A stretch of DNA of 64,000 bases from Candidatus Aveggerthella stercoripullorum (lineage in GTDB: Bacteria > Actinomycetota > Coriobacteriia > Coriobacteriales > Eggerthellaceae). A program made the translations under genes and the position numbers. Positions 1-64,000 of the stretch are shown here, piece by piece (position 1 is the first letter of the stretch; each line of letters starts with the position of its first letter). The notes beneath the pieces are model-generated. The model was given only the letters and a program-made list of their open reading frames with translations. It did no database searches and was not told the origin of the DNA. The stretch covers positions 1 to 64,000 of the forward strand of contig DVGB01000044.1 in the NCBI GenBank assembly GCA_018712955.1, given 5' to 3'.

Positions 1-57
1 CCCCCCCCCCCGAGGGTGCGAACCCTGCGTCGCGCAGACGTCTCCAAGGAACAGGAC

Positions 58-954
58 ATGAACCTCAAGCAGATCGAATACCTCGTTGCCGTCGTAAGGA
101 ACGGCAGTTTCTCGCTCGCAGCGAAAGAATGCTACGTGACCGTTCAGGCGGTCTCGAAAGCCATCGCTGACCTGGAGCGGGAAGTGGGCGAAAGCCTGTT
201 CGTGCGCGAAAGCCGCGGCGTTTCTCCCACGCCGTTCGGAATTGCGTTCTGCGACAAGGCGCGCGAAGTGCTGCGCGCTTTCGAAGAGCTTGAGGCTCTC
301 CCTCAAACTTACGCCGTTGGAGAAGGGTCCCGCCCGACACTCCGGCTTGCGCTGTACGCTCCGAGGTTCAATAACAACGAATTCGTCTGCGCAAGCATCG
401 AACGATTCATCGGAAAAAATCTTGGCATTAAGGTTGAAACGCCGCTGCTGAACGGCACCGAAGCGACCGAGCAACTTCGCGCTCACCTCATTGACGCGTT
501 CGTGTCCATCGGAACGTTCTCGCAGCCAGACATGGACTGCGTTCCCATCGGGTCCATGTCCACCGCCATTGTCATGGGCATTGACCATCCGCTCACCGCT
601 AAAGACAAGGTCACCCTTGAGGACATCAACCAATATCCTGTCTTGCACGCGCCGGAATTCGACTCTTTCAACGACTCTGTGCTCAACACGTACCGCAAGC
701 ATGGCCTAACCTCTGAGATATTCATGCCGGAATCCGCCGAAAGCTACGAGCATTTCGTCAAAGAGCTCAACGGGCTCTCGTTCGCCGTCAGCATGCCTGC
801 TGTTCCCGTCGTGTTTCCTGGAACGATTTCGCGCCCCATCGACCCAAAAGACGTTATCCCTATACCCATCTGCCTTGTCAGCCCGAAAGAAGGGAAAACG
901 AAAGCGTATTACGCAGCGGAGCGCTTGCTCAAAGGCAACAAGAAGGCGCTCTGA
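58..954 (+). CDS. LysR-family transcriptional regulator
   Basis: A 298-residue DNA-binding regulator. The N-terminal winged helix-turn-helix spans about residues 3-60 (it opens MNLKQIEYLVAVVRNGSFSL, with the recognition helix around VQAVSKAIADLE). A periplasmic-binding-protein-like effector domain follows. I chose the ATG at 58 over an in-frame upstream GTG because AAGGA lies 7 bases before it and the LysR domain starts there. The gene stands alone and is closed by a very strong hairpin. The effector and target genes cannot be read from the sequence. The upstream region, where a divergent target would normally lie, is cut off by the window edge. The family call is firm; the function is unknown. 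Confidence 0.9.
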   Translation: MNLKQIEYLVAVVRNGSFSLAAKECYVTVQAVSKAIADLEREVGESLFVRESRGVSPTPFGIAFCDKAREVLRAFEELEALPQTYAVGEGSRPTLRLALYAPRFNNNEFVCASIERFIGKNLGIKVETPLLNGTEATEQLRAHLIDAFVSIGTFSQPDMDCVPIGSMSTAIVMGIDHPLTAKDKVTLEDINQYPVLHAPEFDSFNDSVLNTYRKHGLTSEIFMPESAESYEHFVKELNGLSFAVSMPAVPVVFPGTISRPIDPKDVIPIPICLVSPKEGKTKAYYAAERLLKGNKKAL

Positions 955-958
955 CCAC

Positions 959-1008
959 TGTAGGAATACAAGAAAACCCTGGGCAACCAGGGTTTTCTTG
1001 TATCTACA
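959..1008. terminator. Strong bidirectional terminator with GCAA tetraloop
   Basis: The arms at 966-982 and 987-1003 pair perfectly over 17 bp around a GCAA loop. A further 5 bp (959-963 with 1004-1008) pair beyond a 2-base bulge. The A-rich and T-rich flanks suit termination in both directions. It separates the LysR gene from the convergent ychF. Confidence 0.9.
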
Positions 1009-1134
1009 GGCCATGTGGCACGCAGGTTGTCCCCACAGCTTGCGACAATCCAGCAAACGCCCCCACGCGCATAGCCTGCCTGCTGCATGCCACTGAACGC
1101 CGCAGGGCAGTTCCGCTTCCGCTTGCGCCCCAGC

Positions 1135-2208
1135 CTATACGTTGAACTTGAAGTGCATGACGTCGCCGTCCTGGACGACGTACTCCTTGCCTTCCTGGCG
1201 CAGCTTGCCCGCATCGCGGCAGCCCTTTTCACCGCCGAGCGCCACGTAGTCTTCATAGCTGGCGGTCTCGGCCTTGATGAAGCCGCGCTCGAAATCCGTG
1301 TGGATAACGCCTGCGGCCTGTGGCGCCTTCGCACCGATCGGAATGGTCCACGCACGCGTTTCGGTCTCGCCGGACGTGAAATAGCTCTGCAGGCCCAAAA
1401 GGCGATAAGCAGCGTTGATCAGGCGTGCCAGGCCGCTTTCGGACAAGCCGAGCGCCTCCATGTACTCCTTCGCTTCGTCCGGGTCCATCTCGGAAAGCTC
1501 CGCGATGTCAGCCTCGATCTTCGCGCAGATAGGCACGGGCACGCAGCCGTCGATCTCCTCCAGCTCCGCCGCCACGGCGTCCTCGTCAACGTTGGCCACG
1601 TAGAGCATGGGCTTCATGGTGAGCAGGTGCAGGTCGTAGAGCGCGGCGATCTCGTCCTCGGTCAGGTCGAGCGTGCGGGCGCGATGCCCCTCGTTCAGGC
1701 CGGCGAGCGCCTTCTTGGCGGTCTCCAGCTTCAGCACGCCCGCCTTGTCGCGCTTGGCGTCCTTCTCCAGGCGCGGGATGGCCTTCTCGATGGTGGCGAT
1801 ATCGGCCAGGATGAGCTCCGTCTTGATGGTGTCCACGTCGCTTTGCGGGTTCACCTTGCCCGCCACGTGCGTGACGTCCGGGTCGGAGAAGTAGCGCACG
1901 ACCTCGCAGATGGCATCCGTCTCGCGGATGTTCGCGAGGAACTGGTTGCCCAGGCCCTCGCCCTGGCTGGCGCCCGCCACCAAGCCGGCGATGTCCACGA
2001 ACTCGACCGTGGCAGGCACGATCTTCGCCGGGTGGTCGATCTTCGCCAGCTCATCCAGGCGCGGGTCGGGCACCGGCACGATGCCCACGTTGGGCTCGAT
2101 GGTGGCGAAGGGATAGTTGGCAGCCAGGCCGCCCTTGTTCGTGAGCGCAGTGAACAGCGTGGACTTGCCCACGTTGGGCAGGCCCACGATGCCGATGGAA
2201 AGTGACAT
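1135..2208 (-). CDS. ychF: Redox-regulated ATPase/GTPase YchF (OLA1 family)
   Basis: A 357-residue P-loop protein of the translation-associated Obg superfamily. In other bacteria YchF binds ribosomes, hydrolyses ATP and is linked to oxidative-stress responses. The sequence shows the P-loop GLPNVGKST at about residues 9-17, the typical switch region (NYPFATIEPN), a coiled-coil middle and the C-terminal TGS domain (FTSGETETRAW through FKFNV). Length is normal for the family. The ATG at 2208 has AAAGGA 6 bases upstream. It is monocistronic: the LysR terminator lies downstream, and the next minus-strand gene upstream ends with its own hairpin. Confidence 0.96.
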   Translation of the reverse strand: MSLSIGIVGLPNVGKSTLFTALTNKGGLAANYPFATIEPNVGIVPVPDPRLDELAKIDHPAKIVPATVEFVDIAGLVAGASQGEGLGNQFLANIRETDAICEVVRYFSDPDVTHVAGKVNPQSDVDTIKTELILADIATIEKAIPRLEKDAKRDKAGVLKLETAKKALAGLNEGHRARTLDLTEDEIAALYDLHLLTMKPMLYVANVDEDAVAAELEEIDGCVPVPICAKIEADIAELSEMDPDEAKEYMEALGLSESGLARLINAAYRLLGLQSYFTSGETETRAWTIPIGAKAPQAAGVIHTDFERGFIKAETASYEDYVALGGEKGCRDAGKLRQEGKEYVVQDGDVMHFKFNV

Positions 2209-2316
2209 GCGACGTCCTTTGTACAGCGAATGTTTACAACCGTTCTATCATAGCAAAACGCGGCATGGCGAGCGCGCCTTCCCGCGTCATTATCGCGCAC
2301 GCGCCCTCGAAACGAA

Positions 2317-2348
2317 GCAGGGCCGGAGCCTTCCGACTCCGGTCCTGC
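2317..2348 (-). terminator. Hairpin terminator of the surface-protein gene
   Basis: A 12-bp stem (2317-2328 with 2337-2348, including one G-T pair) lies just past the stop of the large surface-protein gene and before ychF. The tail on the minus strand is only moderately T-rich. Confidence 0.65.
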
Positions 2349-2390
2349 CGTCAAATCTCTTTCGCAGGCCGCGTCCCCCGCAGCAGCCTC

Positions 2391-5300
2391 CTACTCGCCG
2401 TCCCCCTGCTCCGCCGCGCGCTCGTTCTCAAGGCGGCGCGCAGTATAGGCGGTCATGCCCGCCACCGCGGCGGTGGCCAGAAGGCCCGCGGCCGTCAGAC
2501 CAGCCTTGTCGCCGGTCTTCGCCATGCTCGCGACAGCGCGCTTCGCGGAAGGCGCCTTCGAGCCGGCGTTCTGCGCAGGGGCGCCGCCGCCCGCCGGGTC
2601 ACCTTCCTTCGTCACGACGGAATCGCCCAGGTCGGGATCGTACGCCGCGACCTCCTGGTGCACGTCGACGTCGCACGTGGGGCACTCGTCGTGCGGGAGC
2701 GAGAACTGCAGCACGCCGCCGTCCTCGCCTGCCGCCAAGCGGGTTCCCGGAACGATGAACTGGTAGTCCTTGAGAACGATGTACGTCTTCTTCGTGCCGC
2801 GCCAGTCAGCCGGGATGGTGAAGCTGATCTGGTACGTGGTCGTGCGCCCAGGGAGCAGGGCGCCTTCGGACAGCGGGTCGGCCAGGATGTGCGCGCCCTT
2901 CACGCCCGTGGCGGCGATGGCGTCGTCCGGGTAGCGCGGCTCGTCCACAGCGCCCTCGGAGCCCGTCACGCCCACGTTCTCGTACAGCTCTGGCGTCCAC
3001 GCGGACTCCACCACGTTCTCCGACGTGAACGCGAAGCGCTCTTTGCGCTCGATCAGTGCGCCCGTCTCGCGATCGCGGAACTCCACGGTGCAGCCCGTCA
3101 TGATGACGTTGCCGTCGTTGCGCAGCGTCATGGTGAACTGCTCCTCGGATCCCGCCAGCACGAACAGGCGGTCGGAGATCAGCGACAGCGGCGTGGCAGC
3201 CACGACCGCCGGCACGTTGGCGAACCGGACGTCCGCCGTGCTGGTGGTCATGTCCTTGATGACGGAGTAGGCGAACGCGTACGAAGACCCGTCCGCGCCG
3301 CTGCTGATGTTGCTGAGCGAGTCGACGGGGTTGTCCATGTCCGCCACCGGGAACGGCGTCGAGAACAGGCCGTCCACGCACACGCTTGCCATCACGCGGT
3401 GTTTGTTCGCCGTGATCTCGCCCGTGGGGTTGCCGCTCTCGTCGAACTCCTGGCCGGCCTTTCCTTCGATGTTGCGCGCGAAGACGAGCGAATCGCCGTT
3501 CGGACTCACGCGGAACGCTGCCATCTGGTAGTCCGACGGTCCGACCTGGCGGGAGGTGATGCCGCCGTGCATGGTCTTCGGGTCGAACGTCGAGGCGTGC
3601 AAGATGCCGTTCTGCAAGGTCAGCAGCTCGCTGTGGCCCGGCCACGGTACGCCGTCCTCGACGCCTGCCTGGTCGACGAGGTTCGGGACGATGCGTCCTG
3701 CCATGCTCGGCGCGACCTTGCCCACGTAGAACGACGTGATGGACGTGAGCACTTCGTTCGCGCCCGCGTCTTTGGCGCGCGAGACGACGTAGATCCATCC
3801 CGTCTCGTCCAACGCCGCACCGCAGATGTCGTACGTCCCTTTGTTGACGCGCCATCCGAGCTCGCCGTACAGCGCGTTGCCAGCCCACACGTGAACGTAC
3901 ACGCCGGCGCCCAGGGTCTTCGGGTCCGCCGGCATGACGTCCTCGGGCGTATCGCCATAGCGCCGCACGTACACCAAAGCAAGAGCGGGATGGGCGGTGC
4001 CGGCGGACTGGACGGACATCTTGACCAGGCGCGGGAGCGTGAACGACCAGTACGGATGGTTTTCCCGAGCATCGCTCCAGGACACGGTTTCCCGCACCTC
4101 CAGGCTCTCGTCGATCCGCAGAAGGGTCATGACCGGATTCGCCATGACCTGGGGAAGCGTGCTCGTGTCTCCTTCAGGACGCTTGCCGCCCGAAAGCAGC
4201 ACGTAGATGCCCTCCTCCAAGGTGCTGGAGTGCTCTTCGTTCACGAGGACGTCGAAGTCGTAGTCGAACATGTCGATGCGCTCGATCGTGGCCGAGCCCT
4301 TTTTGTAGGAATCGAGCACGTGCACGGGGAATTCCAGGACCGTGGGCGCGGACGCCGTGCCCGACTCAAGGCTGAACGGCTGGACGGCAAGGCGCGAGCG
4401 CACGCCATCGCTGCCATAATCCACGCTCAAGATACGGAACAGGTACGGCACGCCCTTGTACACGACGAATTTCTGCCGCGGGTCGCTGAACACGTTCCGT
4501 GCGATGACCGTATCGAGCGTCGGGCGCACGCCGCCGTCCTGCCCGATGCCGGACACGCCCATGAAAGCACCCGCGTTTTCGGGCAGCGCGCCGATGTAGT
4601 CGTACTCGAAGCCGTCGGTAACGAGCGCATCCTCCGGGACCTGGCTCTCAAGCACCCAGGCGTTCGCCACGTCGCCGGCATCGGCATCGAGCTCCAGAGC
4701 CTGGAAGGCGGAAAGCCCGATCTGCGGCGCGGCGTTCGCAGCCGACCGCACAGCACGGAACTCGGCCGTCTTGCGCAGCTCGGCCTCGGTGACGATGGTC
4801 GCGCTCTCGGCGAACGACTCGAGCGAGACGCCGTTCGCGCCGAGCATGCCGGGAAGCGAGTACTGCGGCGCGCCGTTCGCCGGCGTGCCGAACGCGAAGG
4901 CCGACGGCGTCATGACCGGCGTCCCCTCCGCCTGGAACCCGGCGTTGTCCTTCCACGAGTTGTACAGGCTCGGGTCGTCGACGCCCCACAGCTTGCCCGC
5001 CCACTTGAAGATGACGAGCTGCACCACGACGTCCACCTGGATGCCGCCCGCGACCACGTGGTGCGGCAGCGGACGGTCCGCGTGCGCCGCTTCGAAGCCC
5101 AGGTAGTACGAGAGGTAGCCCGACCCGCGCAAGCCGACGGAGGCCATGCCCGAGAACCCGACACCCACCGAAACCTCGAGCTCGATAGTGACCGTGCCAG
5201 AGATCTGCGTCTGCGTGTAGTCGAAATTCCAGTCCTCGAACGCCAGGGCGCGCTCGGAGATCATGCCGATCTGCCCGGCGATCTTCGCCGAGGCGGTCGC

Positions 5301-6734
5301 GCCCACCTCGGCGAACACCGGCACGGGACCCACGACGGCCGTCGCCGCGACCGACCCGCCCAGAGAGAATTGGAAGACGATGCCTCCCGTCCCCCTCCAC
5401 AGGCTGGAGTCGAACAAGTACTGCATGACGCCATAGAGCTGGATAGCCACGTCGAACTTGAACTGATGCGAGAGCTCGTATTTCTTCATGGCGGTGCCGT
5501 CGGCCTTCATGCCCGCCTTCATGTCCTTGTATTTCTGCAGGTCGTCCCGTGCGTCATTGACGATCTGCTGGTACTGCTGCTCGACGGATTTGGAGGACTC
5601 CTTCTTCCAGTCGCTGCCTTTGAGGAAATTCGCCTTGTCCTTGAGCTGCAGCACCGGCTGCCCGCCCACGCCGATCATGAACATGCCCGCAGGGCTGGCC
5701 GCAATGAGCAACGGCATCGTCGGGAACGCCAGGGAGATCGTGGAGCCGCCAATCGGCATCGGCCAGGAGGCGGGCATCGTGTAGCTCAGTCCGTTGGTCA
5801 CCGTGCCGAGCGCCTTTTCCAAACCCGCATTCGGGGAGTAGACCTCGTCGAGCGGCGCCTTGACGAACTTTGCCTTCGCGCCGCTGCCATACCAATAAGA
5901 GCTGTTGTCCGCCTTGAAGCGAAGGCTGAAGGAGCCGTCGACCGGAAGCGCCTTGTCGCTTGCGGGCGTCAGGTAGGCCCCCTTGAACGAAAACGAGCCC
6001 CGTCCGTCCGTCAGTTCGAACGCCTGCTCTTCTCGTATGTCGTAAACGCCGTTTTTGTCCACGGTCGCCAATTGCACACGCGCACGCGTTGCGCCCGGAG
6101 CGCGCAGGATACCGGACACGACGTGCGTCTCAGTGTTCGACACCGCACTGAAAAACTCGTTCTCCGTGTACAGGACGTCCCAGCCGTCGAAGCCGATCCG
6201 TTCGAGGTAGGCTTCGTCCGGGCTTTCCAGCTGGCGCGTGGGCACCTGAACGCCCGTGCCGCCGTCGACGCGCAAGCGACCGACGCTGAAAGCGCAGTAG
6301 CCGTCTCCTGCCTCCACGAAGACCTCGCCGTCGAAGCGCTTGCGCTTGCCCTCCCGGCCGTAGTCGACCTCGGTCGAGACGTTCGTGATGTCGATGACGA
6401 CCGCGCCGTCGGCATCGGTCGTGCCCGTGGCGGTCGCGCCGTTGCTGGCCTTGAGTGTCACCTTCGCGCCCGCCACGGGCGCTTCGGCGTCGCCGGCCAC
6501 GTCGACGACCTTGAAGCCCACGTCGTTGAGCGACACGACGAACACCGTGATCTCGCCCGATTCGTCCTGGCCTGCGGCGTAGGCATACCCGCAGTCGTCA
6601 GACCACACGGGAGGCATGAAGAACAACAGCGCGCTTGCGGCGCCTCCCGCCAAGAACGCGCGGCGCGTGATGGCGATGCCGGGCTTATCGTTCTCGCGGT
6701 GTTCAGAGTTGGCGAAGTGGTCTCGATCAGTCAT
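2391..6734 (-). CDS. Giant Tat-exported surface protein with sortase-like C-terminus
   Basis: A 1447-residue exported protein of unknown function. The N-terminus carries a twin-arginine signal (ITRRAFLAGGAASALLFF, RR at residues 24-25) with a likely cleavage site after AYA near residue 53. Residues of about 60-110 resemble a carboxypeptidase-regulatory/Cna-B-like beta domain (VAGAKVTLKA...TTDADGAVV). The centre is beta-rich and glycine-rich with no recognised enzyme motif. The C-terminus has a sortase-like signal: MAKTGD (1404-1409), a hydrophobic stretch, then RR and charged residues. The leader and tail together suggest a folded, wall-anchored protein exported by Tat. The ATG at 6734 has a G-rich Shine-Dalgarno. 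A surface location is well supported by both ends; the ligand or activity is unknown. Confidence 0.85.
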   Translation of the reverse strand: MTDRDHFANSEHRENDKPGIAITRRAFLAGGAASALLFFMPPVWSDDCGYAYAAGQDESGEITVFVVSLNDVGFKVVDVAGDAEAPVAGAKVTLKASNGATATGTTDADGAVVIDITNVSTEVDYGREGKRKRFDGEVFVEAGDGYCAFSVGRLRVDGGTGVQVPTRQLESPDEAYLERIGFDGWDVLYTENEFFSAVSNTETHVVSGILRAPGATRARVQLATVDKNGVYDIREEQAFELTDGRGSFSFKGAYLTPASDKALPVDGSFSLRFKADNSSYWYGSGAKAKFVKAPLDEVYSPNAGLEKALGTVTNGLSYTMPASWPMPIGGSTISLAFPTMPLLIAASPAGMFMIGVGGQPVLQLKDKANFLKGSDWKKESSKSVEQQYQQIVNDARDDLQKYKDMKAGMKADGTAMKKYELSHQFKFDVAIQLYGVMQYLFDSSLWRGTGGIVFQFSLGGSVAATAVVGPVPVFAEVGATASAKIAGQIGMISERALAFEDWNFDYTQTQISGTVTIELEVSVGVGFSGMASVGLRGSGYLSYYLGFEAAHADRPLPHHVVAGGIQVDVVVQLVIFKWAGKLWGVDDPSLYNSWKDNAGFQAEGTPVMTPSAFAFGTPANGAPQYSLPGMLGANGVSLESFAESATIVTEAELRKTAEFRAVRSAANAAPQIGLSAFQALELDADAGDVANAWVLESQVPEDALVTDGFEYDYIGALPENAGAFMGVSGIGQDGGVRPTLDTVIARNVFSDPRQKFVVYKGVPYLFRILSVDYGSDGVRSRLAVQPFSLESGTASAPTVLEFPVHVLDSYKKGSATIERIDMFDYDFDVLVNEEHSSTLEEGIYVLLSGGKRPEGDTSTLPQVMANPVMTLLRIDESLEVRETVSWSDARENHPYWSFTLPRLVKMSVQSAGTAHPALALVYVRRYGDTPEDVMPADPKTLGAGVYVHVWAGNALYGELGWRVNKGTYDICGAALDETGWIYVVSRAKDAGANEVLTSITSFYVGKVAPSMAGRIVPNLVDQAGVEDGVPWPGHSELLTLQNGILHASTFDPKTMHGGITSRQVGPSDYQMAAFRVSPNGDSLVFARNIEGKAGQEFDESGNPTGEITANKHRVMASVCVDGLFSTPFPVADMDNPVDSLSNISSGADGSSYAFAYSVIKDMTTSTADVRFANVPAVVAATPLSLISDRLFVLAGSEEQFTMTLRNDGNVIMTGCTVEFRDRETGALIERKERFAFTSENVVESAWTPELYENVGVTGSEGAVDEPRYPDDAIAATGVKGAHILADPLSEGALLPGRTTTYQISFTIPADWRGTKKTYIVLKDYQFIVPGTRLAAGEDGGVLQFSLPHDECPTCDVDVHQEVAAYDPDLGDSVVTKEGDPAGGGAPAQNAGSKAPSAKRAVASMAKTGDKAGLTAAGLLATAAVAGMTAYTARRLENERAAEQGDGE

Positions 6735-6898
6735 GGCGGCCCCCTCGGATTAGAACGAAGTGCGCGAGGAGGCGCGAAACGGTCGGCATGCGGCATACGA
6801 CCGAGCGCGATGAGCCGAAGACACGGGCGGCACATCACACGCTGGGCACCATGCGCCTCTCGCTTACCTTCAAGCATACCGAGAAGCCCTCACCGCCG

Positions 6899-6930
6899 GC
6901 ACACCCATTTCGCACGGAAAATGGGTGTGC
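6899..6930. terminator. 12-bp stem-loop upstream of the surface-protein gene
   Basis: The arms 6899-6910 and 6919-6930 are perfectly complementary over 12 bp with an 8-base loop. The structure lies between the end of the cytochrome gene and the start of the surface-protein gene. It may be a second terminator for the cytochrome gene or a leader structure of the surface-protein mRNA. No long T run follows on the minus strand. Confidence 0.55.
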
Positions 6931-6960
6931 TGCGCGGTAGGAAAAGGCGCCGTGCAACGA

Positions 6961-6994
6961 CGAAGGGCGCCCCCGCTATCGGGAGCGCCCTTCG
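6961..6994 (-). terminator. Terminator overlapping the cytochrome stop codon
   Basis: A perfect 10-bp outer stem (6961-6970 with 6985-6994) is extended by three inner G-C pairs after one mismatch. The cytochrome stop codon (6976-6978) lies in the loop, so the last codons of the gene form one arm. Confidence 0.75.
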
Positions 6995-7704
6995 CTGAAT
7001 GGTGATGAGGCGGTGCCTCTGGAACCGATGACGACGTTTGCCTTGCGATCGCTATCGTAGCTCATGTCCTCAGCCTGCCGCGGCGTCACCCAGCCGTCGG
7101 GCACCTGGGCGCCCTCGTGGCAGCCAGCGCACTGCATGACGGACGCGCGGTGCGCCTTGTGGCAGTAGCCGCAGTCCATCTCGCCGTGCTGGGCCTTGTG
7201 CGGGTTGATGCTGCCCATGTCAGAGGTGAGCTGCTCCAGGTCCTCGCGGAACTCGGTGTGGCAGGCATCGTTCAGGCAGAACTGCTCGCCCGTGTTGCCG
7301 CGCGCCTCGCCAAGCTCGGTCAGGCTGCGCTCCTCGAGCGGCGCGTAGTAGTTGCCCGTGAGCCAGTTCATGCCTTCGGAAATCTGCTCGTCCATGGTCG
7401 GGACGTGGCAGTCAAGGCAGGTGTCGCCGTCGACGTCCTTGTGGGACACCGCCAGCATAGCGCTGGAGTTCGTGACCTCGTTGCCGGCCTTGTCCACAGA
7501 CGGCTGGCCCGGCGTGCTCTCGTAGGTCTCCAGGTACTCCGCCATCGGCGTATGGCAAATGGCGCCGCAGAAGCTCGGCTGGCCATGCCACACCCACATG
7601 TCGGCGCCCGCCACGACCAAGACCGCGACGACCACGCCAACGACGATCGGCCACTTCTTGCTCGGGCGCTTCGATGACGGGTTCTTGATCGGTTCGTCAC
7701 TCAT
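6976..7704 (-). CDS. Membrane-anchored pentahaem cytochrome c (NapC/NirT/NrfH-like)
   Basis: A 242-residue quinol-oxidising type cytochrome. One N-terminal membrane helix (about residues 19-35) anchors it with the haem domain outside. Five haem-binding motifs are visible: CGAICH (46-51), CLDCH (96-100), CLNDACH (143-149), CGYCH (178-182) and CAGCH (192-196). Three are normal CX2CH; the first is CX3CH and the third CX4CH. In Eggerthellaceae such cytochromes pass electrons from menaquinol to exported flavoprotein reductases, so the broken reductase at 9741 is a plausible former partner (inference). The gene is monocistronic, with a terminator at its stop and a TATAGT -10 element upstream. The alternative of an NrfH-like electron donor to another reductase cannot be excluded. 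Confidence 0.88.
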   Translation of the reverse strand: MSDEPIKNPSSKRPSKKWPIVVGVVVAVLVVAGADMWVWHGQPSFCGAICHTPMAEYLETYESTPGQPSVDKAGNEVTNSSAMLAVSHKDVDGDTCLDCHVPTMDEQISEGMNWLTGNYYAPLEERSLTELGEARGNTGEQFCLNDACHTEFREDLEQLTSDMGSINPHKAQHGEMDCGYCHKAHRASVMQCAGCHEGAQVPDGWVTPRQAEDMSYDSDRKANVVIGSRGTASSPFSEGRSR

Positions 7705-7775
7705 GGTTGACCCCCTTCAATGCTGTTTCGAATTCGAGCTTTGGGGATGCGCGCGTTCGAAACGGAATCGACGCT

Positions 7776-7781
7776 ACTATA
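7776..7781 (-). promoter_or_regulatory. -10 element of the cytochrome c gene
   Basis: The minus strand reads TATAGT here, 72 bases before the cytochrome ATG, in a short A/T-rich island. A convincing -35 was not found because the upstream spacer is an alternating CGCG tract. The rest of the 7705-8008 spacer holds no gene that I can see. Confidence 0.45.
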
Positions 7782-8008
7782 CCCGCGCGCACGCGCGCGA
7801 AGGTATCGCCGAAGAAGGGTGATTTCGAAAAGCCCTCAGGGGTGATGCCGCTGAACAGGCAAAACGGCCTTGCTGCAAGAAATCACGCGAGGAAAGCCGG
7901 AAAGGGAGCAATAGCGGGAAAGCCTGATTTAAATCCATTTCGGAAGCCTTCAGGACGATTTCGCGAATGCCTTCGCTTCCCTGCCCTCACCGGAAAGCCC
8001 ACGCCGCG

Positions 8009-9257
8009 CTATCCGAGCGAGTCGATCAGGTCAACAAGCTCATCGCGAGAATGAACGTCCAGCTTGCGGTAAATATGGCGAATGTGAGTCTTCGCCGTGT
8101 TATTAGAGATGAAAAGCTCCTGTTCGATAGAGCCGATCTTCTTGTGCTGCGCCAAAAGCCGCAGGACCTCCTCTTCGCGTTGCGAAAGCCCAAAGCGCTG
8201 AGTCGCCTGCGCGCAGCGGTCGACCAATTCATCGCGCTCCGTTTCAGCGCCCGCGTCCTCGACACTGCCCATGCCGGAAAGGGCCAGACCCCAGCGGCAA
8301 CGCCACACGGAAGATGATGCTGAACTGGAAATGTCGTCCGCGCACGACCACGAGCAAAAAGATGAGCGCCGCAGCGAGCACGACGCCGAACGACGAATGC
8401 GGCACGAACGTGCTCTGGTACAAGTCCGCCTCTTTCAGGCCGTACGCGAATGCGTACACGCCCATGATAAGAATGACGCGCTACGGAATAGCGAACGGCT
8501 TCGCTTCTGCACGGGGCAGGCGCTCGGACGGCAGCGAACGAAAGCCCGCAGCGACCATGCCGAGCGAAAACAGCGGCAGTGCGACCGAAACAGCAAAGAA
8601 CGACGCAAACTCCATGCCGCGGCACAGCAGGATGACCGCCGCCGCGATCACCAACGAGCCCGAATAGTACAGAGCCACGCGGAACGGATTTAAACAGCCG
8701 TACAGCTCCGACCACAGCAAGATGACGAACGCCGTTCCCACGCCGCCCGCAAGCACTGCCACCCAACCAAGCGGCACGACAAAGCTATGGAAGAATGCCG
8801 AGATGGGCAGCAGCACGGTCGCCAGGAGCATCAGCGCGACCGTCACTGCGTAGAACCACTTTTTGCCGAACAGGGGCCCGAGCCGACGCGAGAACACCGC
8901 GCACAACAGCAGAGTGACGGACATGACGATGTCGTAGGCATCGTGCGTCGCAACCTGCGCCGCCGGGAACGAGAAGATAGGCGTCACGAACGCAATCTCG
9001 ATCCATGCGCGATACAGGCCAAGGCCGAGGAAAAAGAACGGGATGGCGGGCATCCACGGGAACAAGGGTCCCGGAGGCCTCACGCCTGCATCGTTTTTCG
9101 GAAGAGCGTCCGACAGCACTGCATGGTCGTCTTCCGCCCAGGCGCCATCAAGCACCTTCGCTAAGGCAGGCTCGTGGGAGCGCACGGTCTTTTCGTGCTT
9201 CTCCCCTGCCTGGATGCGCCCCCCTTGCGCCATCTCAGGCTCATTGTGCTCTGGCAT
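8009..9257 (-). pseudogene. Broken membrane-bound LuxR-family regulator
   Basis: This is a remnant of a regulator with an N-terminal multi-helix membrane sensor domain and a C-terminal LuxR DNA-binding domain, a type expanded in Eggerthellaceae next to respiratory reductases. The start at 9257 (MPEHNEPEMAQ) follows a good AAAGGGGAGGG site. The sensor part reads through many hydrophobic helices to ...KPFAIP, then meets an in-frame TAG at 8481-8483, after which the same frame continues (RVILIMGVYAFAYG). A frameshift near 8280-8300 then moves the helix-turn-helix (LSQREEEVLRLLAQ...SNNTAKTHIRHIYRKL) into another frame, ending at 8009. Two independent lesions argue for a true pseudogene, though base-call errors cannot be excluded. 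It diverges from the broken flavoprotein gene. Confidence 0.85.
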
Positions 9258-9740
9258 TCCCTCCCCTTTCCTACCGGTTGACGGCGGTGCGCGCGAACGC
9301 ATGCAGGTTCTCTTTCGAGATCGCCCCTCCTTGCTCCTGCACTCATTCGCGCAGCCCGGTCGTATCCCTTTGACGCGGCGCCTGTGCGCTCTGAGCGTCT
9401 GCTCGCAGACAAGCGCATGGCGCCGGAAACCGCCGATTACCTGGCTTTATTGTAGTGGGACAAACGTTTGGCCGCACTCCAGCATGGTGGACTGACCTAG
9501 GCAAAATGCCTGCTCACGCAAGGGTTATCAACCAGTGTGATGCAAATCACCCTTCTTTTTAGGGTATATGGCGAAGACAGGACGGCGCTTGCACGGTATG
9601 TTTTGCACGGGGATGCAGCGCACATGCTGCGATTTGTTCGGCAGGCAGCCGTTCCTTCGACAGCGCCTGCACGGAAGCGCGACGAAACGGCGGCCGGTGG
9701 AAACCGGCTGGAAGACGAGCGTCACTTCCAAGGAGGATGG
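9258..9740. promoter_or_regulatory. Divergent intergenic region with CRP/FNR-type palindrome
   Basis: There is no gene in this 480-bp region between the two broken genes. At 9536-9550 it carries TGTGA, six bases, then TCAC, the half-site pattern bound by CRP/FNR-family regulators. This lies about 200 bases before the flavoprotein start. A TATATG-like -10 follows near 9570. It probably holds the promoters of both divergent genes. Confidence 0.4.
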
Positions 9741-10591
9741 ATGCACATGAACGAAAAATCACGAGGAATCAGCCGTCGTGACTTGTTGAAGTTCGGTGGC
9801 GTGGCAGCTTTGGGCGTAGTCGGCGCAAGCGCCCTTTCCGGCTGCTCGGCCAAGGATTCTGCCCTGGCGGCAGGAGATGCCGAGCAGGCAGCCGGCATGG
9901 AGCAGTGCACCACGGCCGGCCATCTGCGCAACGGCATTCCGAGCTTCCTCATCAAGCCTGAGCCCATTACCGACATTTCCGAGACCTACGACTACGACGT
10001 CGTGGTCGTCGGCGCTGGCGCTGCAGGCGTTCCCGCTGCACTCTCCGCCCGCGAGGCAGGCGCGTCCGTCGCGCTGCTCCAGAAGCAGAGCATGGCCGTC
10101 TCCCAGGGCAACTCTGGCTCCGGCATCGACCTTTCCACGAGCGACGCAGCCGACGTCCAGAACCTGGTGAGCCAGCTCATCGAGGACAGCCAGCATCGCC
10201 CGAACCGCGATCTGGTAGAGCTGTGGGCTATGAACTCCGGCGCGTCGACACGTTCGTGGAGACCGTGAACCGCTACAACGAAATGTGCGAAAAGGGCAAG
10301 GACGAGGACTTCGGCAAGCCGCCTGAGTACCTCGCGAAAGTGGACACCCCGCCGTTCTACGGCATTCACCGCTGGGTGCGCATGTCCGCCATTTGCTCCG
10401 GCGTCGACGTCAATGCCGACCACCAGTGCCTGACCCCCGAAGGCGAGGTCATCGAGGGCCTGTACGCCATCGGCAACTGCTCTGGCGGCTTCTACGGCGG
10501 CATCGACTACCCGCTGACGGTGTTCGGCCTTTCCCTTGGCCGCTGCTACACCGAAGGCTATGTCATCGGCCGTATGGTGGCTGAAAAGTAA
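9741..10591 (+). pseudogene. Tat-exported FAD-dependent fumarate-reductase-like protein, internally deleted
   Basis: This is a remnant of a flavoprotein reductase (FAD_binding_2 family; intact members are roughly 500-600 residues). The start (ATG 9741 or 9747) follows AAGGAGG. The N-terminus keeps a Tat signal with SRRDLLK and a lipobox-like LSGC, then the FAD-binding VVVGAGAAGVPAAL. After ELWAMNSG (about 10240) the reading jumps into another frame at VDTFVETVNRYNEM and runs to a normal C-terminus (YAIGNCSGGFYGGIDYPLT...GRMVAEK). A large central block carrying the substrate-binding and catalytic part is missing, and the two ends are out of frame. The likely cause is an internal deletion. Its divergent regulator is broken too, while the neighbouring cytochrome is intact. 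Confidence 0.87.
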
Positions 10592-10645
10592 CCAACCCCC
10601 TCCCTCTCTCTCGGCGCGCTTGCTTCTGCAGCGCGCCCAAGGCCG

Positions 10646-10683
10646 AAAGCCCCGCGACTTCCCTCCAGGAAGCGCGGGGCTTT
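10646..10683 (+). terminator. Terminator after the flavoprotein remnant
   Basis: An 11-bp stem (10646-10656 with 10673-10683) continues as a further 5 bp (10658-10662 with 10668-10672) after a single bulge, and is followed by a T-rich tail. This is a textbook intrinsic terminator. Confidence 0.9.
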
Positions 10684-10687
10684 CTTT

Positions 10688-10739
10688 GCGAGAAAACGGG
10701 ACGGTTGTTTTTCTACTAAAAGCGAGAAAAAGGGACAGT
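10688..10739. repeat. Imperfect 18-bp direct repeat (GCGAGAAAA-GGGAC-GT)
   Basis: Copies at 10688-10705 and 10722-10739 differ at two positions and are 34 bp apart. They sit between the terminator and the next gene. They may be the remnant of a small palindromic or mobile sequence; no transposase is nearby. Confidence 0.5.
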
Positions 10740-10769
10740 CACTCTTTCTCCTTTTTCTGCGCAAAGACC

Positions 10770-10805
10770 GAGCGCCCGCGTCCCCCGAAGGAGGCGCAGG
10801 CGCTC
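10770..10805 (-). terminator. Hairpin terminator of the EamA transporter gene
   Basis: GAGCGCC at 10770-10776 pairs with GGCGCTC at 10799-10805, with additional imperfect GC pairing inside. It lies just beyond the stop of the minus-strand transporter. Confidence 0.6.
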
Positions 10806-10837
10806 TTGCGTTGAGAGGAGGGGTGTGCGAATGATGC

Positions 10838-11770
10838 TTACGCCCTCTTCGCGACCAGCTCTTTCACGTCGGTCGCTGCCACGATAGCTCCCACAATGAT
10901 GGCAACAGCGCACACGACACCGGTCGCGGTGGGCATGGATGCAATCAGGATTGCCGAAAGCGGGATTGCCCAACCGGAGTAAGAAATGTTGAGCGCCATG
11001 GCCTTTGCCGCGCCAATGCGGTCGATTGCCTTGTAGTAGAACAGGTACGAGACAGTCCCGAACACCGCCGCCAGCGCAATCCAAAGCATTGCATCGCTGG
11101 TGAAAGCATCGATCGCGCATCCCCAGCCGCCCAAAAACGGCAGGATGACAATCATGTACACCACCGCCGACGTGGTCTGGCGAATCTGCAGGCAGCTTTC
11201 GTCATCTGCCTCTCCGAAATGGAGCGCGTAGGAAATGACGACCGCTTCTGTGCCCCAACCGAAAACGGTGATAAGCGCACCGATGATGCCCAGAAGCCAG
11301 TTGCCCGGAACCGCTTCGTCAGGGTTGAACCCCAGAACCGCCACCGCGATCAGGCATACGGCAAGGCCCACCCACTGGTAAGGCTTCATGCGCTCTTTCA
11401 GGAAGATATGGGCTGCCAAAGCCCCGTACGCCGGGAAAAACGCTGTGATCGCCGTCGTGTACGCAGGACCAATCTCGTTGATGGCGAACACGTAGCCGCT
11501 CATACCAAGCGGCCCGCCGACGACTGCTGCGATCAAAACGAACACGCCCGTCTTCGAGCGCAGCAACCGCCAGGTCTTTCCTAACTTACCGCGCACGGCA
11601 TTGTAGATGAACATGAACACGGCAGACGTGCCGTCGTGCAGAAACGTGCTCGTGAACGACGCCAAGGCGATAGCCTGTTCCGTTGAGAAGAAACAGGTCG
11701 ACATGAGCGCAATGCTCAAGATGACCGAATCGAACGCCCAGGTGATAGCAGCTCCCAAACCCCACCACAT
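10838..11770 (-). CDS. EamA/DMT-family membrane transporter
   Basis: A 310-residue inner-membrane protein with about ten hydrophobic helices arranged as two EamA repeats. One half ends near the conserved ITAFFPAYGALAAHIFLKERM and the second ends near ALNISYSGWAIPLSAIL. Drug/metabolite transporters of this type export amino acids, nucleosides or other small metabolites, and the substrate here is not readable. The ATG at 11770 has AAAGGG 7 bases upstream. It is monocistronic with its own terminator. The call is firm at family level only. Confidence 0.88.
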   Translation of the reverse strand: MWWGLGAAITWAFDSVILSIALMSTCFFSTEQAIALASFTSTFLHDGTSAVFMFIYNAVRGKLGKTWRLLRSKTGVFVLIAAVVGGPLGMSGYVFAINEIGPAYTTAITAFFPAYGALAAHIFLKERMKPYQWVGLAVCLIAVAVLGFNPDEAVPGNWLLGIIGALITVFGWGTEAVVISYALHFGEADDESCLQIRQTTSAVVYMIVILPFLGGWGCAIDAFTSDAMLWIALAAVFGTVSYLFYYKAIDRIGAAKAMALNISYSGWAIPLSAILIASMPTATGVVCAVAIIVGAIVAATDVKELVAKRA

Positions 11771-12176
11771 ACCTGTGCCCTTTCTTGTCTACCTTACAAA
11801 TAATTGAGGTAGCCTGTACCTTAGCAGAGTTGTTCATTCTTTTACAAGCTCATTAAAAATTGAACATCATGGCATAGCGTCCTGAATAGCGCAGCACAAC
11901 GCATTGCTGCATGCGGAAAATTCGCACAAAGACGCCGCGCTGTCCGCACGTGCACCGTGCCCTTTGGAAAAGAAGCCGCGTTCGTGCGCAACGGCGCACG
12001 CCATCGCGGCCGGGCAATGGCCAAGACAGCTTGCTCGTCTTTGGGCGCGCAATCATGCACAAGCCGTTTTGCTGCAGAATGCTCGAAAGGCCCAGCCGCT
12101 CGATTGCAGCCGGGCCTTTCGACCTTGCTTCGCCAGCGCCGGACGGATCGAAGGATCGTACCGTCCGGCGGCGAAC
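11771..12176. terminator. Gene-free spacer with two terminator hairpins
   Basis: There is no convincing gene in these 406 bp. Two hairpins sit at the right end: 12084-12093 with 12112-12121 (10 bp), and 12137-12146 with 12161-12170 (10 bp). They lie just past the stop of the minus-strand symporter and probably terminate it in tandem. The left part must hold the EamA promoter. Confidence 0.7.
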
Positions 12177-13553
12177 TTACAGCGTGATGATGCCAAACGT
12201 CTGAGCGACGTAGGCAACCAGGATGATAGCGATGCAGATAGGTGCAACGTACTTGATCATGACCGTCCAGGCGCCCTCAAGGCTGAAGCGCGCAGAGACT
12301 TTCACCTCGTCGGCAACGGTCTTCGGTTTGATAATCCAGCCCACGAAGATGCACGTGAGAATGGCCGAAATAGGCATCATGACCGAATTGGAGATGAAGT
12401 CCAGGAAATCAAGGATGGACGTGCCCTCGCCCAGCGGCTGAATGAAGGACAGACCGCTGTAGCCCAAATTCACGATGATGCCAGCAAGGGTCGTGAACAC
12501 GATCGTGATGATAAGCGCGCGCACGCGCGTGCAGCCGGAGCCGTCCGAGATAACCGCGGTGCACGTCTCAACGAGCGAAATCGAGCTCGTAAGCGCAGCG
12601 AAGATGACCAGGATGAAGAACACGCAACCGATGATGCCGCCCGCTTCGCCCATGCTGTTGAAGACCTGCGGCAGGATGATGAACATAAGCGACGGTCCTG
12701 CGTTCTGCGCCACCGCATCGCCCGACCCCAGCGCCGCGAACGTCGACGGGATGATCATAAGGCCCGCGAGCAGCGAGATGGCGAACGTCGTTCCCGCAAT
12801 CTGCATGACGCTCGAGGTCAGCTTCTCCTTCTTTTCCAGGTAGGAGCCGTACGTGACCATGATGCCCATTGCAAGCGAAAGCGTGAAGAACGTCTGGCCA
12901 AGTGCTGCGACAATCAGCTCAGGCGAGAACTTGCTCACGTCCGGAATCAGATAGAACGCCAGACCGTCCAGAGCCCCCGGCAAAGACAGGGCATAGACGG
13001 CCAGTACCGCGGACACCACAATGAGCGCCGGCATCATGACCAGGTTCGCTTTTTCGATGCCGTTGTTCACGCCCAGCGCCACGACGAGATACGTGATAGC
13101 CATGAAGATGAGCATGAACAGCAAGCTTTCGGGCGTATTCGCAATGAAGTTGCTGAAGTAGTTGCCGCCGTCTGCCAGCGCGGCAGGCCCGTCGGTCAGG
13201 TAGGCCGCCATGTATTTCGTAGTCCATCCGCCGATCACGCAGTAGTACGGCACGATGATGAACGGAATGGACGACATGAACACGCCGATAAACGCGTACT
13301 TTTTACCGAACGCTTTGAACGCGCCAATGGAGCTCTGCCCCGTCTTACGGCCAAGCGCCGTCTCCAACAGCAGCAGCGCGATACCAATGGTGAACACGAA
13401 CACCAGGTACATGAACAAGAACGTGCCACCGCCGTATTTTGCCGCGAGGTACGGGAAGCGCCACATGCTGCCCAGGCCGACCGCGGAAGCGGCGGCGGCA
13501 AGCACGAACGCAAGCTTGTTCGACCAGGCTGCACGGGTTTCTGACTGTGCCAT
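12177..13553 (-). CDS. Sodium-dependent NSS-family amino acid symporter
   Basis: A 458-residue membrane protein of the neurotransmitter:sodium symporter family (LeuT/MhsT type), which takes up amino acids with sodium. The hallmark TM1 region is present (SAVGLGSMWRFPYLAAKYGGG), as are the GGWTTKY segment and about eleven helices. Of two in-frame ATGs, the inner one at 13553 (MAQSETRAAW) is preferred because AGGGG is 6 bases upstream, whereas it abuts the outer ATG. A perfect TATAAT -10 lies at 13676-13681. The exact amino acid is unknown. A second NSS gene occurs at 48678. Confidence 0.92.
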   Translation of the reverse strand: MAQSETRAAWSNKLAFVLAAAASAVGLGSMWRFPYLAAKYGGGTFLFMYLVFVFTIGIALLLLETALGRKTGQSSIGAFKAFGKKYAFIGVFMSSIPFIIVPYYCVIGGWTTKYMAAYLTDGPAALADGGNYFSNFIANTPESLLFMLIFMAITYLVVALGVNNGIEKANLVMMPALIVVSAVLAVYALSLPGALDGLAFYLIPDVSKFSPELIVAALGQTFFTLSLAMGIMVTYGSYLEKKEKLTSSVMQIAGTTFAISLLAGLMIIPSTFAALGSGDAVAQNAGPSLMFIILPQVFNSMGEAGGIIGCVFFILVIFAALTSSISLVETCTAVISDGSGCTRVRALIITIVFTTLAGIIVNLGYSGLSFIQPLGEGTSILDFLDFISNSVMMPISAILTCIFVGWIIKPKTVADEVKVSARFSLEGAWTVMIKYVAPICIAIILVAYVAQTFGIITL

Positions 13554-13675
13554 CGGCATCCCCTGACTTTCTGTATCGCATGCTGCCCAACGGGCGTTTT
13601 TGCCACCGGGCAGGCATCTCCCCTTTTTTACACGCTGTGTGCGAGCGCAAGCGCCTTTAGCGCACCAAATATGGA

Positions 13676-13681
13676 ATTATA
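13676..13681 (-). promoter_or_regulatory. TATAAT -10 box of the NSS symporter gene
   Basis: The minus strand reads a consensus TATAAT 123 bases upstream of the chosen start, within an A/T-rich island. The -35 is weak. Confidence 0.6.
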
Positions 13682-13756
13682 CTTGTTTCCTGTGCAAAAG
13701 GCGGCAAATTCCGCGCTTGCACACCGTAGCATGCAAGTCGAAAACAGGCGGTCTGT

Positions 13757-13785
13757 TTGCCGGGCAAACAAACGTTCGCTAGAAT
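13757..13785 (+). promoter_or_regulatory. Promoter of the restriction-modification operon
   Basis: TTGCCG at 13757-13762 and TAGAAT at 13780-13785 are separated by 17 bp, with the methyltransferase start 28 bases downstream of the -10. Confidence 0.7.
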
Positions 13786-13812
13786 AGGGCGACACGAGTT
13801 TCGGGAGGATTA

Positions 13813-14805
13813 TTGCTGCAGTCTATCGAAATATGCGCCGGCGCAGGCGGACAGGCCCTTGGCTTAGAGCAAGCGGGCTTTCATCATTGCGTGCTGGTAG
13901 AGCTCGATGAAGACGCGTGCAAGACCCTCTGCCACAACAGGCCTGCATGGAACGTGCTTTGCGAAGACGTGAAGGCTTTTTCGGCTGCAAGCTATAGCGG
14001 CATCGACCTGCTGGCAGGGGGCGTTCCCTGCCCTCCGTTCTCCATTGCGGGCAAACAGCTCGGCAAGGACGATGAACGCGACCTGTTCCCTGAAGCGATT
14101 CGCCTAGTGAGCGAATGCCATCCCAAAGCCGTAATGCTTGAAAACGTGAAGGGGCTTTTCGCGCCGAAATTCGACGGCTATCGCACGCATATCGTCACTC
14201 AACTGGAGGAACTTGGGTACGAATGCCATTGGGGGCTGGTAAACGCTTCGGACTACGGCGTATCCCAGCTGCGTCCCCGTACCATTCTTGTCGCTTTGAA
14301 GCAGCCGTACGCACGGTATTTCCAGTGGCCGGAAACGCGGCGCGAGCAGCCTTTGACAGTCGGCCAGCTCCTGTTCGAAGAAATGTCCTCGAACGGCTGG
14401 GAAGGCGCCGCAAAATGGGCAGAGCATGCTGACGCCATCGCGCCCACGCTGGTTGGCGGGTCGAAAAAGCACGGTGGCCCCGATTTGGGTCCTACACGCG
14501 CCAAGAAAGCCTGGGAGCTGCTCGGCGTGAACGGGAAAAGCATTGCCGAGGAGCCCCCGCCGCATGGTTTCGACGGCATGCCGCGCCTTACGGTGCCGAT
14601 GGCCGCCCTCGTCCAAGGTTTCCCCAAAGGCTGGGAGTTCGTCGGCAAGAAGACCGCCGCGTACCGGCAGGTAGGAAATGCCTTCCCGCCGCCTGTCGCA
14701 AAGGCATTTGGAGACGCAATCGCAAGGAGCATCCATGAAGCCGAACGAGAGCACCTCGCTGATCAGGACACAGCGGGAGCAGTTTCACCAGTCTCTGCTC
14801 GATAA
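13813..14805 (+). CDS. DNA (cytosine-5) methyltransferase of a type II R-M system
   Basis: A 330-residue C5-cytosine methyltransferase that protects host DNA from the nuclease encoded next to it. The motifs are in the usual order: I (ICAGAGGQALGLEQAGF, SAM binding), IV (GGVPCPPFSIAG, catalytic Cys73), VI (ENVKG, 110-114), VIII (QLRPR, 152-156) and X (GNAFPPPVAKA near 297-307). The start is probably TTG at 13813, three bases after GGGAGGA. That spacing is tight, so CTG at 13816 is also possible. The gene overlaps the nuclease gene by 71 bp. The target, inferred from the partner nuclease, is a site with a CCGG core, probably GCCGGC. Confidence 0.94.
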   Translation: MLQSIEICAGAGGQALGLEQAGFHHCVLVELDEDACKTLCHNRPAWNVLCEDVKAFSAASYSGIDLLAGGVPCPPFSIAGKQLGKDDERDLFPEAIRLVSECHPKAVMLENVKGLFAPKFDGYRTHIVTQLEELGYECHWGLVNASDYGVSQLRPRTILVALKQPYARYFQWPETRREQPLTVGQLLFEEMSSNGWEGAAKWAEHADAIAPTLVGGSKKHGGPDLGPTRAKKAWELLGVNGKSIAEEPPPHGFDGMPRLTVPMAALVQGFPKGWEFVGKKTAAYRQVGNAFPPPVAKAFGDAIARSIHEAEREHLADQDTAGAVSPVSAR

Positions 14806-15607
14806 CGGCGTGCTGACCGTGAACGCACGCGGCGTAGCAACGAACGCCGACAAAGACAGCAGGGTGTCGGTTGCCATTGCACGCGGCATCGCCGACCTGT
14901 TGCTCGCAGAGCGCGGCGAACGGTTAGCAGGCCAGACTTCGGGGTCCACGTTCGAAGAGTGCGTCATGGACTTCGTCAGGGGCACGTTCCCGCTTTTGCA
15001 GCACCTCAGGCCAGGCACGTGGGAAGTCATGAAGCTTGGCAACCGGAACCGGACTAAGACCTCGGAGTTCGCCCAATACGAACACCTGGAATACCTGCGT
15101 GAGCTGACGACGGAGAACAGGCGCCTCGCTGCGATGATCGGCAACGACTACATGGTAGCGCCCGACGTGGTTGTCTACCGGCAGCCGTGCAGCGACGCAG
15201 AAATCAATGCTTTCTTGCACGCGGTCGAACCGGGCATCGCCACGCGGGCGTCATTGCGCGCAGACAATAACGCCCGCCCGCTTTTGCACGCTTCGATTTC
15301 CGTCAAATGGACCATCCGGTCGGACCGTGCACAGAACAGCCGCACCGAAGCGCTCAACCTTATCCGCAACCGCAAGGGGCACCTGCCACATATCGTCGTG
15401 GTCACTGCAGAGCCCGTCCCCAACCGACTGGCCTCGCTGGCGCTCGGAACCGGCGACATCGACTGCGTCTACCACTTTGCACTCTACGAGCTTATCGATT
15501 CGGTCTCGCGCTTCGGTAACGATGAGGCGAAAGACACGCTTGAGACGCTTTTGGAAGGCAGGCGGCTGAAAGACATTTCCGACCTGCCGCTTGATCTGTG
15601 CGTATAA
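14735..15607 (+). CDS. Type II restriction endonuclease, NgoMIV family
   Basis: A 290-residue nuclease predicted to cut around a CCGG core. The known NgoMIV active-site and recognition residues (E70, D140, S185, K187, R191, D193, R194, E201) all have counterparts here at a constant offset of four: E74, D144 (VAPD), S189, K191 (SISVK), R195, D197, R198 (RSDR) and E205. This fits the family's PD-X46-SXK-X13-E variant. The ATG at 14735 has AAGGAG upstream and starts inside the end of the methyltransferase gene, so translation of the two is coupled with the methyltransferase first. GCCGGC occurs repeatedly in this window (for example near 3211 and 3928), so host DNA must be methylated if the enzyme is active. 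Confidence 0.92.
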   Translation: MKPNESTSLIRTQREQFHQSLLDNGVLTVNARGVATNADKDSRVSVAIARGIADLLLAERGERLAGQTSGSTFEECVMDFVRGTFPLLQHLRPGTWEVMKLGNRNRTKTSEFAQYEHLEYLRELTTENRRLAAMIGNDYMVAPDVVVYRQPCSDAEINAFLHAVEPGIATRASLRADNNARPLLHASISVKWTIRSDRAQNSRTEALNLIRNRKGHLPHIVVVTAEPVPNRLASLALGTGDIDCVYHFALYELIDSVSRFGNDEAKDTLETLLEGRRLKDISDLPLDLCV

Positions 15608-15610
15608 AGA

Positions 15611-15663
15611 AAAGGCCGCAGGCGGGAATACAGCGCTTTCAGCGGTTCCAGCCTGCGGCCTTT
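15611..15663. terminator. Bidirectional terminator between R-M operon and DUF2148 gene
   Basis: A 13-bp perfect stem (15611-15623 with 15651-15663) has A-rich and T-rich outer flanks and a 27-base loop. It ends the converging transcripts. Confidence 0.85.
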
Positions 15664-15684
15664 ATAGCCGTATTGCTCGCAGCT

Positions 15685-16209
15685 TCACTTGCGATCGAAG
15701 AAGGGGCTCTTGGACGAAATGCTCACGGGAATGGCGTACACCTGCCGCACGCCTTCGCCCAGCAATTCCAAGCGCTGGGCAGCAAGGCCGCCCGAGAAGA
15801 GCACGCGCGTATCCACGCGATAGTCGCTCGCCTTCGAGCAGGCGGACCCCACAGCAATGCCCACGTCCACGCTGTTGACCGCGCACGGAACACCTTCGGA
15901 GCGGGAGGCACAGGTGGCAAACCCGCAATGACCGCAGTTCAGACCCTGCGCTTTCTCGCGCGTGCCGACAAGCAGCGTGCATTGGGCAGCCCGCACGTTG
16001 CCCGCATCGCGGATAAAGAACTTCATGCCGCTCTCTTCGGCGATAGCCTCCATCTCCTGCGCCAAACGCTCGGCATCCTCGCCGTCCACGACCGCGCACT
16101 CTATGATGTCGACGCCTTTGCCCTTCGGCGCCGTGCGCGCCGCCACCAGCATTTTCTCGGCGATATCGAGTGCCTGTTCATGTCGCAGGTCGCGTTCGTT
16201 CCTGATCAT
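15685..16209 (-). CDS. DUF2148 ferredoxin-like protein
   Basis: A 174-residue protein of the DUF2148 family, found mainly in anaerobes. It has an N-terminal helical region and a cysteine cluster (CGHCGFATC, about residues 92-100, plus later cysteines at PCAVNS and GSACSK) likely to hold an iron-sulphur cluster. No catalytic role is established for the family. The ATG at 16209 follows AAAGGGG by 6 bases. It sits 57 bp downstream of asd on the same strand and may be co-transcribed with it, though a link to lysine/threonine synthesis is not implied by the sequence. Confidence 0.85.
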   Translation of the reverse strand: MIRNERDLRHEQALDIAEKMLVAARTAPKGKGVDIIECAVVDGEDAERLAQEMEAIAEESGMKFFIRDAGNVRAAQCTLLVGTREKAQGLNCGHCGFATCASRSEGVPCAVNSVDVGIAVGSACSKASDYRVDTRVLFSGGLAAQRLELLGEGVRQVYAIPVSISSKSPFFDRK

Positions 16210-16266
16210 CGTCCGCCCCTTTGGTCGCAGGATTTCTGCCGAAGCCCTTCGCTTTACCGTTCGCTC

Positions 16267-17325
16267 TTAGTCGTTACCGCGCATGAGCAGCTGGGCAATC
16301 TGCACGGCATTGAGCGCCGCGCCCTTGCGAATCTGGTCCGCCACGACCCACATGGCCAAGCCGTGCTCGACCGTCGGATCCTTGCGCAGACGCCCAACGT
16401 AGGTGTCGTCCGTGCCCGCCAGCAGGCCTGGCATGGGATAGACGTTGTTTGCCGGGTCGTCCAGGACCGTGATGCCCGGTGCAGCCTTGAGCGCGGCGCG
16501 CGCTGCTTCGACGCTGACCTCGCTTGCAAACTCCACGTTCACGGCCTCGCCATGGCAGCGCAGCACCGGCACGCGCACGCATGTGGCAGCGACCTTGATG
16601 TTGTCGTCTCCCATGATCTTCTTCGTCTCGACGACCATCTTCCATTCTTCCTTCGTGGAATCGTCCTCGAGGAATTTGTCGATGTGCGGAATGCAGTTAT
16701 AGGCAATCTGATGCTGGAAAGCGCTTACCGTGAGCTCTTTGCCGCGCTTGCCGTCCAAGTACTCGCTCGTCTGGCTGTAGAGCTCCTCCATAGCGGGCGC
16801 GCCCGCACCGGACGCTGCCTGATAGGTGGACACGACTACGCGCGCGATCGGCGCAATGTCGTAGAGCGGCTTCAGCGCCACGACCATCTGGATAGTCGAA
16901 CAGTTCGGGTTCGCAATGACGCCGTTATGCTCGAATGCAGCGGCAGGGTTCACCTCCGGCACCACGAGCGGCACATCTTCGTCCATGCGGAACGCGCTGG
17001 AATTGTCGATCATGACCGCGCCTGCGTTGACCACGGCTTCGCGCATCTCCTTCGAAACGGACGCACCCGCGGAGAACAGCGCAATATCCACTCCCTCGAA
17101 AGCTTCAGGCGTCATTTCCTGCACGGTCAGCTCGCCTGCAGGCACTTGTCCACAGCCCAGAAACGGCAGTTTCTTGCCTGCCGAACGAGCGGACGCCAGC
17201 GCGCGCACTTCACTCGCTGGAAAGTCCACGTCATGCAATACCTGCAGGAATTCTTTGCCTACCGCGCCCGTCGCACCCGCAACGGCTACCACTGGATTCT
17301 CAGGAAGCTTCTTGCTCCAGGTCAT
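16267..17325 (-). CDS. asd: Aspartate-semialdehyde dehydrogenase
   Basis: A 352-residue enzyme that reduces aspartyl phosphate to aspartate semialdehyde with NADPH, the branch point to lysine/diaminopimelate, threonine and methionine. The N-terminal dinucleotide fold (VAVAGATGAVGKEFL) is present. The active-site cysteine lies in NPNCSTIQM, and the SYQAASGAG-type segment appears as STYQAASGAGAPA. Length is normal. AGAGGA precedes the ATG at 17325. It lies downstream of lysC on the same strand, separated by 236 bp that contain hairpins, so it may have its own promoter. Confidence 0.96.
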   Translation of the reverse strand: MTWSKKLPENPVVAVAGATGAVGKEFLQVLHDVDFPASEVRALASARSAGKKLPFLGCGQVPAGELTVQEMTPEAFEGVDIALFSAGASVSKEMREAVVNAGAVMIDNSSAFRMDEDVPLVVPEVNPAAAFEHNGVIANPNCSTIQMVVALKPLYDIAPIARVVVSTYQAASGAGAPAMEELYSQTSEYLDGKRGKELTVSAFQHQIAYNCIPHIDKFLEDDSTKEEWKMVVETKKIMGDDNIKVAATCVRVPVLRCHGEAVNVEFASEVSVEAARAALKAAPGITVLDDPANNVYPMPGLLAGTDDTYVGRLRKDPTVEHGLAMWVVADQIRKGAALNAVQIAQLLMRGND

Positions 17326-17511
17326 TTCGGTATCCTCTCTTTTTCTTGGACAAAGCCCGTCCCTCCGTCACACGAAGGAACGACGGGCGCTCAGGCGCAC
17401 CATTCCGCCGCCAGGGATGGCCGCAGCGCCGAGTCATTCCGCCGACCGACAGGCCGACGGAACCCCAGCCTGTACGCGAGGCTTTGAAAGCGTGACAAGA
17501 TGGGGTGCCCG

Positions 17512-17551
17512 GACGCTTCGCAGCGTCGGCTTATTCTGCCGTTCGGCAGAA
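17512..17551 (-). terminator. Two small hairpins between lysC and asd
   Basis: GACGCT at 17512-17517 pairs with AGCGTC at 17522-17527, and TTCTGCC at 17534-17540 pairs with GGCAGAA at 17545-17551. They lie immediately after the lysC stop. They may reduce read-through into asd or protect the lysC mRNA end. Confidence 0.45.
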
Positions 17552-17561
17552 CGGCGAAACG

Positions 17562-18842
17562 CTAACGCCCCTTGTTCATTTTGGCAGCGATCTCTTCCGC
17601 AGAAAGCTGCGTCTCTTCGTACACCTGGTCGGAATCCAGGTCGAAAGCCGTATGCAGGCAGCGTACAGCATTGGCACACTGCGACGCCTCCACCACGATG
17701 GACAAGCGGATGGGGCTCGTGGAAATCAACAGGATGTTCACCTGGTTCTCCGCCAGCGCCGTGAACGCGCGCGCGGCGACGCCCGGACTCGATTTCATGC
17801 CCGTGCCGACCAGCGAGACCTTCGCGATGTTCTTGTCCACCACGTATTCGCGCGCACCGATCTTCGGAAGGACGCGCTCTACCGTCTCGCACGCACGCTC
17901 CAGGTCGGACTCAGGGCAAGTGAACGTCAGGTCGGTGTGGCCTTCCTCGGAGACGTTCTGGATAATCATATCCACGTTCACCATGTTGCTGGCCAGCGCC
18001 GAGAACACCGTGGACGCAATGCCGTACTGGTCCTTCAGGTCGCGGATGGTGACCTTGACTTCAGACGTGTCGTGGGCAATGCCCGAAATGACCGCTTGCT
18101 CCATGGAAGGCGTGACCTCCTTGATGAACGTGCCCGGCGTGTCCGTAAAGGCCGAGCGGGAATGAATGACCACGTTGTATTTCTTGGCAAACTCCACGGC
18201 ACGCGCCTGCAGAACGCCAGCGCCCGCAGAAGAAAGCTCCAACATGTCGTCGTAGCAGATTTCGTCCAGTTTCTTGGCGCGCGGGCAGACGCGAGGATCA
18301 GCCGTGTAGACACCGTCGACGTCAGAATAGATTTCGCAAACATCGGCGCCGAGGCCGTATGCCAGCGCAACTGCCGTCGTGTCGGAGCCGCCGCGACCCA
18401 GCGTCGTGATATCGCCGCTTTCGGAAAGACCCTGGAAGCCGGCAACGATGACGATAGCGCCGCGCTCCACCTCGCGCTTGATGCGGTCGGCATCGATGTC
18501 CTCGATTTTCGCGCGCGAATAGTTCTCGTCAGTGGTGATGCCGGCCTGCCAGCCAGTGAAGCTCTTCGCCTTGTAGCCGCGCGCTTGAATAGCCATTGCC
18601 AAAAGCGACATGCTGACCTGTTCGCCGGTGGACAACAGCATGTCCATTTCGCGCGCAGGAGGATCGGGGTTGAGCGCCTTCGCCAAGCCGACAAGCTCGT
18701 CAGTGGTCTTGCCCATTGCCGAGACCACTGCAACCACTTGGTTGCCCGCCTGCTTGCTGGCGATCAGGCGTCGCGCCACCATCTGGATGCGTTCGGGCGA
18801 GGCGACCGAGGTGCCTCCGAACTTTGCGACCACGAATGCCAT
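17562..18842 (-). CDS. lysC: Aspartate kinase
   Basis: A 426-residue kinase that phosphorylates aspartate, the first step of the aspartate amino acid family and of diaminopimelate for peptidoglycan. The N-terminal kinase signature VVAKFGGTSVASPERI is complete, followed by FTGWQAGITTD and GRGGSDTTAVALA. Two C-terminal ACT domains (about residues 265-420) are expected to bind lysine and/or threonine for feedback control. AAGGA precedes the ATG at 18842. I looked for a lysine riboswitch in the 289-bp upstream spacer and saw no convincing L-box. Confidence 0.96.
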   Translation of the reverse strand: MAFVVAKFGGTSVASPERIQMVARRLIASKQAGNQVVAVVSAMGKTTDELVGLAKALNPDPPAREMDMLLSTGEQVSMSLLAMAIQARGYKAKSFTGWQAGITTDENYSRAKIEDIDADRIKREVERGAIVIVAGFQGLSESGDITTLGRGGSDTTAVALAYGLGADVCEIYSDVDGVYTADPRVCPRAKKLDEICYDDMLELSSAGAGVLQARAVEFAKKYNVVIHSRSAFTDTPGTFIKEVTPSMEQAVISGIAHDTSEVKVTIRDLKDQYGIASTVFSALASNMVNVDMIIQNVSEEGHTDLTFTCPESDLERACETVERVLPKIGAREYVVDKNIAKVSLVGTGMKSSPGVAARAFTALAENQVNILLISTSPIRLSIVVEASQCANAVRCLHTAFDLDSDQVYEETQLSAEEIAAKMNKGR

Positions 18843-19131
18843 GGGGTTCGTTTCCTTCTCGTGCCAGTACTGTGCAATAACTGTGAAAGTGTACCATGCG
18901 CTACCGCCCAGTCGTACCCGGCTCTGCCCGGAGCGGGCGTTATTCGCGCAGGTTTAACACGAGGTCGAAACGCAAACGCTTGCCATGGCAGCACAGGCCC
19001 GCATGCCAGACGCCCCACAGGAAAGCACCCCAAACCGGAAAGCGCCGCAAAAGCCATCCGGGAAGCCCAGCGGCTCAAGCCTTCAAAACCGACGGAAGCC
19101 CCGCCTGCGCCCGTCAAACCCGCTTGCTCGC

Positions 19132-20352
19132 TCACGCTTCCTTCGGCATCCGCCACAAAAGCAGCAGGCCGGCGACGAACAGGATAGATATCGCCAGCAC
19201 GCCAATGGACGCGTTGCCGGTCAGCTGCGTGAACACGCTCACCAGGAACGTGCCCATGACCGCTGCGTACTTCCCGAAGATATCGAAGAACCCGTAGTAC
19301 TCGTTTGCGTGCTCTTTGGGAATAAGCTTGCCGAACTCGGAGCGAGACAGTGCCTGGATGCCGCCTTGGAACAGGCCGACGCACACCGCAAGAATCCAGA
19401 ACTCCATTGCCGTGCGCAGGAAAAACGCCGCGAAAAGCGTGATGCAGAAGTAAGCGAACACCGCCGTCATGAGCATCGTGCGCGTGCCGACCTTGCTCGC
19501 CAGACGCCCGTAAAGGATGGCCGACGGAAACGCGACGAATTGCGTGACCAGCAGTGCGAGCACGAGTTGCGTGGAATCGATGCCGAGCTCCGTACCGTAG
19601 CTCGTCGACATCTTGATGATGGTATGCACGCCGTCGATGTAGAAGAAGTACGCCAGCATGTACATGAGCAGGCGCTTATCGCGAAAAATCTTCCGGACGG
19701 TCGCGACCAGACCACGCACCGTGTCGCGGAACAGCCGGTCGGTGCGCGGCTTGAAATGTGTCTGGTGAACGTTGCGCACGAGCGGCACGGTAAACGCAAC
19801 CCACCACAGTGCCGTGATGATGAAGGCAATCTGCATCCCCGCGCTCATGCTGATGCCCACGTTCTCGCCAAAGAGCACGATTGCCAGGGAGGCGATGAAC
19901 GGAATGCACGAACCGATGTAGCCCCACGCATAACCGTGCGATGAAACGCGGTCGTAGTTATCCTCGCTGGTCGCATCCACCAAGAACGCATCATAAAAGA
20001 CCATGGAGCCGTTCAGCATGACCGACGAGACAACGTAGATCACCAGGAAGGCCAGTGCATGCTGCGGAATGCCAAGAGCCGCGCACGCCACCGCACCGGT
20101 GCCGACCGAGCCGATAAGAAAGCGCTTTTTGTTGTGCCGGAGGTCTGCCAGGCTGCCCAGAAATGGCATGAGCAGCGCAAGGATGAGGGAAGCGACCGTT
20201 TCGGCGTAACCCCATGCCACCACGACCGAAGAGCCCGGGTCTGCCAAAGACGAAAAGTAGACAGGAATGAGCGCCGTAGACAACATCACGAATGCGGAAT
20301 TGCCCACGTCGTAGGCAATCCAGCTCTTCTCTTGCCTGGTCAGCTTTTGCAT
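19132..20352 (-). CDS. MFS transporter, UMF1 (Atg22-like) family
   Basis: A 406-residue major facilitator with about twelve helices. The N-terminus (SWIAYDVGNSAFVMLSTALIP) matches the UMF1/Atg22-like branch. A conserved charged loop (GSLADLRHNKKRFLIG) follows TM3. Vacuolar Atg22 in yeast exports amino acids; bacterial substrates are mostly unknown. The ATG at 20352 has AAAGGA 4 bases upstream. It is monocistronic. The 18843-19131 spacer downstream contains no gene that I can see. Confidence 0.85.
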   Translation of the reverse strand: MQKLTRQEKSWIAYDVGNSAFVMLSTALIPVYFSSLADPGSSVVVAWGYAETVASLILALLMPFLGSLADLRHNKKRFLIGSVGTGAVACAALGIPQHALAFLVIYVVSSVMLNGSMVFYDAFLVDATSEDNYDRVSSHGYAWGYIGSCIPFIASLAIVLFGENVGISMSAGMQIAFIITALWWVAFTVPLVRNVHQTHFKPRTDRLFRDTVRGLVATVRKIFRDKRLLMYMLAYFFYIDGVHTIIKMSTSYGTELGIDSTQLVLALLVTQFVAFPSAILYGRLASKVGTRTMLMTAVFAYFCITLFAAFFLRTAMEFWILAVCVGLFQGGIQALSRSEFGKLIPKEHANEYYGFFDIFGKYAAVMGTFLVSVFTQLTGNASIGVLAISILFVAGLLLLWRMPKEA

Positions 20353-20626
20353 GCGGTCCTTTCTGGCTCGTTTTTACCGAGTGGAATTGTAGGACAACGA
20401 ACTTGCCCAGGGTGTAAAAAACGCATCAAACTGCGCGAATTGCGACCATGCAATCTTCCTTCGCCTTCCTGCCATCTGCGTAAAATGCGCGCAAGCACGC
20501 CGTTGCCTGAAGAAATACGCAAGGTTTTCTGCTATGTTCGACCACAAGCACACACCAAGGCGGCCGGAGAGCGCCGTCGTCTTGCAGCTGCTTCCTTGTC
20601 CGCCCGCGTACGCAGAAAGGCCCGCC
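20353..20626. promoter_or_regulatory. Divergent promoter region, no gene
   Basis: A 274-bp intergenic region between divergent genes. It must hold the promoters of the MFS gene and the phospholipase-like gene, but I could not assign -35/-10 pairs with confidence. Confidence 0.3.
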
Positions 20627-21616
20627 ATGCCCGCTCTTTTAACGCACGATTTCTTCGGGAAAGACGTCCTTGATTCGCTGTCAGGACGCGTGGGCGGTTC
20701 GCGCGACGAGGCAGAAGCTTTCCTGCTGGGCAACCAAGGACCCGACCCGCTGTTCTACGCCGTGCTGAACCCGCGCTTGTCGGCTTTCTCCCGCGTTGGT
20801 TCGCTCATGCACCGCGAACGGCCGAGCGAGCTTATCCACGCCTTCAAGCAGGCGCTTTCGCTTCTTCCTGAAGCAGAGATCGGCATCGGCCGCGCCTATG
20901 CTTTGGGCTTTCTGTGCCATTACACGCTCGATGCGCGCATGCACCCGCTCGTCTACCACTTCGAATACGCGCTGTGCGACGCGGGCGTCGAAGGCCTTTC
21001 GCGCGATGACGCGCACGAAGTGCACGGTGTCATCGAGAGCGAATACGACGAAATGGTGCTTTTCACAAAGCGCGGCGAGACGGTCGCGACCTACCTGCCG
21101 CACCGCAACGTCCTGCACGCACCGGATAAGGTGCTGCACGTTGTCTCGCGCCTCTACGCCTATGTCATCATGACCGCGTACGGCCAGGTCGTCCCGGAAA
21201 ACCTGTTCTCGTCGAGCGTGCGCTCCTTCCGCCTGGCGCAGCATGCTTTCGACTCCCCTACCGGCATCAAACGCGCGCTCATCGGGCGCCTTGAAGAGCT
21301 CGTTCGCCCCTATTCGTTCTTCCGCTGCATGAGCCATCGTCCTCTTGAGACCCTGACGTGCGAATTCGACAACCGGGAGCACGCGCCTTGGACAAACCCG
21401 TTCACCGACGAAGTCCGCACCGACGCATTCTGGGATATCTACGACCGCGCCTGCGCAGAGGCAAAGGAGCGCGCCGACATGTTCCTGTCGCCGCACTTCG
21501 ACCTGGCAGCGGCACGGCGGCTGACCGGCGAGCTGAACTTCTCCGGCGAACCGACGGTCGCCACCATCGTGTCCGTCCGCGACAGCGCAAAGGGCCCGGT
21601 GAGCTCGCATGCTTGA
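20627..21616 (+). CDS. Zinc-dependent phospholipase C-like protein
   Basis: A 329-residue protein resembling the zinc-dependent phospholipase C/S1-P1-like fold. It has an N-terminal PALLTHDFFG with a conserved His, LGNQGPDPLFY, and an HYTLDARMHPLVYH segment giving candidate zinc ligands (His and Asp). There is no signal peptide with the chosen ATG at 20627, which has AGAAAGG 6 bases upstream; an upstream in-frame ATG lacks a site. Its 3' end overlaps the next gene by 8 bp, implying translational coupling. The substrate is unproven. The family is often annotated only as zinc-dependent phospholipase C. Confidence 0.78.
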   Translation: MPALLTHDFFGKDVLDSLSGRVGGSRDEAEAFLLGNQGPDPLFYAVLNPRLSAFSRVGSLMHRERPSELIHAFKQALSLLPEAEIGIGRAYALGFLCHYTLDARMHPLVYHFEYALCDAGVEGLSRDDAHEVHGVIESEYDEMVLFTKRGETVATYLPHRNVLHAPDKVLHVVSRLYAYVIMTAYGQVVPENLFSSSVRSFRLAQHAFDSPTGIKRALIGRLEELVRPYSFFRCMSHRPLETLTCEFDNREHAPWTNPFTDEVRTDAFWDIYDRACAEAKERADMFLSPHFDLAAARRLTGELNFSGEPTVATIVSVRDSAKGPVSSHA

Positions 21617-22457
21617 GACCGCGCTTGCCGTCCCTCTGTGGTTCGAGCTCCTCGCTACGGTGGTCTACGCCATCTCCGGCAGCATGAGCGCCGTCAGGGC
21701 GCGCTATGACATTTTCGGCACGGTCACCCTCGCCGTAACCGTCGGGCTTCTTGGCGGCATCATCCGCGACATCCTGCTGCAGGACTTCGGCATTTACGCA
21801 TTCCAGAACCCGACGCTTATCCTCGCCTGCGCGCTAACCGGCGTTGTCGTGTTCTTCTTTGGAAAGATCACGAAGTACTTCAACTGGCTGTTCGACTTCA
21901 TCGACGCGCTCGGCATGGCGCTGTGGACCATCATTAGCGTGAGCAAGGGCCTCTCCGCCGGCCTTGAGATTATTCCCGCCATCATTCTCGGCACGGTGAC
22001 CGCTATCGGCGGCGGCATCGCGCGCGATGTGTTCATGAACCAGCCGGTCGCGGCCTTCCGTTCGGGCACGCTCTACGGGTCTGCTGCGCTCATCGGCGCA
22101 ATCGTCTACGCGCTCATGCGGCAAAACCACGTGCTGGAAAACTGGGCGGCCGTCTGCTGCGTGGGCATCGTGCTGATCGTGCGCTACGCTTCCGTCGCAC
22201 TTGACCTGCACACGACGCCGCCGCGCGACTATACCGACGACGTCATCCGCGTCATCGGCACGCCCGTACGCGCCATTGCCAAGAAAAGCCGTCCCACGCG
22301 CGAAATTCGCGGCTTGAGCATGCGCCCGAAGCCCGTAACGAACCTCGACAAAACCGGCGCTATCGGCCGTCCGCTCGAAGTGCGCACGAAGCCTGAGCCT
22401 AAGAGCACCAAGCACCGTGACCGCTTCGATGAGGAAGAGGGTTTCGACGACGAATAG
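21609..22457 (+). CDS. TRIC/UPF0126-family membrane protein (YicG-like)
   Basis: A 282-residue membrane protein with seven predicted helices made of two glycine-rich repeats (SGSMSAVRARYDIFGTVTLA and TAIGGGIARDVFMN), the pattern of bacterial trimeric intracellular cation channel homologues. The last ~70 residues are a hydrophilic, basic and acidic tail absent from most short relatives. Prokaryotic TRIC proteins conduct monovalent cations; whether this one does is inference. It starts inside the stop of the phospholipase-like gene, so the two are translationally coupled. Confidence 0.85.
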   Translation: MLETALAVPLWFELLATVVYAISGSMSAVRARYDIFGTVTLAVTVGLLGGIIRDILLQDFGIYAFQNPTLILACALTGVVVFFFGKITKYFNWLFDFIDALGMALWTIISVSKGLSAGLEIIPAIILGTVTAIGGGIARDVFMNQPVAAFRSGTLYGSAALIGAIVYALMRQNHVLENWAAVCCVGIVLIVRYASVALDLHTTPPRDYTDDVIRVIGTPVRAIAKKSRPTREIRGLSMRPKPVTNLDKTGAIGRPLEVRTKPEPKSTKHRDRFDEEEGFDDE

Positions 22458-22541
22458 AAGGTCAGCACGCAGCCGACATCATCCGGCGAGAGCTGCCGCA
22501 AAGCGCCAAGACTGGGCGCACGCACAGATTCCTTGCATATT

Positions 22542-22571
22542 CGAAGTCCCGAGCAAAAGCTCGGGACTTCG
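22542..22571. terminator. Strong bidirectional terminator (13-bp stem)
   Basis: C22542 to C22554 pairs with G22559 to G22571 around an AAAA loop, with a T run after it on the plus strand. It lies between convergent genes. Confidence 0.92.
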
Positions 22572-22636
22572 TTTTGCATACGTATGCATTTCCGAGGCTT
22601 TTGCAACAGCCCCTGTCCTCAGCCGCTGTGCGAACC

Positions 22637-23269
22637 TTAGACGTTCCTGATCATGATGGAGTTCATGACGTCCGCCGCTGCCTCGCACGCGTCAGCGCAG
22701 CTCTCCATGCGGTTGAAGACGTTCGTCCAGACGAAAACGCGCAGCGGGTTATCGCGATCTTCCGTGTGCAGACCATGGATAACGCTCACGTACAGGCCGT
22801 CCGCCTCCTCCTCCGCGTCGCAAACCTCCACGATGAGATGCTTGAACTCTTTGGAGCGCTTGAAGTTGCGGAAATCGCCCATTGCACGATGAAGCGCCGT
22901 GCAGCTTTTCTCGATAGCGCGTGCAAAGTCCAAGGTGCCGTCGTGCATGAAGTGCACGTCGTACATGTACATGCGCTGGATAACGGCCTCGATGGAATCC
23001 GTGATGTCGTCAAGCGTCTTTGCAAGGTGGATGATGTCCTCGCGGTCGAACGGCGTGATGAAGTCGTGCGCGACGGATTTGTGAATGTCGTGGCTCACAA
23101 GGTCCGCCTCATGCTCGATTTCGTGCGCCCGATCCATAGTCTCTTTAATGTCTTCGGCGGATTTGAAGTTCTCCACGACCTTGCGCAGCAACTCCGCCTC
23201 TTTGCAAGCGAACTTCACCTGCTGTTCGAAGGCGTCGAAGTAGTCGAACTCCTTATGCTTTTTTGCCAT
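22637..23269 (-). CDS. DUF47/PhoU-like accessory protein of the phosphate transporter
   Basis: A 210-residue all-helical PhoU-like protein (DUF47). The E/DxxxD-type motifs characteristic of metal-binding PhoU bundles appear around HEIEHEADLVSHDIHKS and FDREDIIHLAKTLDDITD. DUF47 proteins are typically encoded with Pit transporters and are thought to regulate them. This one lies 132 bp downstream of pit on the same strand. AAAGGA precedes the ATG at 23269. Confidence 0.9.
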   Translation of the reverse strand: MAKKHKEFDYFDAFEQQVKFACKEAELLRKVVENFKSAEDIKETMDRAHEIEHEADLVSHDIHKSVAHDFITPFDREDIIHLAKTLDDITDSIEAVIQRMYMYDVHFMHDGTLDFARAIEKSCTALHRAMGDFRNFKRSKEFKHLIVEVCDAEEEADGLYVSVIHGLHTEDRDNPLRVFVWTNVFNRMESCADACEAAADVMNSIMIRNV

Positions 23270-23401
23270 GAACGCTTCCTTTCCGGCTGCCGCGTCCTGT
23301 GTTAGCAGAGAGCGGCCCCGCGGAAAGACCGTCTTTGCGCCCGCGCGCGAAAAGCGACCGAACGCCGCCGCGGCGCAGGCGACCGCGACGGGCCGCCCTT
23401 G

Positions 23402-24454
23402 TTACAAGACAAGGAAGAACAACTGGGCGAACACGAACCCGAGCAGGCCGCAGCCGGGAAACGTGAGAACCCAGGTCTTGACCATGTCGATAGCGATGCT
23501 CCATTTGACGGTTTTTTTGTTTTTCGCCGCACCGACGCCCATGATGGCCGTCGTCTTCGTGTGCGTCGTGGAAACCGGCAGACCGCCGAACGTGGAAATC
23601 ATCAGGCAGACAACGGCGGCGAAGCTGGCTGAAAAGCCCTGGTGCTTCTCGAGCTTCACCATGTCCATGCCGACGCTTTTGATGATTTTCTTACCGCCAA
23701 TGGCCGTGCCGAGGCCCATGTTGAGCGCGCAGAACACCATCAACCAGATAGGCAGGATCATCTGATCTGCCTGGCCGATACCCGTAGCCAGCGTGATGGC
23801 CAGGATGAAGATGCCCATGAACTTCTGGCCGTCTTGCGCACCGTGCATGAACGCCACGCCCGCGCCCGCAATAATCTGAAGCCATTTGAAGCCATGGTCG
23901 AGCTTTGCGCGGTCGAACCGCCGGAACACTCTCATGACGATCTTCGAGACGATCCAGCCGAAGCCAAATCCCATGAAGGTAGAAAGCAGGATACCGTAGA
24001 CGACCTTTGCCCATTCGGCGCCGTTGATGCCGCCGAAGCCTCCCTGCAGCGCAATGGCCGCCCCGGTCAACCCGGCAATGAGCGAATGCGACTGGCTGGT
24101 AGGGATACCGAACGCCCAGGCCGCGACGCCCCATACGATGATGGCGACCATCGCGGCAAGGAGCGCAATGAGCGCCTGGTGATGGTCTCCCCCGAAATCG
24201 ACCATGTGGAAAATGGTGTTAGCGACCGCGGAAGACACGAGCGTGATAACGAGCAAGCCCAAGAAATTGCAGATAGCCGCCATGGCGATAGCAGGGCCCG
24301 CCTTCATGCAGCGCGTGGAGACGACGGTCGCAATCGCGTTCGGCGCATCCGTCGCACCGTTCACGATGATGACGCCAATGTTCAGCAGCGTTACTGCCAC
24401 GAGCATGGGATTGGACATGAGTTCAGAGAGAAACGTGCCCCATTCGATAACCAC
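23402..24454 (-). CDS. pit: Low-affinity inorganic phosphate transporter (PiT family)
   Basis: A 350-residue PiT-family permease that takes up phosphate, in well-studied members as a neutral metal-phosphate complex. Both PiT signature repeats are present (NGATDAPNAIATVV near residue 32 and the second GAQDGQKFMGI near 230). The start is a GTG at 24454 with AAGGA 6 bases upstream. It forms a unit with the downstream DUF47 gene. A perfect 19-bp palindrome lies 86 bp upstream and resembles DtxR-family operators, suggesting metal control. Confidence 0.93.
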   Translation of the reverse strand: MVIEWGTFLSELMSNPMLVAVTLLNIGVIIVNGATDAPNAIATVVSTRCMKAGPAIAMAAICNFLGLLVITLVSSAVANTIFHMVDFGGDHHQALIALLAAMVAIIVWGVAAWAFGIPTSQSHSLIAGLTGAAIALQGGFGGINGAEWAKVVYGILLSTFMGFGFGWIVSKIVMRVFRRFDRAKLDHGFKWLQIIAGAGVAFMHGAQDGQKFMGIFILAITLATGIGQADQMILPIWLMVFCALNMGLGTAIGGKKIIKSVGMDMVKLEKHQGFSASFAAVVCLMISTFGGLPVSTTHTKTTAIMGVGAAKNKKTVKWSIAIDMVKTWVLTFPGCGLLGFVFAQLFFLVL

Positions 24455-24539
24455 GCATCGTCCTTCCCTTAAACCGGCAACGCCGGTACCGCAGACGTCG
24501 CCAAGAGCAGGTGGCGGATGCCCGGTTCTTGGTGTGTAA

Positions 24540-24558
24540 AAAGTTTAGCCTAAACTTT
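24540..24558. promoter_or_regulatory. Perfect 19-bp palindrome, DtxR-like operator upstream of pit
   Basis: AAAGTTTAG and CTAAACTTT flank a single central C. Aligned to the classical DtxR/IdeR consensus (TTAGGTTAGSCTAACCTAA), 13 of 19 positions agree. It sits 86 bp upstream of the pit GTG. A DtxR-family protein is encoded at 61679 in this window. Binding is inference. Confidence 0.55.
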
Positions 24559-24735
24559 ACGAAATGAGCACACTATTCCTTCTAAATCAGCGGCTTTTAC
24601 TCCGTTTTGCAAAATTTACGTCAGGTTATAGCGCGACCGACAGCCCGAAGGCGTGCGTACGTGCAAAAGATCCCGGCAGACGATCTGCGCAGCGCCCGCA
24701 CGGGCGGTCCGAAGCGCACGCAATAGACCAGAGCG

Positions 24736-25392
24736 CTACAGGTAGAAGGCGAACACGCGACGCTGCTCGGCGCCGATGGTCGTCATATTGCCGTGACCGG
24801 GCAAAACGACCGTCTCATCCGGCAATGCCTGCAGACGGCGCAAGCTCCGCCGCATGGCGTTGATGTCGCCGCCTTCGAAATCCGTACGCCCGATGCTGCC
24901 GAAGAACAGCGTGTCGCCCGCGATGAGCACCGGTGCCTTTTCGGGATGGTCTGTGCTTTCAGGGTCAAGGAGCAAGCACATGCTGCCTGGCGTATGCCCT
25001 GGCGTCGTGATGACCTTCCAGCTCATGTTGCCCACGGCGACCATGTCGCCGTCTTTCACACGTCGATCGACCGGGCACGGCGCAAAGCCACCGTCGGAGG
25101 GCAGCGGGCTTTCGATGCGCGACGCATCGGCCTCGGAGGCGATTACCGTGGCACCCGTCGCTTCGCGCACCGCAGCCGCAGCGTCCACGTGGTCGTGATG
25201 GCGGTGCGTGAGCACGATGGCGTCAATCTTCATGCCGCCCAGAAAGCGCATGATGGCCAGCGCGTCGCTCGACGGATCGACCAGAAGCGCACCTTTTTCG
25301 TCAGAGATAAGGTACGTGTTGTTATCGATCGGGCCGAGAACGATTCCCCTGACAGGAACGCATCCTTGCAGCGTTTTGAACGTGCGCGCCAT
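24736..25392 (-). CDS. MBL-fold hydrolase (glyoxalase II-like)
   Basis: A 218-residue metallo-beta-lactamase-fold protein with the metal-binding THRHHDHVDAAAAV motif (about residues 61-74), a later TPGHTPGSMC histidine and GDTLFFGSIGR. This is the layout of small glyoxalase II-like thioesterases. The N-terminus PIDNNTYLI is also typical. The exact substrate is unknown. AAAGGAG precedes the ATG at 25392. It lies downstream of rel but separated by 150 bp and a hairpin. Confidence 0.9.
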   Translation of the reverse strand: MARTFKTLQGCVPVRGIVLGPIDNNTYLISDEKGALLVDPSSDALAIMRFLGGMKIDAIVLTHRHHDHVDAAAAVREATGATVIASEADASRIESPLPSDGGFAPCPVDRRVKDGDMVAVGNMSWKVITTPGHTPGSMCLLLDPESTDHPEKAPVLIAGDTLFFGSIGRTDFEGGDINAMRRSLRRLQALPDETVVLPGHGNMTTIGAEQRRVFAFYL

Positions 25393-25499
25393 ACGGCGGC
25401 TCCTTTCGTGTGGGTCGAAACAGCGGACACCGTAAGCGAACAGATCATCGCGCAGAGCCCTTCATGCCCGCTTTTTGCTTCCGCTTGCAACGCGCAGCA

Positions 25500-25535
25500 A
25501 GGGCCGTCCGCATCGAGCACGGCGCGAACGGCCCT
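25500..25535 (-). terminator. Hairpin after rel
   Basis: AGGGCCGT at 25500-25507 pairs with ACGGCCCT at 25528-25535, ten bases past the rel stop. The T run is weak. Confidence 0.55.
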
Positions 25536-25544
25536 GCCAGCACG

Positions 25545-28109
25545 TTATTGCTTCTTCGTCCTGCCGACGCCTTCTCCCGGCATCATACGCCGCGCTTCGA
25601 ACACGCCTTCGATCGAGCGCATCTTCGCCAGAATCCGGTCGATCGTCGAAATGTCGGACACCTGGAACAAGAACTTCAGTTCCGACATGCCGTCACGATG
25701 GACGGTGCTCGAGCTCGAAAGCACGTTCGCGCCTGCTTCGGAGAGCACTCGCGCCACATCGAGCAGCAGGTTCATGCGGTCGAGCGCCTCGATGAACACT
25801 TCGACCTTGTAGGTCATAGACCCGCTCGGCTGGCCTTCCCATTCGACCGGAATCATGCGCTCGGGGTGCTGCTCCACCAGGTCGCCCGCGTTCGGGCAGT
25901 CGTGACGATGGACCGACACGCCGCGACCGCGCGTGATAAAGCCGACGATTTCGTCGCCCGGCACCGGATTGCAGCAGCGCGACAGGCGCACGAGCGCGTT
26001 GTCGAGCCCCTTGACCACAACGCCCGTGCTATTGTGTGTCTCCGCTTTCTTCGTGCTGCGGACGTTCGTGAGCATGGGCGGCAGTTTGCCGGTCAGCGAC
26101 ATCTTCGGCAGGTCGCTGCGCTCTTCTTCCTGACGGCTGGGGTCAAGCACCTTCAGCAGGCGATTGCCCACATGAAGAGCGCTTTCTTTGCCCGCACCAA
26201 TATTCACGAGCATATCGTCGGGATCTTTGTACCCCAGATGCTCCGCCACCTGCTTGAGCGCGCGCACGCTGTTCGCGTTCGCAATGCCGTAGCCGTGCTT
26301 GCGCATCTCGCGGGACAGGATTTCGCGCCCTGCCGCCAGATCGTCGCTGCGGCTGACCTTCGAGAAGTACGAGCGAATCTTGCTGCGCGCAGACGGCGTC
26401 TTCACGAGCTTCAGCCAGTCGCGCGAAGGCGTGGCGCTCTTCTGGGTAAGGATCTCCACGCGGTCGCCGTTCTGCAGCTCGTAGGAAAGCGGCACGATAG
26501 CACCGTTCACCTTCGCGCCGACGCAGTGGTTGCCGACCTCCGTATGGATGTTGTACGCGAAGTCGACCGGCGTCGATCCGACGCGCAAGCTCATGACCTC
26601 GCCCTTCGGGGTGAAGACGAATACCTCGGTCGGTGCCAAGTCCACCTTGAGCGACTTCAGGAACTCGCGCGAATCCTGCGTTTCGTCCTGCCAGTCCACC
26701 ATTTCGCGCAACCACGCAAGCTGCTGGTCCAAGCTCGCGTCCGCTTTCGCGTTCTTCTCCTTGTAACGCCAGTGCGCCGCAACGCCATATTCGCTCATGC
26801 GGTGCATTTCTTCCGTGCGGATCTGCACCTCAAGCGGCCTGCCCGCCGGGCCGATGACCGTCGTATGGAGGCTCTGGTACATGTTGAACTTCGGCATGGC
26901 GATGTAGTCCTTGAAACGCCCTGGCATGGGGTGCCACAGCGTATGGACTGCGCCCAACGCCGAATAACAGTCGCGCACGGACTTCACGATCAAGCGAACA
27001 GCAATCAGGTCGTAGATCTCCGAAAAGCCTTTGCCGCGCCGCGTCATCTTCTGATAGATGGAGTACAGGTGCTTCGGGCGGCCCATGATCTGCGCTTGGA
27101 TGCCTACTTTCGCCATCTCGCCGCGCAGCGTGTCGATGATACCCGCCAAATACGCTTCGCGCTCCGAACGGCTTTCGGAAACCATGCGCGAGACCTGCTT
27201 GAATTTGTTCGGCTCCAGGTAGTAGAAGCTCAAATCCTCCAGTTCCCATTTGATGGAGCTGATGCCCAGGCGGTGCGCGATGGGCGCGTAAATCTCAAGC
27301 GTTTCGCGGCTCTTGAAGATACGACGGTCTTCCTTGAGCGCAGCGAGCGTGCGCATGTTATGCAGGCGGTCTGCCAGCTTGATGACGATGACGCGGATGT
27401 CCTTGCTCATGGCAACGAACATCTTGCGGATGGTCTGCGCCTGCTCGTCCGAAAGGTTCTCCACCTCGATCTGCGTGATCTTCGTGACGCCTTCGACCAG
27501 CTGGGAAATGGCAGGGCTGAACTCTTCGGCAAGCTGCTCCGCCGTCGTGTCCGTGTCTTCCACCGTGTCGTGCAAAAGCGCAGCGCACAGCGTCTCCACG
27601 TCCATCTTCAGGTCAGAGAGGATGATGGCGACTTCGACCGGGTGCGCGACGAACGGTTCGCCGCTTTTGCGGCACTGGCCCTTATGCGCGGCAGACGCGA
27701 AGTCGAACGCTTTCTGCAGCAGCATCTCGTCGTCATGCTGAAGGTACGAGCTCGTCAGGCGCTGAAGCTCGCGGAAGCGCGACTCGGGCGTGACGTTACC
27801 CCCTGCATAATAGCTGTCGTCCTTCGCCTTGGAAGAGAAGCTCATGGCCTGCGCGTGCGCGCGTCCCAGCTGCTGCTCGTGCGGGCCTTCGGGGCGAGGC
27901 GCCTCGAGCGCTTCGCCGAGCATCTCATCAGCAGCAGGGCTCACGTAGGTTCGCACGACGCTGTCGTCCTGGTGCGTCGAGTCGAAGGCGTCGGCCATCT
28001 GACCACCGTCTTCATGCGGTGTCGCCGGACGTCCTTCGTGCTTCTGCGCAGTGGCGACAGTCTGGACGTTTTCCTCGCGGAGCGTTTCGTGCACTGTTTG
28101 CTCGCTCAT
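25545..28109 (-). CDS. rel: Bifunctional (p)ppGpp synthetase/hydrolase Rel
   Basis: An 854-residue stringent-response enzyme that makes and degrades (p)ppGpp. The order is: a poorly conserved hydrophilic N-terminal extension of about 110 residues; an HD hydrolase domain with HDTVEDTD; a synthetase domain (VRLIVKSVRDCYSALGAVH, PKFNMYQSLHTTV); a TGS domain (VFTPKGEVMSLRVGSTPVDFAY); a zinc-finger-like cysteine region (SRCCNPVPGDEIVGFIT); and a C-terminal ACT domain. Both catalytic halves look intact. The start (ATG 28109) lies after a purine-rich site and overlaps the RecJ-helicase stop as ATGA, so the two are translationally coupled. Confidence 0.95.
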   Translation of the reverse strand: MSEQTVHETLREENVQTVATAQKHEGRPATPHEDGGQMADAFDSTHQDDSVVRTYVSPAADEMLGEALEAPRPEGPHEQQLGRAHAQAMSFSSKAKDDSYYAGGNVTPESRFRELQRLTSSYLQHDDEMLLQKAFDFASAAHKGQCRKSGEPFVAHPVEVAIILSDLKMDVETLCAALLHDTVEDTDTTAEQLAEEFSPAISQLVEGVTKITQIEVENLSDEQAQTIRKMFVAMSKDIRVIVIKLADRLHNMRTLAALKEDRRIFKSRETLEIYAPIAHRLGISSIKWELEDLSFYYLEPNKFKQVSRMVSESRSEREAYLAGIIDTLRGEMAKVGIQAQIMGRPKHLYSIYQKMTRRGKGFSEIYDLIAVRLIVKSVRDCYSALGAVHTLWHPMPGRFKDYIAMPKFNMYQSLHTTVIGPAGRPLEVQIRTEEMHRMSEYGVAAHWRYKEKNAKADASLDQQLAWLREMVDWQDETQDSREFLKSLKVDLAPTEVFVFTPKGEVMSLRVGSTPVDFAYNIHTEVGNHCVGAKVNGAIVPLSYELQNGDRVEILTQKSATPSRDWLKLVKTPSARSKIRSYFSKVSRSDDLAAGREILSREMRKHGYGIANANSVRALKQVAEHLGYKDPDDMLVNIGAGKESALHVGNRLLKVLDPSRQEEERSDLPKMSLTGKLPPMLTNVRSTKKAETHNSTGVVVKGLDNALVRLSRCCNPVPGDEIVGFITRGRGVSVHRHDCPNAGDLVEQHPERMIPVEWEGQPSGSMTYKVEVFIEALDRMNLLLDVARVLSEAGANVLSSSSTVHRDGMSELKFLFQVSDISTIDRILAKMRSIEGVFEARRMMPGEGVGRTKKQ

Positions 28110-31100
28110 GAGCGCTCCCCCTCCCCCTGTGCCGGCAGAATCGGCCGGCACAAACGCGCTTGCAGCGTTTCGCAGGGCACCTTCAACGCCCAGTCGCGAA
28201 ACGCGTTGAATATCTCTCGTTCATCAAGGCCTTCACGATACCGCACGCTGTCCGTCAACTCCACCTTTGAGGCGGCATTGAGCAAACGGACGCTGCGAGT
28301 GGGCACGCCGCCTACGGTCACCGTGCGCGTTTCCACCAATCCCAGTTCGCGGAAGACCGCGATACCGCAGGCCGCAGAGGCAGCCGGCAGCTCAGGCTGC
28401 GCCGGATGCTGGCTGGCCGCATGAGCGAGCTCTTCGTCGCTCACGGTGAAAAATCCCTCGCCGGTCGCCCGCTGCATACGGCGTATCTCGCGGTAGACCT
28501 GCGCCATGCGGTCGTGGTCAGGCGTGGCAGCGTCCAGAATGCGCGCGTTCACGGCCGCGTCCTCGCGCCCGAAGAGCAGATGGATGCGCGCGGGCTGGCC
28601 ATCGCGGCCTGCACGGCCGCTCATCTGGTTGAACTCGATCTCATTGAACGGCAGGTGATAGAGCACCACATTGCGAATGTTCGGGATGTTGACGCCCTCC
28701 CCGAAAGCAGACGTGGACACGAGCACGCACAGCGCGTCGGTGCGGAACAGCTCCTCGATGCGCACGCGCTCGGCACGCGAAAGGCCTGCGTTATAGAACC
28801 CGATGAGCGACGCCATCTGCGGGACCTGCTTGCGCAGAGAACGCGCAAGCGCGATGGACTGCTCGCGCGAATTCACGTAAATGATCGTTTTCTGACCGCT
28901 CGCAACCAGGTTTGCCAGATAGCTTTCACGCTTTTTCAGGTTGCGCTCGTCCTCGACAGTGAGGTTCGGACGCGCCGCGGCGTCGAGCACGCAGTTTTCA
29001 ATGCCCAAAGACAGGGTGATATCCCGCGCCACCTCGTCGCCCGCCGTGGCAGTCAACGCCAGGACCGTCGGGTTACCGAGCGCGCGAACAGCTTCCCCCA
29101 TCTGGGCGTACGCAGGACGGTTGCCCGCCTTCGAAAGTCCGATATGGTGCGCTTCGTCCACGACCACGAACCCTATGCGCGCACAGCGCGCCAGCTCGAC
29201 AGCATGGCACTGCAAGAATTCAGGCGTCGTCAAGACGATATCCACCGTGCCGTCCGTCATGCCCGCCAGCGTCGCACGGCGCTCTTCGGGCGTCGATTCG
29301 CCCGTCAGTACCGCAGAGCGCACGCCAAACAGTTCGAGCGCCTGGGAAAGATGGAACGCCTGGTCGGCAATGAGCGCCCGCAATGGGTACACGAATACGC
29401 TGACCTGGTGATCGCGCAGGGCAAGGCAGGCGGCATGGACTTGGAACGTAAGGGACTTCCCGCGGCCGGTCGCCATGACGGCAAGCGTGGACTCGCCGCG
29501 CGCAAGCGCCTCGAGCACGCGCTGCTGCGATTCGTGCAGTTCGCCATCGCCGATGAACGCACGGATGATCGCCTCCTGGAGGCGACCGGGGTCTTTGCAT
29601 GCCGTGCGTTCCCACACACTGCGGTTTTGGTCCAGTGCAGCCTCGTACGCTTCTGCCGCCTCCGCGTCCTCGGGGCAGTCGGCGCACAGCTCGGTATCGC
29701 TCGTCGCGTACAAATCGGCCACGAACCCGAGCGAGTCGGCGTTCAGGCACGCCTCCAGCGCCGCGCAGGGCTCCGCCGGAGCAAGCGAAGAGAGCATCGC
29801 CTTCACGGAACGCCTACCGCGCCATTCGTCGATCTGCACTTCGAAGGCAGCGTTCACCACCTGCCCACAGTGCATAAGGCTGGCGATGTCGGAACAATGG
29901 AACATGATGGCAGAGACCGACGAGCGGCCATCGGTCAGCACGCACGAGAAATGGTTCTTGTCCGCGCCCACCGCCCGACAGTTCGAAAGCATGACATCGC
30001 GCGCCAGATAGCGCGGAACCGGGTTTTCCTGGCCGAAGGGCGCAAGCGCCTCAAGCTGCCCAACCGTCTCGAGCGTCAGCTCGTCCAGGCATACGCACGC
30101 GTCGATGTCGATGCGAGGATGGAAGCATTCGGTCGACAGCCCGTCCATGTAGTCGCATAAGCGCTGCGCGAACTCCGGCAGCTTGTCAGCCGGCAGCGTC
30201 ACGCCGACCGCAGCCTCATGCCCCCCAAAACGCGTGAGCAGATCCGCGCAGCTTTCCACCGCGCGGAATAAGTTCACCTGGCCCACGCTACGCCCCGAAC
30301 CGCGCGCTTCGTCCCCGTCGATGGTGAACAGGAGCGTCGGCACGCCATAGGCGTTCACCAGGCGGCTGGCGACGATGCCCTTGACGCCCTCGTGCCAGCC
30401 CTCTCCCGCCACGACGAGCGCACGCTGGCCATGGTAGGTCTGAGCCGCCTGCTCGCGCGCAAGCTCCGCAAGCTCCGCCTCGATGGCGCGACGTTTGTCG
30501 TTGACCGCCTCGAGCTGGGCCGCTTTCGCACTCGCCTGCTCGAAGTCGTCCGTCAACAGCAAGTCGAGCGCCAACTGCGCGTCGCCCATGCGCCCTGCCG
30601 CGTTCAGACGGGGAATGACCGAAAAGCTCAGGTTGTGGGCGGCGACCGGCCGGTCGGCCGCGCCCGCCTGCGCCAACAACGCCGCAATGCACGGGCGCGG
30701 CGCCGTGTTCATGCGCGCAACACCGTCCGCCACCAAAGCACGGTTGCCCGCCAGCATCGGCATGAGGTCGGCGACCGTGCCCAGCGTGGCAAGGTCCGTG
30801 TAGTCGCGCCACAGGTGCGGCATGCCGAAACGGGCGCCAAGCGCCTGCACGACCTTAAGCGACACGCCCACGCCTGCCAGGATGCAGCTCGGGCAGTCGC
30901 CGATCTTCGGGTCGCACACTGGCACGCCCTCCGGCACCAGATCAGACGGTTCGTGGTGGTCCGTCACCACCACCTCGATGCCGTCGGCGACCAGTTGGGC
31001 GACTTCGTGCTTGCACGATATGCCACAGTCGACCGTGACGATAACGTCGGGCTCGTGCTTCAACGCGCGCTCCATGGCCGCAGGCGTCAGCGCGTAGCCT

Positions 31101-31459
31101 TCTTCAAACCGCAGAGGAATGAACGGCGTAACCTGCGCCGCGCCGAGCTCGCGCAAGGCGCGCGTCATGACCGCCGTGGAGGAAATGCCGTCCAAATCGA
31201 AGTCGCCGAAAACCAGAATATGCTTCCCAGAGCGAACTGCCTTTTCCAGCGCGTCGACCGCTGCCGAAAGACCGGGAATAAGGTACGGGTCCAGCCAGTC
31301 GCGTTCCAGCGAGGGAGCAAGGAACACGCGCGCTTCTTCGGGCGTTGTCACACCGCGCGCTACAAGCGTAGCGGCAATAAAGCGCGGCAGTCCAAGCTCC
31401 TGCTGCAATACGGAGACAGCGGCCGGGTCGGCCGCCCGAATATTGAATCGTGCTGGCAT
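28106..31459 (-). CDS. RecJ single-strand exonuclease fused to a RecQ-like helicase
   Basis: A 1117-residue two-enzyme fusion. Residues 1 to about 560 are RecJ: DHH motifs at GDFDLDG (85-91), VDCGIS (143-148) and VTDHHE (165-170), plus the DHHA1-type GSGRS (387-391) and an OB-like region. Residues of about 640-1020 are a superfamily 2 helicase of RecQ type: Walker A ATGRGKS (663-669), DEAH (768-771), ALTATA (801-806) and a C-terminal GRAGRDGQ. RecJ and RecQ are normally separate proteins that resect DNA ends together in the RecF pathway; here they would act in one chain. All catalytic motifs look intact. The ATG at 31459 has GAGGT upstream. It overlaps rel by 4 bp. Confidence 0.93.
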   Translation of the reverse strand: MPARFNIRAADPAAVSVLQQELGLPRFIAATLVARGVTTPEEARVFLAPSLERDWLDPYLIPGLSAAVDALEKAVRSGKHILVFGDFDLDGISSTAVMTRALRELGAAQVTPFIPLRFEEGYALTPAAMERALKHEPDVIVTVDCGISCKHEVAQLVADGIEVVVTDHHEPSDLVPEGVPVCDPKIGDCPSCILAGVGVSLKVVQALGARFGMPHLWRDYTDLATLGTVADLMPMLAGNRALVADGVARMNTAPRPCIAALLAQAGAADRPVAAHNLSFSVIPRLNAAGRMGDAQLALDLLLTDDFEQASAKAAQLEAVNDKRRAIEAELAELAREQAAQTYHGQRALVVAGEGWHEGVKGIVASRLVNAYGVPTLLFTIDGDEARGSGRSVGQVNLFRAVESCADLLTRFGGHEAAVGVTLPADKLPEFAQRLCDYMDGLSTECFHPRIDIDACVCLDELTLETVGQLEALAPFGQENPVPRYLARDVMLSNCRAVGADKNHFSCVLTDGRSSVSAIMFHCSDIASLMHCGQVVNAAFEVQIDEWRGRRSVKAMLSSLAPAEPCAALEACLNADSLGFVADLYATSDTELCADCPEDAEAAEAYEAALDQNRSVWERTACKDPGRLQEAIIRAFIGDGELHESQQRVLEALARGESTLAVMATGRGKSLTFQVHAACLALRDHQVSVFVYPLRALIADQAFHLSQALELFGVRSAVLTGESTPEERRATLAGMTDGTVDIVLTTPEFLQCHAVELARCARIGFVVVDEAHHIGLSKAGNRPAYAQMGEAVRALGNPTVLALTATAGDEVARDITLSLGIENCVLDAAARPNLTVEDERNLKKRESYLANLVASGQKTIIYVNSREQSIALARSLRKQVPQMASLIGFYNAGLSRAERVRIEELFRTDALCVLVSTSAFGEGVNIPNIRNVVLYHLPFNEIEFNQMSGRAGRDGQPARIHLLFGREDAAVNARILDAATPDHDRMAQVYREIRRMQRATGEGFFTVSDEELAHAASQHPAQPELPAASAACGIAVFRELGLVETRTVTVGGVPTRSVRLLNAASKVELTDSVRYREGLDEREIFNAFRDWALKVPCETLQARLCRPILPAQGEGERS

Positions 31460-31588
31460 AATGCAAAAACCTCACGTGCAAAAGTTTGTATCCCGAGCAT
31501 TTTCGCATAACCGCCCGCGAATGTCTTGCCCCGTGAAATCAACGTGGACGACCGGGGCTCGCCGCCGTGCAAGGAGCATGCCGTCCCG

Positions 31589-32827
31589 TTATTGCGCCGT
31601 GTCGTGATGCCCGCCGTCGAGCTTGCGACCTCGCAGGCCCACGCCGTATGCCACTACCATCGCCAGCGTTGAGACGATCGTAATCACGGCAAGCCCCACA
31701 ATATAATTCGGCCACCACGACAGCGTAGCGATCACCGTCGCCACGGCCGTAAACACGTTATAGGAGAAATGCGAGAACGAAGACGCCGCACCTACGCGGT
31801 CGTTCGGCTGGTCAAGCAACACGACATAGGACAGCGGCCTGATAATGCCTTCCGCAAGCGTCGCCGGCATGAACGCGACCAAAAACGCGATCGGCCCTGC
31901 CGGGCCGAAGCACCAGAGCAGCACGCCCGTAACGCCGATCGCCGCAATGCTCCCTTTGAGCACCGTCGAGCCGTGCATGCGCTTCGACGCGAACGCGTAG
32001 ACGTAAGGCGCTACGATGTTGACCAGGCAGAATATCAAGTACAGGACGTTGTATTCGCCATAGCCGACCGCATAGTGGTCAAGCAGCACGTAGGAGATCA
32101 CCGCAATGAACGCAAAATACGGCACGCTGACCACGCCCAGGATGAGCACCATGGGCAGAAAACCCTTCTCGCGCACCAGGATGCGCACACCGCGCCAGGT
32201 GGTCGCGAGCGCCGCGCCCACGCTTTCGCAGCCGGAGCGCGCGGTGCGCGGGAGCGTCTCCGTCATGAGCAGTGCGCAGGCAAGCGCCCCCACGCCGAAG
32301 AACGTAAGCACCACGAAAATGCCACGCCAGTCGGTGTGCGAAAGCACGAACGTGCCCAAAAACGGCGCCACCGCCGGCCCGATCAGGATGAACGACTGCA
32401 GGCAGGTCATTGCCGTCTTAAGGTCCGCGCCCGTGAACGCGTCTTTGACCAACGCCGTCGCGAGCGTGGTGACCGCTCCGTAACCAAGCGCCTCGATCAT
32501 GCGGAAAAAGACAAGCGCCTCGACGTTCGGAGCGAGCGCGCACCCCAGCGAGGACGCCGTGAACAGGACGCACCCTGCAACCACCACCGGCTTGCGCCCC
32601 AAACGGTCGCTCATCGGCCCTGCCAAAACCACGCCGACCGCGCCGACCGCGAAGAATGCGAACATCGTGAGGTTGAGGTACGCCGCCGTCACGCCGAACT
32701 CGCGCTGCATGCTTGGAAGCGCCGGCACGTACATGTCGATGGCCATGATGATGAGCAGCTCGACCATCAGCGCGCACGCCAAGAACATGCGCGGGCCCAA
32801 AAGCCGCTGCGGCACCACCAGCTTCAT
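31589..32827 (-). CDS. Bcr/CflA-type multidrug efflux MFS transporter
   Basis: A 412-residue, twelve-helix drug:proton antiporter. The N-terminal TM1 signature of the Bcr/CflA branch (LLIIMAIDMYVPALPSMQREF) and motif A (AGPMSDRLGRKPVVV) are clear. I chose the ATG at 32827 because AGGAGG is 7 bases upstream; the in-frame TTG two codons earlier is too close to it. The gene stands between nrdD and recJ on the same strand but has no functional tie to either. The substrate is unknown. Confidence 0.88.
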   Translation of the reverse strand: MKLVVPQRLLGPRMFLACALMVELLIIMAIDMYVPALPSMQREFGVTAAYLNLTMFAFFAVGAVGVVLAGPMSDRLGRKPVVVAGCVLFTASSLGCALAPNVEALVFFRMIEALGYGAVTTLATALVKDAFTGADLKTAMTCLQSFILIGPAVAPFLGTFVLSHTDWRGIFVVLTFFGVGALACALLMTETLPRTARSGCESVGAALATTWRGVRILVREKGFLPMVLILGVVSVPYFAFIAVISYVLLDHYAVGYGEYNVLYLIFCLVNIVAPYVYAFASKRMHGSTVLKGSIAAIGVTGVLLWCFGPAGPIAFLVAFMPATLAEGIIRPLSYVVLLDQPNDRVGAASSFSHFSYNVFTAVATVIATLSWWPNYIVGLAVITIVSTLAMVVAYGVGLRGRKLDGGHHDTAQ

Positions 32828-32913
32828 GCGCAAACCTCCTCACGCAGCGCAAAAAACCGTGCCGCACGACTCTTTCGCACGGCACGGTCCGTCAACATTC
32901 GAACGAGAAAAGT

Positions 32914-35478
32914 CTAGCGCACGCCGCGCAGGCTGCCAATCTCCCTGAAGACTGCCGCAGGACCGGTGGTAACCTTGACCGTGCCGTCGCCCTTCGCGCG
33001 CAGGAGCACAGGCGCCTGCATGAGGCCGTAGCGCTCTACGAGCTCCTGGTTCTCTTCGGCCAAGAGCACTTCGTACGGCACGCCCGCTTCGTCGAGCATA
33101 GCCTCCGCGCGACGGCAGTTCGGGCACGTGCGCGTGGCCACCACGTAGAGGCCTTCGGGCAGCAGGCTGTCCACCACCGGGACGGGTGCCCCCTTGGCAG
33201 ACGGGCGTTCGCCCTCCGTTGCACCGTCCGCTCTCAGTCCGGCATGCTCCCCCGCCGGCATGCTGGGCGCTTCCACGACCTCGGTCGGATGCTGCGTCGG
33301 CACGGCGGACGCAGCGCGCGCCGCCTGTTCCGCCAGGGCATCCTGCGCTGCATCGTCCACGGTCACGCCCGCCTGCGCCGCCACCGCAGCGTCGCCCTTC
33401 ACCAGGCGCGACGTCCCGATGTTGTACACCTGGCGGTCTTCGAACTCCTGGGCTTTGCCGTCGTTCCAGTTCTGGACCGGACGATAGTAGCCAGTGATGC
33501 GGCTGTAGACTTCCGTCTTCTCGTGGCAGCACGGACATTCGTAGACTTCGCCGGCGATGTAGCCATGGTTCTTGCAGACCGAATACGTCGGCGAAATGGT
33601 GTAGTACGGCAGCTTGTAGTTTTCGGCGATCTTGCGCACGAGCGTTGCCGCAGACCTCCAGTCGGGCAGCTTCTCGCCCAAGAACGCATGGAACACGGTG
33701 CCGGACGTGTAGAGCGTCTGCAGGTCGTCCTGCACGTCGAGCGCGCTGAAGATGTCGTCGGTGAAGCCGACCGGCAAGTGCGAGCTGTTCGTGTAGTACG
33801 GCGTACCGTTCTCGTTCGCCGTGATGATGTCGGGATACGCTTCTTTGTCGTGCTTCGCGAAACGGTAGGTCGTGGACTCCGCCGGCGTGGCCTCAAGGTT
33901 GTACAGGTCGCCGTAAAGCTCCTGGTAATCCGAAAGGCGCTCGCGCATATGGTTCAGCACGTCCTGCGTGAACTGCTGGGCGGCCGGCTGGGTCAGGTCC
34001 TGGCGCAGCCATTTCGCGTTCAAGCACGCTTCGTTCATGCCGACCAGGCCAATAGTGCTGAAGTGGTTGTCGAAGGTGCCCAGGTAGCGCTTCGTGTAGG
34101 GGTAGAGCCCCGCGTCCAGCAGCTTCGTGATGACCGTGCGCTTCGTCTTGAGGGAACGGGCCGCCAGGTCCATAAGGTGATCGAGACGCGCATAGAAGTC
34201 CGCTTCGTCGGAGGCCAGGTAGGCAATGCGCGGCATGTTAATGGTCACGACGCCGACCGACCCCGTAGACTCGCCGCTGCCGAAGAAACCGCCGGATTTT
34301 TTGCGCAGCTCGCGCAGGTCCAGGCGCAGGCGACAGCACATGGAGCGCACGTCGGAAGGCTCCATGTCGGAGTTGATGTAGTTGCTGAAGTACGGCGTGC
34401 CGTATTTGGAGGTCATCTCGAAGAGCAGGCGGTTGTTCTCCGTCTCCGACCAGTCGAAGTCCTTCGTGATGGAATAGGTGGGAATGGGATACTGGAACCC
34501 GCGGCCGTTCGCGTCGCCTTCGATCATGATTTCGATGAACGCCTTGTTCACCAGGTCCATTTCGTGCTGGCAGTCACCGTAGGTGAAATCCTGTGCCTTG
34601 CCGCCCACGATAGCAGGCTGGTCCTTCAGGTCGGGCGGGCACACCCAGTCGAGCGTGATATTGGAGAACGGCGCCTGCGTGCCCCAGCGGCTGGGAGTGT
34701 TCACGCCGAAGACGAAGGACTCCACGCACTGTTTGACCTCTTTGTACGTGAGGTTGTCCGTGCGGACGAACGGCGCCAGGTACGTGTCGAAACTCGAGAA
34801 CGCCTGGGCGCCCGCCCATTCGTTCTGCATGATGCCCAGGAAGTTCACCATCTGGTTGCAGAGGCTGGAAAGATGGCTGGCGGGCTTGGAGGTAATCTTG
34901 CCCGGCACGCCGCCCAAGCCTTCCTGGATGAGCTGTTTGAGCGACCAGCCCGCGCAATAGCCCGTCAGCATGGACAGGTCGTGCAGATGGATTTCCGCAT
35001 TACGGTGCGCGTTCGCAACCTCCTGGTCGTAGACCTCGGAAAGCCAGTAGTTCGCCGTGATGGCGCCGGAGTTCGAAAGGATGAGACCGCCCACGGAGTA
35101 CGTGACCGTGGAGTTTTCCTTCACGCGCCAATCTTCCACTTTGAGGTAGCTGTCCACGAGCGACTTGTAGTCCAAAAGCGTCGCCTTCGCGTTGCGCACG
35201 TTCTCCCGCTGCTTGCGATAGAGAATGTAGGCCTTCGCCACGTCAGCGTAGCCGGCGTTGGACAGCACTTCTTCAACGCTGTCCTGGATGTCTTCCACCG
35301 TGATGATGCCGTCGTGCACCTTCGGCTCGAAATGCGCCGTGACGTTCAGCCCCAAAAGGTCGATCGTGGACGGATGGTACTGCTTTTCGCACGCATCGAA
35401 CGCCTTCTGGATGGCCGCCGTGATCTTCGTGACGTCGAATTCCGCGATCTTCCCATCGCGCTTCTGAACTTGGTACAT
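32914..35478 (-). CDS. nrdD: Class III anaerobic ribonucleotide reductase with fused glutaredoxin-like domain
   Basis: An 854-residue oxygen-sensitive enzyme that makes deoxynucleotides from ribonucleoside triphosphates with a glycyl radical. The N-terminal ATP-cone (about residues 1-95) is followed by the NrdD barrel, a zinc site ending in CPCC (648-651) and the radical glycine in RITGY (Gly663). After a low-complexity linker (about 690-770) comes an 80-residue redoxin-like domain with CPNC at 785-788 and a TATR-like strand before it. NrdD enzymes that use a thiol redoxin rather than formate as reductant are known, so the fused domain is a plausible built-in electron donor (inference). GAGGAG precedes the ATG. 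NrdG is divergent. Confidence 0.95.
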   Translation of the reverse strand: MYQVQKRDGKIAEFDVTKITAAIQKAFDACEKQYHPSTIDLLGLNVTAHFEPKVHDGIITVEDIQDSVEEVLSNAGYADVAKAYILYRKQRENVRNAKATLLDYKSLVDSYLKVEDWRVKENSTVTYSVGGLILSNSGAITANYWLSEVYDQEVANAHRNAEIHLHDLSMLTGYCAGWSLKQLIQEGLGGVPGKITSKPASHLSSLCNQMVNFLGIMQNEWAGAQAFSSFDTYLAPFVRTDNLTYKEVKQCVESFVFGVNTPSRWGTQAPFSNITLDWVCPPDLKDQPAIVGGKAQDFTYGDCQHEMDLVNKAFIEIMIEGDANGRGFQYPIPTYSITKDFDWSETENNRLLFEMTSKYGTPYFSNYINSDMEPSDVRSMCCRLRLDLRELRKKSGGFFGSGESTGSVGVVTINMPRIAYLASDEADFYARLDHLMDLAARSLKTKRTVITKLLDAGLYPYTKRYLGTFDNHFSTIGLVGMNEACLNAKWLRQDLTQPAAQQFTQDVLNHMRERLSDYQELYGDLYNLEATPAESTTYRFAKHDKEAYPDIITANENGTPYYTNSSHLPVGFTDDIFSALDVQDDLQTLYTSGTVFHAFLGEKLPDWRSAATLVRKIAENYKLPYYTISPTYSVCKNHGYIAGEVYECPCCHEKTEVYSRITGYYRPVQNWNDGKAQEFEDRQVYNIGTSRLVKGDAAVAAQAGVTVDDAAQDALAEQAARAASAVPTQHPTEVVEAPSMPAGEHAGLRADGATEGERPSAKGAPVPVVDSLLPEGLYVVATRTCPNCRRAEAMLDEAGVPYEVLLAEENQELVERYGLMQAPVLLRAKGDGTVKVTTGPAAVFREIGSLRGVR

Positions 35479-35593
35479 GCTGCTCTCCTCGTGCCGTGCA
35501 CCGCACCGCCGCCTATGCGCGATGCGTCCTTTCGCCTTGCGTTGCGTCAGAAATCGACCTTAGTCCTCAGAGAGGGCGAAGTCAATTCTTGAC

Positions 35594-35609
35594 TTGCAAT
35601 ATGTAGGGA
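35594..35609. promoter_or_regulatory. NrdR box 1
   Basis: The core CAATATGTAG (35597-35606) matches the NrdR core CWATATATWG at nine of ten positions. It lies 32 bp from box 2, about three helical turns, the spacing usual for NrdR-box pairs. Confidence 0.7.
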
Positions 35610-35621
35610 TTAAGCGGAATG

Positions 35622-35650
35622 TTGAACACAAGATATTGTGGATATACTGT
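35622..35650 (+). promoter_or_regulatory. nrdG promoter overlapping an NrdR box
   Basis: TTGAAC (35622-35627) and TACTGT (35645-35650) are 17 bp apart; TATACT at 35643 is an alternative -10. NrdR box 2 occupies the spacer, an ideal position for repression. Confidence 0.6.
35626..35641. promoter_or_regulatory. NrdR box 2
   Basis: The core CAAGATATTG (35629-35638) within ACAC...GTGG matches the NrdR consensus at nine of ten core positions and keeps palindromic symmetry. Confidence 0.75.
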
Positions 35651-35813
35651 TGAAAAGTAGTTGAGAACTTCCGGAACAGCACGACAGGCTTCGCTGCGGC
35701 AGCAAACCTGCAGGAAGGTGCGCTCTTTTTCTTTTTTCGTGCCGTCACCGTGCGCGGCCTTCCGTCGCCTGCAGCCGCCCGCGCTGCGGGCGCCCTGTGC
35801 TACCATCGAGGGC

Positions 35814-36713
35814 ATGAAAATCGCAGGACTCCAAAAGCTCACGCTGCTCGACTACCCGGGCAAGACCGCTGCCACGGTATTCACGCCCGGGTGCAATTTC
35901 CGCTGTCCGTTCTGCCACAACGCGGACCTGGTGGCAGGCATCCCCCCTGCGCAAGAAGACGCCCTAGGCGTTCGAAAGCACCTATCCGTCACGCAGGGCG
36001 AAGGCGCTCGCCCCTCGAGCGCGCCGGAAGGCCCTCATGGCACAGCGGATATGCAGGGCAAAAAGAACCTCAGCGACCCCGCCGATTGCGAATGTGCCGA
36101 GATGCCCTTCCCTTCCATCCCCGAAGAGACGTTCTTCGCCTTTCTGGAAAAACGGCACAGACTGCTGGACGGGGTGTGCGTAAGCGGCGGGGAGCCAACG
36201 CTCCAGCCCGAGCTGGCCGCATTCTGCGCGCGCGTGAAGAACGCCGGTTTCGACGTAAAGCTGGACACGAATGGGGCGAGACCCGCTGTGCTCCGGGCGC
36301 TTCTTTCGGACGGTTTGGTTGACTTCGTCGCCATGGACGTGAAAAACGCACCTGAGCGCTATGCGGAGACAGCAGGGGTGGCGGACCTTTCCCTTGCCTC
36401 CCTTGAGGAAAGCATGCTTCTGCTCCTGAGCGGGACCGTGCCGTTCGAATTCCGCACGACCGTCGTGCGCGAGCTGCACTCCCCTGCCGACCTGCAATCC
36501 CTCGCCTGCTGGATTGCCCGCCTGGCGCAAACCGCAGGTGTACAAACCGCCGATGTGACGTGGCATCTTCAGTCTTTCGAAGATGCCCCAACCGTTCTTG
36601 CCGGGGAAAAGGTCCTTTCGCCGTGGCGGGACGACGAACTGCGCAATCTCGTTCCTTCCCTCAGAGAGATCCTTCCGCGCACGTCCTTGCGCGGTATCGA
36701 CGAATCTCGATAA
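35814..36713 (+). CDS. nrdG: Anaerobic ribonucleotide reductase activating protein (radical SAM)
   Basis: A 299-residue radical-SAM enzyme that uses S-adenosylmethionine and a 4Fe-4S cluster to create the glycyl radical on NrdD. The cluster motif CNFRCPFC (Cys27, Cys31, Cys34) is intact, followed by the SAM-binding SGGEPTL (about 124-130) and DTNGARP. About 55 residues (45-100), glycine-, serine- and charge-rich with CEC near 92-94, are inserted between the cluster and the next conserved block. The start (ATG 35814) has only a weak GAGGG directly before it. It is divergent from nrdD and shares its NrdR boxes. Confidence 0.92.
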   Translation: MKIAGLQKLTLLDYPGKTAATVFTPGCNFRCPFCHNADLVAGIPPAQEDALGVRKHLSVTQGEGARPSSAPEGPHGTADMQGKKNLSDPADCECAEMPFPSIPEETFFAFLEKRHRLLDGVCVSGGEPTLQPELAAFCARVKNAGFDVKLDTNGARPAVLRALLSDGLVDFVAMDVKNAPERYAETAGVADLSLASLEESMLLLLSGTVPFEFRTTVVRELHSPADLQSLACWIARLAQTAGVQTADVTWHLQSFEDAPTVLAGEKVLSPWRDDELRNLVPSLREILPRTSLRGIDESR

Positions 36714-37317
36714 GAACGCGCACCCGCCCCCCTGTTTTTCCTCCTGCGTCCGTCGACACCGCCCTCGCGCTGTCCGCCTGCCTTTTGCCCGACTGTTTGG
36801 CGCCGCAGTGTGGATGAGCACCTCTTCGGTCCGTCACAAGCGGGAAGACAAGCGGTGTTTCGCTCCCCCCAACTCTCTTCCCTTGTGCCGTCCCCAACCG
36901 CAAAGCGAACAATTCCTGCATTTTCTCTCGATTTTGCCGCCTGCCATCCAACCTTATCCGCTTACCGCCACTGTTTTTCTCCAAACAATTTGTAGTTTCC
37001 ACAAAGGCGCGTGAACAGGACTTTGTTTACCCTTTCAAATTTCTTCCAACCGACCGCGCGGTACCTAGAATACGAGGTGTCAATCGTTTGATGCGAACCC
37101 TTTTGGAGCTCGAAGCCCCGGTGCCAATCGCCGGGGCTTCGTGTTCGCTAGGATGCTTTTTCGTTTTCGACCACCGCAAAAAGCACGCGCAGACCGCACC
37201 GGACAGGAGATACGGCGCCGTCCGCAAGGAGGCGCGCACGACTTCTCAGCGCGGTCTCCGCCCGTTGCCTGGTCAAGGCCGCATCAGGTCACTCGAGGGA
37301 AAGGGGGCACGCTCACC
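36714..37317 (+). promoter_or_regulatory. 604-bp gene-free leader region with promoter and hairpin
   Basis: I see no gene here. A possible promoter (TTCCAA at 37044-37049, 16 bp, TAGAAT at 37066-37071) would start a transcript that meets a perfect 11-bp hairpin (37112-37122 with 37132-37142) after about 35 bases. That leaves roughly 175 bases before the downstream MFS start. The hairpin lacks a clear T run. It may be an attenuator or the end of a short RNA; alternatively it terminates nrdG read-through. Confidence 0.4.
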
Positions 37318-38664
37318 GTGCAAAGCTTCTGCAAGAACAACCGTCGCTATCTGTATGCTGCAGTCGGATTCGTCCTGCTGCTTTTCCTGGGGCTTATCTA
37401 CTCGTGGTCCGTGTTCATCGGGCCTCTTGAGGCGGATTTCGGCTGGGAACGCTCCCAGACGTCCTCGATTTTCACTATCTCCATCCTCTTTTTCTGGCTG
37501 GGGAACGTTGCGTCCGGCTTTACAAGCGAACGGCTCTCGCCGCGTGCCACCATCTTGATCGCCGCCGCATGCGCCGTCGCCGGATTCGCCGCCTCGTCCT
37601 TCACGACTTCGCTGCCCTGGATATACGTGTCCTACGGCGTGCTCTGCGGCTTCGCAGTGGGAATGGGGTCTAACGGCGTCCTTTCGTGCGTGCTCGGCTG
37701 GTTCCCCGGCCGCCAGGGCATCGCTTCTGGTGCGCTCATGATGGGCATCGGCCTAGGTAGCCTGGTGCTCGGCCCTGTCGTCACCTCGCTGCTCGGCAGC
37801 GTCGGCTGGCGCGGCGCTTTCCTGGCGCTTGCCGTCGCTTTCGGCGCGCTCATGGTCGTCGGCGCGCTTATTCTCCGCGCCCCCGAACGCCAGAGCAATA
37901 TGGTCGAGACGACGCTCAAAGACTCACGCCGCACGACGGAACAGAACGCTCCCGCACGCGCACTTGAGCGCGCTGAAAGCGAAACCCGCGAATTCACCGC
38001 TCCGGAAATGCTGCGCACGCGCGCCTTCTGGACGTTCATGCTGTGGGCCGTGCTTATCGGTACGGGCGGCCTGGCGCTCATCAGCAACGCTGTGCCCGCT
38101 GCACAGGATGTGCTTCTCGGCTCTATGGACGAAGCAGCCGCCCTCATGACCGCCACCATGGCCATGGGCAGTATCTCCGCCTTCAACGGTTTTGGGCGCC
38201 TCGCATCCGGCTTCCTCTGGGACCGCAAAGGATGCCGCTTTGTGACCGTGCTGATTTCGAGCGTCTACGCCGTGTCCATGGCCGCCTGCGCGTTCGGTGC
38301 CGCCACCGGTACGTTCGCAGCTGTCGTCGCCGGCTTTATCGCGCTGGGCACCGCCTACGGCGCTTCCATTGCCACCACGTCCGCCATGATCGGTAGCGTG
38401 TTCGGCCAGCGCCATTACGGCATGAACTATGCGTGCGCACTGGCAAACATGGTTCTGGCTGCCTGCATCGGGCCGACGATCTCGGGCGCCGTCCATGCGT
38501 CGACCGGCAGCTACTTCGCCGCGTACGCTGTGTTCTTCGCGCTTGCGGTCGCCTCCGCCGTCGTCGCGCTCTGGATGCGCGTCCCGCACCGCGCTGCCAA
38601 GCAGAAGAACGCACCGCTTTCGCCCGCGAAGGCCGCGCGTTCCGACGCAGGCGCTTCGCGCTAA
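37318..38664 (+). CDS. MFS transporter, oxalate/formate antiporter (OFA)-like
   Basis: A 448-residue, twelve-helix major facilitator. The N-terminal LGLIYSWSVFIGPLEADFGWERSQ block is typical of the OFA branch (OxlT-like), as is the C-terminal NYACALANMVLAACIGPTISG. Substrates of OFA relatives include oxalate, formate and other monocarboxylates; none is proven here. The start is probably GTG at 37318 (VQSFCKNN), because the upstream reading is arginine/proline-rich and unlike a transporter, with a purine-rich stretch about 12 bases ahead. It faces a PucR-type regulator across a shared terminator. Confidence 0.85.
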   Translation: MQSFCKNNRRYLYAAVGFVLLLFLGLIYSWSVFIGPLEADFGWERSQTSSIFTISILFFWLGNVASGFTSERLSPRATILIAAACAVAGFAASSFTTSLPWIYVSYGVLCGFAVGMGSNGVLSCVLGWFPGRQGIASGALMMGIGLGSLVLGPVVTSLLGSVGWRGAFLALAVAFGALMVVGALILRAPERQSNMVETTLKDSRRTTEQNAPARALERAESETREFTAPEMLRTRAFWTFMLWAVLIGTGGLALISNAVPAAQDVLLGSMDEAAALMTATMAMGSISAFNGFGRLASGFLWDRKGCRFVTVLISSVYAVSMAACAFGAATGTFAAVVAGFIALGTAYGASIATTSAMIGSVFGQRHYGMNYACALANMVLAACIGPTISGAVHASTGSYFAAYAVFFALAVASAVVALWMRVPHRAAKQKNAPLSPAKAARSDAGASR

Positions 38665-38735
38665 TACCGCCCATTCGCTCGCAGGACGCCATCCCGCGCT
38701 ACGCGCTCTCTCCCCCCGAGCGTCCCTGCGTTTCC

Positions 38736-38793
38736 AACGCCCCCTTGGCTCTCCCGTGGCAGCACTATTTTGCCAGCCCGCCAAGGGGGCGTT
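38736..38793. terminator. Bidirectional terminator between convergent genes
   Basis: The arms 38736-38749 and 38780-38793 form a 14-bp stem around a 30-base loop, between the MFS gene and the PucR-type gene. Confidence 0.75.
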
Positions 38794-38848
38794 CTCGTGC
38801 GAACACCCTTGGCCTGTGCGTCGAGCCAACGCGAGCGTTTGCCCGACG

Positions 38849-40060
38849 CTACTGTTCTGCTTGCTTTGCCATGCCGCGGCGCGCATCGCGCAAACGGCAC
38901 AGCAGGCACAAGAGCTCAAAATTGAGTCCGATTCCTGCACCGAAACGCTTTTCTTTGAAATAGTCCTTCACGGTAGAAATGCGGTAGCGAACCGTGTTCT
39001 CGTGCACAAAGAGCGCCTCTGCTGCCAACTTCGTCGACATGCCGACACATGCGTAGACACGCACGGTCTCCGCGTATTCGGTGCCCGCCTCTTCATCATG
39101 CTGTTTGAGCAGGCTGAACGCTTGCTGGTAGACGCGCTCAAGGCGATCTCGGTTGCGCCCTTCGAGCAGAATGCCTAAAAATCCCAGGTCGTCGAACGCT
39201 ACGATACGCTCCGCCTCCGACACCGCTCTCGACACGGCCAGCGCCTGGCCCGCCTCAGTGCAGCATTCCGGCAGCGAAAGCAGCGAATCATGGAATCCGC
39301 CCAAGCCCAAATGCCACGACCCATCCGGCGCACGGTGTTCGAGCGCACGAAGGAAGCGCTCAGCCCGCGCGCGAAGAGCCCGTTCGAGGTCGGATTCGCC
39401 GTCAAGCAGCGCGATAGCCACATATCTGCCTGCCACGAAAAAGCCGTGCGGGAACCCCGCCTCGCGCGCAGCCTCGCGAAACGGCCCGATGCCTTTCCCC
39501 GCCGTCGGCATTTCCGCCCCATACACGACGGCGACGCCGTATGGCCGCGTGACCTGCCATCCAAGCCCCGCAACGTTCGCGCGCAAAACCCGCCAGTCTT
39601 CGCGCCCAAGGGCAATATCGCGCAAGACGACGTCGGCACGGACGTCCTCGCCCTCCGTCGGCGCTCCGTCGGCGTTGAAGAGCTCAAAGTACACGTCGCT
39701 GATTATCTGCGCAGGCTCGCTGTCAAAGGGCGGCACGATGATAGGGAACGCCAATTCGTCAGCACGCTGCAAAGCACGTGCAGGCACCGCGGAAACGTAA
39801 CGCCCCAGCTTTATCACCAGCCCCGGCACCCCACGGTCGACGAACGATTCGATCAAGCCTGCCCATTCCTGGTCCGAACAGGACGCGAACGCACGGGCGT
39901 TGTTGATAATGAGCTTGCGCGCCGTAAGCCATTCGATGCTGTCCAGGCTTTCCATCAAACCGATGCCGTCAACTTCGTTCGAAAGCCCTGCCCGGCCGGC
40001 GATCAGGCGCGCTTCGCGCAAGCCTGGCAGCTCGAGCACGCGTGCGACCGAAATAGCCAT
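38849..40060 (-). CDS. PucR-family transcriptional regulator
   Basis: A 403-residue regulator. Residues 1 to about 130 form the purine-catabolism (PucR) sensor domain (VARVLELPGLREARLIAGRAGL...IEWLTARKLIINN). The middle is a degenerate GGDEF-like region, and the C-terminal helix-turn-helix reads LAAEALFVHENTVRYRIS (HTH_30). Such proteins sense small metabolites and control catabolic or transport genes. The convergent OFA-type transporter is a neighbour but not clearly a target. AGGGGG precedes the ATG at 40060. It is monocistronic. Confidence 0.9.
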   Translation of the reverse strand: MAISVARVLELPGLREARLIAGRAGLSNEVDGIGLMESLDSIEWLTARKLIINNARAFASCSDQEWAGLIESFVDRGVPGLVIKLGRYVSAVPARALQRADELAFPIIVPPFDSEPAQIISDVYFELFNADGAPTEGEDVRADVVLRDIALGREDWRVLRANVAGLGWQVTRPYGVAVVYGAEMPTAGKGIGPFREAAREAGFPHGFFVAGRYVAIALLDGESDLERALRARAERFLRALEHRAPDGSWHLGLGGFHDSLLSLPECCTEAGQALAVSRAVSEAERIVAFDDLGFLGILLEGRNRDRLERVYQQAFSLLKQHDEEAGTEYAETVRVYACVGMSTKLAAEALFVHENTVRYRISTVKDYFKEKRFGAGIGLNFELLCLLCRLRDARRGMAKQAEQ

Positions 40061-40153
40061 GGAAACCCCCTCTATCCCTCAGGCAAGAAACTGCCATGAA
40101 AGCCCTTCGTCCGCAAGCCGAAACCTCAAGTCCTCGGCATCGGAACGGCAGGC

Positions 40154-41995
40154 CTATTCGCCCACCAGCTCCGCAAGCTCCATCCACTCCAGCTCAAGTT
40201 CGTCCTTCTGGGCGTTCAGGTCGGCTATCTTCGCCTGGATCTCCCCCAACGCCACGTAGTCGGACGGGTCGACCGCGCCCATCTCTTCCTTTGCCTTGGC
40301 AATCTTGCTTTCCAGCGTGCCTATCTTGCGCATGTTCGAGGACATGGTCTTTTTCATGTGGCGCAGCTCGTTGTTGGAGAGGCCGGAGGCACTGTTGCCC
40401 GCCAATCCGGACGACGCTCCGCTTCCCGAAACGGACGTTTCTGCCGCATTCGACCCCACCATCTCGGCGAACGTGAGGTCGTTCGCGCGCGCACGGGCAT
40501 CGGCCATGCGCAGGTATTCGTCCACACCCCCTGGAAGGTGCACCACCTTGCCGTCCACCAGCGCAAACTGGTCGTCGGTCACACGTTCCATAAGATAGCG
40601 GTCGTGCGTGACCAGGAGCAGCGTTCCCGGCCATGCGTCGAGCAAATCTTCCATAACGGCCAGCATGTCCGTGTCGAGGTCGTTGCCCGGCTCGTCGAGG
40701 ATGAGCACATTTGGCTCGTCCAGCAAGATGAGCATGAACTGCAGACGGCGCTTCTGGCCGCCAGAAAGGTCTTTCACGCGCGCGTTCAAGTGCTCTTTCT
40801 TGAAACCCAGCCGCTCGATCATCTGGCCGGGAGAAAGCTCGCGGCCGTCCACGACATAGCGCGTCTTATAGCGGCCGAGCACTTCGCGGACGCGGTCTTC
40901 AGCATACTGGTTGAGCTCCTGCAGCTGCTGGGACAGCATGGCAAACTTCACCGTCTGCCCCACTTTCACGGTTCCGGAGTCCGGCGCAAGCTCACCGCGC
41001 AAGATGCGCAGCAGCGTGGTCTTCCCCACCCCGTTTTCGCCCAGGATGCCGTAGCGGTCACCCGGGCCGATAAGCCAGGTACAACGGTCGAGCACCGTGC
41101 GGTCGCCCATGCGCTTGGACGCGTTCTCCATGTCGATGACGCGCTTGCCCAGACGCTGCATGGCCATCTGCTTCAGTTGGATGGTGTCGCGCACCGGCGG
41201 TTCGGCAGCAATAAGCTCGCGGGCCGCGTCGATGCGGAATTTCGGCTTCGTACCGCGCGCCTGCGGGCCGCGGGCAAGCCATGCAAGCTCTTTGCGCAGG
41301 ATGTTTTGGCGCTTCCGCTCCGCCACGTACGCCTGGCGGTCGCGCTCCACGCGCTGCTGGATGTAAGCGGAGTAGCCGCCTTCGAAAGGCTCTACCATGC
41401 CATCGTGGACTTCCCACATGGACAAGCACACCTCGTCCAAGAACCAGCGGTCGTGCGTGACGAGCAAAAGAGCTCCTTCGCCATCGCGCCAGCGACGTTT
41501 CAGGTGCTCTGCCAGCCAGGCGATAGCGCGGACGTCCAGATGGTTCGTCGGCTCGTCGAGCATGAGGATGTCCCAGCTGCCCACCAGAAGGCGAGCCAGG
41601 TCTACGCGACGGCGCTGCCCGCCCGAAAGGCTGCCCACCGTCCCTGTCCAGGGCACGTCGGAAAGCAAGCCTGCGATGACATCGCGCGCGGAAGCGTCGG
41701 ATGCCCACTCGTACTCAGGGCGATCCCCTACCACTTCATGGGCAACCGTCTGGTCAGGATCGAGCGCGTCGACCTGGCCGAGCAGACCCACGCTCACGCC
41801 GCTGCGGCGTACGATGCGGCCCGCATCCGGTTCGTAAGCGTCAGCCAAAACGGAAAGCAGAGTGGATTTGCCGTCGCCGTTGCGTCCGACGATGCCGATG
41901 CGGTCGCCCTCCATGATGCCGATGGTGACTTCGTCGAGCACCGTCTTCGCCGGAAAATCCACCGTGACCTTTTCGCTCCCCAACAACAGCGCCAC
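40154..41995 (-). CDS. ABC-F family ATPase (Uup-like)
   Basis: A 613-residue cytosolic protein with two ABC ATPase domains and no membrane helices. Walker A sites are GRNGDGKST and GENGVGKTT. Signature motifs are LSGGQRRRVDLARLL and LSGGQKRRLQF. Walker B regions are LMLDEPTNHLD and LILDEPGNDLD. An inter-domain linker contains LARGPQARGTKPKFR. The C-terminus has a helical, charged tail (about 540-610) as in Uup. ABC-F proteins act on ribosomes or on DNA-repair intermediates, and the exact role here is unknown. The start is GTG at 41995. Confidence 0.92.
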   Translation of the reverse strand: MALLLGSEKVTVDFPAKTVLDEVTIGIMEGDRIGIVGRNGDGKSTLLSVLADAYEPDAGRIVRRSGVSVGLLGQVDALDPDQTVAHEVVGDRPEYEWASDASARDVIAGLLSDVPWTGTVGSLSGGQRRRVDLARLLVGSWDILMLDEPTNHLDVRAIAWLAEHLKRRWRDGEGALLLVTHDRWFLDEVCLSMWEVHDGMVEPFEGGYSAYIQQRVERDRQAYVAERKRQNILRKELAWLARGPQARGTKPKFRIDAARELIAAEPPVRDTIQLKQMAMQRLGKRVIDMENASKRMGDRTVLDRCTWLIGPGDRYGILGENGVGKTTLLRILRGELAPDSGTVKVGQTVKFAMLSQQLQELNQYAEDRVREVLGRYKTRYVVDGRELSPGQMIERLGFKKEHLNARVKDLSGGQKRRLQFMLILLDEPNVLILDEPGNDLDTDMLAVMEDLLDAWPGTLLLVTHDRYLMERVTDDQFALVDGKVVHLPGGVDEYLRMADARARANDLTFAEMVGSNAAETSVSGSGASSGLAGNSASGLSNNELRHMKKTMSSNMRKIGTLESKIAKAKEEMGAVDPSDYVALGEIQAKIADLNAQKDELELEWMELAELVGE

Positions 41996-42213
41996 CCGGC
42001 ATCCCTCTTTCTTTCGTTCTCGACACGCCTTTTGCAGTCCCTGTAGAAAATGGCCTGATTCCCGGAACGATTATACGGCAAGGCCCTCCCACCAAAACGC
42101 ATGCCACAGGAGCTTCAGGAAGGTGGCAGAACGCAAAAGCGCGCACGTTGGAAGAGGTGGCGGCAAAGCCTTTCGGCTTGGCGAGCCACCTTACTGAAAC
42201 AATAGTGGAATAA

Positions 42214-42239
42214 ACGCGCTGCGTTCTCAAGCAGCGCGT
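42214..42239 (-). terminator. Terminator of the GntR regulator gene
   Basis: A 9-bp GC stem (42214-42222 with 42231-42239) follows the stop by three bases, with a T-rich run on the minus strand. Confidence 0.8.
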
Positions 42240-42242
42240 CTT

Positions 42243-42890
42243 TTACCACGCAACGAACGGCGCGTTGTCGATGCTCCAGTGAACGTCGCGAATGTAATCT
42301 TGGACGCGATCGCGCTCATGGGCAGACAGCAAGCGAACTATCTCAGCGTGCTCTTCGTTCGCTTTCATCAAAAGCACGTGCGCGGTCTCGGCGTCGACGC
42401 TTTCATACTCGCGCTTCATGAAGAAACGGTTCAGCTGCGTGATGTAGGCGATGAGCCTTGCGTTCCCGCACCGCTGTACGTAGTAGTCGTGGAATTCGCG
42501 CTGAAGATCGTCGTATTTTTTGACCAGGCCCTTTTCTATCGCCAAGTTCATGGACTCGCACAAAAACTGCAGTTGCGAGCAATCTTCATCCGTCAGATGC
42601 TCAGACGCAAGCCAGGCGGCACGACCGTCGAGCGGCCCCAGGATTTCGAAAATCTCCCGCGCGCTTTCGTCGTCTACCCGTTTGACGCGGAATCCTTTAC
42701 GCGGCAAGTTCTCCAGATAGCCGTCGCCCGCAAGCTGAATGAGCGCTTCGCGCACCGGCGTGCGGCTAACGTTGAGCGCATCGCAAATCTGCTGTTCGGA
42801 AACTTTGTCTCCTCCGCCCAGCCGACCGCCGTCAATGAGCTCGGCAATGTAGTCGTACACATGGTCTTTCAGAGAACGATACTGTTCCAT
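42243..42890 (-). CDS. GntR/FadR-family (FCD) transcriptional regulator
   Basis: A 215-residue regulator with an N-terminal winged helix (SEQQICDALNVSRTPVREALIQLAGDGYL) and a C-terminal FCD all-helical ligand domain (about residues 80-210, with metal-type His residues in EFHDYYVQRCG and EEHAEIV). It diverges from the dimethylargininase-like gene. A palindromic ATAC-W-GTAT motif lies in front of each of the two genes, so it is the likely local regulator. AAAGGACGAGGG precedes the ATG at 42890. The ligand may be arginine or a methylarginine (inference). Confidence 0.9.
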   Translation of the reverse strand: MEQYRSLKDHVYDYIAELIDGGRLGGGDKVSEQQICDALNVSRTPVREALIQLAGDGYLENLPRKGFRVKRVDDESAREIFEILGPLDGRAAWLASEHLTDEDCSQLQFLCESMNLAIEKGLVKKYDDLQREFHDYYVQRCGNARLIAYITQLNRFFMKREYESVDAETAHVLLMKANEEHAEIVRLLSAHERDRVQDYIRDVHWSIDNAPFVAW

Positions 42891-42993
42891 CCCTCGTCCT
42901 TTCTAAAAGCTGCATACAGTCTATCATTCGGACAAAGTGGCTTGTGTGCAATTCCGTGGAACGGCGTGTTTCAACTATCACATGTTGTGTTTT

Positions 42994-43004
42994 GTATACT
43001 GTAT
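42994..43004. promoter_or_regulatory. GntR-type palindrome A (GTATACTGTAT)
   Basis: This carries the 9-bp palindrome ATAC-T-GTAT about 105 bases upstream of the GntR gene. The same core recurs in site B, upstream of the divergent gene. It is a candidate autoregulatory operator. Confidence 0.5.
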
Positions 43005-43163
43005 GTATCTTACTACTCTCTTGAGAATCGTCGAAGCACCGTACCTGCCTTTCATAAAGTGCTAATATAAAAAACCAGTTCAAAGGCACAGTGGGAAGGT
43101 TGTGCGCAATCTAGGATTATTTTGTCTCAAAACATTTTAAAAAATATTTGCTCTAATTGCTTG

Positions 43164-43189
43164 ATTGTATACAGTATCCAATATACAAT
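43164..43189. promoter_or_regulatory. GntR-type operator B with 8-bp inverted repeat
   Basis: ATTGTATA (43164-43171) and TATACAAT (43182-43189) are inverted repeats, with GTATACAGTAT (43167-43177) inside, the same core as site A. It lies about 135 bases before the hydrolase gene in a strikingly A/T-rich stretch (about 43080-43190). Confidence 0.55.
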
Positions 43190-43323
43190 GAGCACCGTCG
43201 AAAGGCGACGTAACAAGAGACAAGGAAATGCCTTGAGACGGGCGGCCGAAAAAGGCCGGGAGAGCAGGCAGAATGCCACTGCACCGGAGAACCAGACCGC
43301 CACGAAAGAGAGAGGAATCTATC

Positions 43324-44100
43324 ATGACCAAGTTCAGCCACGTCATCATCCGCCGTCCCGGCCGCTCCCTGAGCGATGGCATCACGAGCGCCCCGGAGCT
43401 CGGCCAGCCCATCTACGAGCGCGCCATCGAAGAGCATTACGACTACGAGCATGCGCTCGAGCAGTGCGGCGTCGACGTGACGGTCCTGCCCGCCCTGGAG
43501 CAGTATCCGGACTCCTGCTTCGTCGAGGATCCGGCAGTCATCACCCGCTGCGGCGCCATCATCACCAATCCCGGCGCTGACTCCCGTAACGGCGAAAAGG
43601 ACGAAATCGAGCCCGTCGTGCGCCGTTTCTTCGACGACGAGCATGTCAAGAAGATCGTCTCCCCCGGCACCCTTGACGGCGGCGACGTCATGATGGTGGG
43701 CGACCACTTCTATGTCGGCCGCTCCGCCCGTACCAACGAAGAGGGCATCCGCCAGTTCACGGAAATCCTGGAAGGCTGGGGCCTCTCCTGCTCCGAGGTT
43801 CCGCTGGAGGAAGTCCTGCACCTCAAGACCGGCGTGAACTACATCGAGGACAACAACATGCTCGTCTCCGGCGAGTTCATCGAGAAGCCTGATTTCGCCC
43901 AGTACAACAAGATCGTTGTCCCTGAAGAAGAGGCCTATGGCGCAAACTGCATCTGGGTCAACGGCACCGTCATCGTGGCCGAAGGCTACCCGACCGTCCT
44001 GAAGGCGGTCCAGGACCTGGGTTATAAGACGCTCGTGGTCGACACCTCTGAGTATCGCAAGGTCGACGGCGGTCTGTCCTGCCTCTCCCTGCGCTTCTAG
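43324..44100 (+). CDS. ddaH: Dimethylargininase-like amidinohydrolase (DDAH family)
   Basis: A 258-residue enzyme of the guanidine-modifying superfamily. Family members convert dimethylarginine to citrulline and dimethylamine. The expected residues are visible: the acidic pair in DSCFVEDPAVI (Glu68-Asp69), LDGGD (117-121), catalytic His166 in HLKTGVNYI and nucleophile Cys253 in GGLSCLSLRF. The short length matches DDAH rather than full arginine deiminase (about 400 residues), but a role on arginine itself cannot be excluded. The ATG at 43324 follows an AGAGAGG site. It is followed by a hairpin and an amino acid permease. Confidence 0.88.
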   Translation: MTKFSHVIIRRPGRSLSDGITSAPELGQPIYERAIEEHYDYEHALEQCGVDVTVLPALEQYPDSCFVEDPAVITRCGAIITNPGADSRNGEKDEIEPVVRRFFDDEHVKKIVSPGTLDGGDVMMVGDHFYVGRSARTNEEGIRQFTEILEGWGLSCSEVPLEEVLHLKTGVNYIEDNNMLVSGEFIEKPDFAQYNKIVVPEEEAYGANCIWVNGTVIVAEGYPTVLKAVQDLGYKTLVVDTSEYRKVDGGLSCLSLRF

Positions 44101-44133
44101 TCACTGTTTCGAGCCTTAGAAGCTCCTTTTGCC

Positions 44134-44170
44134 GGCAGCCCGCCTGAGCGGACCTCCTTGGCGGGCTGCC
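44134..44170 (+). terminator. 11-bp hairpin between hydrolase and permease
   Basis: The arms 44134-44144 and 44160-44170 pair perfectly over 11 bp, 34 bases past the hydrolase stop. No T run follows, so partial termination or mRNA-end protection is possible. Confidence 0.55.
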
Positions 44171-44314
44171 CCACCCTTCAAACACTTCTCCTTTAGCACG
44201 CCCGCCTCGCCTGGACGGTTATTTTCTGGCGTCTTTTCATCACGGGTGCCCGCGTGCTTTCTTTTTTGCGCCCAAATTCGGTGCAATTCGGTTCTTCGAA
44301 CGATTGGAGGAGGC

Positions 44315-45793
44315 ATGTCATCTACTGCCGTTTCCAAGACGAGGGACAAAGGCCAAATTATCGACCCGAACGGCATGAGCCTGTTCCGCCTGACCATGAT
44401 GGTGGTCACCGCGAGCATTTGCGGCGGCATCTTCTCGCTTGCCGGCGACATGGCTGCAGGCGGCGCCAACACGGGTGCCGTGCTCGTAAGCTGGGCAATC
44501 TGCTTCGTGGGCGTGTTCGCCCTCATGATGTGCTTCAACGGCCTTTCGCAAGCGCGCCCTGACCTGACTGGCGGCATCTACGCGTACGCCGCGGCCGGTT
44601 TCGGCGATTTCGTCGGCTTCAATTCTGCCTGGGGTTACTGGATTTCCGCTTGCTTGTCCAACGTCTCATTCGCCTTGCTGCTCTTTTCGGCACTTGGCTA
44701 TTTCTTCCATCCCTTTGAAAGCGGCAATAACCTGCTTTCGTGCGTCTGCGCATCCATTTTCTTATGGGTTCTCGTCGTGCTGGTATCGCGCGGCGTAAAA
44801 GAAGCCGCCGGCGTCAACGTCATCGTCACCATTGCGAAATGCGTGCCGCTGGCCATGTTCGTCCTGTCCATCATTCTGCTGGGAAAGTTCGACCCGGCCA
44901 TCTTCATGGACAATTTCTGGGGAGAGCCCGGCGGCCCTGATTTCGGCACGCAGGTGGTTTCGACCATGATTGCGCTCGTGTGGGTCTTCACCGGCATCGA
45001 AGCTTCGGTCGTCGTGTCCGGCCGCGCAAAGTACGCAAAGGACGTCGGCCGCGCTTCCGCCATCGGCTTCATCGGCGTATTCGTGCTCTACCTGCTCATC
45101 TCGGTCCTGAGCTTGGGCATCATGCCGCGTGCCGAAATGGCCGAGCTCGCCACGCCCTCTATGGCCGGCATCCTCGAGCATGCCATCGGGCCCGTAGGCG
45201 CAGCCATCGTGAACCTGGGCGTCGTGCTTTCGCTTATGGGGGCTATGCTCGGCTACGTGATCATCTCCGCCGAGACCCCGTTCGAAGCGGCGCGCCAAGG
45301 CGTCTTCCCGAAGGCGTTCGCAAAGATGAACAAAAACGAGGCGCCTCTCGTAACGACCCTCGTTTCCGCAGGCATCACACAGCTGTTCCTGATCGTGTCC
45401 GTGTTCTCGGAATCAACCTATCAGTTCTTCTACGCGTGCGCCGTGAACACCATCCTTGTGCCGTACGTCTGCTCTGCCGCCTACTACATGAAAATAGCCT
45501 GGCAGAACAAACACCTTGAGAGCCTTGGGAAGAACGCCCTCGCGAAAGCACGGTTCTTCGGAACGCTCGGTTTCATATACACCGTCTTCCTGGTGTGGAC
45601 CGGCGGCGTGCAAGGCGTCATGATCACCACGATCCTTTTCACGCCCGGCATCATCGTCTATGCAATCGGCCAGCGACAACGCAACAAGCCTATCCTGCCG
45701 AACGCCGTGGACAAGGCTATCGCCGCAATCATCGTGATAGCCATGGTCGTCTCGATCTACTTGATAGCCACCGGCACCTTCACCGTCTTCTAG
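44315..45793 (+). CDS. APC-family basic amino acid antiporter-like permease
   Basis: A 492-residue permease with about twelve to thirteen helices of the amino acid-polyamine-organocation superfamily. The N-terminal substrate-binding segment SICGGIFSLAGDMAAGGANTG is characteristic of the arginine/ornithine (ArcD-like) and related antiporters. Next to the dimethylargininase-like gene, it most likely moves methylarginine, arginine, citrulline or ornithine (inference). GGAGGA precedes the ATG at 44315. It lies 214 bp after ddaH with a hairpin between, and has its own downstream terminator. Confidence 0.88.
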   Translation: MSSTAVSKTRDKGQIIDPNGMSLFRLTMMVVTASICGGIFSLAGDMAAGGANTGAVLVSWAICFVGVFALMMCFNGLSQARPDLTGGIYAYAAAGFGDFVGFNSAWGYWISACLSNVSFALLLFSALGYFFHPFESGNNLLSCVCASIFLWVLVVLVSRGVKEAAGVNVIVTIAKCVPLAMFVLSIILLGKFDPAIFMDNFWGEPGGPDFGTQVVSTMIALVWVFTGIEASVVVSGRAKYAKDVGRASAIGFIGVFVLYLLISVLSLGIMPRAEMAELATPSMAGILEHAIGPVGAAIVNLGVVLSLMGAMLGYVIISAETPFEAARQGVFPKAFAKMNKNEAPLVTTLVSAGITQLFLIVSVFSESTYQFFYACAVNTILVPYVCSAAYYMKIAWQNKHLESLGKNALAKARFFGTLGFIYTVFLVWTGGVQGVMITTILFTPGIIVYAIGQRQRNKPILPNAVDKAIAAIIVIAMVVSIYLIATGTFTVF

Positions 45794-45851
45794 CCAGCCC
45801 GCGCAGGAAGCGCCATTCCATCCCTCGTCGCCCTGCCGGGCATGGGAGCGT

Positions 45852-45875
45852 CGCCCTCGGATTCGTCCGCGGGCG
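45852..45875 (+). terminator. Terminator of the ddaH-permease operon
   Basis: A 9-bp GC stem with one mismatch (45852-45860 with 45867-45875) is followed by a run of Ts. It is about 60 bases past the permease stop. Confidence 0.75.
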
Positions 45876-46013
45876 GCGTTTGTTTTTTCGGCAGGCAGCA
45901 GGTGCTTTGCCCCAGGACTGGAGCGAAGGCGAAACGACCCAGCGCCCAACAGACAGCCTGCCTCCATGCTTTTTCACGTCGTGCCCTTGGCCGGAAGCGA
46001 ACGGGCGAAAAGG

Positions 46014-47024
46014 CTAGCGCGCAGGCAGGTACCTTCGCACGCCGTCCGCACCGACCGCGGCTGCCACCTGGCCGGTCGCAAGCAGGTGGTCGAGCACCGC
46101 CATGCCGTTCGAGACGACGCACCAGCGCACAATCATACTGCACGCATCCCAATCGCCTATGTTTGCACTGGACGGTGACGACAGCGTGATTTCGACCCCG
46201 GTAAGTCCTGGCGTACGCTCCACGGTCTCGCGGTATTCGCGCAGACGGCGCTCCCGATGGGAGATCAGCCATTCAACCCGGCCGTCGAAGGCGCCTTGTT
46301 CTTCCCGCAGCCTGCCGTGCGCTTGCAAAAGCCGCACGACGCCCTCTTTGCGCACCGCGCTCAGGCGGTAGAGGTAAAGCGCCAAACGGTCTTCCACGCC
46401 CGGGTAGAACGGCACGTAGGGAGAGGTCGTGAACAGCACCTGGTCTCCGCCTATGAGCACGCCGCTTTCCCGATGAAGCAGCGAGCAGTGGCCCGGCGCA
46501 TGCCCCGCCGTGTCGAGCACGGCAAATTCCACATCCCCCACGCGCACGCAGTCGCCGCCTTCGACCGCGCAAAGGCTCCAGCGGTCGTCCTGCACATCAT
46601 CGACGCCGAGACGGAATGCGAGGTATTCGCCTGCCTCGCCCTTCGAAATGCCGGCTTCCTGCAAACAGCGTCCGCACTCCTCGCGCACGGCGGTGTCCCG
46701 CAGCATGCGCATGACCGCCAGCTCAGCAGCGCCCGCGCGCACAAGGGCGCCTTCGTGCGCGACCGCGGGCAAAAGGCCGGAGTGGTCCACATGCAGATGC
46801 GTGAGGAAAAACGAGGTCGTCTCCGGACGCGCTCCCACCTCGCGCAACGCCGCCTGTAAAACGCGCGCGCCCTCTTCCGACGCAGCGCCCGCGTCTACCA
46901 CAAGCGTCTCGTCCCCTGCGCGCACGATATAACAATTCGTCGAACCGCTGCCATACTGGTGGTCAGGAACCGCCACGAGGAACATGTCAGGATTGCGGTG
47001 TACGAGCGTGCAGGCTTTGCCCAC
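46014..47024 (-). CDS. MBL-fold metallo-hydrolase
   Basis: A 336-residue metallo-beta-lactamase-fold protein. It has the metal motif THLHVDHSG, a later DTAGHAPGHCSL histidine and a GGDQVLFTTSPYVPFYPG segment, then a long helical C-terminal part. I chose GTG at 47024 because GAGGAG lies 5 bases upstream; the longer reading would begin at a TTG 60 bases earlier with no clear site. The C-terminal portion resembles the winged-helix tail of LACTB2-like hydrolases. The substrate is unknown. It is monocistronic. Confidence 0.82.
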   Translation of the reverse strand: MGKACTLVHRNPDMFLVAVPDHQYGSGSTNCYIVRAGDETLVVDAGAASEEGARVLQAALREVGARPETTSFFLTHLHVDHSGLLPAVAHEGALVRAGAAELAVMRMLRDTAVREECGRCLQEAGISKGEAGEYLAFRLGVDDVQDDRWSLCAVEGGDCVRVGDVEFAVLDTAGHAPGHCSLLHRESGVLIGGDQVLFTTSPYVPFYPGVEDRLALYLYRLSAVRKEGVVRLLQAHGRLREEQGAFDGRVEWLISHRERRLREYRETVERTPGLTGVEITLSSPSSANIGDWDACSMIVRWCVVSNGMAVLDHLLATGQVAAAVGADGVRRYLPAR

Positions 47025-47150
47025 GAGGTCTCCTCTCGTTTCGCCGGACAGTTGTTTCGCTTCGTCAGCGTGTCGTTTTATCAAAGCGCTCCCATCATGC
47101 CATCAAGCTGCCTGCGCGCATGATGTTTTGCGCATTTTTTACACGCCCGC

Positions 47151-48665
47151 TCAGTCGCGTACGCGTATAACGCCTGCCGCCAGCACGAGCACCGCGAATG
47201 CGGCGGACAGCGCGAAAGCAACCCGGTAGCCCGCAAGCACCGTCCCCGATCCCATCATGGTCACCGCAAGGACCATCGCCGCCGTGCCGAAGGACGAGCA
47301 CGCCTGCCGCGCAACGATAGCGAAGGCACTTCCGTGCGATACCACGCGCCGCTCCAAGCCGCCCAGCGACCACGAGGCCAAAGGCCCGATCAAGCCCGAA
47401 ACGCCCATAGCGCGTATACCTTGGAACACCATGAGCACCGCGGTCGGGGTGGTCTCGTCAGCAAACACCCACAAAAGCGCGCCCGCCGCCAAAAAGCATC
47501 CGGCCCCGATGACCACCGGCCGCGCGCCCACTTTGTCGGTCAGGACGCCGGCGATAGGGTTCGCCACGAACGCTGCCGCTGTCCCCGGCAAAAGAAGCAT
47601 GCCCGCCTCGAGCGCGCTGCCACCCCGGAGGTTCTCTACGAACAACGGGATTACAAGCGTCACGCCCATATAGGATGCGAACAGGAAGCACTGCGCCAGA
47701 AAGCCGTCGCAATACCGGCGCGAACTGAAAATGCGCATGTCGACCAGCGGCCGAGGAACACACCCTTGCCAGCGCACGAACAGCACGAGCACGACGGCGC
47801 CCACCACGATCTCCGCCCACACGGTCGGAGAGGCCAGTCCTTCGTTCGAAAGGTTCGAAAGGCCGAGCAGCAGCATGCCGAAGCCGACGCACGAAAGAAC
47901 GAGCGAGGGTACGTCAATGCTCGCCCCCGAGTCTTCTGCACGACCGCGCGGAAAGGCCACGAACGCAGCCGCCAGCAGAAGCGCGCTCAAGACCAAAAGC
48001 AGCACGAAGAAACTGCGCCATCCTGCCGTGTCCACGAGCACGCCGCCGATCGTGGGACCGATATTCGGCGCGAACCCCATGGCGATGCCCGCAACGCCCA
48101 TCGCAGTGGCCTGGCGGCCGGGCGGGAAGCTCGTCATGGCGGTCGTCTGCATGAGCGGCAGCGTAATGCCAGCCGAGATTGCCTCCATAATGCGACCAAG
48201 CAGCAGAATGCCAAAGCATCCTGCCAGCATGCACACGACCGACCCTGCCGCGAACAGGATGATCGCACCCGCTACAAGCACACGACGCGAAAAGCGACGC
48301 ATGAGAAACGTGCAAGCAGGAACCGTCACGCCAAGCGCCAGCATATAGCCGGTCGTAAGCCACTGGGCGGTCTCCACGCCAACGCTCATGTCGGACGCGA
48401 TGAAGCCCAGCATCGAATTCAGGGCCGTCTGCGCCAGGTTGCCGCACGCAGAGACCAGGACGATAACCGTAAATTGGGCAATGGTGCGACCGGGAACCGA
48501 CCGCACAGCAGTAGTACCGTCATCAGCGCGCCCGGACGAGGAAGCCAGAGCGTTCTTCTCCCCTGCCCGCTGCACCGACTGCGCATCCATTTCGGTCGCC
48601 TTGCGAGATGCCTCCCGCTCCTCGTTTGCAGCCAATCCTGACTCGCCTGACGTCTCCGCCCGCAT
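47151..48665 (-). CDS. DHA2-family multidrug efflux MFS transporter
   Basis: A 504-residue, fourteen-helix MFS exporter of the EmrB/QacA type. The N-terminal antiporter motif (SMLGFIASDMSVGVETAQWLTTGYML) and motif C (GFAPNIGPTIGGVLVD) are present. A hydrophilic N-terminal stretch of about 60 residues precedes the first helix. It follows the NSS symporter stop by 12 bp, with only a weak site before its ATG, so it is probably translated by coupling. The substrate is unknown. Confidence 0.9.
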   Translation of the reverse strand: MRAETSGESGLAANEEREASRKATEMDAQSVQRAGEKNALASSSGRADDGTTAVRSVPGRTIAQFTVIVLVSACGNLAQTALNSMLGFIASDMSVGVETAQWLTTGYMLALGVTVPACTFLMRRFSRRVLVAGAIILFAAGSVVCMLAGCFGILLLGRIMEAISAGITLPLMQTTAMTSFPPGRQATAMGVAGIAMGFAPNIGPTIGGVLVDTAGWRSFFVLLLVLSALLLAAAFVAFPRGRAEDSGASIDVPSLVLSCVGFGMLLLGLSNLSNEGLASPTVWAEIVVGAVVLVLFVRWQGCVPRPLVDMRIFSSRRYCDGFLAQCFLFASYMGVTLVIPLFVENLRGGSALEAGMLLLPGTAAAFVANPIAGVLTDKVGARPVVIGAGCFLAAGALLWVFADETTPTAVLMVFQGIRAMGVSGLIGPLASWSLGGLERRVVSHGSAFAIVARQACSSFGTAAMVLAVTMMGSGTVLAGYRVAFALSAAFAVLVLAAGVIRVRD

Positions 48666-48677
48666 AGTGATCGCCTG

Positions 48678-50153
48678 CTACCCGATAGACCCGAACACCA
48701 AACCGAGCACGATGACCACCACCGTGATGCCCACGAACACATAGCGGGTCATAGGCTCGTACCAACGGCCGACCAGACGCTTGCGCCCCAAGCTCACTTG
48801 CTTGCGCGAAACGCCGCGCGGGCACACCCAGAAGAACATGACAGCGGCCAAAAGAGCGCCAAGCGGAATAGCGTAGATGGAAACGGCGTCCATCCAGGCG
48901 CCGATAGAGTCGGCGCTTTCGATGAACACGCCGACCGCAAGCGCAATGATACCGACGACGCCGACCGCAAGCGCGCGCGAAAATCCAAAGTGCGACTCAA
49001 GCATCTCGATGGGCGCTTCGAACAAGCTTACGAGGCTCGTCACGGCCGCGCAGATCACCGCCAGGAAGAACAGCACGGCGAAGAGCTGACCGAAGGGCAT
49101 CTGCTGGAAGACCGACGGCAGCGTGATGAACATGAGCGCCGGACCCGACGCCAAGTCAACGTCGAACGCGAACACGGCAGGCACGACCACAAGCGCCGCC
49201 AGAAGCGCCGCACAAATATTGAAGAACGTGACGCTCACCGCAGAGCTCACCACGTCGACATCTTTTTTGAGGTAGCTGCCGTACACGAGCATGCTGCTGC
49301 CTGCCAACGACAGGCTGAAGAACGCCTGGCCAAGCGCATAAATCCAGGTCGTAGGGTTAGCAAGCGCCTCCCAGCGCGGAACGAACAGGTACTCGTAGCC
49401 CGCCATGGCGTTCGGCAGCATGGCGACCTGCACGAGCAGAATAACGAACAGCACCACGAACAGCGGAATCATGATCTTGTTCAGCCATTCGATGCCTTTG
49501 GAAATGCCGAAGACCATGACACCGAAGGTGAGGGCGAGCGCGAGCACATGCCAGCCGACGCTGCCGAAGTCGACCGCAAGTGCCCCGAAGTAGGATGCGG
49601 TATCGGCAACGGCGGTCACTTCGCCCGTGATACTTCCGACCAGGTATTTCAGCAACCAGCCCACAACGACGGAATAGCCGATGGCCAGTGCCAGGGCACC
49701 CAGCATAGGGATGACGCCCAGGATTTTGCCCGCGCGCTCGCCCTTCTGCCCGAAACGCATCTTCATGGCCTTCGAGAATGCGCCGACCGAGCCTTCTTGC
49801 GCCATGCGGCCGAAAGCCATCTCGCTTGCGACGCCGGTAAAGCCGAGCAACACCATGAACACCATGAAGGGAATCAGGAACGCCGCGCCGCCGAATTCGG
49901 CAATACGGTACGGGAAGAGCCAAATGCAGCCAATGCCCACCGCGGAGCCCACGCACGAGATGATGAAAGCGAACTTGCTCGTGAAGTTGTCGCGCCCGGC
50001 CTTCTCTGCCACCGCAACGTCCGCTGCGTCTGCCGTCGCCGCCGTAGCGCCTTGGATGCCTTCCGCCTCCCGACGGTCGTTCGAAATGGCGTTTTCGCCT
50101 GCGGTCGCGCCGTCTTCCCGCGAAAACGCCGCCGTCTTGTTCTCTTCGCTCAT
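48678..50153 (-). CDS. Sodium-dependent NSS-family symporter (second copy)
   Basis: A 491-residue symporter with about eleven to twelve helices. TM1 reads SCVGSAVGIGCIWLFPYRIA, the variant found in a branch of bacterial NSS proteins with the usual glycine-rich bend. About 55 hydrophilic Ala/Glu-rich residues precede it. The gene begins directly at the stop of the M20 hydrolase gene (TAAATG), so uptake of an amino acid or small peptide product coupled to hydrolysis is plausible (inference). It is followed 12 bp later by the DHA2 exporter. Confidence 0.9.
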   Translation of the reverse strand: MSEENKTAAFSREDGATAGENAISNDRREAEGIQGATAATADAADVAVAEKAGRDNFTSKFAFIISCVGSAVGIGCIWLFPYRIAEFGGAAFLIPFMVFMVLLGFTGVASEMAFGRMAQEGSVGAFSKAMKMRFGQKGERAGKILGVIPMLGALALAIGYSVVVGWLLKYLVGSITGEVTAVADTASYFGALAVDFGSVGWHVLALALTFGVMVFGISKGIEWLNKIMIPLFVVLFVILLVQVAMLPNAMAGYEYLFVPRWEALANPTTWIYALGQAFFSLSLAGSSMLVYGSYLKKDVDVVSSAVSVTFFNICAALLAALVVVPAVFAFDVDLASGPALMFITLPSVFQQMPFGQLFAVLFFLAVICAAVTSLVSLFEAPIEMLESHFGFSRALAVGVVGIIALAVGVFIESADSIGAWMDAVSIYAIPLGALLAAVMFFWVCPRGVSRKQVSLGRKRLVGRWYEPMTRYVFVGITVVVIVLGLVFGSIG

Positions 50154-51368
50154 TTACGCTCCTGCCAGATAATCATGCGCGTACTGCGCGGCCACCATAG
50201 CGCCGCCGACCAGCACGCTTTCGTCCACCGTGTAATAACAGCTGTGCTGAGGATAGTCCGCTCCCACGTCCGGGTTCCTCGCGCCGATGAACGCGAACAC
50301 GCCCGGCACTTCGTGCAGGTACTCTGAGAAGTCCTCTCCCGAAAGAGTGCCTTCGTAGTGGGCCAAAGCCTGCGGGCCTAGCACCGCCGCAACCGATTTC
50401 TGCGCACGCGCCGCACACGCAGGATCGTTATGAAGCGCTGCGTTGCCCGGCGTCCACGTCAACACCGCTTCCGCCCCGAATGCCTCCGCTGCCATGCGAA
50501 TAATACGCTCCATGCGCTCGCGCAACTGCACGCGAAGCTCAGGGCTGAACGTGCGGACCGTGCCGGTCAGGTACGCGGTGCCCGCCATGACGTTCTTCGC
50601 CACGCCCGCATGGAACTCCCCGATGGTAAGAACCGCCGGTTCGAACGGCGGCACGTCGCGGCTAACGATGATCTGCAGCGCGTCGATCAGCTCCGCTCCC
50701 ACGACAAGTGCGTCCACTCCTTTGTGCGGCATAGCGCCATGCGCGCTCACGCCATCGATATCCACGCGGAACCAGTCCGTGTTCGCCATGCGCGGACCCG
50801 ATTCGACCGAGACCGTGCCGGCTTTTACCTCGCTCCAGATATGCGCGCCATAAATCGTGTCGACGCCGTCGAGCACGCCCGCCTCGATGAAAGCGCGCGC
50901 ACCGCTGGAAATCTCTTCCGCCGGCTGGAACAGAACGCGCACTTCGCCTTCGAGCGCATCGCGCGTTTCGCACAGCATGCGGACTGCACCGAGCATCATC
51001 GCGATGTGACAGTCGTGACCGCAAGCATGCATCACGCCCTCGACGGCAGAAGCGTACGAAGCGCCCGTCTGCTCGTCGACAGGCAGGGCATCAATGTCAG
51101 CGCGCAGCGCGATACGACGTTGAGGCACGCCGTCCTCGCGGTAGGCGCCTGGCGCGGTGCCTTTGATAGTGGCAACAATACCCGTTTCCGTCGGACGCTC
51201 GTAGGGCACGCCAAGCGCATCGAGCTCACGCGCAATCTCCTCGGTCGTCCAGAACTCTTTGAACCCCAGCTCGGGATGTGCATGGAATTTCCGGCGCTGT
51301 TCTATGATGTAAGGCTCCCATCGGGCGCCCAGTTCTTTAATGCGTTGCGTGATGGCCGAATCTGCCAT
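50154..51368 (-). CDS. M20-family amidohydrolase (N-acyl amino acid/peptide hydrolase)
   Basis: A 404-residue metal-dependent amidohydrolase of the M20/HipO-like family. The dimetal site residues appear in RRKFHAHPELGFKE and VMHACGHDCHIAMML, with the catalytic Glu pair in FQPAEEISSGARA. A dimerisation domain (about residues 200-300) is recognisable. Such enzymes remove acyl or amide groups from amino acids (hippurate, indole-3-acetyl or N-acyl amino acids). The ATG at 51368 follows a GAGGGG stretch. It is the first gene of a tight three-gene cluster with the NSS symporter and DHA2 exporter. Confidence 0.9.
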   Translation of the reverse strand: MADSAITQRIKELGARWEPYIIEQRRKFHAHPELGFKEFWTTEEIARELDALGVPYERPTETGIVATIKGTAPGAYREDGVPQRRIALRADIDALPVDEQTGASYASAVEGVMHACGHDCHIAMMLGAVRMLCETRDALEGEVRVLFQPAEEISSGARAFIEAGVLDGVDTIYGAHIWSEVKAGTVSVESGPRMANTDWFRVDIDGVSAHGAMPHKGVDALVVGAELIDALQIIVSRDVPPFEPAVLTIGEFHAGVAKNVMAGTAYLTGTVRTFSPELRVQLRERMERIIRMAAEAFGAEAVLTWTPGNAALHNDPACAARAQKSVAAVLGPQALAHYEGTLSGEDFSEYLHEVPGVFAFIGARNPDVGADYPQHSCYYTVDESVLVGGAMVAAQYAHDYLAGA

Positions 51369-51711
51369 ACCCCTCAACCCCTCTGTTCGGTGCGCGCAGG
51401 ACAGAGGCCTGCGCGTTTCTGCCCATCGAGTATAGCAAAAGCACGGCCTCTGCCCGCCGTCCAGAGAGCAGCAGGAAGGCGCTGCGGGACTTGCGCACGA
51501 TACGCGGCAAGGCGACTGCACCGAAGCACGCTTGCCCTGTGCGGCGGTCGTGCGCGATACCCCGTAACGGTCACATGCAATAGAGCACAGGGGGCCGACG
51601 GCTCGGGCCCACGAACAGCCCCAGAGCACTGCAAACGCTGCCGTACGCCGTTTCGGTACGGGCCGTCTGTTATGATAAACCCCGAGAGCGGTCGGGCGGA
51701 CGGAGGTGCGA

Positions 51712-52212
51712 ATGGACGCTGAACTGGTCGTATCGTTCGTCATCGGCGGCGGTTGCGCGGTCATGTTCGCTGCGTTCATCATTCAGCTCCGACGTGGCAA
51801 ATGGCTCAACCTCATCGCCGGAAACTACTTCGTCACGAAAGAGGAGGCGAAAACGCCCGAGCAGCGTTTGCTGGGACGCCGCGTCTCCAACGCGTTGGTT
51901 CCCGCCATCCCCCTGTCCGCTTTCATCCCGTTTGCCGCAATGGCGGAGGCTGCGGGCGTCCAGTGGCTTCAAACAGCATGCCTTGCTGCGGTTGCCGCAT
52001 CTACCCTTGCGCTTGTGGCGACGATTGCGCACTTGTTCGTCGTCTACCGCCGCGAAACGCGCGCCGCGCAGGAAAAACTCCTCGCCGAAGACCCTTCGAA
52101 AGAAGGAGGCGTGCGCCTCAATCGCCTGCAAACGCGCGTAATCTATGGATTCCTGCTCTTCATGCTCGCCATTTACCTTGGCACAGCCGTCTATACCACC
52201 CTGAGCTCCTGA
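51712..52212 (+). CDS. Small DUF3784-like membrane protein
   Basis: A 166-residue protein with about four hydrophobic helices. After TM1 there is a short basic loop (LRRGKWLNLIAGN) similar to DUF3784-type proteins, and a charged loop (RRETRAAQEKLLAEDPSKE) before the last helix. The ATG at 51712 follows GGAGG by 5 bases and is preferred over GTG 51706. The function is unknown. It stands alone, divergent from the M20 gene. Confidence 0.75.
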   Translation: MDAELVVSFVIGGGCAVMFAAFIIQLRRGKWLNLIAGNYFVTKEEAKTPEQRLLGRRVSNALVPAIPLSAFIPFAAMAEAAGVQWLQTACLAAVAASTLALVATIAHLFVVYRRETRAAQEKLLAEDPSKEGGVRLNRLQTRVIYGFLLFMLAIYLGTAVYTTLSS

Positions 52213-52540
52213 GCGCGCAGTACGACAGCCCTCCGGCAGCCCGACCGTTTGTCGATAGGTGCAAGGCAAAGACGTCAGAGCGGGCGCGCATCGATGCCGC
52301 AAGACCGCTCCTTTCCATCCCCGCACGCGCAGAAGACCGCTACGCGAACTCCAGCAGCTTCACCGAGCCAGCCTCCCCCTCATCCAAACGCGCACGGGCG
52401 CGAGCGCACTAGACGGACTCTGGCTGCGCCATGCATGCTTGGGCTATAAATCCAAGCGTGCGCTCGCATTTTGAGCATGCTTCCTTTCGCCATAGCAAAG
52501 GACGGCGCCCGTTCGAACACCGTCCTCTCCTTAGCCCTGT
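52213..52540. terminator. Gene-free spacer with a weak hairpin
   Basis: No gene is apparent. AGGACGG (52499-52505) pairs with CCGTCCT (52520-52526) just past the pth stop and may terminate it. The rest shows nothing recognisable. Confidence 0.4.
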
Positions 52541-53098
52541 TTAGTTGAACTGTTGCTGCGTTTTCTCAAGCCCGTTCTTCACCAGGAACAACGCTGCTTG
52601 GGCGCCCAAATCGCACGCATGCTCGAAGTCGTCCTTCGCTTCCTTGCGCGGCAGCGAGAGCACGTAGTCGGCCACGTTCATGCGCCCCGGCGGGCGGCCG
52701 ATGCCCACGCGCACGCGGAACCAGTCGCGCGTACCCAGCTTGTCGCAGATAGAGCGCAGACCGTTGTGCCCTGCATGCCCACCGCCGAATTTCACGCGAA
52801 CGGTACCCGGGTCGATATCCAGCTCGTCGTGGATGACGATGAGGTGGTCCGGGTCGACGCCGTAGGCGTTGCACAGCTGCTTAACTGGCCCTCCGGAAGT
52901 GTTCATATAGCTCTGCGGCTTCGCCAGGACAAGGTCTTCGTCGCGATAGACGCCCTTCGCCGTGAGCGCACCGCACTCTGTCTTCCAGTAGCGAGCTCCC
53001 GCCTCTTCGCCAATCAGATCAAGCGTGTCGAACCCTGCGTTATGCCGTGTGTGCTCGTATTCCTCACCCGGATTTCCCAGGCCCACGATCAAATACAT
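52541..53098 (-). CDS. pth: Peptidyl-tRNA hydrolase
   Basis: A 185-residue enzyme that frees tRNA from peptidyl-tRNAs dropped by ribosomes. It opens MYLIVGLGNPGEEYEHTRHN (Asn in the GLGNPG block and the catalytic His in TRHN). KPQSYMNTSGGPV and VIHDELDIDPG are present. The ATG at 53098 has AGAAGGG about 7 bases upstream; an in-frame TTG two codons earlier is less likely. It lies downstream of prs and glmU on the same strand, but is separated from prs by about 890 bp with two terminators. Confidence 0.95.
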   Translation of the reverse strand: MYLIVGLGNPGEEYEHTRHNAGFDTLDLIGEEAGARYWKTECGALTAKGVYRDEDLVLAKPQSYMNTSGGPVKQLCNAYGVDPDHLIVIHDELDIDPGTVRVKFGGGHAGHNGLRSICDKLGTRDWFRVRVGIGRPPGRMNVADYVLSLPRKEAKDDFEHACDLGAQAALFLVKNGLEKTQQQFN

Positions 53099-53104
53099 GC
53101 CCAA

Positions 53105-53847
53105 CCCTTCTCAAGTCATCCGGCCGCCGCCCTGCAAGCGCCCGAAACGTGCACTGCGCCTGATTATACACGCGCACCCTCTACGCCGAACAACGGGACA
53201 TAATCAAAGAGGTAGCCCGAAAGCCTCCGCCGCCTTCGCGCGCAATCCCTTTCCTGCCCATCCCGCTATGTGCACGGTCTGCTTCGTGCAAATCCCGCTT
53301 CGTGCGAAATCCATTTCGCACGCAACCCCGCACCAGGCACCGTATTTCGTGCGCAGATGAAACTTTGCGCACGATAGCGCCGGTTTCCTGCCGCTTTTTT
53401 ACGATAAAGACGCTCGAGACGAGCCGTTTGGACGTACCCGCTGATGCCATCTCGACAAAACCCCAGGTCACTGCAATTCTTCCCTCGGCTCAAAATGCCC
53501 GAATGAGAACGCACTCTGCATTCGGGACGCTTGAGGGCGTCTCTATCGCAAATAATGACCATAGATTGCAGCGTTCCGAGCACAAACCCAGGAAAGCCTG
53601 CGCGAAAGGCCCATCCAATCTCTCGAACCGCAAAACACCATAGCATCGCACCCGGTAGCGAAAGCCCCAGCTGCTGACAGCAAAGCGGGCACCGCTGTCG
53701 CATGCGCAGTACCGCAAGCACCTCTTTGACTTTGGCTCTGACCTTGCTTTTGCCTTCGACCTTGGTTTTGGCTTTGCCTTTGACCTTGCTTTGCGTAGCT
53801 TTCCGAGCACAAAAGAGTCTTCTTGCACCAGGATTCGCCATGAAAAA
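53105..53847. repeat. Gene-free region with inverted repeat and lysine-type tandem repeat
   Basis: No credible gene is present. A 10-bp inverted repeat (CGTGCGAAAT at 53301-53310, ATTTCGCACG at 53313-53322) lies among several CTTCGTGC repeats. Between 53728 and 53795 a GACCTTG(C/G)TTTTG-like unit repeats four times in 12- to 24-bp steps. Read on the minus strand it would give alternating K-x-K residues. Its composition differs from the flanks. Confidence 0.55.
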
Positions 53848-53909
53848 GCTCGGCTGGACCTTGAACTGCCTCCCTCTTTCTTGAGGAATGCAGTTCAGGT
53901 CCGCCGAGC
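53848..53909 (-). terminator. Long terminator downstream of prs
   Basis: The arms 53848-53869 and 53890-53909 pair over about 20 bases with two bulges, and on the minus strand are followed by CTTTTTC. This is a good intrinsic terminator. Confidence 0.8.
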
Positions 53910-53960
53910 CTTTTCCAGCGGCGAGATTCGGTGCTCCGAAAAGCCGCGCGTCAGACAAGT

Positions 53961-53982
53961 GGGCCGGTCGACAGACCGGCCC
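53961..53982 (-). terminator. Hairpin directly after prs
   Basis: A perfect 9-bp GC stem (53961-53969 with 53974-53982) around a GACA loop, seven bases past the prs stop, in tandem with the next hairpin. Confidence 0.7.
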
Positions 53983-53988
53983 AACCCT

Positions 53989-54960
53989 TTAGAGCATGAA
54001 CTCCGGATCGAAGAGCTCCGCAACGGAGCCGTTGTTGTACACGTTGCGGATAGCGCGCGAAAGAAGCGGCGCCACGGAAATGACCGTGATTTTGCCCGTC
54101 TGGCGCTCCGGCGGCACGTGGATGGTGTTGCAGACGACTACTTCGTCAATCTGGGATTTCTCCAGGCGCTCGTACGCCGGGCCGGAGAACACCGGATGGG
54201 AAGCGCACACGTAGACCTTTTCGGCGCCCTTTTCCTTCAGCGTGGCAACGGCTGCGCACAGCGTGCCCGCCGTGTCGATCATGTCATCGTTGACAATGCA
54301 GATTTTGCCGTCGACGTTACCGATCAGCGCCGTGATCTCAGCCTTGTTGTGCTCAGGACGGCCCTTGTGCATGATGGCAAGGTCGGTTCCCAGCATGTCG
54401 GAGAGCTTTTTGGCAGCCTTCGCGCGGCCCACATCGGGGCTTACGACGCACACGCGTTCCATGTCCAGGCCCTTCTTGCGGAAGTAGTCGGCAAAGATGG
54501 GCAGCGCAGTCAGGTGATCGACCGGGTTGTCGAAGAAGCCCTGGATCTGACCCTGGTGCAGGTCGATCGTGATAACGCGCGTGATGCCGGCGACCGTCAT
54601 AAGGTTCGCCACCAGCTTTGCCGTGATAGGCTCGCGCGCAGCGGCCTTGCGGTCCTGGCGTGCATAGCCGTAGCACGGCACGACAGCGCTCACCGTGCGG
54701 GCGGACGCGCGCTTGGCAGCGTCGGCCATGATAAGAAGCTCCATGATGGCTTCGTTTACGTTCTGCGTAGACGTGGACTGCACGATGAATACGTCTGCAC
54801 CGCGGACGCTTTCCAGGTAGCGAGCATAAATCTCGCCGTTCGAGAACTTCTCGAGCTTCACGTTGCCCAGCGTCGTGCCCAGGCACGTGGCAATCTCTTC
54901 CGCCAACGCCGGGGCGGTCGAGCCCGCGAACACCGCCAAGCTCTTCTGCATTTCGGTCAT
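53989..54960 (-). CDS. prs: Ribose-phosphate pyrophosphokinase
   Basis: A 323-residue enzyme that makes PRPP from ribose 5-phosphate and ATP, for nucleotides, histidine and tryptophan. It has KFSNGEIYARYLESVRG, the metal-binding ITIDLHQGQIQGFF, and the PRPP-binding loop as VNDDMIDTAGTL. Here the usual first Val-Asp-Asp of the loop reads Val-Asn-Asp. AAAGGAG lies 9 bases before the ATG at 54960. It is probably co-transcribed with glmU upstream (about 210-bp gap). Confidence 0.95.
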   Translation of the reverse strand: MTEMQKSLAVFAGSTAPALAEEIATCLGTTLGNVKLEKFSNGEIYARYLESVRGADVFIVQSTSTQNVNEAIMELLIMADAAKRASARTVSAVVPCYGYARQDRKAAAREPITAKLVANLMTVAGITRVITIDLHQGQIQGFFDNPVDHLTALPIFADYFRKKGLDMERVCVVSPDVGRAKAAKKLSDMLGTDLAIMHKGRPEHNKAEITALIGNVDGKICIVNDDMIDTAGTLCAAVATLKEKGAEKVYVCASHPVFSGPAYERLEKSQIDEVVVCNTIHVPPERQTGKITVISVAPLLSRAIRNVYNNGSVAELFDPEFML

Positions 54961-55171
54961 CTGCGCGTTCTCCTTTCATCGTGCGTGCCGTGCGCATTCT
55001 TCGAAACGAGCGCATGCCCGCCTCCCGGCACGCCGAACAAGCCTAGGGCTTGTCCGCCTTTCGTCAGCGCCCCGTCAACTAACCGGAGCATGCGGCCGTG
55101 GCCGCATCGTTCTTATACCACGCGGCCCACCGCGCTCAGCGTCCGCCAGGCAGCAAGACGCCGGAACGAGC

Positions 55172-56545
55172 TTACTCTTTCGTTTTGCGGTGAGCGTCCG
55201 CCCATCCAGGAAGCTCCGTCTGGCGTGCACGGCCAAGGCCGAGAGCCCCTTCGCTCACATCTTTCGTGATGACAGAGCCTGCACCGATCAACGCGCGGTC
55301 GCCCACGGTCACCGGCGCTACCAGCATCGTGTCGCTGCCGACGAACACGTCGTCGCCAATGAACGTCTTATGCTTGTTTGCGCCGTCGTAGTTGCAGGTG
55401 ATGGTGCCGGCGCCGATGTTCACGCCCGTGCCGATGGTCGCATCGCCGATGTAGCTCAAGTGCGGGACTTTCGAGCCCGCGCCCACCGTGCTCTTCTTGA
55501 TCTCCACGTGCGTGCCCGCTTTCGCGCCTTCGCACAGGTGCGCCCCTGGGCGCAGGTACGCGCGCGGACCGCAGGTGGCGCCGTCATCGAGAACGGCTTC
55601 GAGAGCCACCGTCTCGTCGATCGTGCAGCCACAGCCGACCTTCGTGTCAGTCAAGCGCGTGTTCGGACCAAGAACGCAATCTTCGCCCACGACCGTCGAG
55701 CCCATAAGCATAGTGAGCGGCAGAATCTCCACATCGCGGCCAATCTGCACGTCCGGCCCGATCCACACAAGCTCAGGGTCGGTCATCGTGACTCCCTGCG
55801 CCAGGTGATAGGCGTTGATACGCTGCTGAGCCGCCTTCGTGGCCGCCGCCAACTGCGCACGAGAGTTCACGCCCGCGCATTCGGACGGGTCTCCTGTCGA
55901 GAAGGAAATGACCTTGTGGCCCGCCCTGCGGCAAATTTCCAGCACATCGGTCAGATAGTATTCGCCCTGTGCGTTGTCGTTGTTCACTTGGGAAAGCGCC
56001 CAGAAAAGCACCTCGACGTCGAAGCAGTAGAAACCGGAATTGCATTCCGTCAGCGCTGCCTCCTCCGCCGAACAGTCTTTCTGCTCCACGATGCGCTCGA
56101 CCGTGCCGTCTGCTGCGCGCACGATGCGGCCGTAGCCGAACGGCTCGTCAAGCTCCATAGTGAGCACCACCATGGCGGCGTTTTCGGACTCGCGCACGCG
56201 AACGAGGCTTTCGATGGTCGACGGCGTGATGAGCGGGCTGTCCCCCGAAAGCACGACGACCGAACCGGTCTTGCCCGCCATGGCCTCACGGCATGCGTTC
56301 ACGGCGTCGCCCGTGCCCAGCCGCTGCTCCTGGAACACGATCGTGGTGTCCTTTTCCACCAGCGGGATAACCTGCTCGCGCGCATGGCCGAGAACGCAGA
56401 CCACATCCTGCATCCCGGCTTGATGCGCCGCGTCGACGACCCATCTGATAAGCGGCTTGCCCAGCACTTCATGCGCAACCTTGGGCTTTTTCGACTTCAT
56501 GCGGGTGCCTTCGCCCGCAGCCAGGATAATGGCGGATGCTTCCAT
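55172..56545 (-). CDS. glmU: Bifunctional UDP-N-acetylglucosamine pyrophosphorylase/glucosamine-1-phosphate acetyltransferase
   Basis: A 457-residue enzyme that makes UDP-GlcNAc for peptidoglycan. The N-terminal uridyltransferase (ILAAGEGTRMKSKKPKVAHEV) is followed by a left-handed beta-helix acetyltransferase (about residues 250-440, with repeated hexapeptides and the HVEIKKSTVGAGSKVPHLSYIGDA block). Length is normal. The likely Shine-Dalgarno (AAGGAG) is 14 bases from the ATG, farther than usual. It follows the peptidoglycan-binding gene by 33 bp. Confidence 0.95.
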   Translation of the reverse strand: MEASAIILAAGEGTRMKSKKPKVAHEVLGKPLIRWVVDAAHQAGMQDVVCVLGHAREQVIPLVEKDTTIVFQEQRLGTGDAVNACREAMAGKTGSVVVLSGDSPLITPSTIESLVRVRESENAAMVVLTMELDEPFGYGRIVRAADGTVERIVEQKDCSAEEAALTECNSGFYCFDVEVLFWALSQVNNDNAQGEYYLTDVLEICRRAGHKVISFSTGDPSECAGVNSRAQLAAATKAAQQRINAYHLAQGVTMTDPELVWIGPDVQIGRDVEILPLTMLMGSTVVGEDCVLGPNTRLTDTKVGCGCTIDETVALEAVLDDGATCGPRAYLRPGAHLCEGAKAGTHVEIKKSTVGAGSKVPHLSYIGDATIGTGVNIGAGTITCNYDGANKHKTFIGDDVFVGSDTMLVAPVTVGDRALIGAGSVITKDVSEGALGLGRARQTELPGWADAHRKTKE

Positions 56546-56578
56546 GGGTTCTGTTCAAGCTCCTTCCGGGTTCCGGGT

Positions 56579-57487
56579 CTAACGGTTCGTCGAAGCAAGC
56601 GCAGAGCACAGCGCGTCGAGCAGCGTAATGGCGAAATGCTGCGCAGAGCGGCCCACGCCAGCATCCTGCCACATCGTGCCCGGCAGCTCGAGCGCAATGC
56701 GCGGTGGCGTGCTGGAAACTGCGTCAAGGGCAGCACGCAAGCGAAGCGCCAGCGAGGATTCGTCCTCATAGAACACGCGCGGTACCGCCTCAGGCGTCGG
56801 CTGCTCCGGCAGCACGATATGCACAAGCAGCATGTCGTTGCCCGGGGCGACGGAAAGGGAGTCCGCGCTGATGAGCTTCGAGGCCGGATTCGTGGCAAGC
56901 GCCAGGTTCGACATACGGGATGCGACGCTGCGCGTGAACTCGCACGTACCGAACAGGCAAAGCGCGTTCCGCTCCAAAACGTCCGCAGCGCGCGCAAAGC
57001 CGAGATATTCGGTCGAGACTTCGCCGGAAGGCTTCCCCTCCCATGAATGGTGGAGATTGCGGATGGCGGCAAAGGTGAACGCGCCCGCGATACCGTCCGA
57101 GAACAATCCCATGTTCATCTGGAATTTTCGGAGCGCCAATTCCGTGTATGCGCCGAAGATGCCGTCCTCCACGCCGCAGGCGAACCCGAGCGCGCCCAGT
57201 GCGCGCTGTAACTCCGCCACGTCATTGCCGTGGAAATACGGCATGCGCAAAAACAGCGTGCGGTCTCCCATGCGGTAGCCAGCGTCCACGAGCGCAGCCC
57301 ACACCTTGTCGTCGACCGCCCCTTCTTCGGGCAGGCCGACCGACCGGCAGAAAGCGCGCACGGCGCCCGCCGTGACGTCTCCGAACGTTCCGGTTACTTG
57401 CTCTTCGCGCAGATAGCCGAGAGCGGCGAGGCGCTGCTGCACGTCTTCGACGGCCGCGCCCGTGTCATGTAGTTCAATCTTAATCAT
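56579..57487 (-). CDS. Peptidoglycan-binding-domain protein without visible catalytic domain
   Basis: A 302-residue protein with two N-terminal peptidoglycan-binding repeats (VQQRLAALGYL...AVRAFCRSVGL at about 15-50, and LQRALGALGFACG...ALRKFQMNMGL at about 90-130). The remaining ~160 residues are like the amidase-3 fold found in CwlM-type proteins (LLVHIVLPEQP, LELPGTMWQDAGV), but I do not see a clear zinc site. It may be a regulatory CwlM-like protein rather than an active amidase. It has no signal peptide. The start is ATG 57487; 57496 is also possible and neither has a strong site. It sits upstream of glmU, consistent with envelope synthesis. Confidence 0.75.
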   Translation of the reverse strand: MIKIELHDTGAAVEDVQQRLAALGYLREEQVTGTFGDVTAGAVRAFCRSVGLPEEGAVDDKVWAALVDAGYRMGDRTLFLRMPYFHGNDVAELQRALGALGFACGVEDGIFGAYTELALRKFQMNMGLFSDGIAGAFTFAAIRNLHHSWEGKPSGEVSTEYLGFARAADVLERNALCLFGTCEFTRSVASRMSNLALATNPASKLISADSLSVAPGNDMLLVHIVLPEQPTPEAVPRVFYEDESSLALRLRAALDAVSSTPPRIALELPGTMWQDAGVGRSAQHFAITLLDALCSALASTNR

Positions 57488-57725
57488 GGGCTGCATTGTA
57501 CCGCACCATCCCGCACCGTGAAGCGGTTGTGCGCAAGCTCACCTAATGCCTACAGCCTGCCCTGTCGGTTCAATCTCACGCTTAGTCTTCCTTGTCGCAA
57601 AATGTTGCAACAAAAACGTTTTCCGCGCCCTTTGCGAGACGGAGCCGAAGGTCCCGTCCTTTTCGGAAACACGCGCGGGCCGAGGGAAGCGCGCTCACGC
57701 GGGCAAAACACGCCCACGCAGAAGG

Positions 57726-58775
57726 CTAGTTGAAGCGATGCACGAACCAGTCCGCCATCGAAGCGAGCAGATCGCGCGCATCGGACGGGCGCACCTCTTT
57801 GACCAAGCGCGCCTTTGCCTTTTCCGTAAGGTCTTCCGCATACGAACGCGCGTACTGAATGCTGCCGGAAGCCTCCATGATGGCAACCGCTTCTGCGAGC
57901 ACCGCCGGGTCCTTCTCTTTCGCCGAAAGAATCTCGATCAAGCGATCGCGCTGGTCCGAATGCTGCAGCGCATGCACCACTACAAGCGTGCGCTTGCCTT
58001 CGGTGATGTCGTTGCGGAAATCTTTCTTCGTGGACTCCTCCGACCCGATGAGGTTGAGCAGGTCGTCTTGAATCTGGAATGCGAGGCCGCATGCCAGGCC
58101 GTAAGCGCGCAGGCCTTCGATTTCGGGCTCGGCACCGCCGCCGACGATGGCGCCAACCGCAAGCGGCACTGCGCCGGAATAATGGGCGGTCTTGTGCGTC
58201 GCCATAGTGAGGTAGTCTTCGGTCTTCAGGTCGTAGCGGCCGTCGCGCGCCCACCCGATGTCCAGCGCCTGGCCCTCGATGGTATGGCGCGTCATGCGAA
58301 TAAGCTCGTCGATCACACGGACCTTCGTGTCGCTGTCAAGACGCGGATCGTTGACAACCGTGCCATTTACCAGGGAAAGCGCCAAATCGCCCGCATTGAT
58401 GGCAAGCCCGATGCCTTCGGTCAAGTGCATGCACGGCTCGCCGCGGCGCAACTCGGCTTCGTCTGCAATGTCGTCATGAATGAGCGCTGCCGTATGGAAG
58501 TGCTCGATGGCCGCTGCTGCGGACATCGCGCGGTCAACATCTCCCCCGACGGCCAAACAACCGGCGAAACAGATGAGCGGACGATGGCGCTTGCCGCCGT
58601 TTTTGCTGTACTCCTTCAGCGGGGTGTAGAGGTAGCGATCCATGTCCGGATGAGTGCCCGTCGGCAGATAGCTGTTCACCAGGTCGCCTACTTGGGCGGC
58701 GAAAGCGTTCAGGTAATCCGCGAAGTTCGTTGGCCGAACCGCGGCTGCTGCCATGATTTCGTTAATGGTCGTCAT
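57726..58775 (-). CDS. Polyprenyl (geranylgeranyl/farnesyl-type) diphosphate synthase
   Basis: A 349-residue trans-prenyltransferase that chains isoprenyl diphosphates for quinone side chains or carrier lipids. The KNGGKRHRPLI motif, the first aspartate-rich motif as HDDIADEA and the second as QIQDDLLNLIG are visible. The first motif is the short DDxxD form. Product length cannot be assigned. An AGGCGAGG site precedes the ATG at 58775. Its promoter region contains the duplicated tRNA-Leu 3' end. Confidence 0.9.
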   Translation of the reverse strand: MTTINEIMAAAAVRPTNFADYLNAFAAQVGDLVNSYLPTGTHPDMDRYLYTPLKEYSKNGGKRHRPLICFAGCLAVGGDVDRAMSAAAAIEHFHTAALIHDDIADEAELRRGEPCMHLTEGIGLAINAGDLALSLVNGTVVNDPRLDSDTKVRVIDELIRMTRHTIEGQALDIGWARDGRYDLKTEDYLTMATHKTAHYSGAVPLAVGAIVGGGAEPEIEGLRAYGLACGLAFQIQDDLLNLIGSEESTKKDFRNDITEGKRTLVVVHALQHSDQRDRLIEILSAKEKDPAVLAEAVAIMEASGSIQYARSYAEDLTEKAKARLVKEVRPSDARDLLASMADWFVHRFN

Positions 58776-58823
58776 AAAGTACGCCTCGCCTTTTCTGTCG
58801 TGATGAACAGAGTGCTTTGCCTG

Positions 58824-58863
58824 TGTCGCTATCCGTTCCAACCTGGTAGGAGCGGTGGGACTC
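58824..58863. repeat. Direct repeat copy 1 (tRNA-Leu 3'-end duplicate)
   Basis: This 40-bp sequence is identical to 59009-59048, which covers the last 20 bases of tRNA-Leu and the 20 bases beyond it. The copies are 185 bp apart. It resembles an attachment site. Confidence 0.85.
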
Positions 58864-58924
58864 CCGCGCCCCGCTGCGCGGGACGCTCTACCCCTCCCTC
58901 GCAGGCTCGGTCGGGCGGTTTCCT

Positions 58925-58949
58925 GAAAACTGCCCACCGGGCAGTTTTC
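58925..58949 (-). terminator. Hairpin between the two repeat copies
   Basis: A perfect 11-bp stem (58925-58935 with 58939-58949) with an ACC loop. Each side is flanked by A- or T-rich bases. It may terminate the tRNA transcript. Confidence 0.7.
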
Positions 58950-59008
58950 TTCACGGAAACCCACCTCATCGGTTCGAGCCCCACCGGGCCTTCCCCTTGG
59001 GTCTTCCC

Positions 59009-59048
59009 TGTCGCTATCCGTTCCAACCTGGTAGGAGCGGTGGGACTC
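59009..59048. repeat. Direct repeat copy 2 (over tRNA-Leu 3' end)
   Basis: A perfect 40-bp match to 58824-58863. Half lies in the tRNA, half in its 3' flank. Confidence 0.85.
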
Positions 59049-59113
59049 GAACCCACAAGTCCGAAGACGGAGGATTTTAAGTCCCCTGCGTATGCCAATT
59101 CCGCCACGCTCCC
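59029..59113 (-). tRNA. tRNA-Leu (UAA)
   Basis: An 85-nt type II tRNA with encoded CCA. The acceptor GGGAGCG pairs with CGCTCCT (one G-U pair). The anticodon loop reads CTTAAAA with anticodon TAA. There is a long variable arm (CCTCCGTCTTCGGAC), and GGGTTCGAGTCCC forms the T arm. It lies upstream of the prenyl synthase gene on the same strand. Confidence 0.97.
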
Positions 59114-59270
59114 GTTTGGTCTTTTTGGGACAACGGTGCTTATCATAGCAAAAGACCAGGCAGCGAACGGGCGCAGTTGCAGCTTGCGGGCAAAACGAGC
59201 ACAGTCGCGACCGGCCCTTCCTCAAAAGGCGAAAGCGCAGAGCCCTCTTCCTTCGTGGAAGAAAGCGCTC

Positions 59271-60257
59271 TTACACTGTCGGCGCATCCTGCTTTCCATG
59301 CCGAAGGGACGCGTCTAGGATTATGCCGTGCAGAATGTCCGTCTCGCTCACGGTGAAGGACTCCATGCCCGCCGCATCCAGCACCGCTTGCAGGATAACG
59401 AGCCCCGCCACGATGACCGGCGCGCGATCGGGCTCGAGTCCGGGGATGGTGCGCCGTTTTGCCAGCGGCATTGCCGCGGTGCTCCGCTCCAGCGCGTCAA
59501 GGGTTTCCCGGTCGATGACGGAAAGATGCACGCGCCGAGGATCGTAGTGCTCCAAACGCAGGTGCATGGCCACCACACTCGTGGCAGTGCCCGCCACAGC
59601 AGCCATCGTCTGCCCTTTGAAGCCCGCCTCGCGAACCGTCTGGAAGAACGGAACGAACGTGCCGAGCGCCCAAGAACGGGCGCGCTCAAGTTCCTCCCGC
59701 GCAGGCGGGTCGTCATGAAGGAACAGTTCCGTCACGCGGCGGCATCCGATGTCGAACGAGCGGCGGAATTGGGGTGCCTGGCCTGCCTGTCCTGCAATAA
59801 TCTCCGTCGAGCCCCCGCCCACGTCCACCACGAACAAAGGAACGGGCGGAAACGAGCTCGAAGCCCCTTTGAACGAAAGCTCCGCCTCGCGCTCTCCGGG
59901 AATCACGGACAGCTCGATGCCGCGCTTTTTCAACAGCGCTGTAAATTCGTCCGCATTGCGCGCATCGCGCGCCGCGGAGGTAGCGACCGCGGTAAGAGGG
60001 ATGCCCCCCTGGATGCCGTCGCGGCATTCGTCGATGATATCCAGAAAGCGGAGCATTTGCTCGTCGACGCGCTGCATCGCGGCAGGAAGCAAGACCCCGC
60101 TCGATGCGACCCCTTCCCCCAAGTTCGTGATCGCGTGAGCGCGCCGCACTTCGTGCACTCCAGACGCGTCCACGTCAGCCACGAGCAGACGGCACGTCAC
60201 CGTTCCGATGTCGATGGCCGCAAACCGCTGTGCGCAGGATTCGTTCAGTCCGGGCAT
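59271..60257 (-). CDS. ppx: Ppx/GppA-family exopolyphosphatase
   Basis: A 328-residue phosphatase of the actin/Hsp70 fold that degrades polyphosphate or pppGpp. AAIDIGTVTCRLLVADVD (phosphate 1 loop) opens it, and VVDVGGGSTEIIAGQ (phosphate 2) follows. The length is that of the short, single-domain form. The ATG at 60257 has AAGGGG upstream. It lies between the divIC-like gene and tRNA-Leu on the same strand. Confidence 0.92.
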   Translation of the reverse strand: MPGLNESCAQRFAAIDIGTVTCRLLVADVDASGVHEVRRAHAITNLGEGVASSGVLLPAAMQRVDEQMLRFLDIIDECRDGIQGGIPLTAVATSAARDARNADEFTALLKKRGIELSVIPGEREAELSFKGASSSFPPVPLFVVDVGGGSTEIIAGQAGQAPQFRRSFDIGCRRVTELFLHDDPPAREELERARSWALGTFVPFFQTVREAGFKGQTMAAVAGTATSVVAMHLRLEHYDPRRVHLSVIDRETLDALERSTAAMPLAKRRTIPGLEPDRAPVIVAGLVILQAVLDAAGMESFTVSETDILHGIILDASLRHGKQDAPTV

Positions 60258-60278
60258 TACCGCCCCTTTCTCGCGAAC

Positions 60279-60305
60279 GGCGTGCAGGCCGTCGGCCTGC
60301 ACGCC
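60279..60305. terminator. 12-bp hairpin between divIC-like gene and ppx
   Basis: The arms 60279-60290 and 60294-60305 pair perfectly with a three-base loop. It has no T run on the minus strand. It is either a weak terminator or a 5' structure of ppx. Confidence 0.6.
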
Positions 60306-60407
60306 TCTTTGCCCTCGTACGGCCAATATAGTACGACCGCCTACGAAAGCCACCGTTGGCACGCGGCCTGACGGCATCGTTGCGCAGGTATGCTGCGTTT
60401 GCTGCTG

Positions 60408-61454
60408 CTACTTCGACGAACCGACATTGTTCGGGTCGACGCCGAACAACGGGTCGAGCAAGCCCGAATACCAGGTGGCAGGAGCCGGAACGCTCCCTGC
60501 CAGCACGTCGGCATAGACCGGATCTTCATCCGAAGGGTCAAGCCCGTTCACATACACGGCGTTGTCGCCCTCTTTCACCCATCCGAACTCCTTGCTCGCC
60601 TCATCCTCGATGCCTTCGTCGGTGGACAGGCGATCTATTTCGGCCTGGATGTAGTCTTGGCGTTCCGTGAGCGCCTCATACTCTGCCTGCTGTTGCGCGG
60701 TCGTGCGCATCATGACGTAATAGTCGCGCGCGGCAGGATAGACGACCACGAACGCAAGCGCAAAGCACGCGACGGCGGCAATAAGCCCATAGACGAGCGC
60801 CGAACGGGAGAAACGCTGGCGTTTGACGGCAAACTCCCTCACGCGACCGTTCGCCGATTGCCCCTGGCTTTGCATGCGAGACGATTTTTTGTGGGTAGCC
60901 CCCATCTGGCCTTTGTAGAGCGCTGCGCGCGGACCCGCCGAAGGATCAGAGGGCGCCGAAGCGTAACGGCGATCGAATTCGCGGCTGGCCTTCTCTTTGC
61001 GACGGGAGCGCCAAAAGCCCGCAAAGCCCGATTTCTCCGAGCGCGCAGGGCTGCCGCCATACCGGGGCATGGCACCTTCGTCCTCCGCGTAATCCCATCC
61101 TTGCGCAGCGCCAGAAGAGCGACGAGTCGCCGCAGGGCGAGAAAAGCCCGAGCGGGAAGAGTCCGCCAGAGCGGATGCTTCGCCCGAACGCAACATCGAC
61201 GAACGCGCCCAGCCGTCCTGGGACGCACCGCGCGCAGTGCTCTTCCGAACCCGAGGCGCCACCGAAACGCCCGCATGGCGAGGTCGGCCCGCAACGGACC
61301 CCGAAGAACGAGAAGCGTGGGAAAACGGCGAGACGAACGGCTCTGGATACCCTTCTTTGCCGATACCGTGCGCGCCATTGCGCGACATTCCGGACACTTC
61401 GTCGAACGGGAGAATGTTAGAGTACGTAGCCAGAGAAATCGCTCCTTGCAGCAT
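60408..61454 (-). CDS. DivIC/FtsL-like septum protein with long disordered N-terminus
   Basis: A protein of up to 348 residues ending in the septum formation initiator pattern: one membrane helix (about ALVYGLIAAVACFALAFVVV), a coiled coil (AQQQAEYEALTERQDYIQAEIDRL) and FGWVKEGDNAVYV. In actinobacteria such proteins join FtsB/FtsL at the division site. An N-terminal ~190 residues rich in Ser, Arg, Gly and Ala, almost certainly disordered and cytosolic, precede the helix. The start is uncertain: ATG 61454 is chosen because a promoter-like TGC-TATCTT lies just upstream, but 61520 is possible. It precedes ppx on the same strand. Confidence 0.75.
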   Translation of the reverse strand: MLQGAISLATYSNILPFDEVSGMSRNGAHGIGKEGYPEPFVSPFSHASRSSGSVAGRPRHAGVSVAPRVRKSTARGASQDGWARSSMLRSGEASALADSSRSGFSRPAATRRSSGAAQGWDYAEDEGAMPRYGGSPARSEKSGFAGFWRSRRKEKASREFDRRYASAPSDPSAGPRAALYKGQMGATHKKSSRMQSQGQSANGRVREFAVKRQRFSRSALVYGLIAAVACFALAFVVVYPAARDYYVMMRTTAQQQAEYEALTERQDYIQAEIDRLSTDEGIEDEASKEFGWVKEGDNAVYVNGLDPSDEDPVYADVLAGSVPAPATWYSGLLDPLFGVDPNNVGSSK

Positions 61455-61620
61455 CGGGTCGGATTGAAGTTCGGTTATGCTTTCGAGCCTTACCAAGATA
61501 GCACATTCGAACGTTCGCATGCGCCCATGACGCGCAGGTTTCGCCGATTCAACGAAGACCTCACAGTCGGACGAAACACCCCGCCGCTTCACCGCACAAC
61601 GCCTTCCGCCCGCCGACCGG

Positions 61621-61641
61621 TTGTATGTGCTGTAGTACAAT
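61621..61641 (+). promoter_or_regulatory. Promoter and palindrome of the DtxR-family gene
   Basis: TACAAT (61636-61641) is a good -10. It forms one arm of TTGTA...TACAA (61621-61625 with 61636-61640), a candidate self-operator. No good -35 is visible. Confidence 0.4.
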
Positions 61642-61678
61642 GCGAACCATTCACCACCACCGAGAAACGAGGTCGCAC

Positions 61679-62059
61679 ATGGAGAAAATGTCCATGTCTC
61701 ACGAGGACTACCTGGAAGCCATCGTCATGCTAGGCGGCACGACGGACGTGTCCGTGCGATCCGTCGACATAGCGAACAAGCTTGGGGTCTCTAAAGCCTC
61801 GGTCAACAAAGCCGTCACGTCCCTGAAGGAAAAGGGCCTGGTCGACCAGCCGTATTACGGGGATGTCACGCTGACCGAAGACGGCTACGCGTACGGCTCC
61901 CAAGTATTCGGGCGCCACCGCATGCTGCGCGAGTTCCTGACGAAGGCGGTCGGCATCGAGCCCGAGGTCGCCGAAAAGGAAGCATGCCAGATGGAGCATG
62001 CCATCAGCGACGAGTCGTTCGAGAAATGGCGCTCCTTCATCAAGGGACTCAACCTGTAG
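61679..62059 (+). CDS. DtxR-family metal-dependent transcriptional regulator
   Basis: A 126-residue iron- or manganese-sensing repressor. The winged helix (SVRSVDIANKLGVSKASVNKAV) is followed by a short dimerisation/metal domain. The metal residues match DtxR rather than MntR: His80 (GRHRML), then Cys103, Glu106 and His107 in ACQMEHAIS, as in DtxR C102/E105/H106. This points to ferrous iron. It has no SH3-like third domain. CGAGGT precedes the ATG at 61679. It converges on the Feo genes and probably controls them. Confidence 0.88.
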   Translation: MEKMSMSHEDYLEAIVMLGGTTDVSVRSVDIANKLGVSKASVNKAVTSLKEKGLVDQPYYGDVTLTEDGYAYGSQVFGRHRMLREFLTKAVGIEPEVAEKEACQMEHAISDESFEKWRSFIKGLNL

Positions 62060-62064
62060 CGACG

Positions 62065-62268
62065 CTATTTCGAAGACCTTGCCGCTTCCTCCATCTCTTT
62101 GACCATACGGTCTGCCGCGCCGCATTTCGAGCAGGCCTTGGAACCGCAATGGTCCTTACAGTCGCACAGGCCACGACGCGTAATACGACGCACCGCCCAG
62201 ACCATGGCGGCAACGATGAGCAGCAGCACGACGACCGTTGACGGGGTGAGCTCAAGCGGAACGAACAT
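62065..62268 (-). CDS. FeoB-associated Cys-rich membrane protein
   Basis: A 67-residue peptide with one membrane helix (STVVVLLLIVAAMVWAV) followed by a cysteine-rich cytosolic tail (CDCKDHC, CSKC). Such peptides follow feoB in many genomes and may help ferrous iron handling; the role is not proven. AAAGGAG lies 5 bases before the ATG at 62268. It ends six bases from the convergent DtxR-family gene. Confidence 0.88.
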   Translation of the reverse strand: MFVPLELTPSTVVVLLLIVAAMVWAVRRITRRGLCDCKDHCGSKACSKCGAADRMVKEMEEAARSSK

Positions 62269-62320
62269 GGACGCTCCTTTCTGCCTGCCTTTTCTAGACA
62301 AGCAACGTAGAGAAAAGGCG

Positions 62321-62350
62321 CTGCCGGTGGACATACGCCCAAACCGGCAG
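62321..62350. terminator. Small hairpin in the feoB downstream spacer
   Basis: CTGCCGGT (62321-62328) pairs with ACCGGCAG (62343-62350), with Ts after it on the plus strand. It is probably a terminator for read-through from the DtxR-family gene. Confidence 0.5.
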
Positions 62351-62397
62351 GCCTTTTTCGATTGCAGTATAACGCCGCAGCCACGGCATCCTTTAGG

Positions 62398-62417
62398 GGC
62401 TCCTTCCGAAAGGAGCC
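62398..62417 (-). terminator. Hairpin directly after feoB
   Basis: An 8-bp stem (62398-62405 with 62410-62417) around CCGA, nine bases past the feoB stop. There is no T run, so it may only partly stop transcription before the Cys-rich peptide gene. Confidence 0.55.
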
Positions 62418-62426
62418 TGAAAAGCC

Positions 62427-64000
62427 CTAGGCAGCCTCGCCTTCCAGCACTTTGCCGACAACGACCTCGTCTCGCTTCGGCATAGGACGGAACAGCAGGA
62501 ACAGCAACCCCGCAAGAAGAGCAAGCGCTAGGATAGTGAAGGGGCCGAATGCCACTTCGCCGGTCACCAGGCCGCCCAGCTGGTAGATGATGACGCCGAT
62601 GCACCAAGCGAACACGGTCAGGTAGCCGATTGCAAACCAGGTCCATTTCGCGCTCGCCATCTCGCGGCGAATGGTGCCGATGGCCGCGAAGCAAGGTGCG
62701 CACAACAGATTGAACGCGCAGAACGCCATCACTGCGGCGCTGCTGCCGCCAAGCATGGCCATGAAGGAGGCCCAGAGGTTCGGATCCGCTTCGCCAGCGT
62801 CCGCCATGCTCGTAAGAATACCCACCGTTGCCACGACATTCTCTTTTGCCACCAGGCCGGTAATGGAGGTGACGGCGGCATCCCACGTGCCGAATCCCAG
62901 CGGGGCGAACAGCCAGCAGATGGCATTGCCGACATACGCCATGAGGCTGTACTGCATGTAGTCGTCGACCTCGGTGTCAAGCAGGCCGAAAGAACCCTCG
63001 TAGAATCCGAAGCTCGAGAGGAACCAAATGACCACGGAGCTCAGGAAGATGATGGTACCTGCTTTGACGATATAGCCCTTCACGCGCTCCCACGTGGACA
63101 TAAGAACGGATTTCACCGTAGGGATATGGTAGTGCGGCAGCTCCATGACGAAGGGCATGGTCTCGCCCGCGAACATCTTGGTCTTCTTCAGAATGATGCA
63201 CGACACGATGATGGCGGCGAGCCCCAGGAAGTAGAACATCGGGGCAACCCACCACGTCTCTTCGTAGTTGCCGCCCGCAAGCGCACCGAACACAAGCGCG
63301 ATGATGGGCATCTTCGCGCCGCACGGAATCATCGTGGTGGTCATGACGGTCATACGGCGGTCGCGCTCGTTCTCGATAGCTTTCGTCGCCATGACCGCAG
63401 GCACGCCGCAGCCGGAGGCGATGAGCATGGGAATGAAGCTTTTGCCGGACAGGCCGAAACGACGGAAAATGCGGTCCATTACGAAGGCGACGCGCGCCAT
63501 GTAGCCGCAGCCCTCAAGGATGGCAAGCAGCAAGAACAAGATGATGAGCTGCGGAATAAAGCCGATAACCGCGCCCACGCCTGCAACGATGCCATCAAGA
63601 ACCAGGCTTTGAACCCAGTCGGCAGCGTTTGCAGCCGACAGCGCGTTGGCGATGACCGGTGTCAAGCCGGGGATGAACAGGCCGAATGTTGACGGATCGG
63701 GTTCTTCGGCAGCGGCGGCAGCCGCAAATGCGGCGTAGTCGACCGAGGAGACTTCACCTGTTTCCTCGTCCTCAAGCTCGCCGACGACGTTCGCGGTTTC
63801 CGCCTCCTCCATGAACGCGGCAATGGTAGCCTGCGCTTCGTCGTAGGCAGCGACCGCTTCAGCATCCGAAGCGTCTTCGGGCTCGGCGACCTCCATTGCG
63901 GCGGTATAGCCCTCGACATCCAATCCCGCTTCCTCAGCGGCTGCCAAATACGCCTCGGCTTCTGCCTGCTGGCCTTCCCATTCGCCCACAGCCTCTTCGT
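62427..64000 (-). CDS. feoB: Ferrous iron transport protein B (C-terminal part, runs off the right edge)
   Basis: The 3' part of the inner-membrane ferrous iron transporter; the N-terminal G domain lies beyond the window. Visible are the gate domains with EGCGYMARVAFVMDRIFRRFGLSGKSF, CGVPAVMATKAI, and the conserved second gate block ending IRREMASAKWTWF. Before the first gate block there is an 80- to 90-residue alanine- and glutamate-rich low-complexity stretch (about 63710-64000), not typical of E. coli FeoB. It is followed by a hairpin and the Cys-rich peptide gene, and faces a DtxR-family regulator. Confidence 0.93.
   Translation of the reverse strand, partial: EEAVGEWEGQQAEAEAYLAAAEEAGLDVEGYTAAMEVAEPEDASDAEAVAAYDEAQATIAAFMEEAETANVVGELEDEETGEVSSVDYAAFAAAAAAEEPDPSTFGLFIPGLTPVIANALSAANAADWVQSLVLDGIVAGVGAVIGFIPQLIILFLLLAILEGCGYMARVAFVMDRIFRRFGLSGKSFIPMLIASGCGVPAVMATKAIENERDRRMTVMTTTMIPCGAKMPIIALVFGALAGGNYEETWWVAPMFYFLGLAAIIVSCIILKKTKMFAGETMPFVMELPHYHIPTVKSVLMSTWERVKGYIVKAGTIIFLSSVVIWFLSSFGFYEGSFGLLDTEVDDYMQYSLMAYVGNAICWLFAPLGFGTWDAAVTSITGLVAKENVVATVGILTSMADAGEADPNLWASFMAMLGGSSAAVMAFCAFNLLCAPCFAAIGTIRREMASAKWTWFAIGYLTVFAWCIGVIIYQLGGLVTGEVAFGPFTILALALLAGLLFLLFRPMPKRDEVVVGKVLEGEAA

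Follow-up and report, generated by a model that had tools for sequence, protein, structure and literature searches.

A candidate non-coding mobile element at the 3' ends of tRNA and tmRNA genes in Coriobacteriales

The 3' end of a tRNA-Leu(UAA) gene is duplicated exactly in Candidatus Aveggerthella stercoripullorum, and the short spacer between the two copies recurs beside many other tRNA genes. We consider it probable (roughly 0.8, on comparative sequence evidence) that this spacer represents a non-coding mobile element whose insertion target is the 3' half of tRNA and tmRNA genes. The element (unit M, ~145-165 bp) appears to be made up of a variable left arm and a ~105-bp folded core, here called X. 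The data are best read as revealing a new family of mobile elements that are minimal, non-coding, and directed at tRNA genes. The window analyzed is the whole stretch of 64,000 nucleotides at positions 1 to 64,000 of contig DVGB01000044.1 (assembly GCA_018712955.1).

The tRNA-Leu(UAA) locus and the distribution of the element

A preliminary description of the window reported an exact 40-bp direct repeat at the tRNA-Leu(UAA) 3' end, half of each copy lying in the tRNA. Both points are borne out: positions 58824-58863 are identical to 59009-59048, with a start spacing of 185, and since the tRNA gene occupies 59029-59113 on the minus strand, each copy has two equal parts, 20 bp from the tRNA 3' half and 20 bp from the flank downstream. 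It is out of the question that a 40-mer would recur within 200 bp by chance. An independent congeneric assembly, from another species of the genus, has the same arrangement at the same locus (G001, L010). The features of the locus, listed in the direction of the tRNA, are as follows.

59271-60377, minus strand: gene for a Ppx/GppA phosphatase, upstream of the tRNA (PF02541, E 2.6e-51)
59029-59113, minus strand: host gene, tRNA-Leu(UAA) (ARAGORN; Rfam RF00005, 53.4 bits)
59029-59048, minus strand: proximal tRNA 3' half, nt 57-76, T-loop centre to CCA, belonging to the working tRNA (from sequence)
58864-59028, minus strand: putative mobile unit M between both tRNA 3' halves, 165 bp (145 bp without the 20-bp shared flank)
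58844-58863, minus strand: target duplication, a second, distal tRNA 3' half matching the proximal one at 20/20 positions (from sequence; pattern seen in 124 loci)
58824-58843, minus strand: shared flank beyond the tRNA, 20 bp, which with the 3' half makes up the 40-bp repeat (from repeat comparison)
57726-58775, minus strand: polyprenyl synthetase gene, downstream of the element (PF00348, E 2.9e-65)

The bounds of unit M are set by the duplicated tRNA halves, with boundaries as at related loci. Among 30 tRNA-Leu(UAA) loci of relatives, the duplication is present in four, all of which contain the element core; one further locus retains a remnant of the element, and 25 have no copy. Thus the duplication never occurs without the element at this gene, in keeping with the earlier suggestion that it is a sign of mobile-element insertion. 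The repeat might instead be a plain tandem duplication of the tRNA end with no element involved, and some units do stand in tandem with similar flanks. However, every duplicated copy at the loci checked comes with X, and a single X family is found at unrelated tRNAs. We reject this explanation as vanishingly improbable, as X is dispersed, lies 3' of 22 kinds of tRNA, and accompanies every tRNA-Leu(UAA) duplication.

When the locus was used as a query, its spacer was found at several other places in its own genome. A covariance model of core X, built from 18 copies, gives nine matches in that genome. Of 138 genomes scanned from the family, 64 match the model; of 299 from the order, 101 do, spanning at least four families; in a sample of the phylum (396 genomes), it is restricted to the order. 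Organisms bearing copies include Candidatus Aveggerthella, Enterorhabdus sp. P55, Curtanaerobium respiraculi, and Hugonella massiliensis. The core pattern has no copies in IMG/VR, phage records, or plasmid records, on which grounds a phage, plasmid, or viral origin of X is rejected; the one IMG/VR match to a shorter pattern is a chance match within a coding frame. We found no description of the element in literature on Coriobacteria, Eggerthella, and tRNA-linked motifs, which is weak evidence given that most subscription journals lay outside the search. Another dispersed palindromic repeat, apparently unrelated to X, was encountered downstream of tRNA-Ser in G136 (L127:200-1300, query nt 694-775 and 913-971), where short stretches recur at many sites and on both strands in G136 and G125.

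The element is tightly linked to tRNA genes. All but six of 117 copies (111/117, from 100 loci) lie directly 3' of a tRNA gene and on its strand, mostly starting 43-67 bp past the tRNA end. Tandem arrays of two or three units occur, with the second and third units at ~180-bp steps. The six remaining copies comprise three at contig ends, one after a tmRNA gene, and two after 5'-truncated tRNA fragments. In other families of the order, most copies examined likewise lie 3' of tRNA genes. The tmRNA-linked copy (L105, 1177-1305, minus strand, in genome G030) is accompanied by a duplication of the tmRNA 3' end, and the target therefore appears to be the T-arm/acceptor end and not the tRNA as such.

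Several loci are unusual in ways that touch on the history of these regions. Fragments of tRNAs truncated at the 5' end (Leu(UAA)-like and Ala(CGC)) lie just 5' of X at L116, L148, and L155, the one at L148 being cut at the anticodon loop; these are probably 3' ends displaced by larger islands integrating at the anticodon loop. At L039 (G000:C107:1-1500), one X lies between a proximal half of tRNA-Gly type and a distal half of tRNA-Lys type, which probably reflects an assembly error at this repeat (L043 and L047 offer a comparison) or, alternatively, real recombination between tRNA loci. Two tRNA-Ala loci of G030 (L106 and L107) share a long downstream repeat (CACAGTGCACCCC...), ~100-300 bp after X, which ends in a second, degenerate X-like piece.

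The folded core and its closing helix

Core X of the window can be drawn as a multi-helix junction closed by pairing with the duplicated tRNA half. Its parts, together with the left arm that precedes it, are listed below from the tRNA outwards.

58985-59028, minus strand: variable left arm, from the tRNA CCA to the anti-T arm; no intrinsic terminator found in it
58857-58984, minus strand: structured core X including closing helix P1 (covariance-model match 143.7 bits; fold z = -5.0)
58971-58982, minus strand: anti-T arm GGGGCTCGAACC, inverted complement of the host T-arm with one G.U (from sequence and pairing)
58976-58982, minus strand: 5' strand of P1, the first 7 nt of the anti-T arm
58963-58973, minus strand: helix P2, a small hairpin, ACC-GAUGA-GGU
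58917-58961, minus strand: span of helix P3, in which 58955-58961 pairs with 58917-58923
58925-58949, minus strand: helix P4
58892-58915, minus strand: helix P5, CCCGACCGAGC..GCGAGGGAGGG, with tandem G.A steps
58866-58886, minus strand: helix P6, a GC-rich hairpin, GCGUCCCGC-GCA-GCGGGGCGC
58857-58863, minus strand: 3' strand of P1, GAGTCCC, the 7 nt with which the distal tRNA 3' half also begins

A conserved internal loop, CGUNAAG..NAG, lies between P3 and P4, and in other copies the P2 loops are GNRA-like (GGGA, GUGA, GAGA, and GCGA). The minimum folding energies of X are ~5 standard deviations below those of shuffled sequences. Across 117 copies, double-sided changes occur in 37 of 40 pairs, 97.3% of paired cells are preserved as pairs versus 72.6% in shuffled alignments (no shuffle reached so high a value), and double-change cells number 1009 versus 301, in an alignment fitted to the covariance model, which favours structure. 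The 18-copy alignment, made without structure, agrees with the fold, and the covariation signal is gone when helix partners are slid. When read on the tRNA-sense strand, the helices contain 102 G.U and 26 A.C pairings, which identifies this strand as the one that folds, either as RNA or as single-stranded DNA. As far as covariation can establish it, the tRNA-sense strand of X is under selection to fold. A known RNA family is rejected as the identity of X: an Rfam search gave no significant match, permissive thresholds included, and only the tRNA and tmRNA passed the gathering threshold.

The anti-T arm ties the fold to the host gene. Across 120 loci, the arm is paired to nt 57-62 of the host tRNA in 96-100% of cases; the figure drops to 82% at nt 63 and to some 50-60% at nt 64-68. 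The partner of its P1 strand is the start of the duplicated tRNA half. At tRNA nt 60, G.U occurs 12 times and A.C not at all. Pairing with the element's own host (9.6 of 12 positions) exceeds every permutation of hosts (8.2; maximum 8.5). Target choice and later adaptation both fit this match.

Target duplication and evidence for mobility

Core X is followed by a copy of the host tRNA 3' half and then by the native flank. In 124 loci, the two tRNA halves have a mean identity of 98% (median 100%), and the next 30 bp a mean of 67%. The extent of the duplication can be judged from 36 loci with unrelated flanks. In 28 of them the halves match at 20/20 positions. Beyond CCA, one or more further nucleotides are identical in 29 loci (random pairs would give 29%) and two or more in 20 (random pairs, about 10%); on the other side the identity ends sharply at nt 56/57. 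Extending from nt 57 to 1-2 nt past CCA, the duplication is therefore about 21-22 bp, and as the recipient's 3' half is present on both sides, the tRNA stays whole.

The flanks themselves carry further information. Beyond the tRNA half, the proximal flank resembles the distal flank in 61 of 129 loci (over 20 bp in this window), which indicates that some arrays grew by tandem duplication. Intrinsic terminators are found in 73 of 129 proximal segments; the other 56 (about 43%), this window's included, have no terminator-like hairpin, so that read-through from the tRNA into X is possible. At three loci of family f5 (L165, L166, and L167), a long hairpin with almost perfect pairing takes up the proximal flank beyond CCA in place of an ordinary terminator.

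Some of these features recall a retro-element, in which an X RNA with a tRNA-like 3' half would be reverse-transcribed and integrated near tRNA genes. The folding strand is RNA-like (G.U excess, GNRA-like loops, and tandem G.A), the anti-T arm can be likened to a primer-binding site, and the duplication runs from nt 57/58 to near CCA. However, the identity that reaches 1-2 nt into flanking DNA in 29 of the 36 loci implies that the template was DNA or a precursor, and it disfavours copying from mature tRNA. Moreover, RVT_1 has no match in eight X-rich genomes (G159, G160, G136, G138, G030, G129, G125, and G124). We regard a retro-element as quite unlikely. Cas1, searched for as a test of a casposon or Cas1-integrated element, is absent from X-rich G160, G136, G030, and G129. 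As both enzymes are absent from several copy-rich genomes, neither reverse transcriptase nor Cas1 can be required in-genome machinery.

The evidence for mobility is comparative, with one genome per species, and at that level it establishes insertion beside tRNA and tmRNA genes with duplication of their 3' half. In G191, one unit, largely identical in left arm and core, is present at tRNA-Thr, tRNA-Gly, and tRNA-Leu, and at each of these loci X is followed by that host's own 3' half. The T-arm complemented by the anti-T arm, GGTTCGAGTCC, is common to all three hosts. The left arm at these loci (L168, L169, and L170), GTACGAATAAACCTACAAC...ACGGATGGA, is common to all three directly after CCA and here looks like a defined part of the element. 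Similarly, Ser(CGA) and Ser(GCU) of G129 carry units that are 97% identical, each lying between two copies of its recipient's half, and in G091 the whole unit is common to Ser(GGA) and Ser(GCU). Gene conversion may account in part for the near-identical cores. Cores group somewhat more strongly by genome (63 changes) than by tRNA kind (76), a comparison that involves few columns and is weak alone. Occupied and empty sites can also be compared. Among 12 species of genus g63, the tRNA-Ser(GCU) locus carries the unit in three, a truncated unit in one, and is empty in eight. At tRNA-Ala(CGC), the locus of G014 is empty, and its native flank corresponds to the distal flank in the congener G124.

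An alternative is that X is not mobile and serves the host, as a structured RNA or as an insulator or terminator of tRNA genes that is selected and homogenized by gene conversion. The very strong structural conservation of X is consistent with this, as are the match of P1 to each host tRNA, the distal tRNA half that stays intact even beside diverged flanks, and the proximal flanks without terminator-like hairpins, through which X could be transcribed. Against a host function, presence is patchy: 54% of family genomes have no core X at the scan threshold, and the empty tRNA-Ser(gct) sites in eight of 12 congeners and the 25 of 30 tRNA-Leu(UAA) loci with no copy tell the same story. The variable set of host tRNAs, the tandem copies, and the target duplications also argue for mobility, and we consider a purely host-beneficial role unlikely.

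The preliminary description had read the repeat as the scar of an emptied island or as an unused attachment pair, and the unit is indeed bounded on either side by direct repeats of the tRNA 3' end, such as a tyrosine-integrase att pair would leave, whether from an emptied element or from a mini-element integrated site-specifically at the T-loop. The T-loop is a known integration sublocation, and small changes in the core can retarget such elements (phage Ms6, PMC1762012). At some loci the proximal flank is unlike the native distal one, as expected if the element had brought in its own 3' end. All 37 genomes checked contain tyrosine recombinases, which are so ubiquitous that this is uninformative. 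Other observations speak against an att pair. No integrase or recombinase is found on the window's contig, nor any recombinase among reading frames read between X copies, and X-rich G163 and G182 have only two recombinase matches each, the number expected for XerC/D alone. Core exchange would leave the donor's half on one side, whereas near-identical units at differing acceptor halves have the recipient's half on both (G129 and G191), unlike classical attL and attR. The spacer is structurally conserved and is not a remnant.

We therefore reject the emptied island: the 145-bp spacer, being a conserved, dispersed, covarying, and folded sequence present at more than 20 kinds of tRNA, is apparently the element itself. 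Nor do islands lie between X copies examined on one contig; those copies belong to separate tRNAs, and the two loci read between copies contain ordinary genes. A site-specific att pair thus has a low probability, and we retain the reading of the spacer as a non-coding mobile element.

Relation to known elements and a possible mechanism

The genomic islands of tRNA and tmRNA genes are tyrosine-integrase elements (Islander, PMC4383910; T-loop class, e.g., phage Ms6, PMC1762012). Like them, X units target the 3' half of the gene from the T-loop and keep the gene whole, with a displaced 3' fragment at the far end and tandem accretion. Unlike them, the ~165-bp unit carries neither integrase nor cargo, has a conserved multi-helix fold with a host-complementary arm, and belongs to one family that serves more than 20 tRNA kinds, with both halves the recipient's own and no exchange of cores. 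A second comparison is with tycheposons, elements at tRNA genes that use partial tRNA copies and in some cases have no recombinase of their own. Tycheposons are kilobase-sized and gene-bearing, unlike the X unit, and to our knowledge no conserved folded core has been reported for them.

Bacterial MITE-like and palindromic repeats (ERIC, Correia/NEMIS, and REP) are short, non-coding, dispersed, and foldable, and are presumably mobilized in trans. The X unit is likewise short, non-coding, and dispersed, with a target-site duplication, but this duplication is about 21-22 bp versus the usual short one (about 2-10 bp). X also differs in being strictly linked to tRNA and tmRNA genes and in closing its fold through a helix with the copy derived from the host gene. 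Inverted arms were seen only as the anti-T arm and the copy of the host's own tRNA, and no terminal inverted repeats of a parent transposon were seen. In short, the X unit resembles a tRNA-targeting integrative element in behaviour and a MITE in appearance, yet it fails tested defining features of both: integrase and core exchange (islands), and a short target duplication (MITEs).

Two further likenesses concern the fold. Integron attC sites offer an analogy only, in the folded single strand as a possible substrate, the arrays, and the ordered insertion beside a fixed site; judged from the fold, X shows no recognized R/L box architecture, and it appears to have neither linkage to an integron integrase nor cassette genes. 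Structured RNAs in Rfam such as Collinsella-1 share with X a covarying multi-helix structure in actinobacterial gut genomes, although X itself has no significant Rfam match. With its very strong covariation, X is a family of RNA or DNA structure of Rfam grade, for which 164 copies have been aligned.

These features suggest a mechanism, which we offer tentatively. The mobile or recognized form would be the folded tRNA-sense single strand, and the anti-T arm would select or dock on the T-arm of the target. A putative trans-acting enzyme would then cut through the tRNA 3' half with a stagger of about two DNA turns. Landing would be harmless to the host, and for this reason the element would persist. 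It is possible, although we would not yet favour it, that the elements form a new RNA-like class that finds its targets by base-pairing to the T-arm, is inserted by a trans-acting enzyme, and leaves a ~21-bp duplication.

In practical terms, the elements are a source of falsely called islands at tRNA genes, of displaced fragments of tRNAs, and of breaks in assemblies. If targeting by base-pairing is true, the universally conserved T-loop would let the element land safely in any tRNA or tmRNA gene. Target choice via T-arm pairing would be directly testable, and a new mobilizing enzyme would be called for. If the mobile-element reading is right, the element is a minimal selfish one whose sole content is its fold, widespread in gut and rumen Coriobacteriia, and it exploits the sole feature common to all tRNA genes while leaving the tRNA intact.
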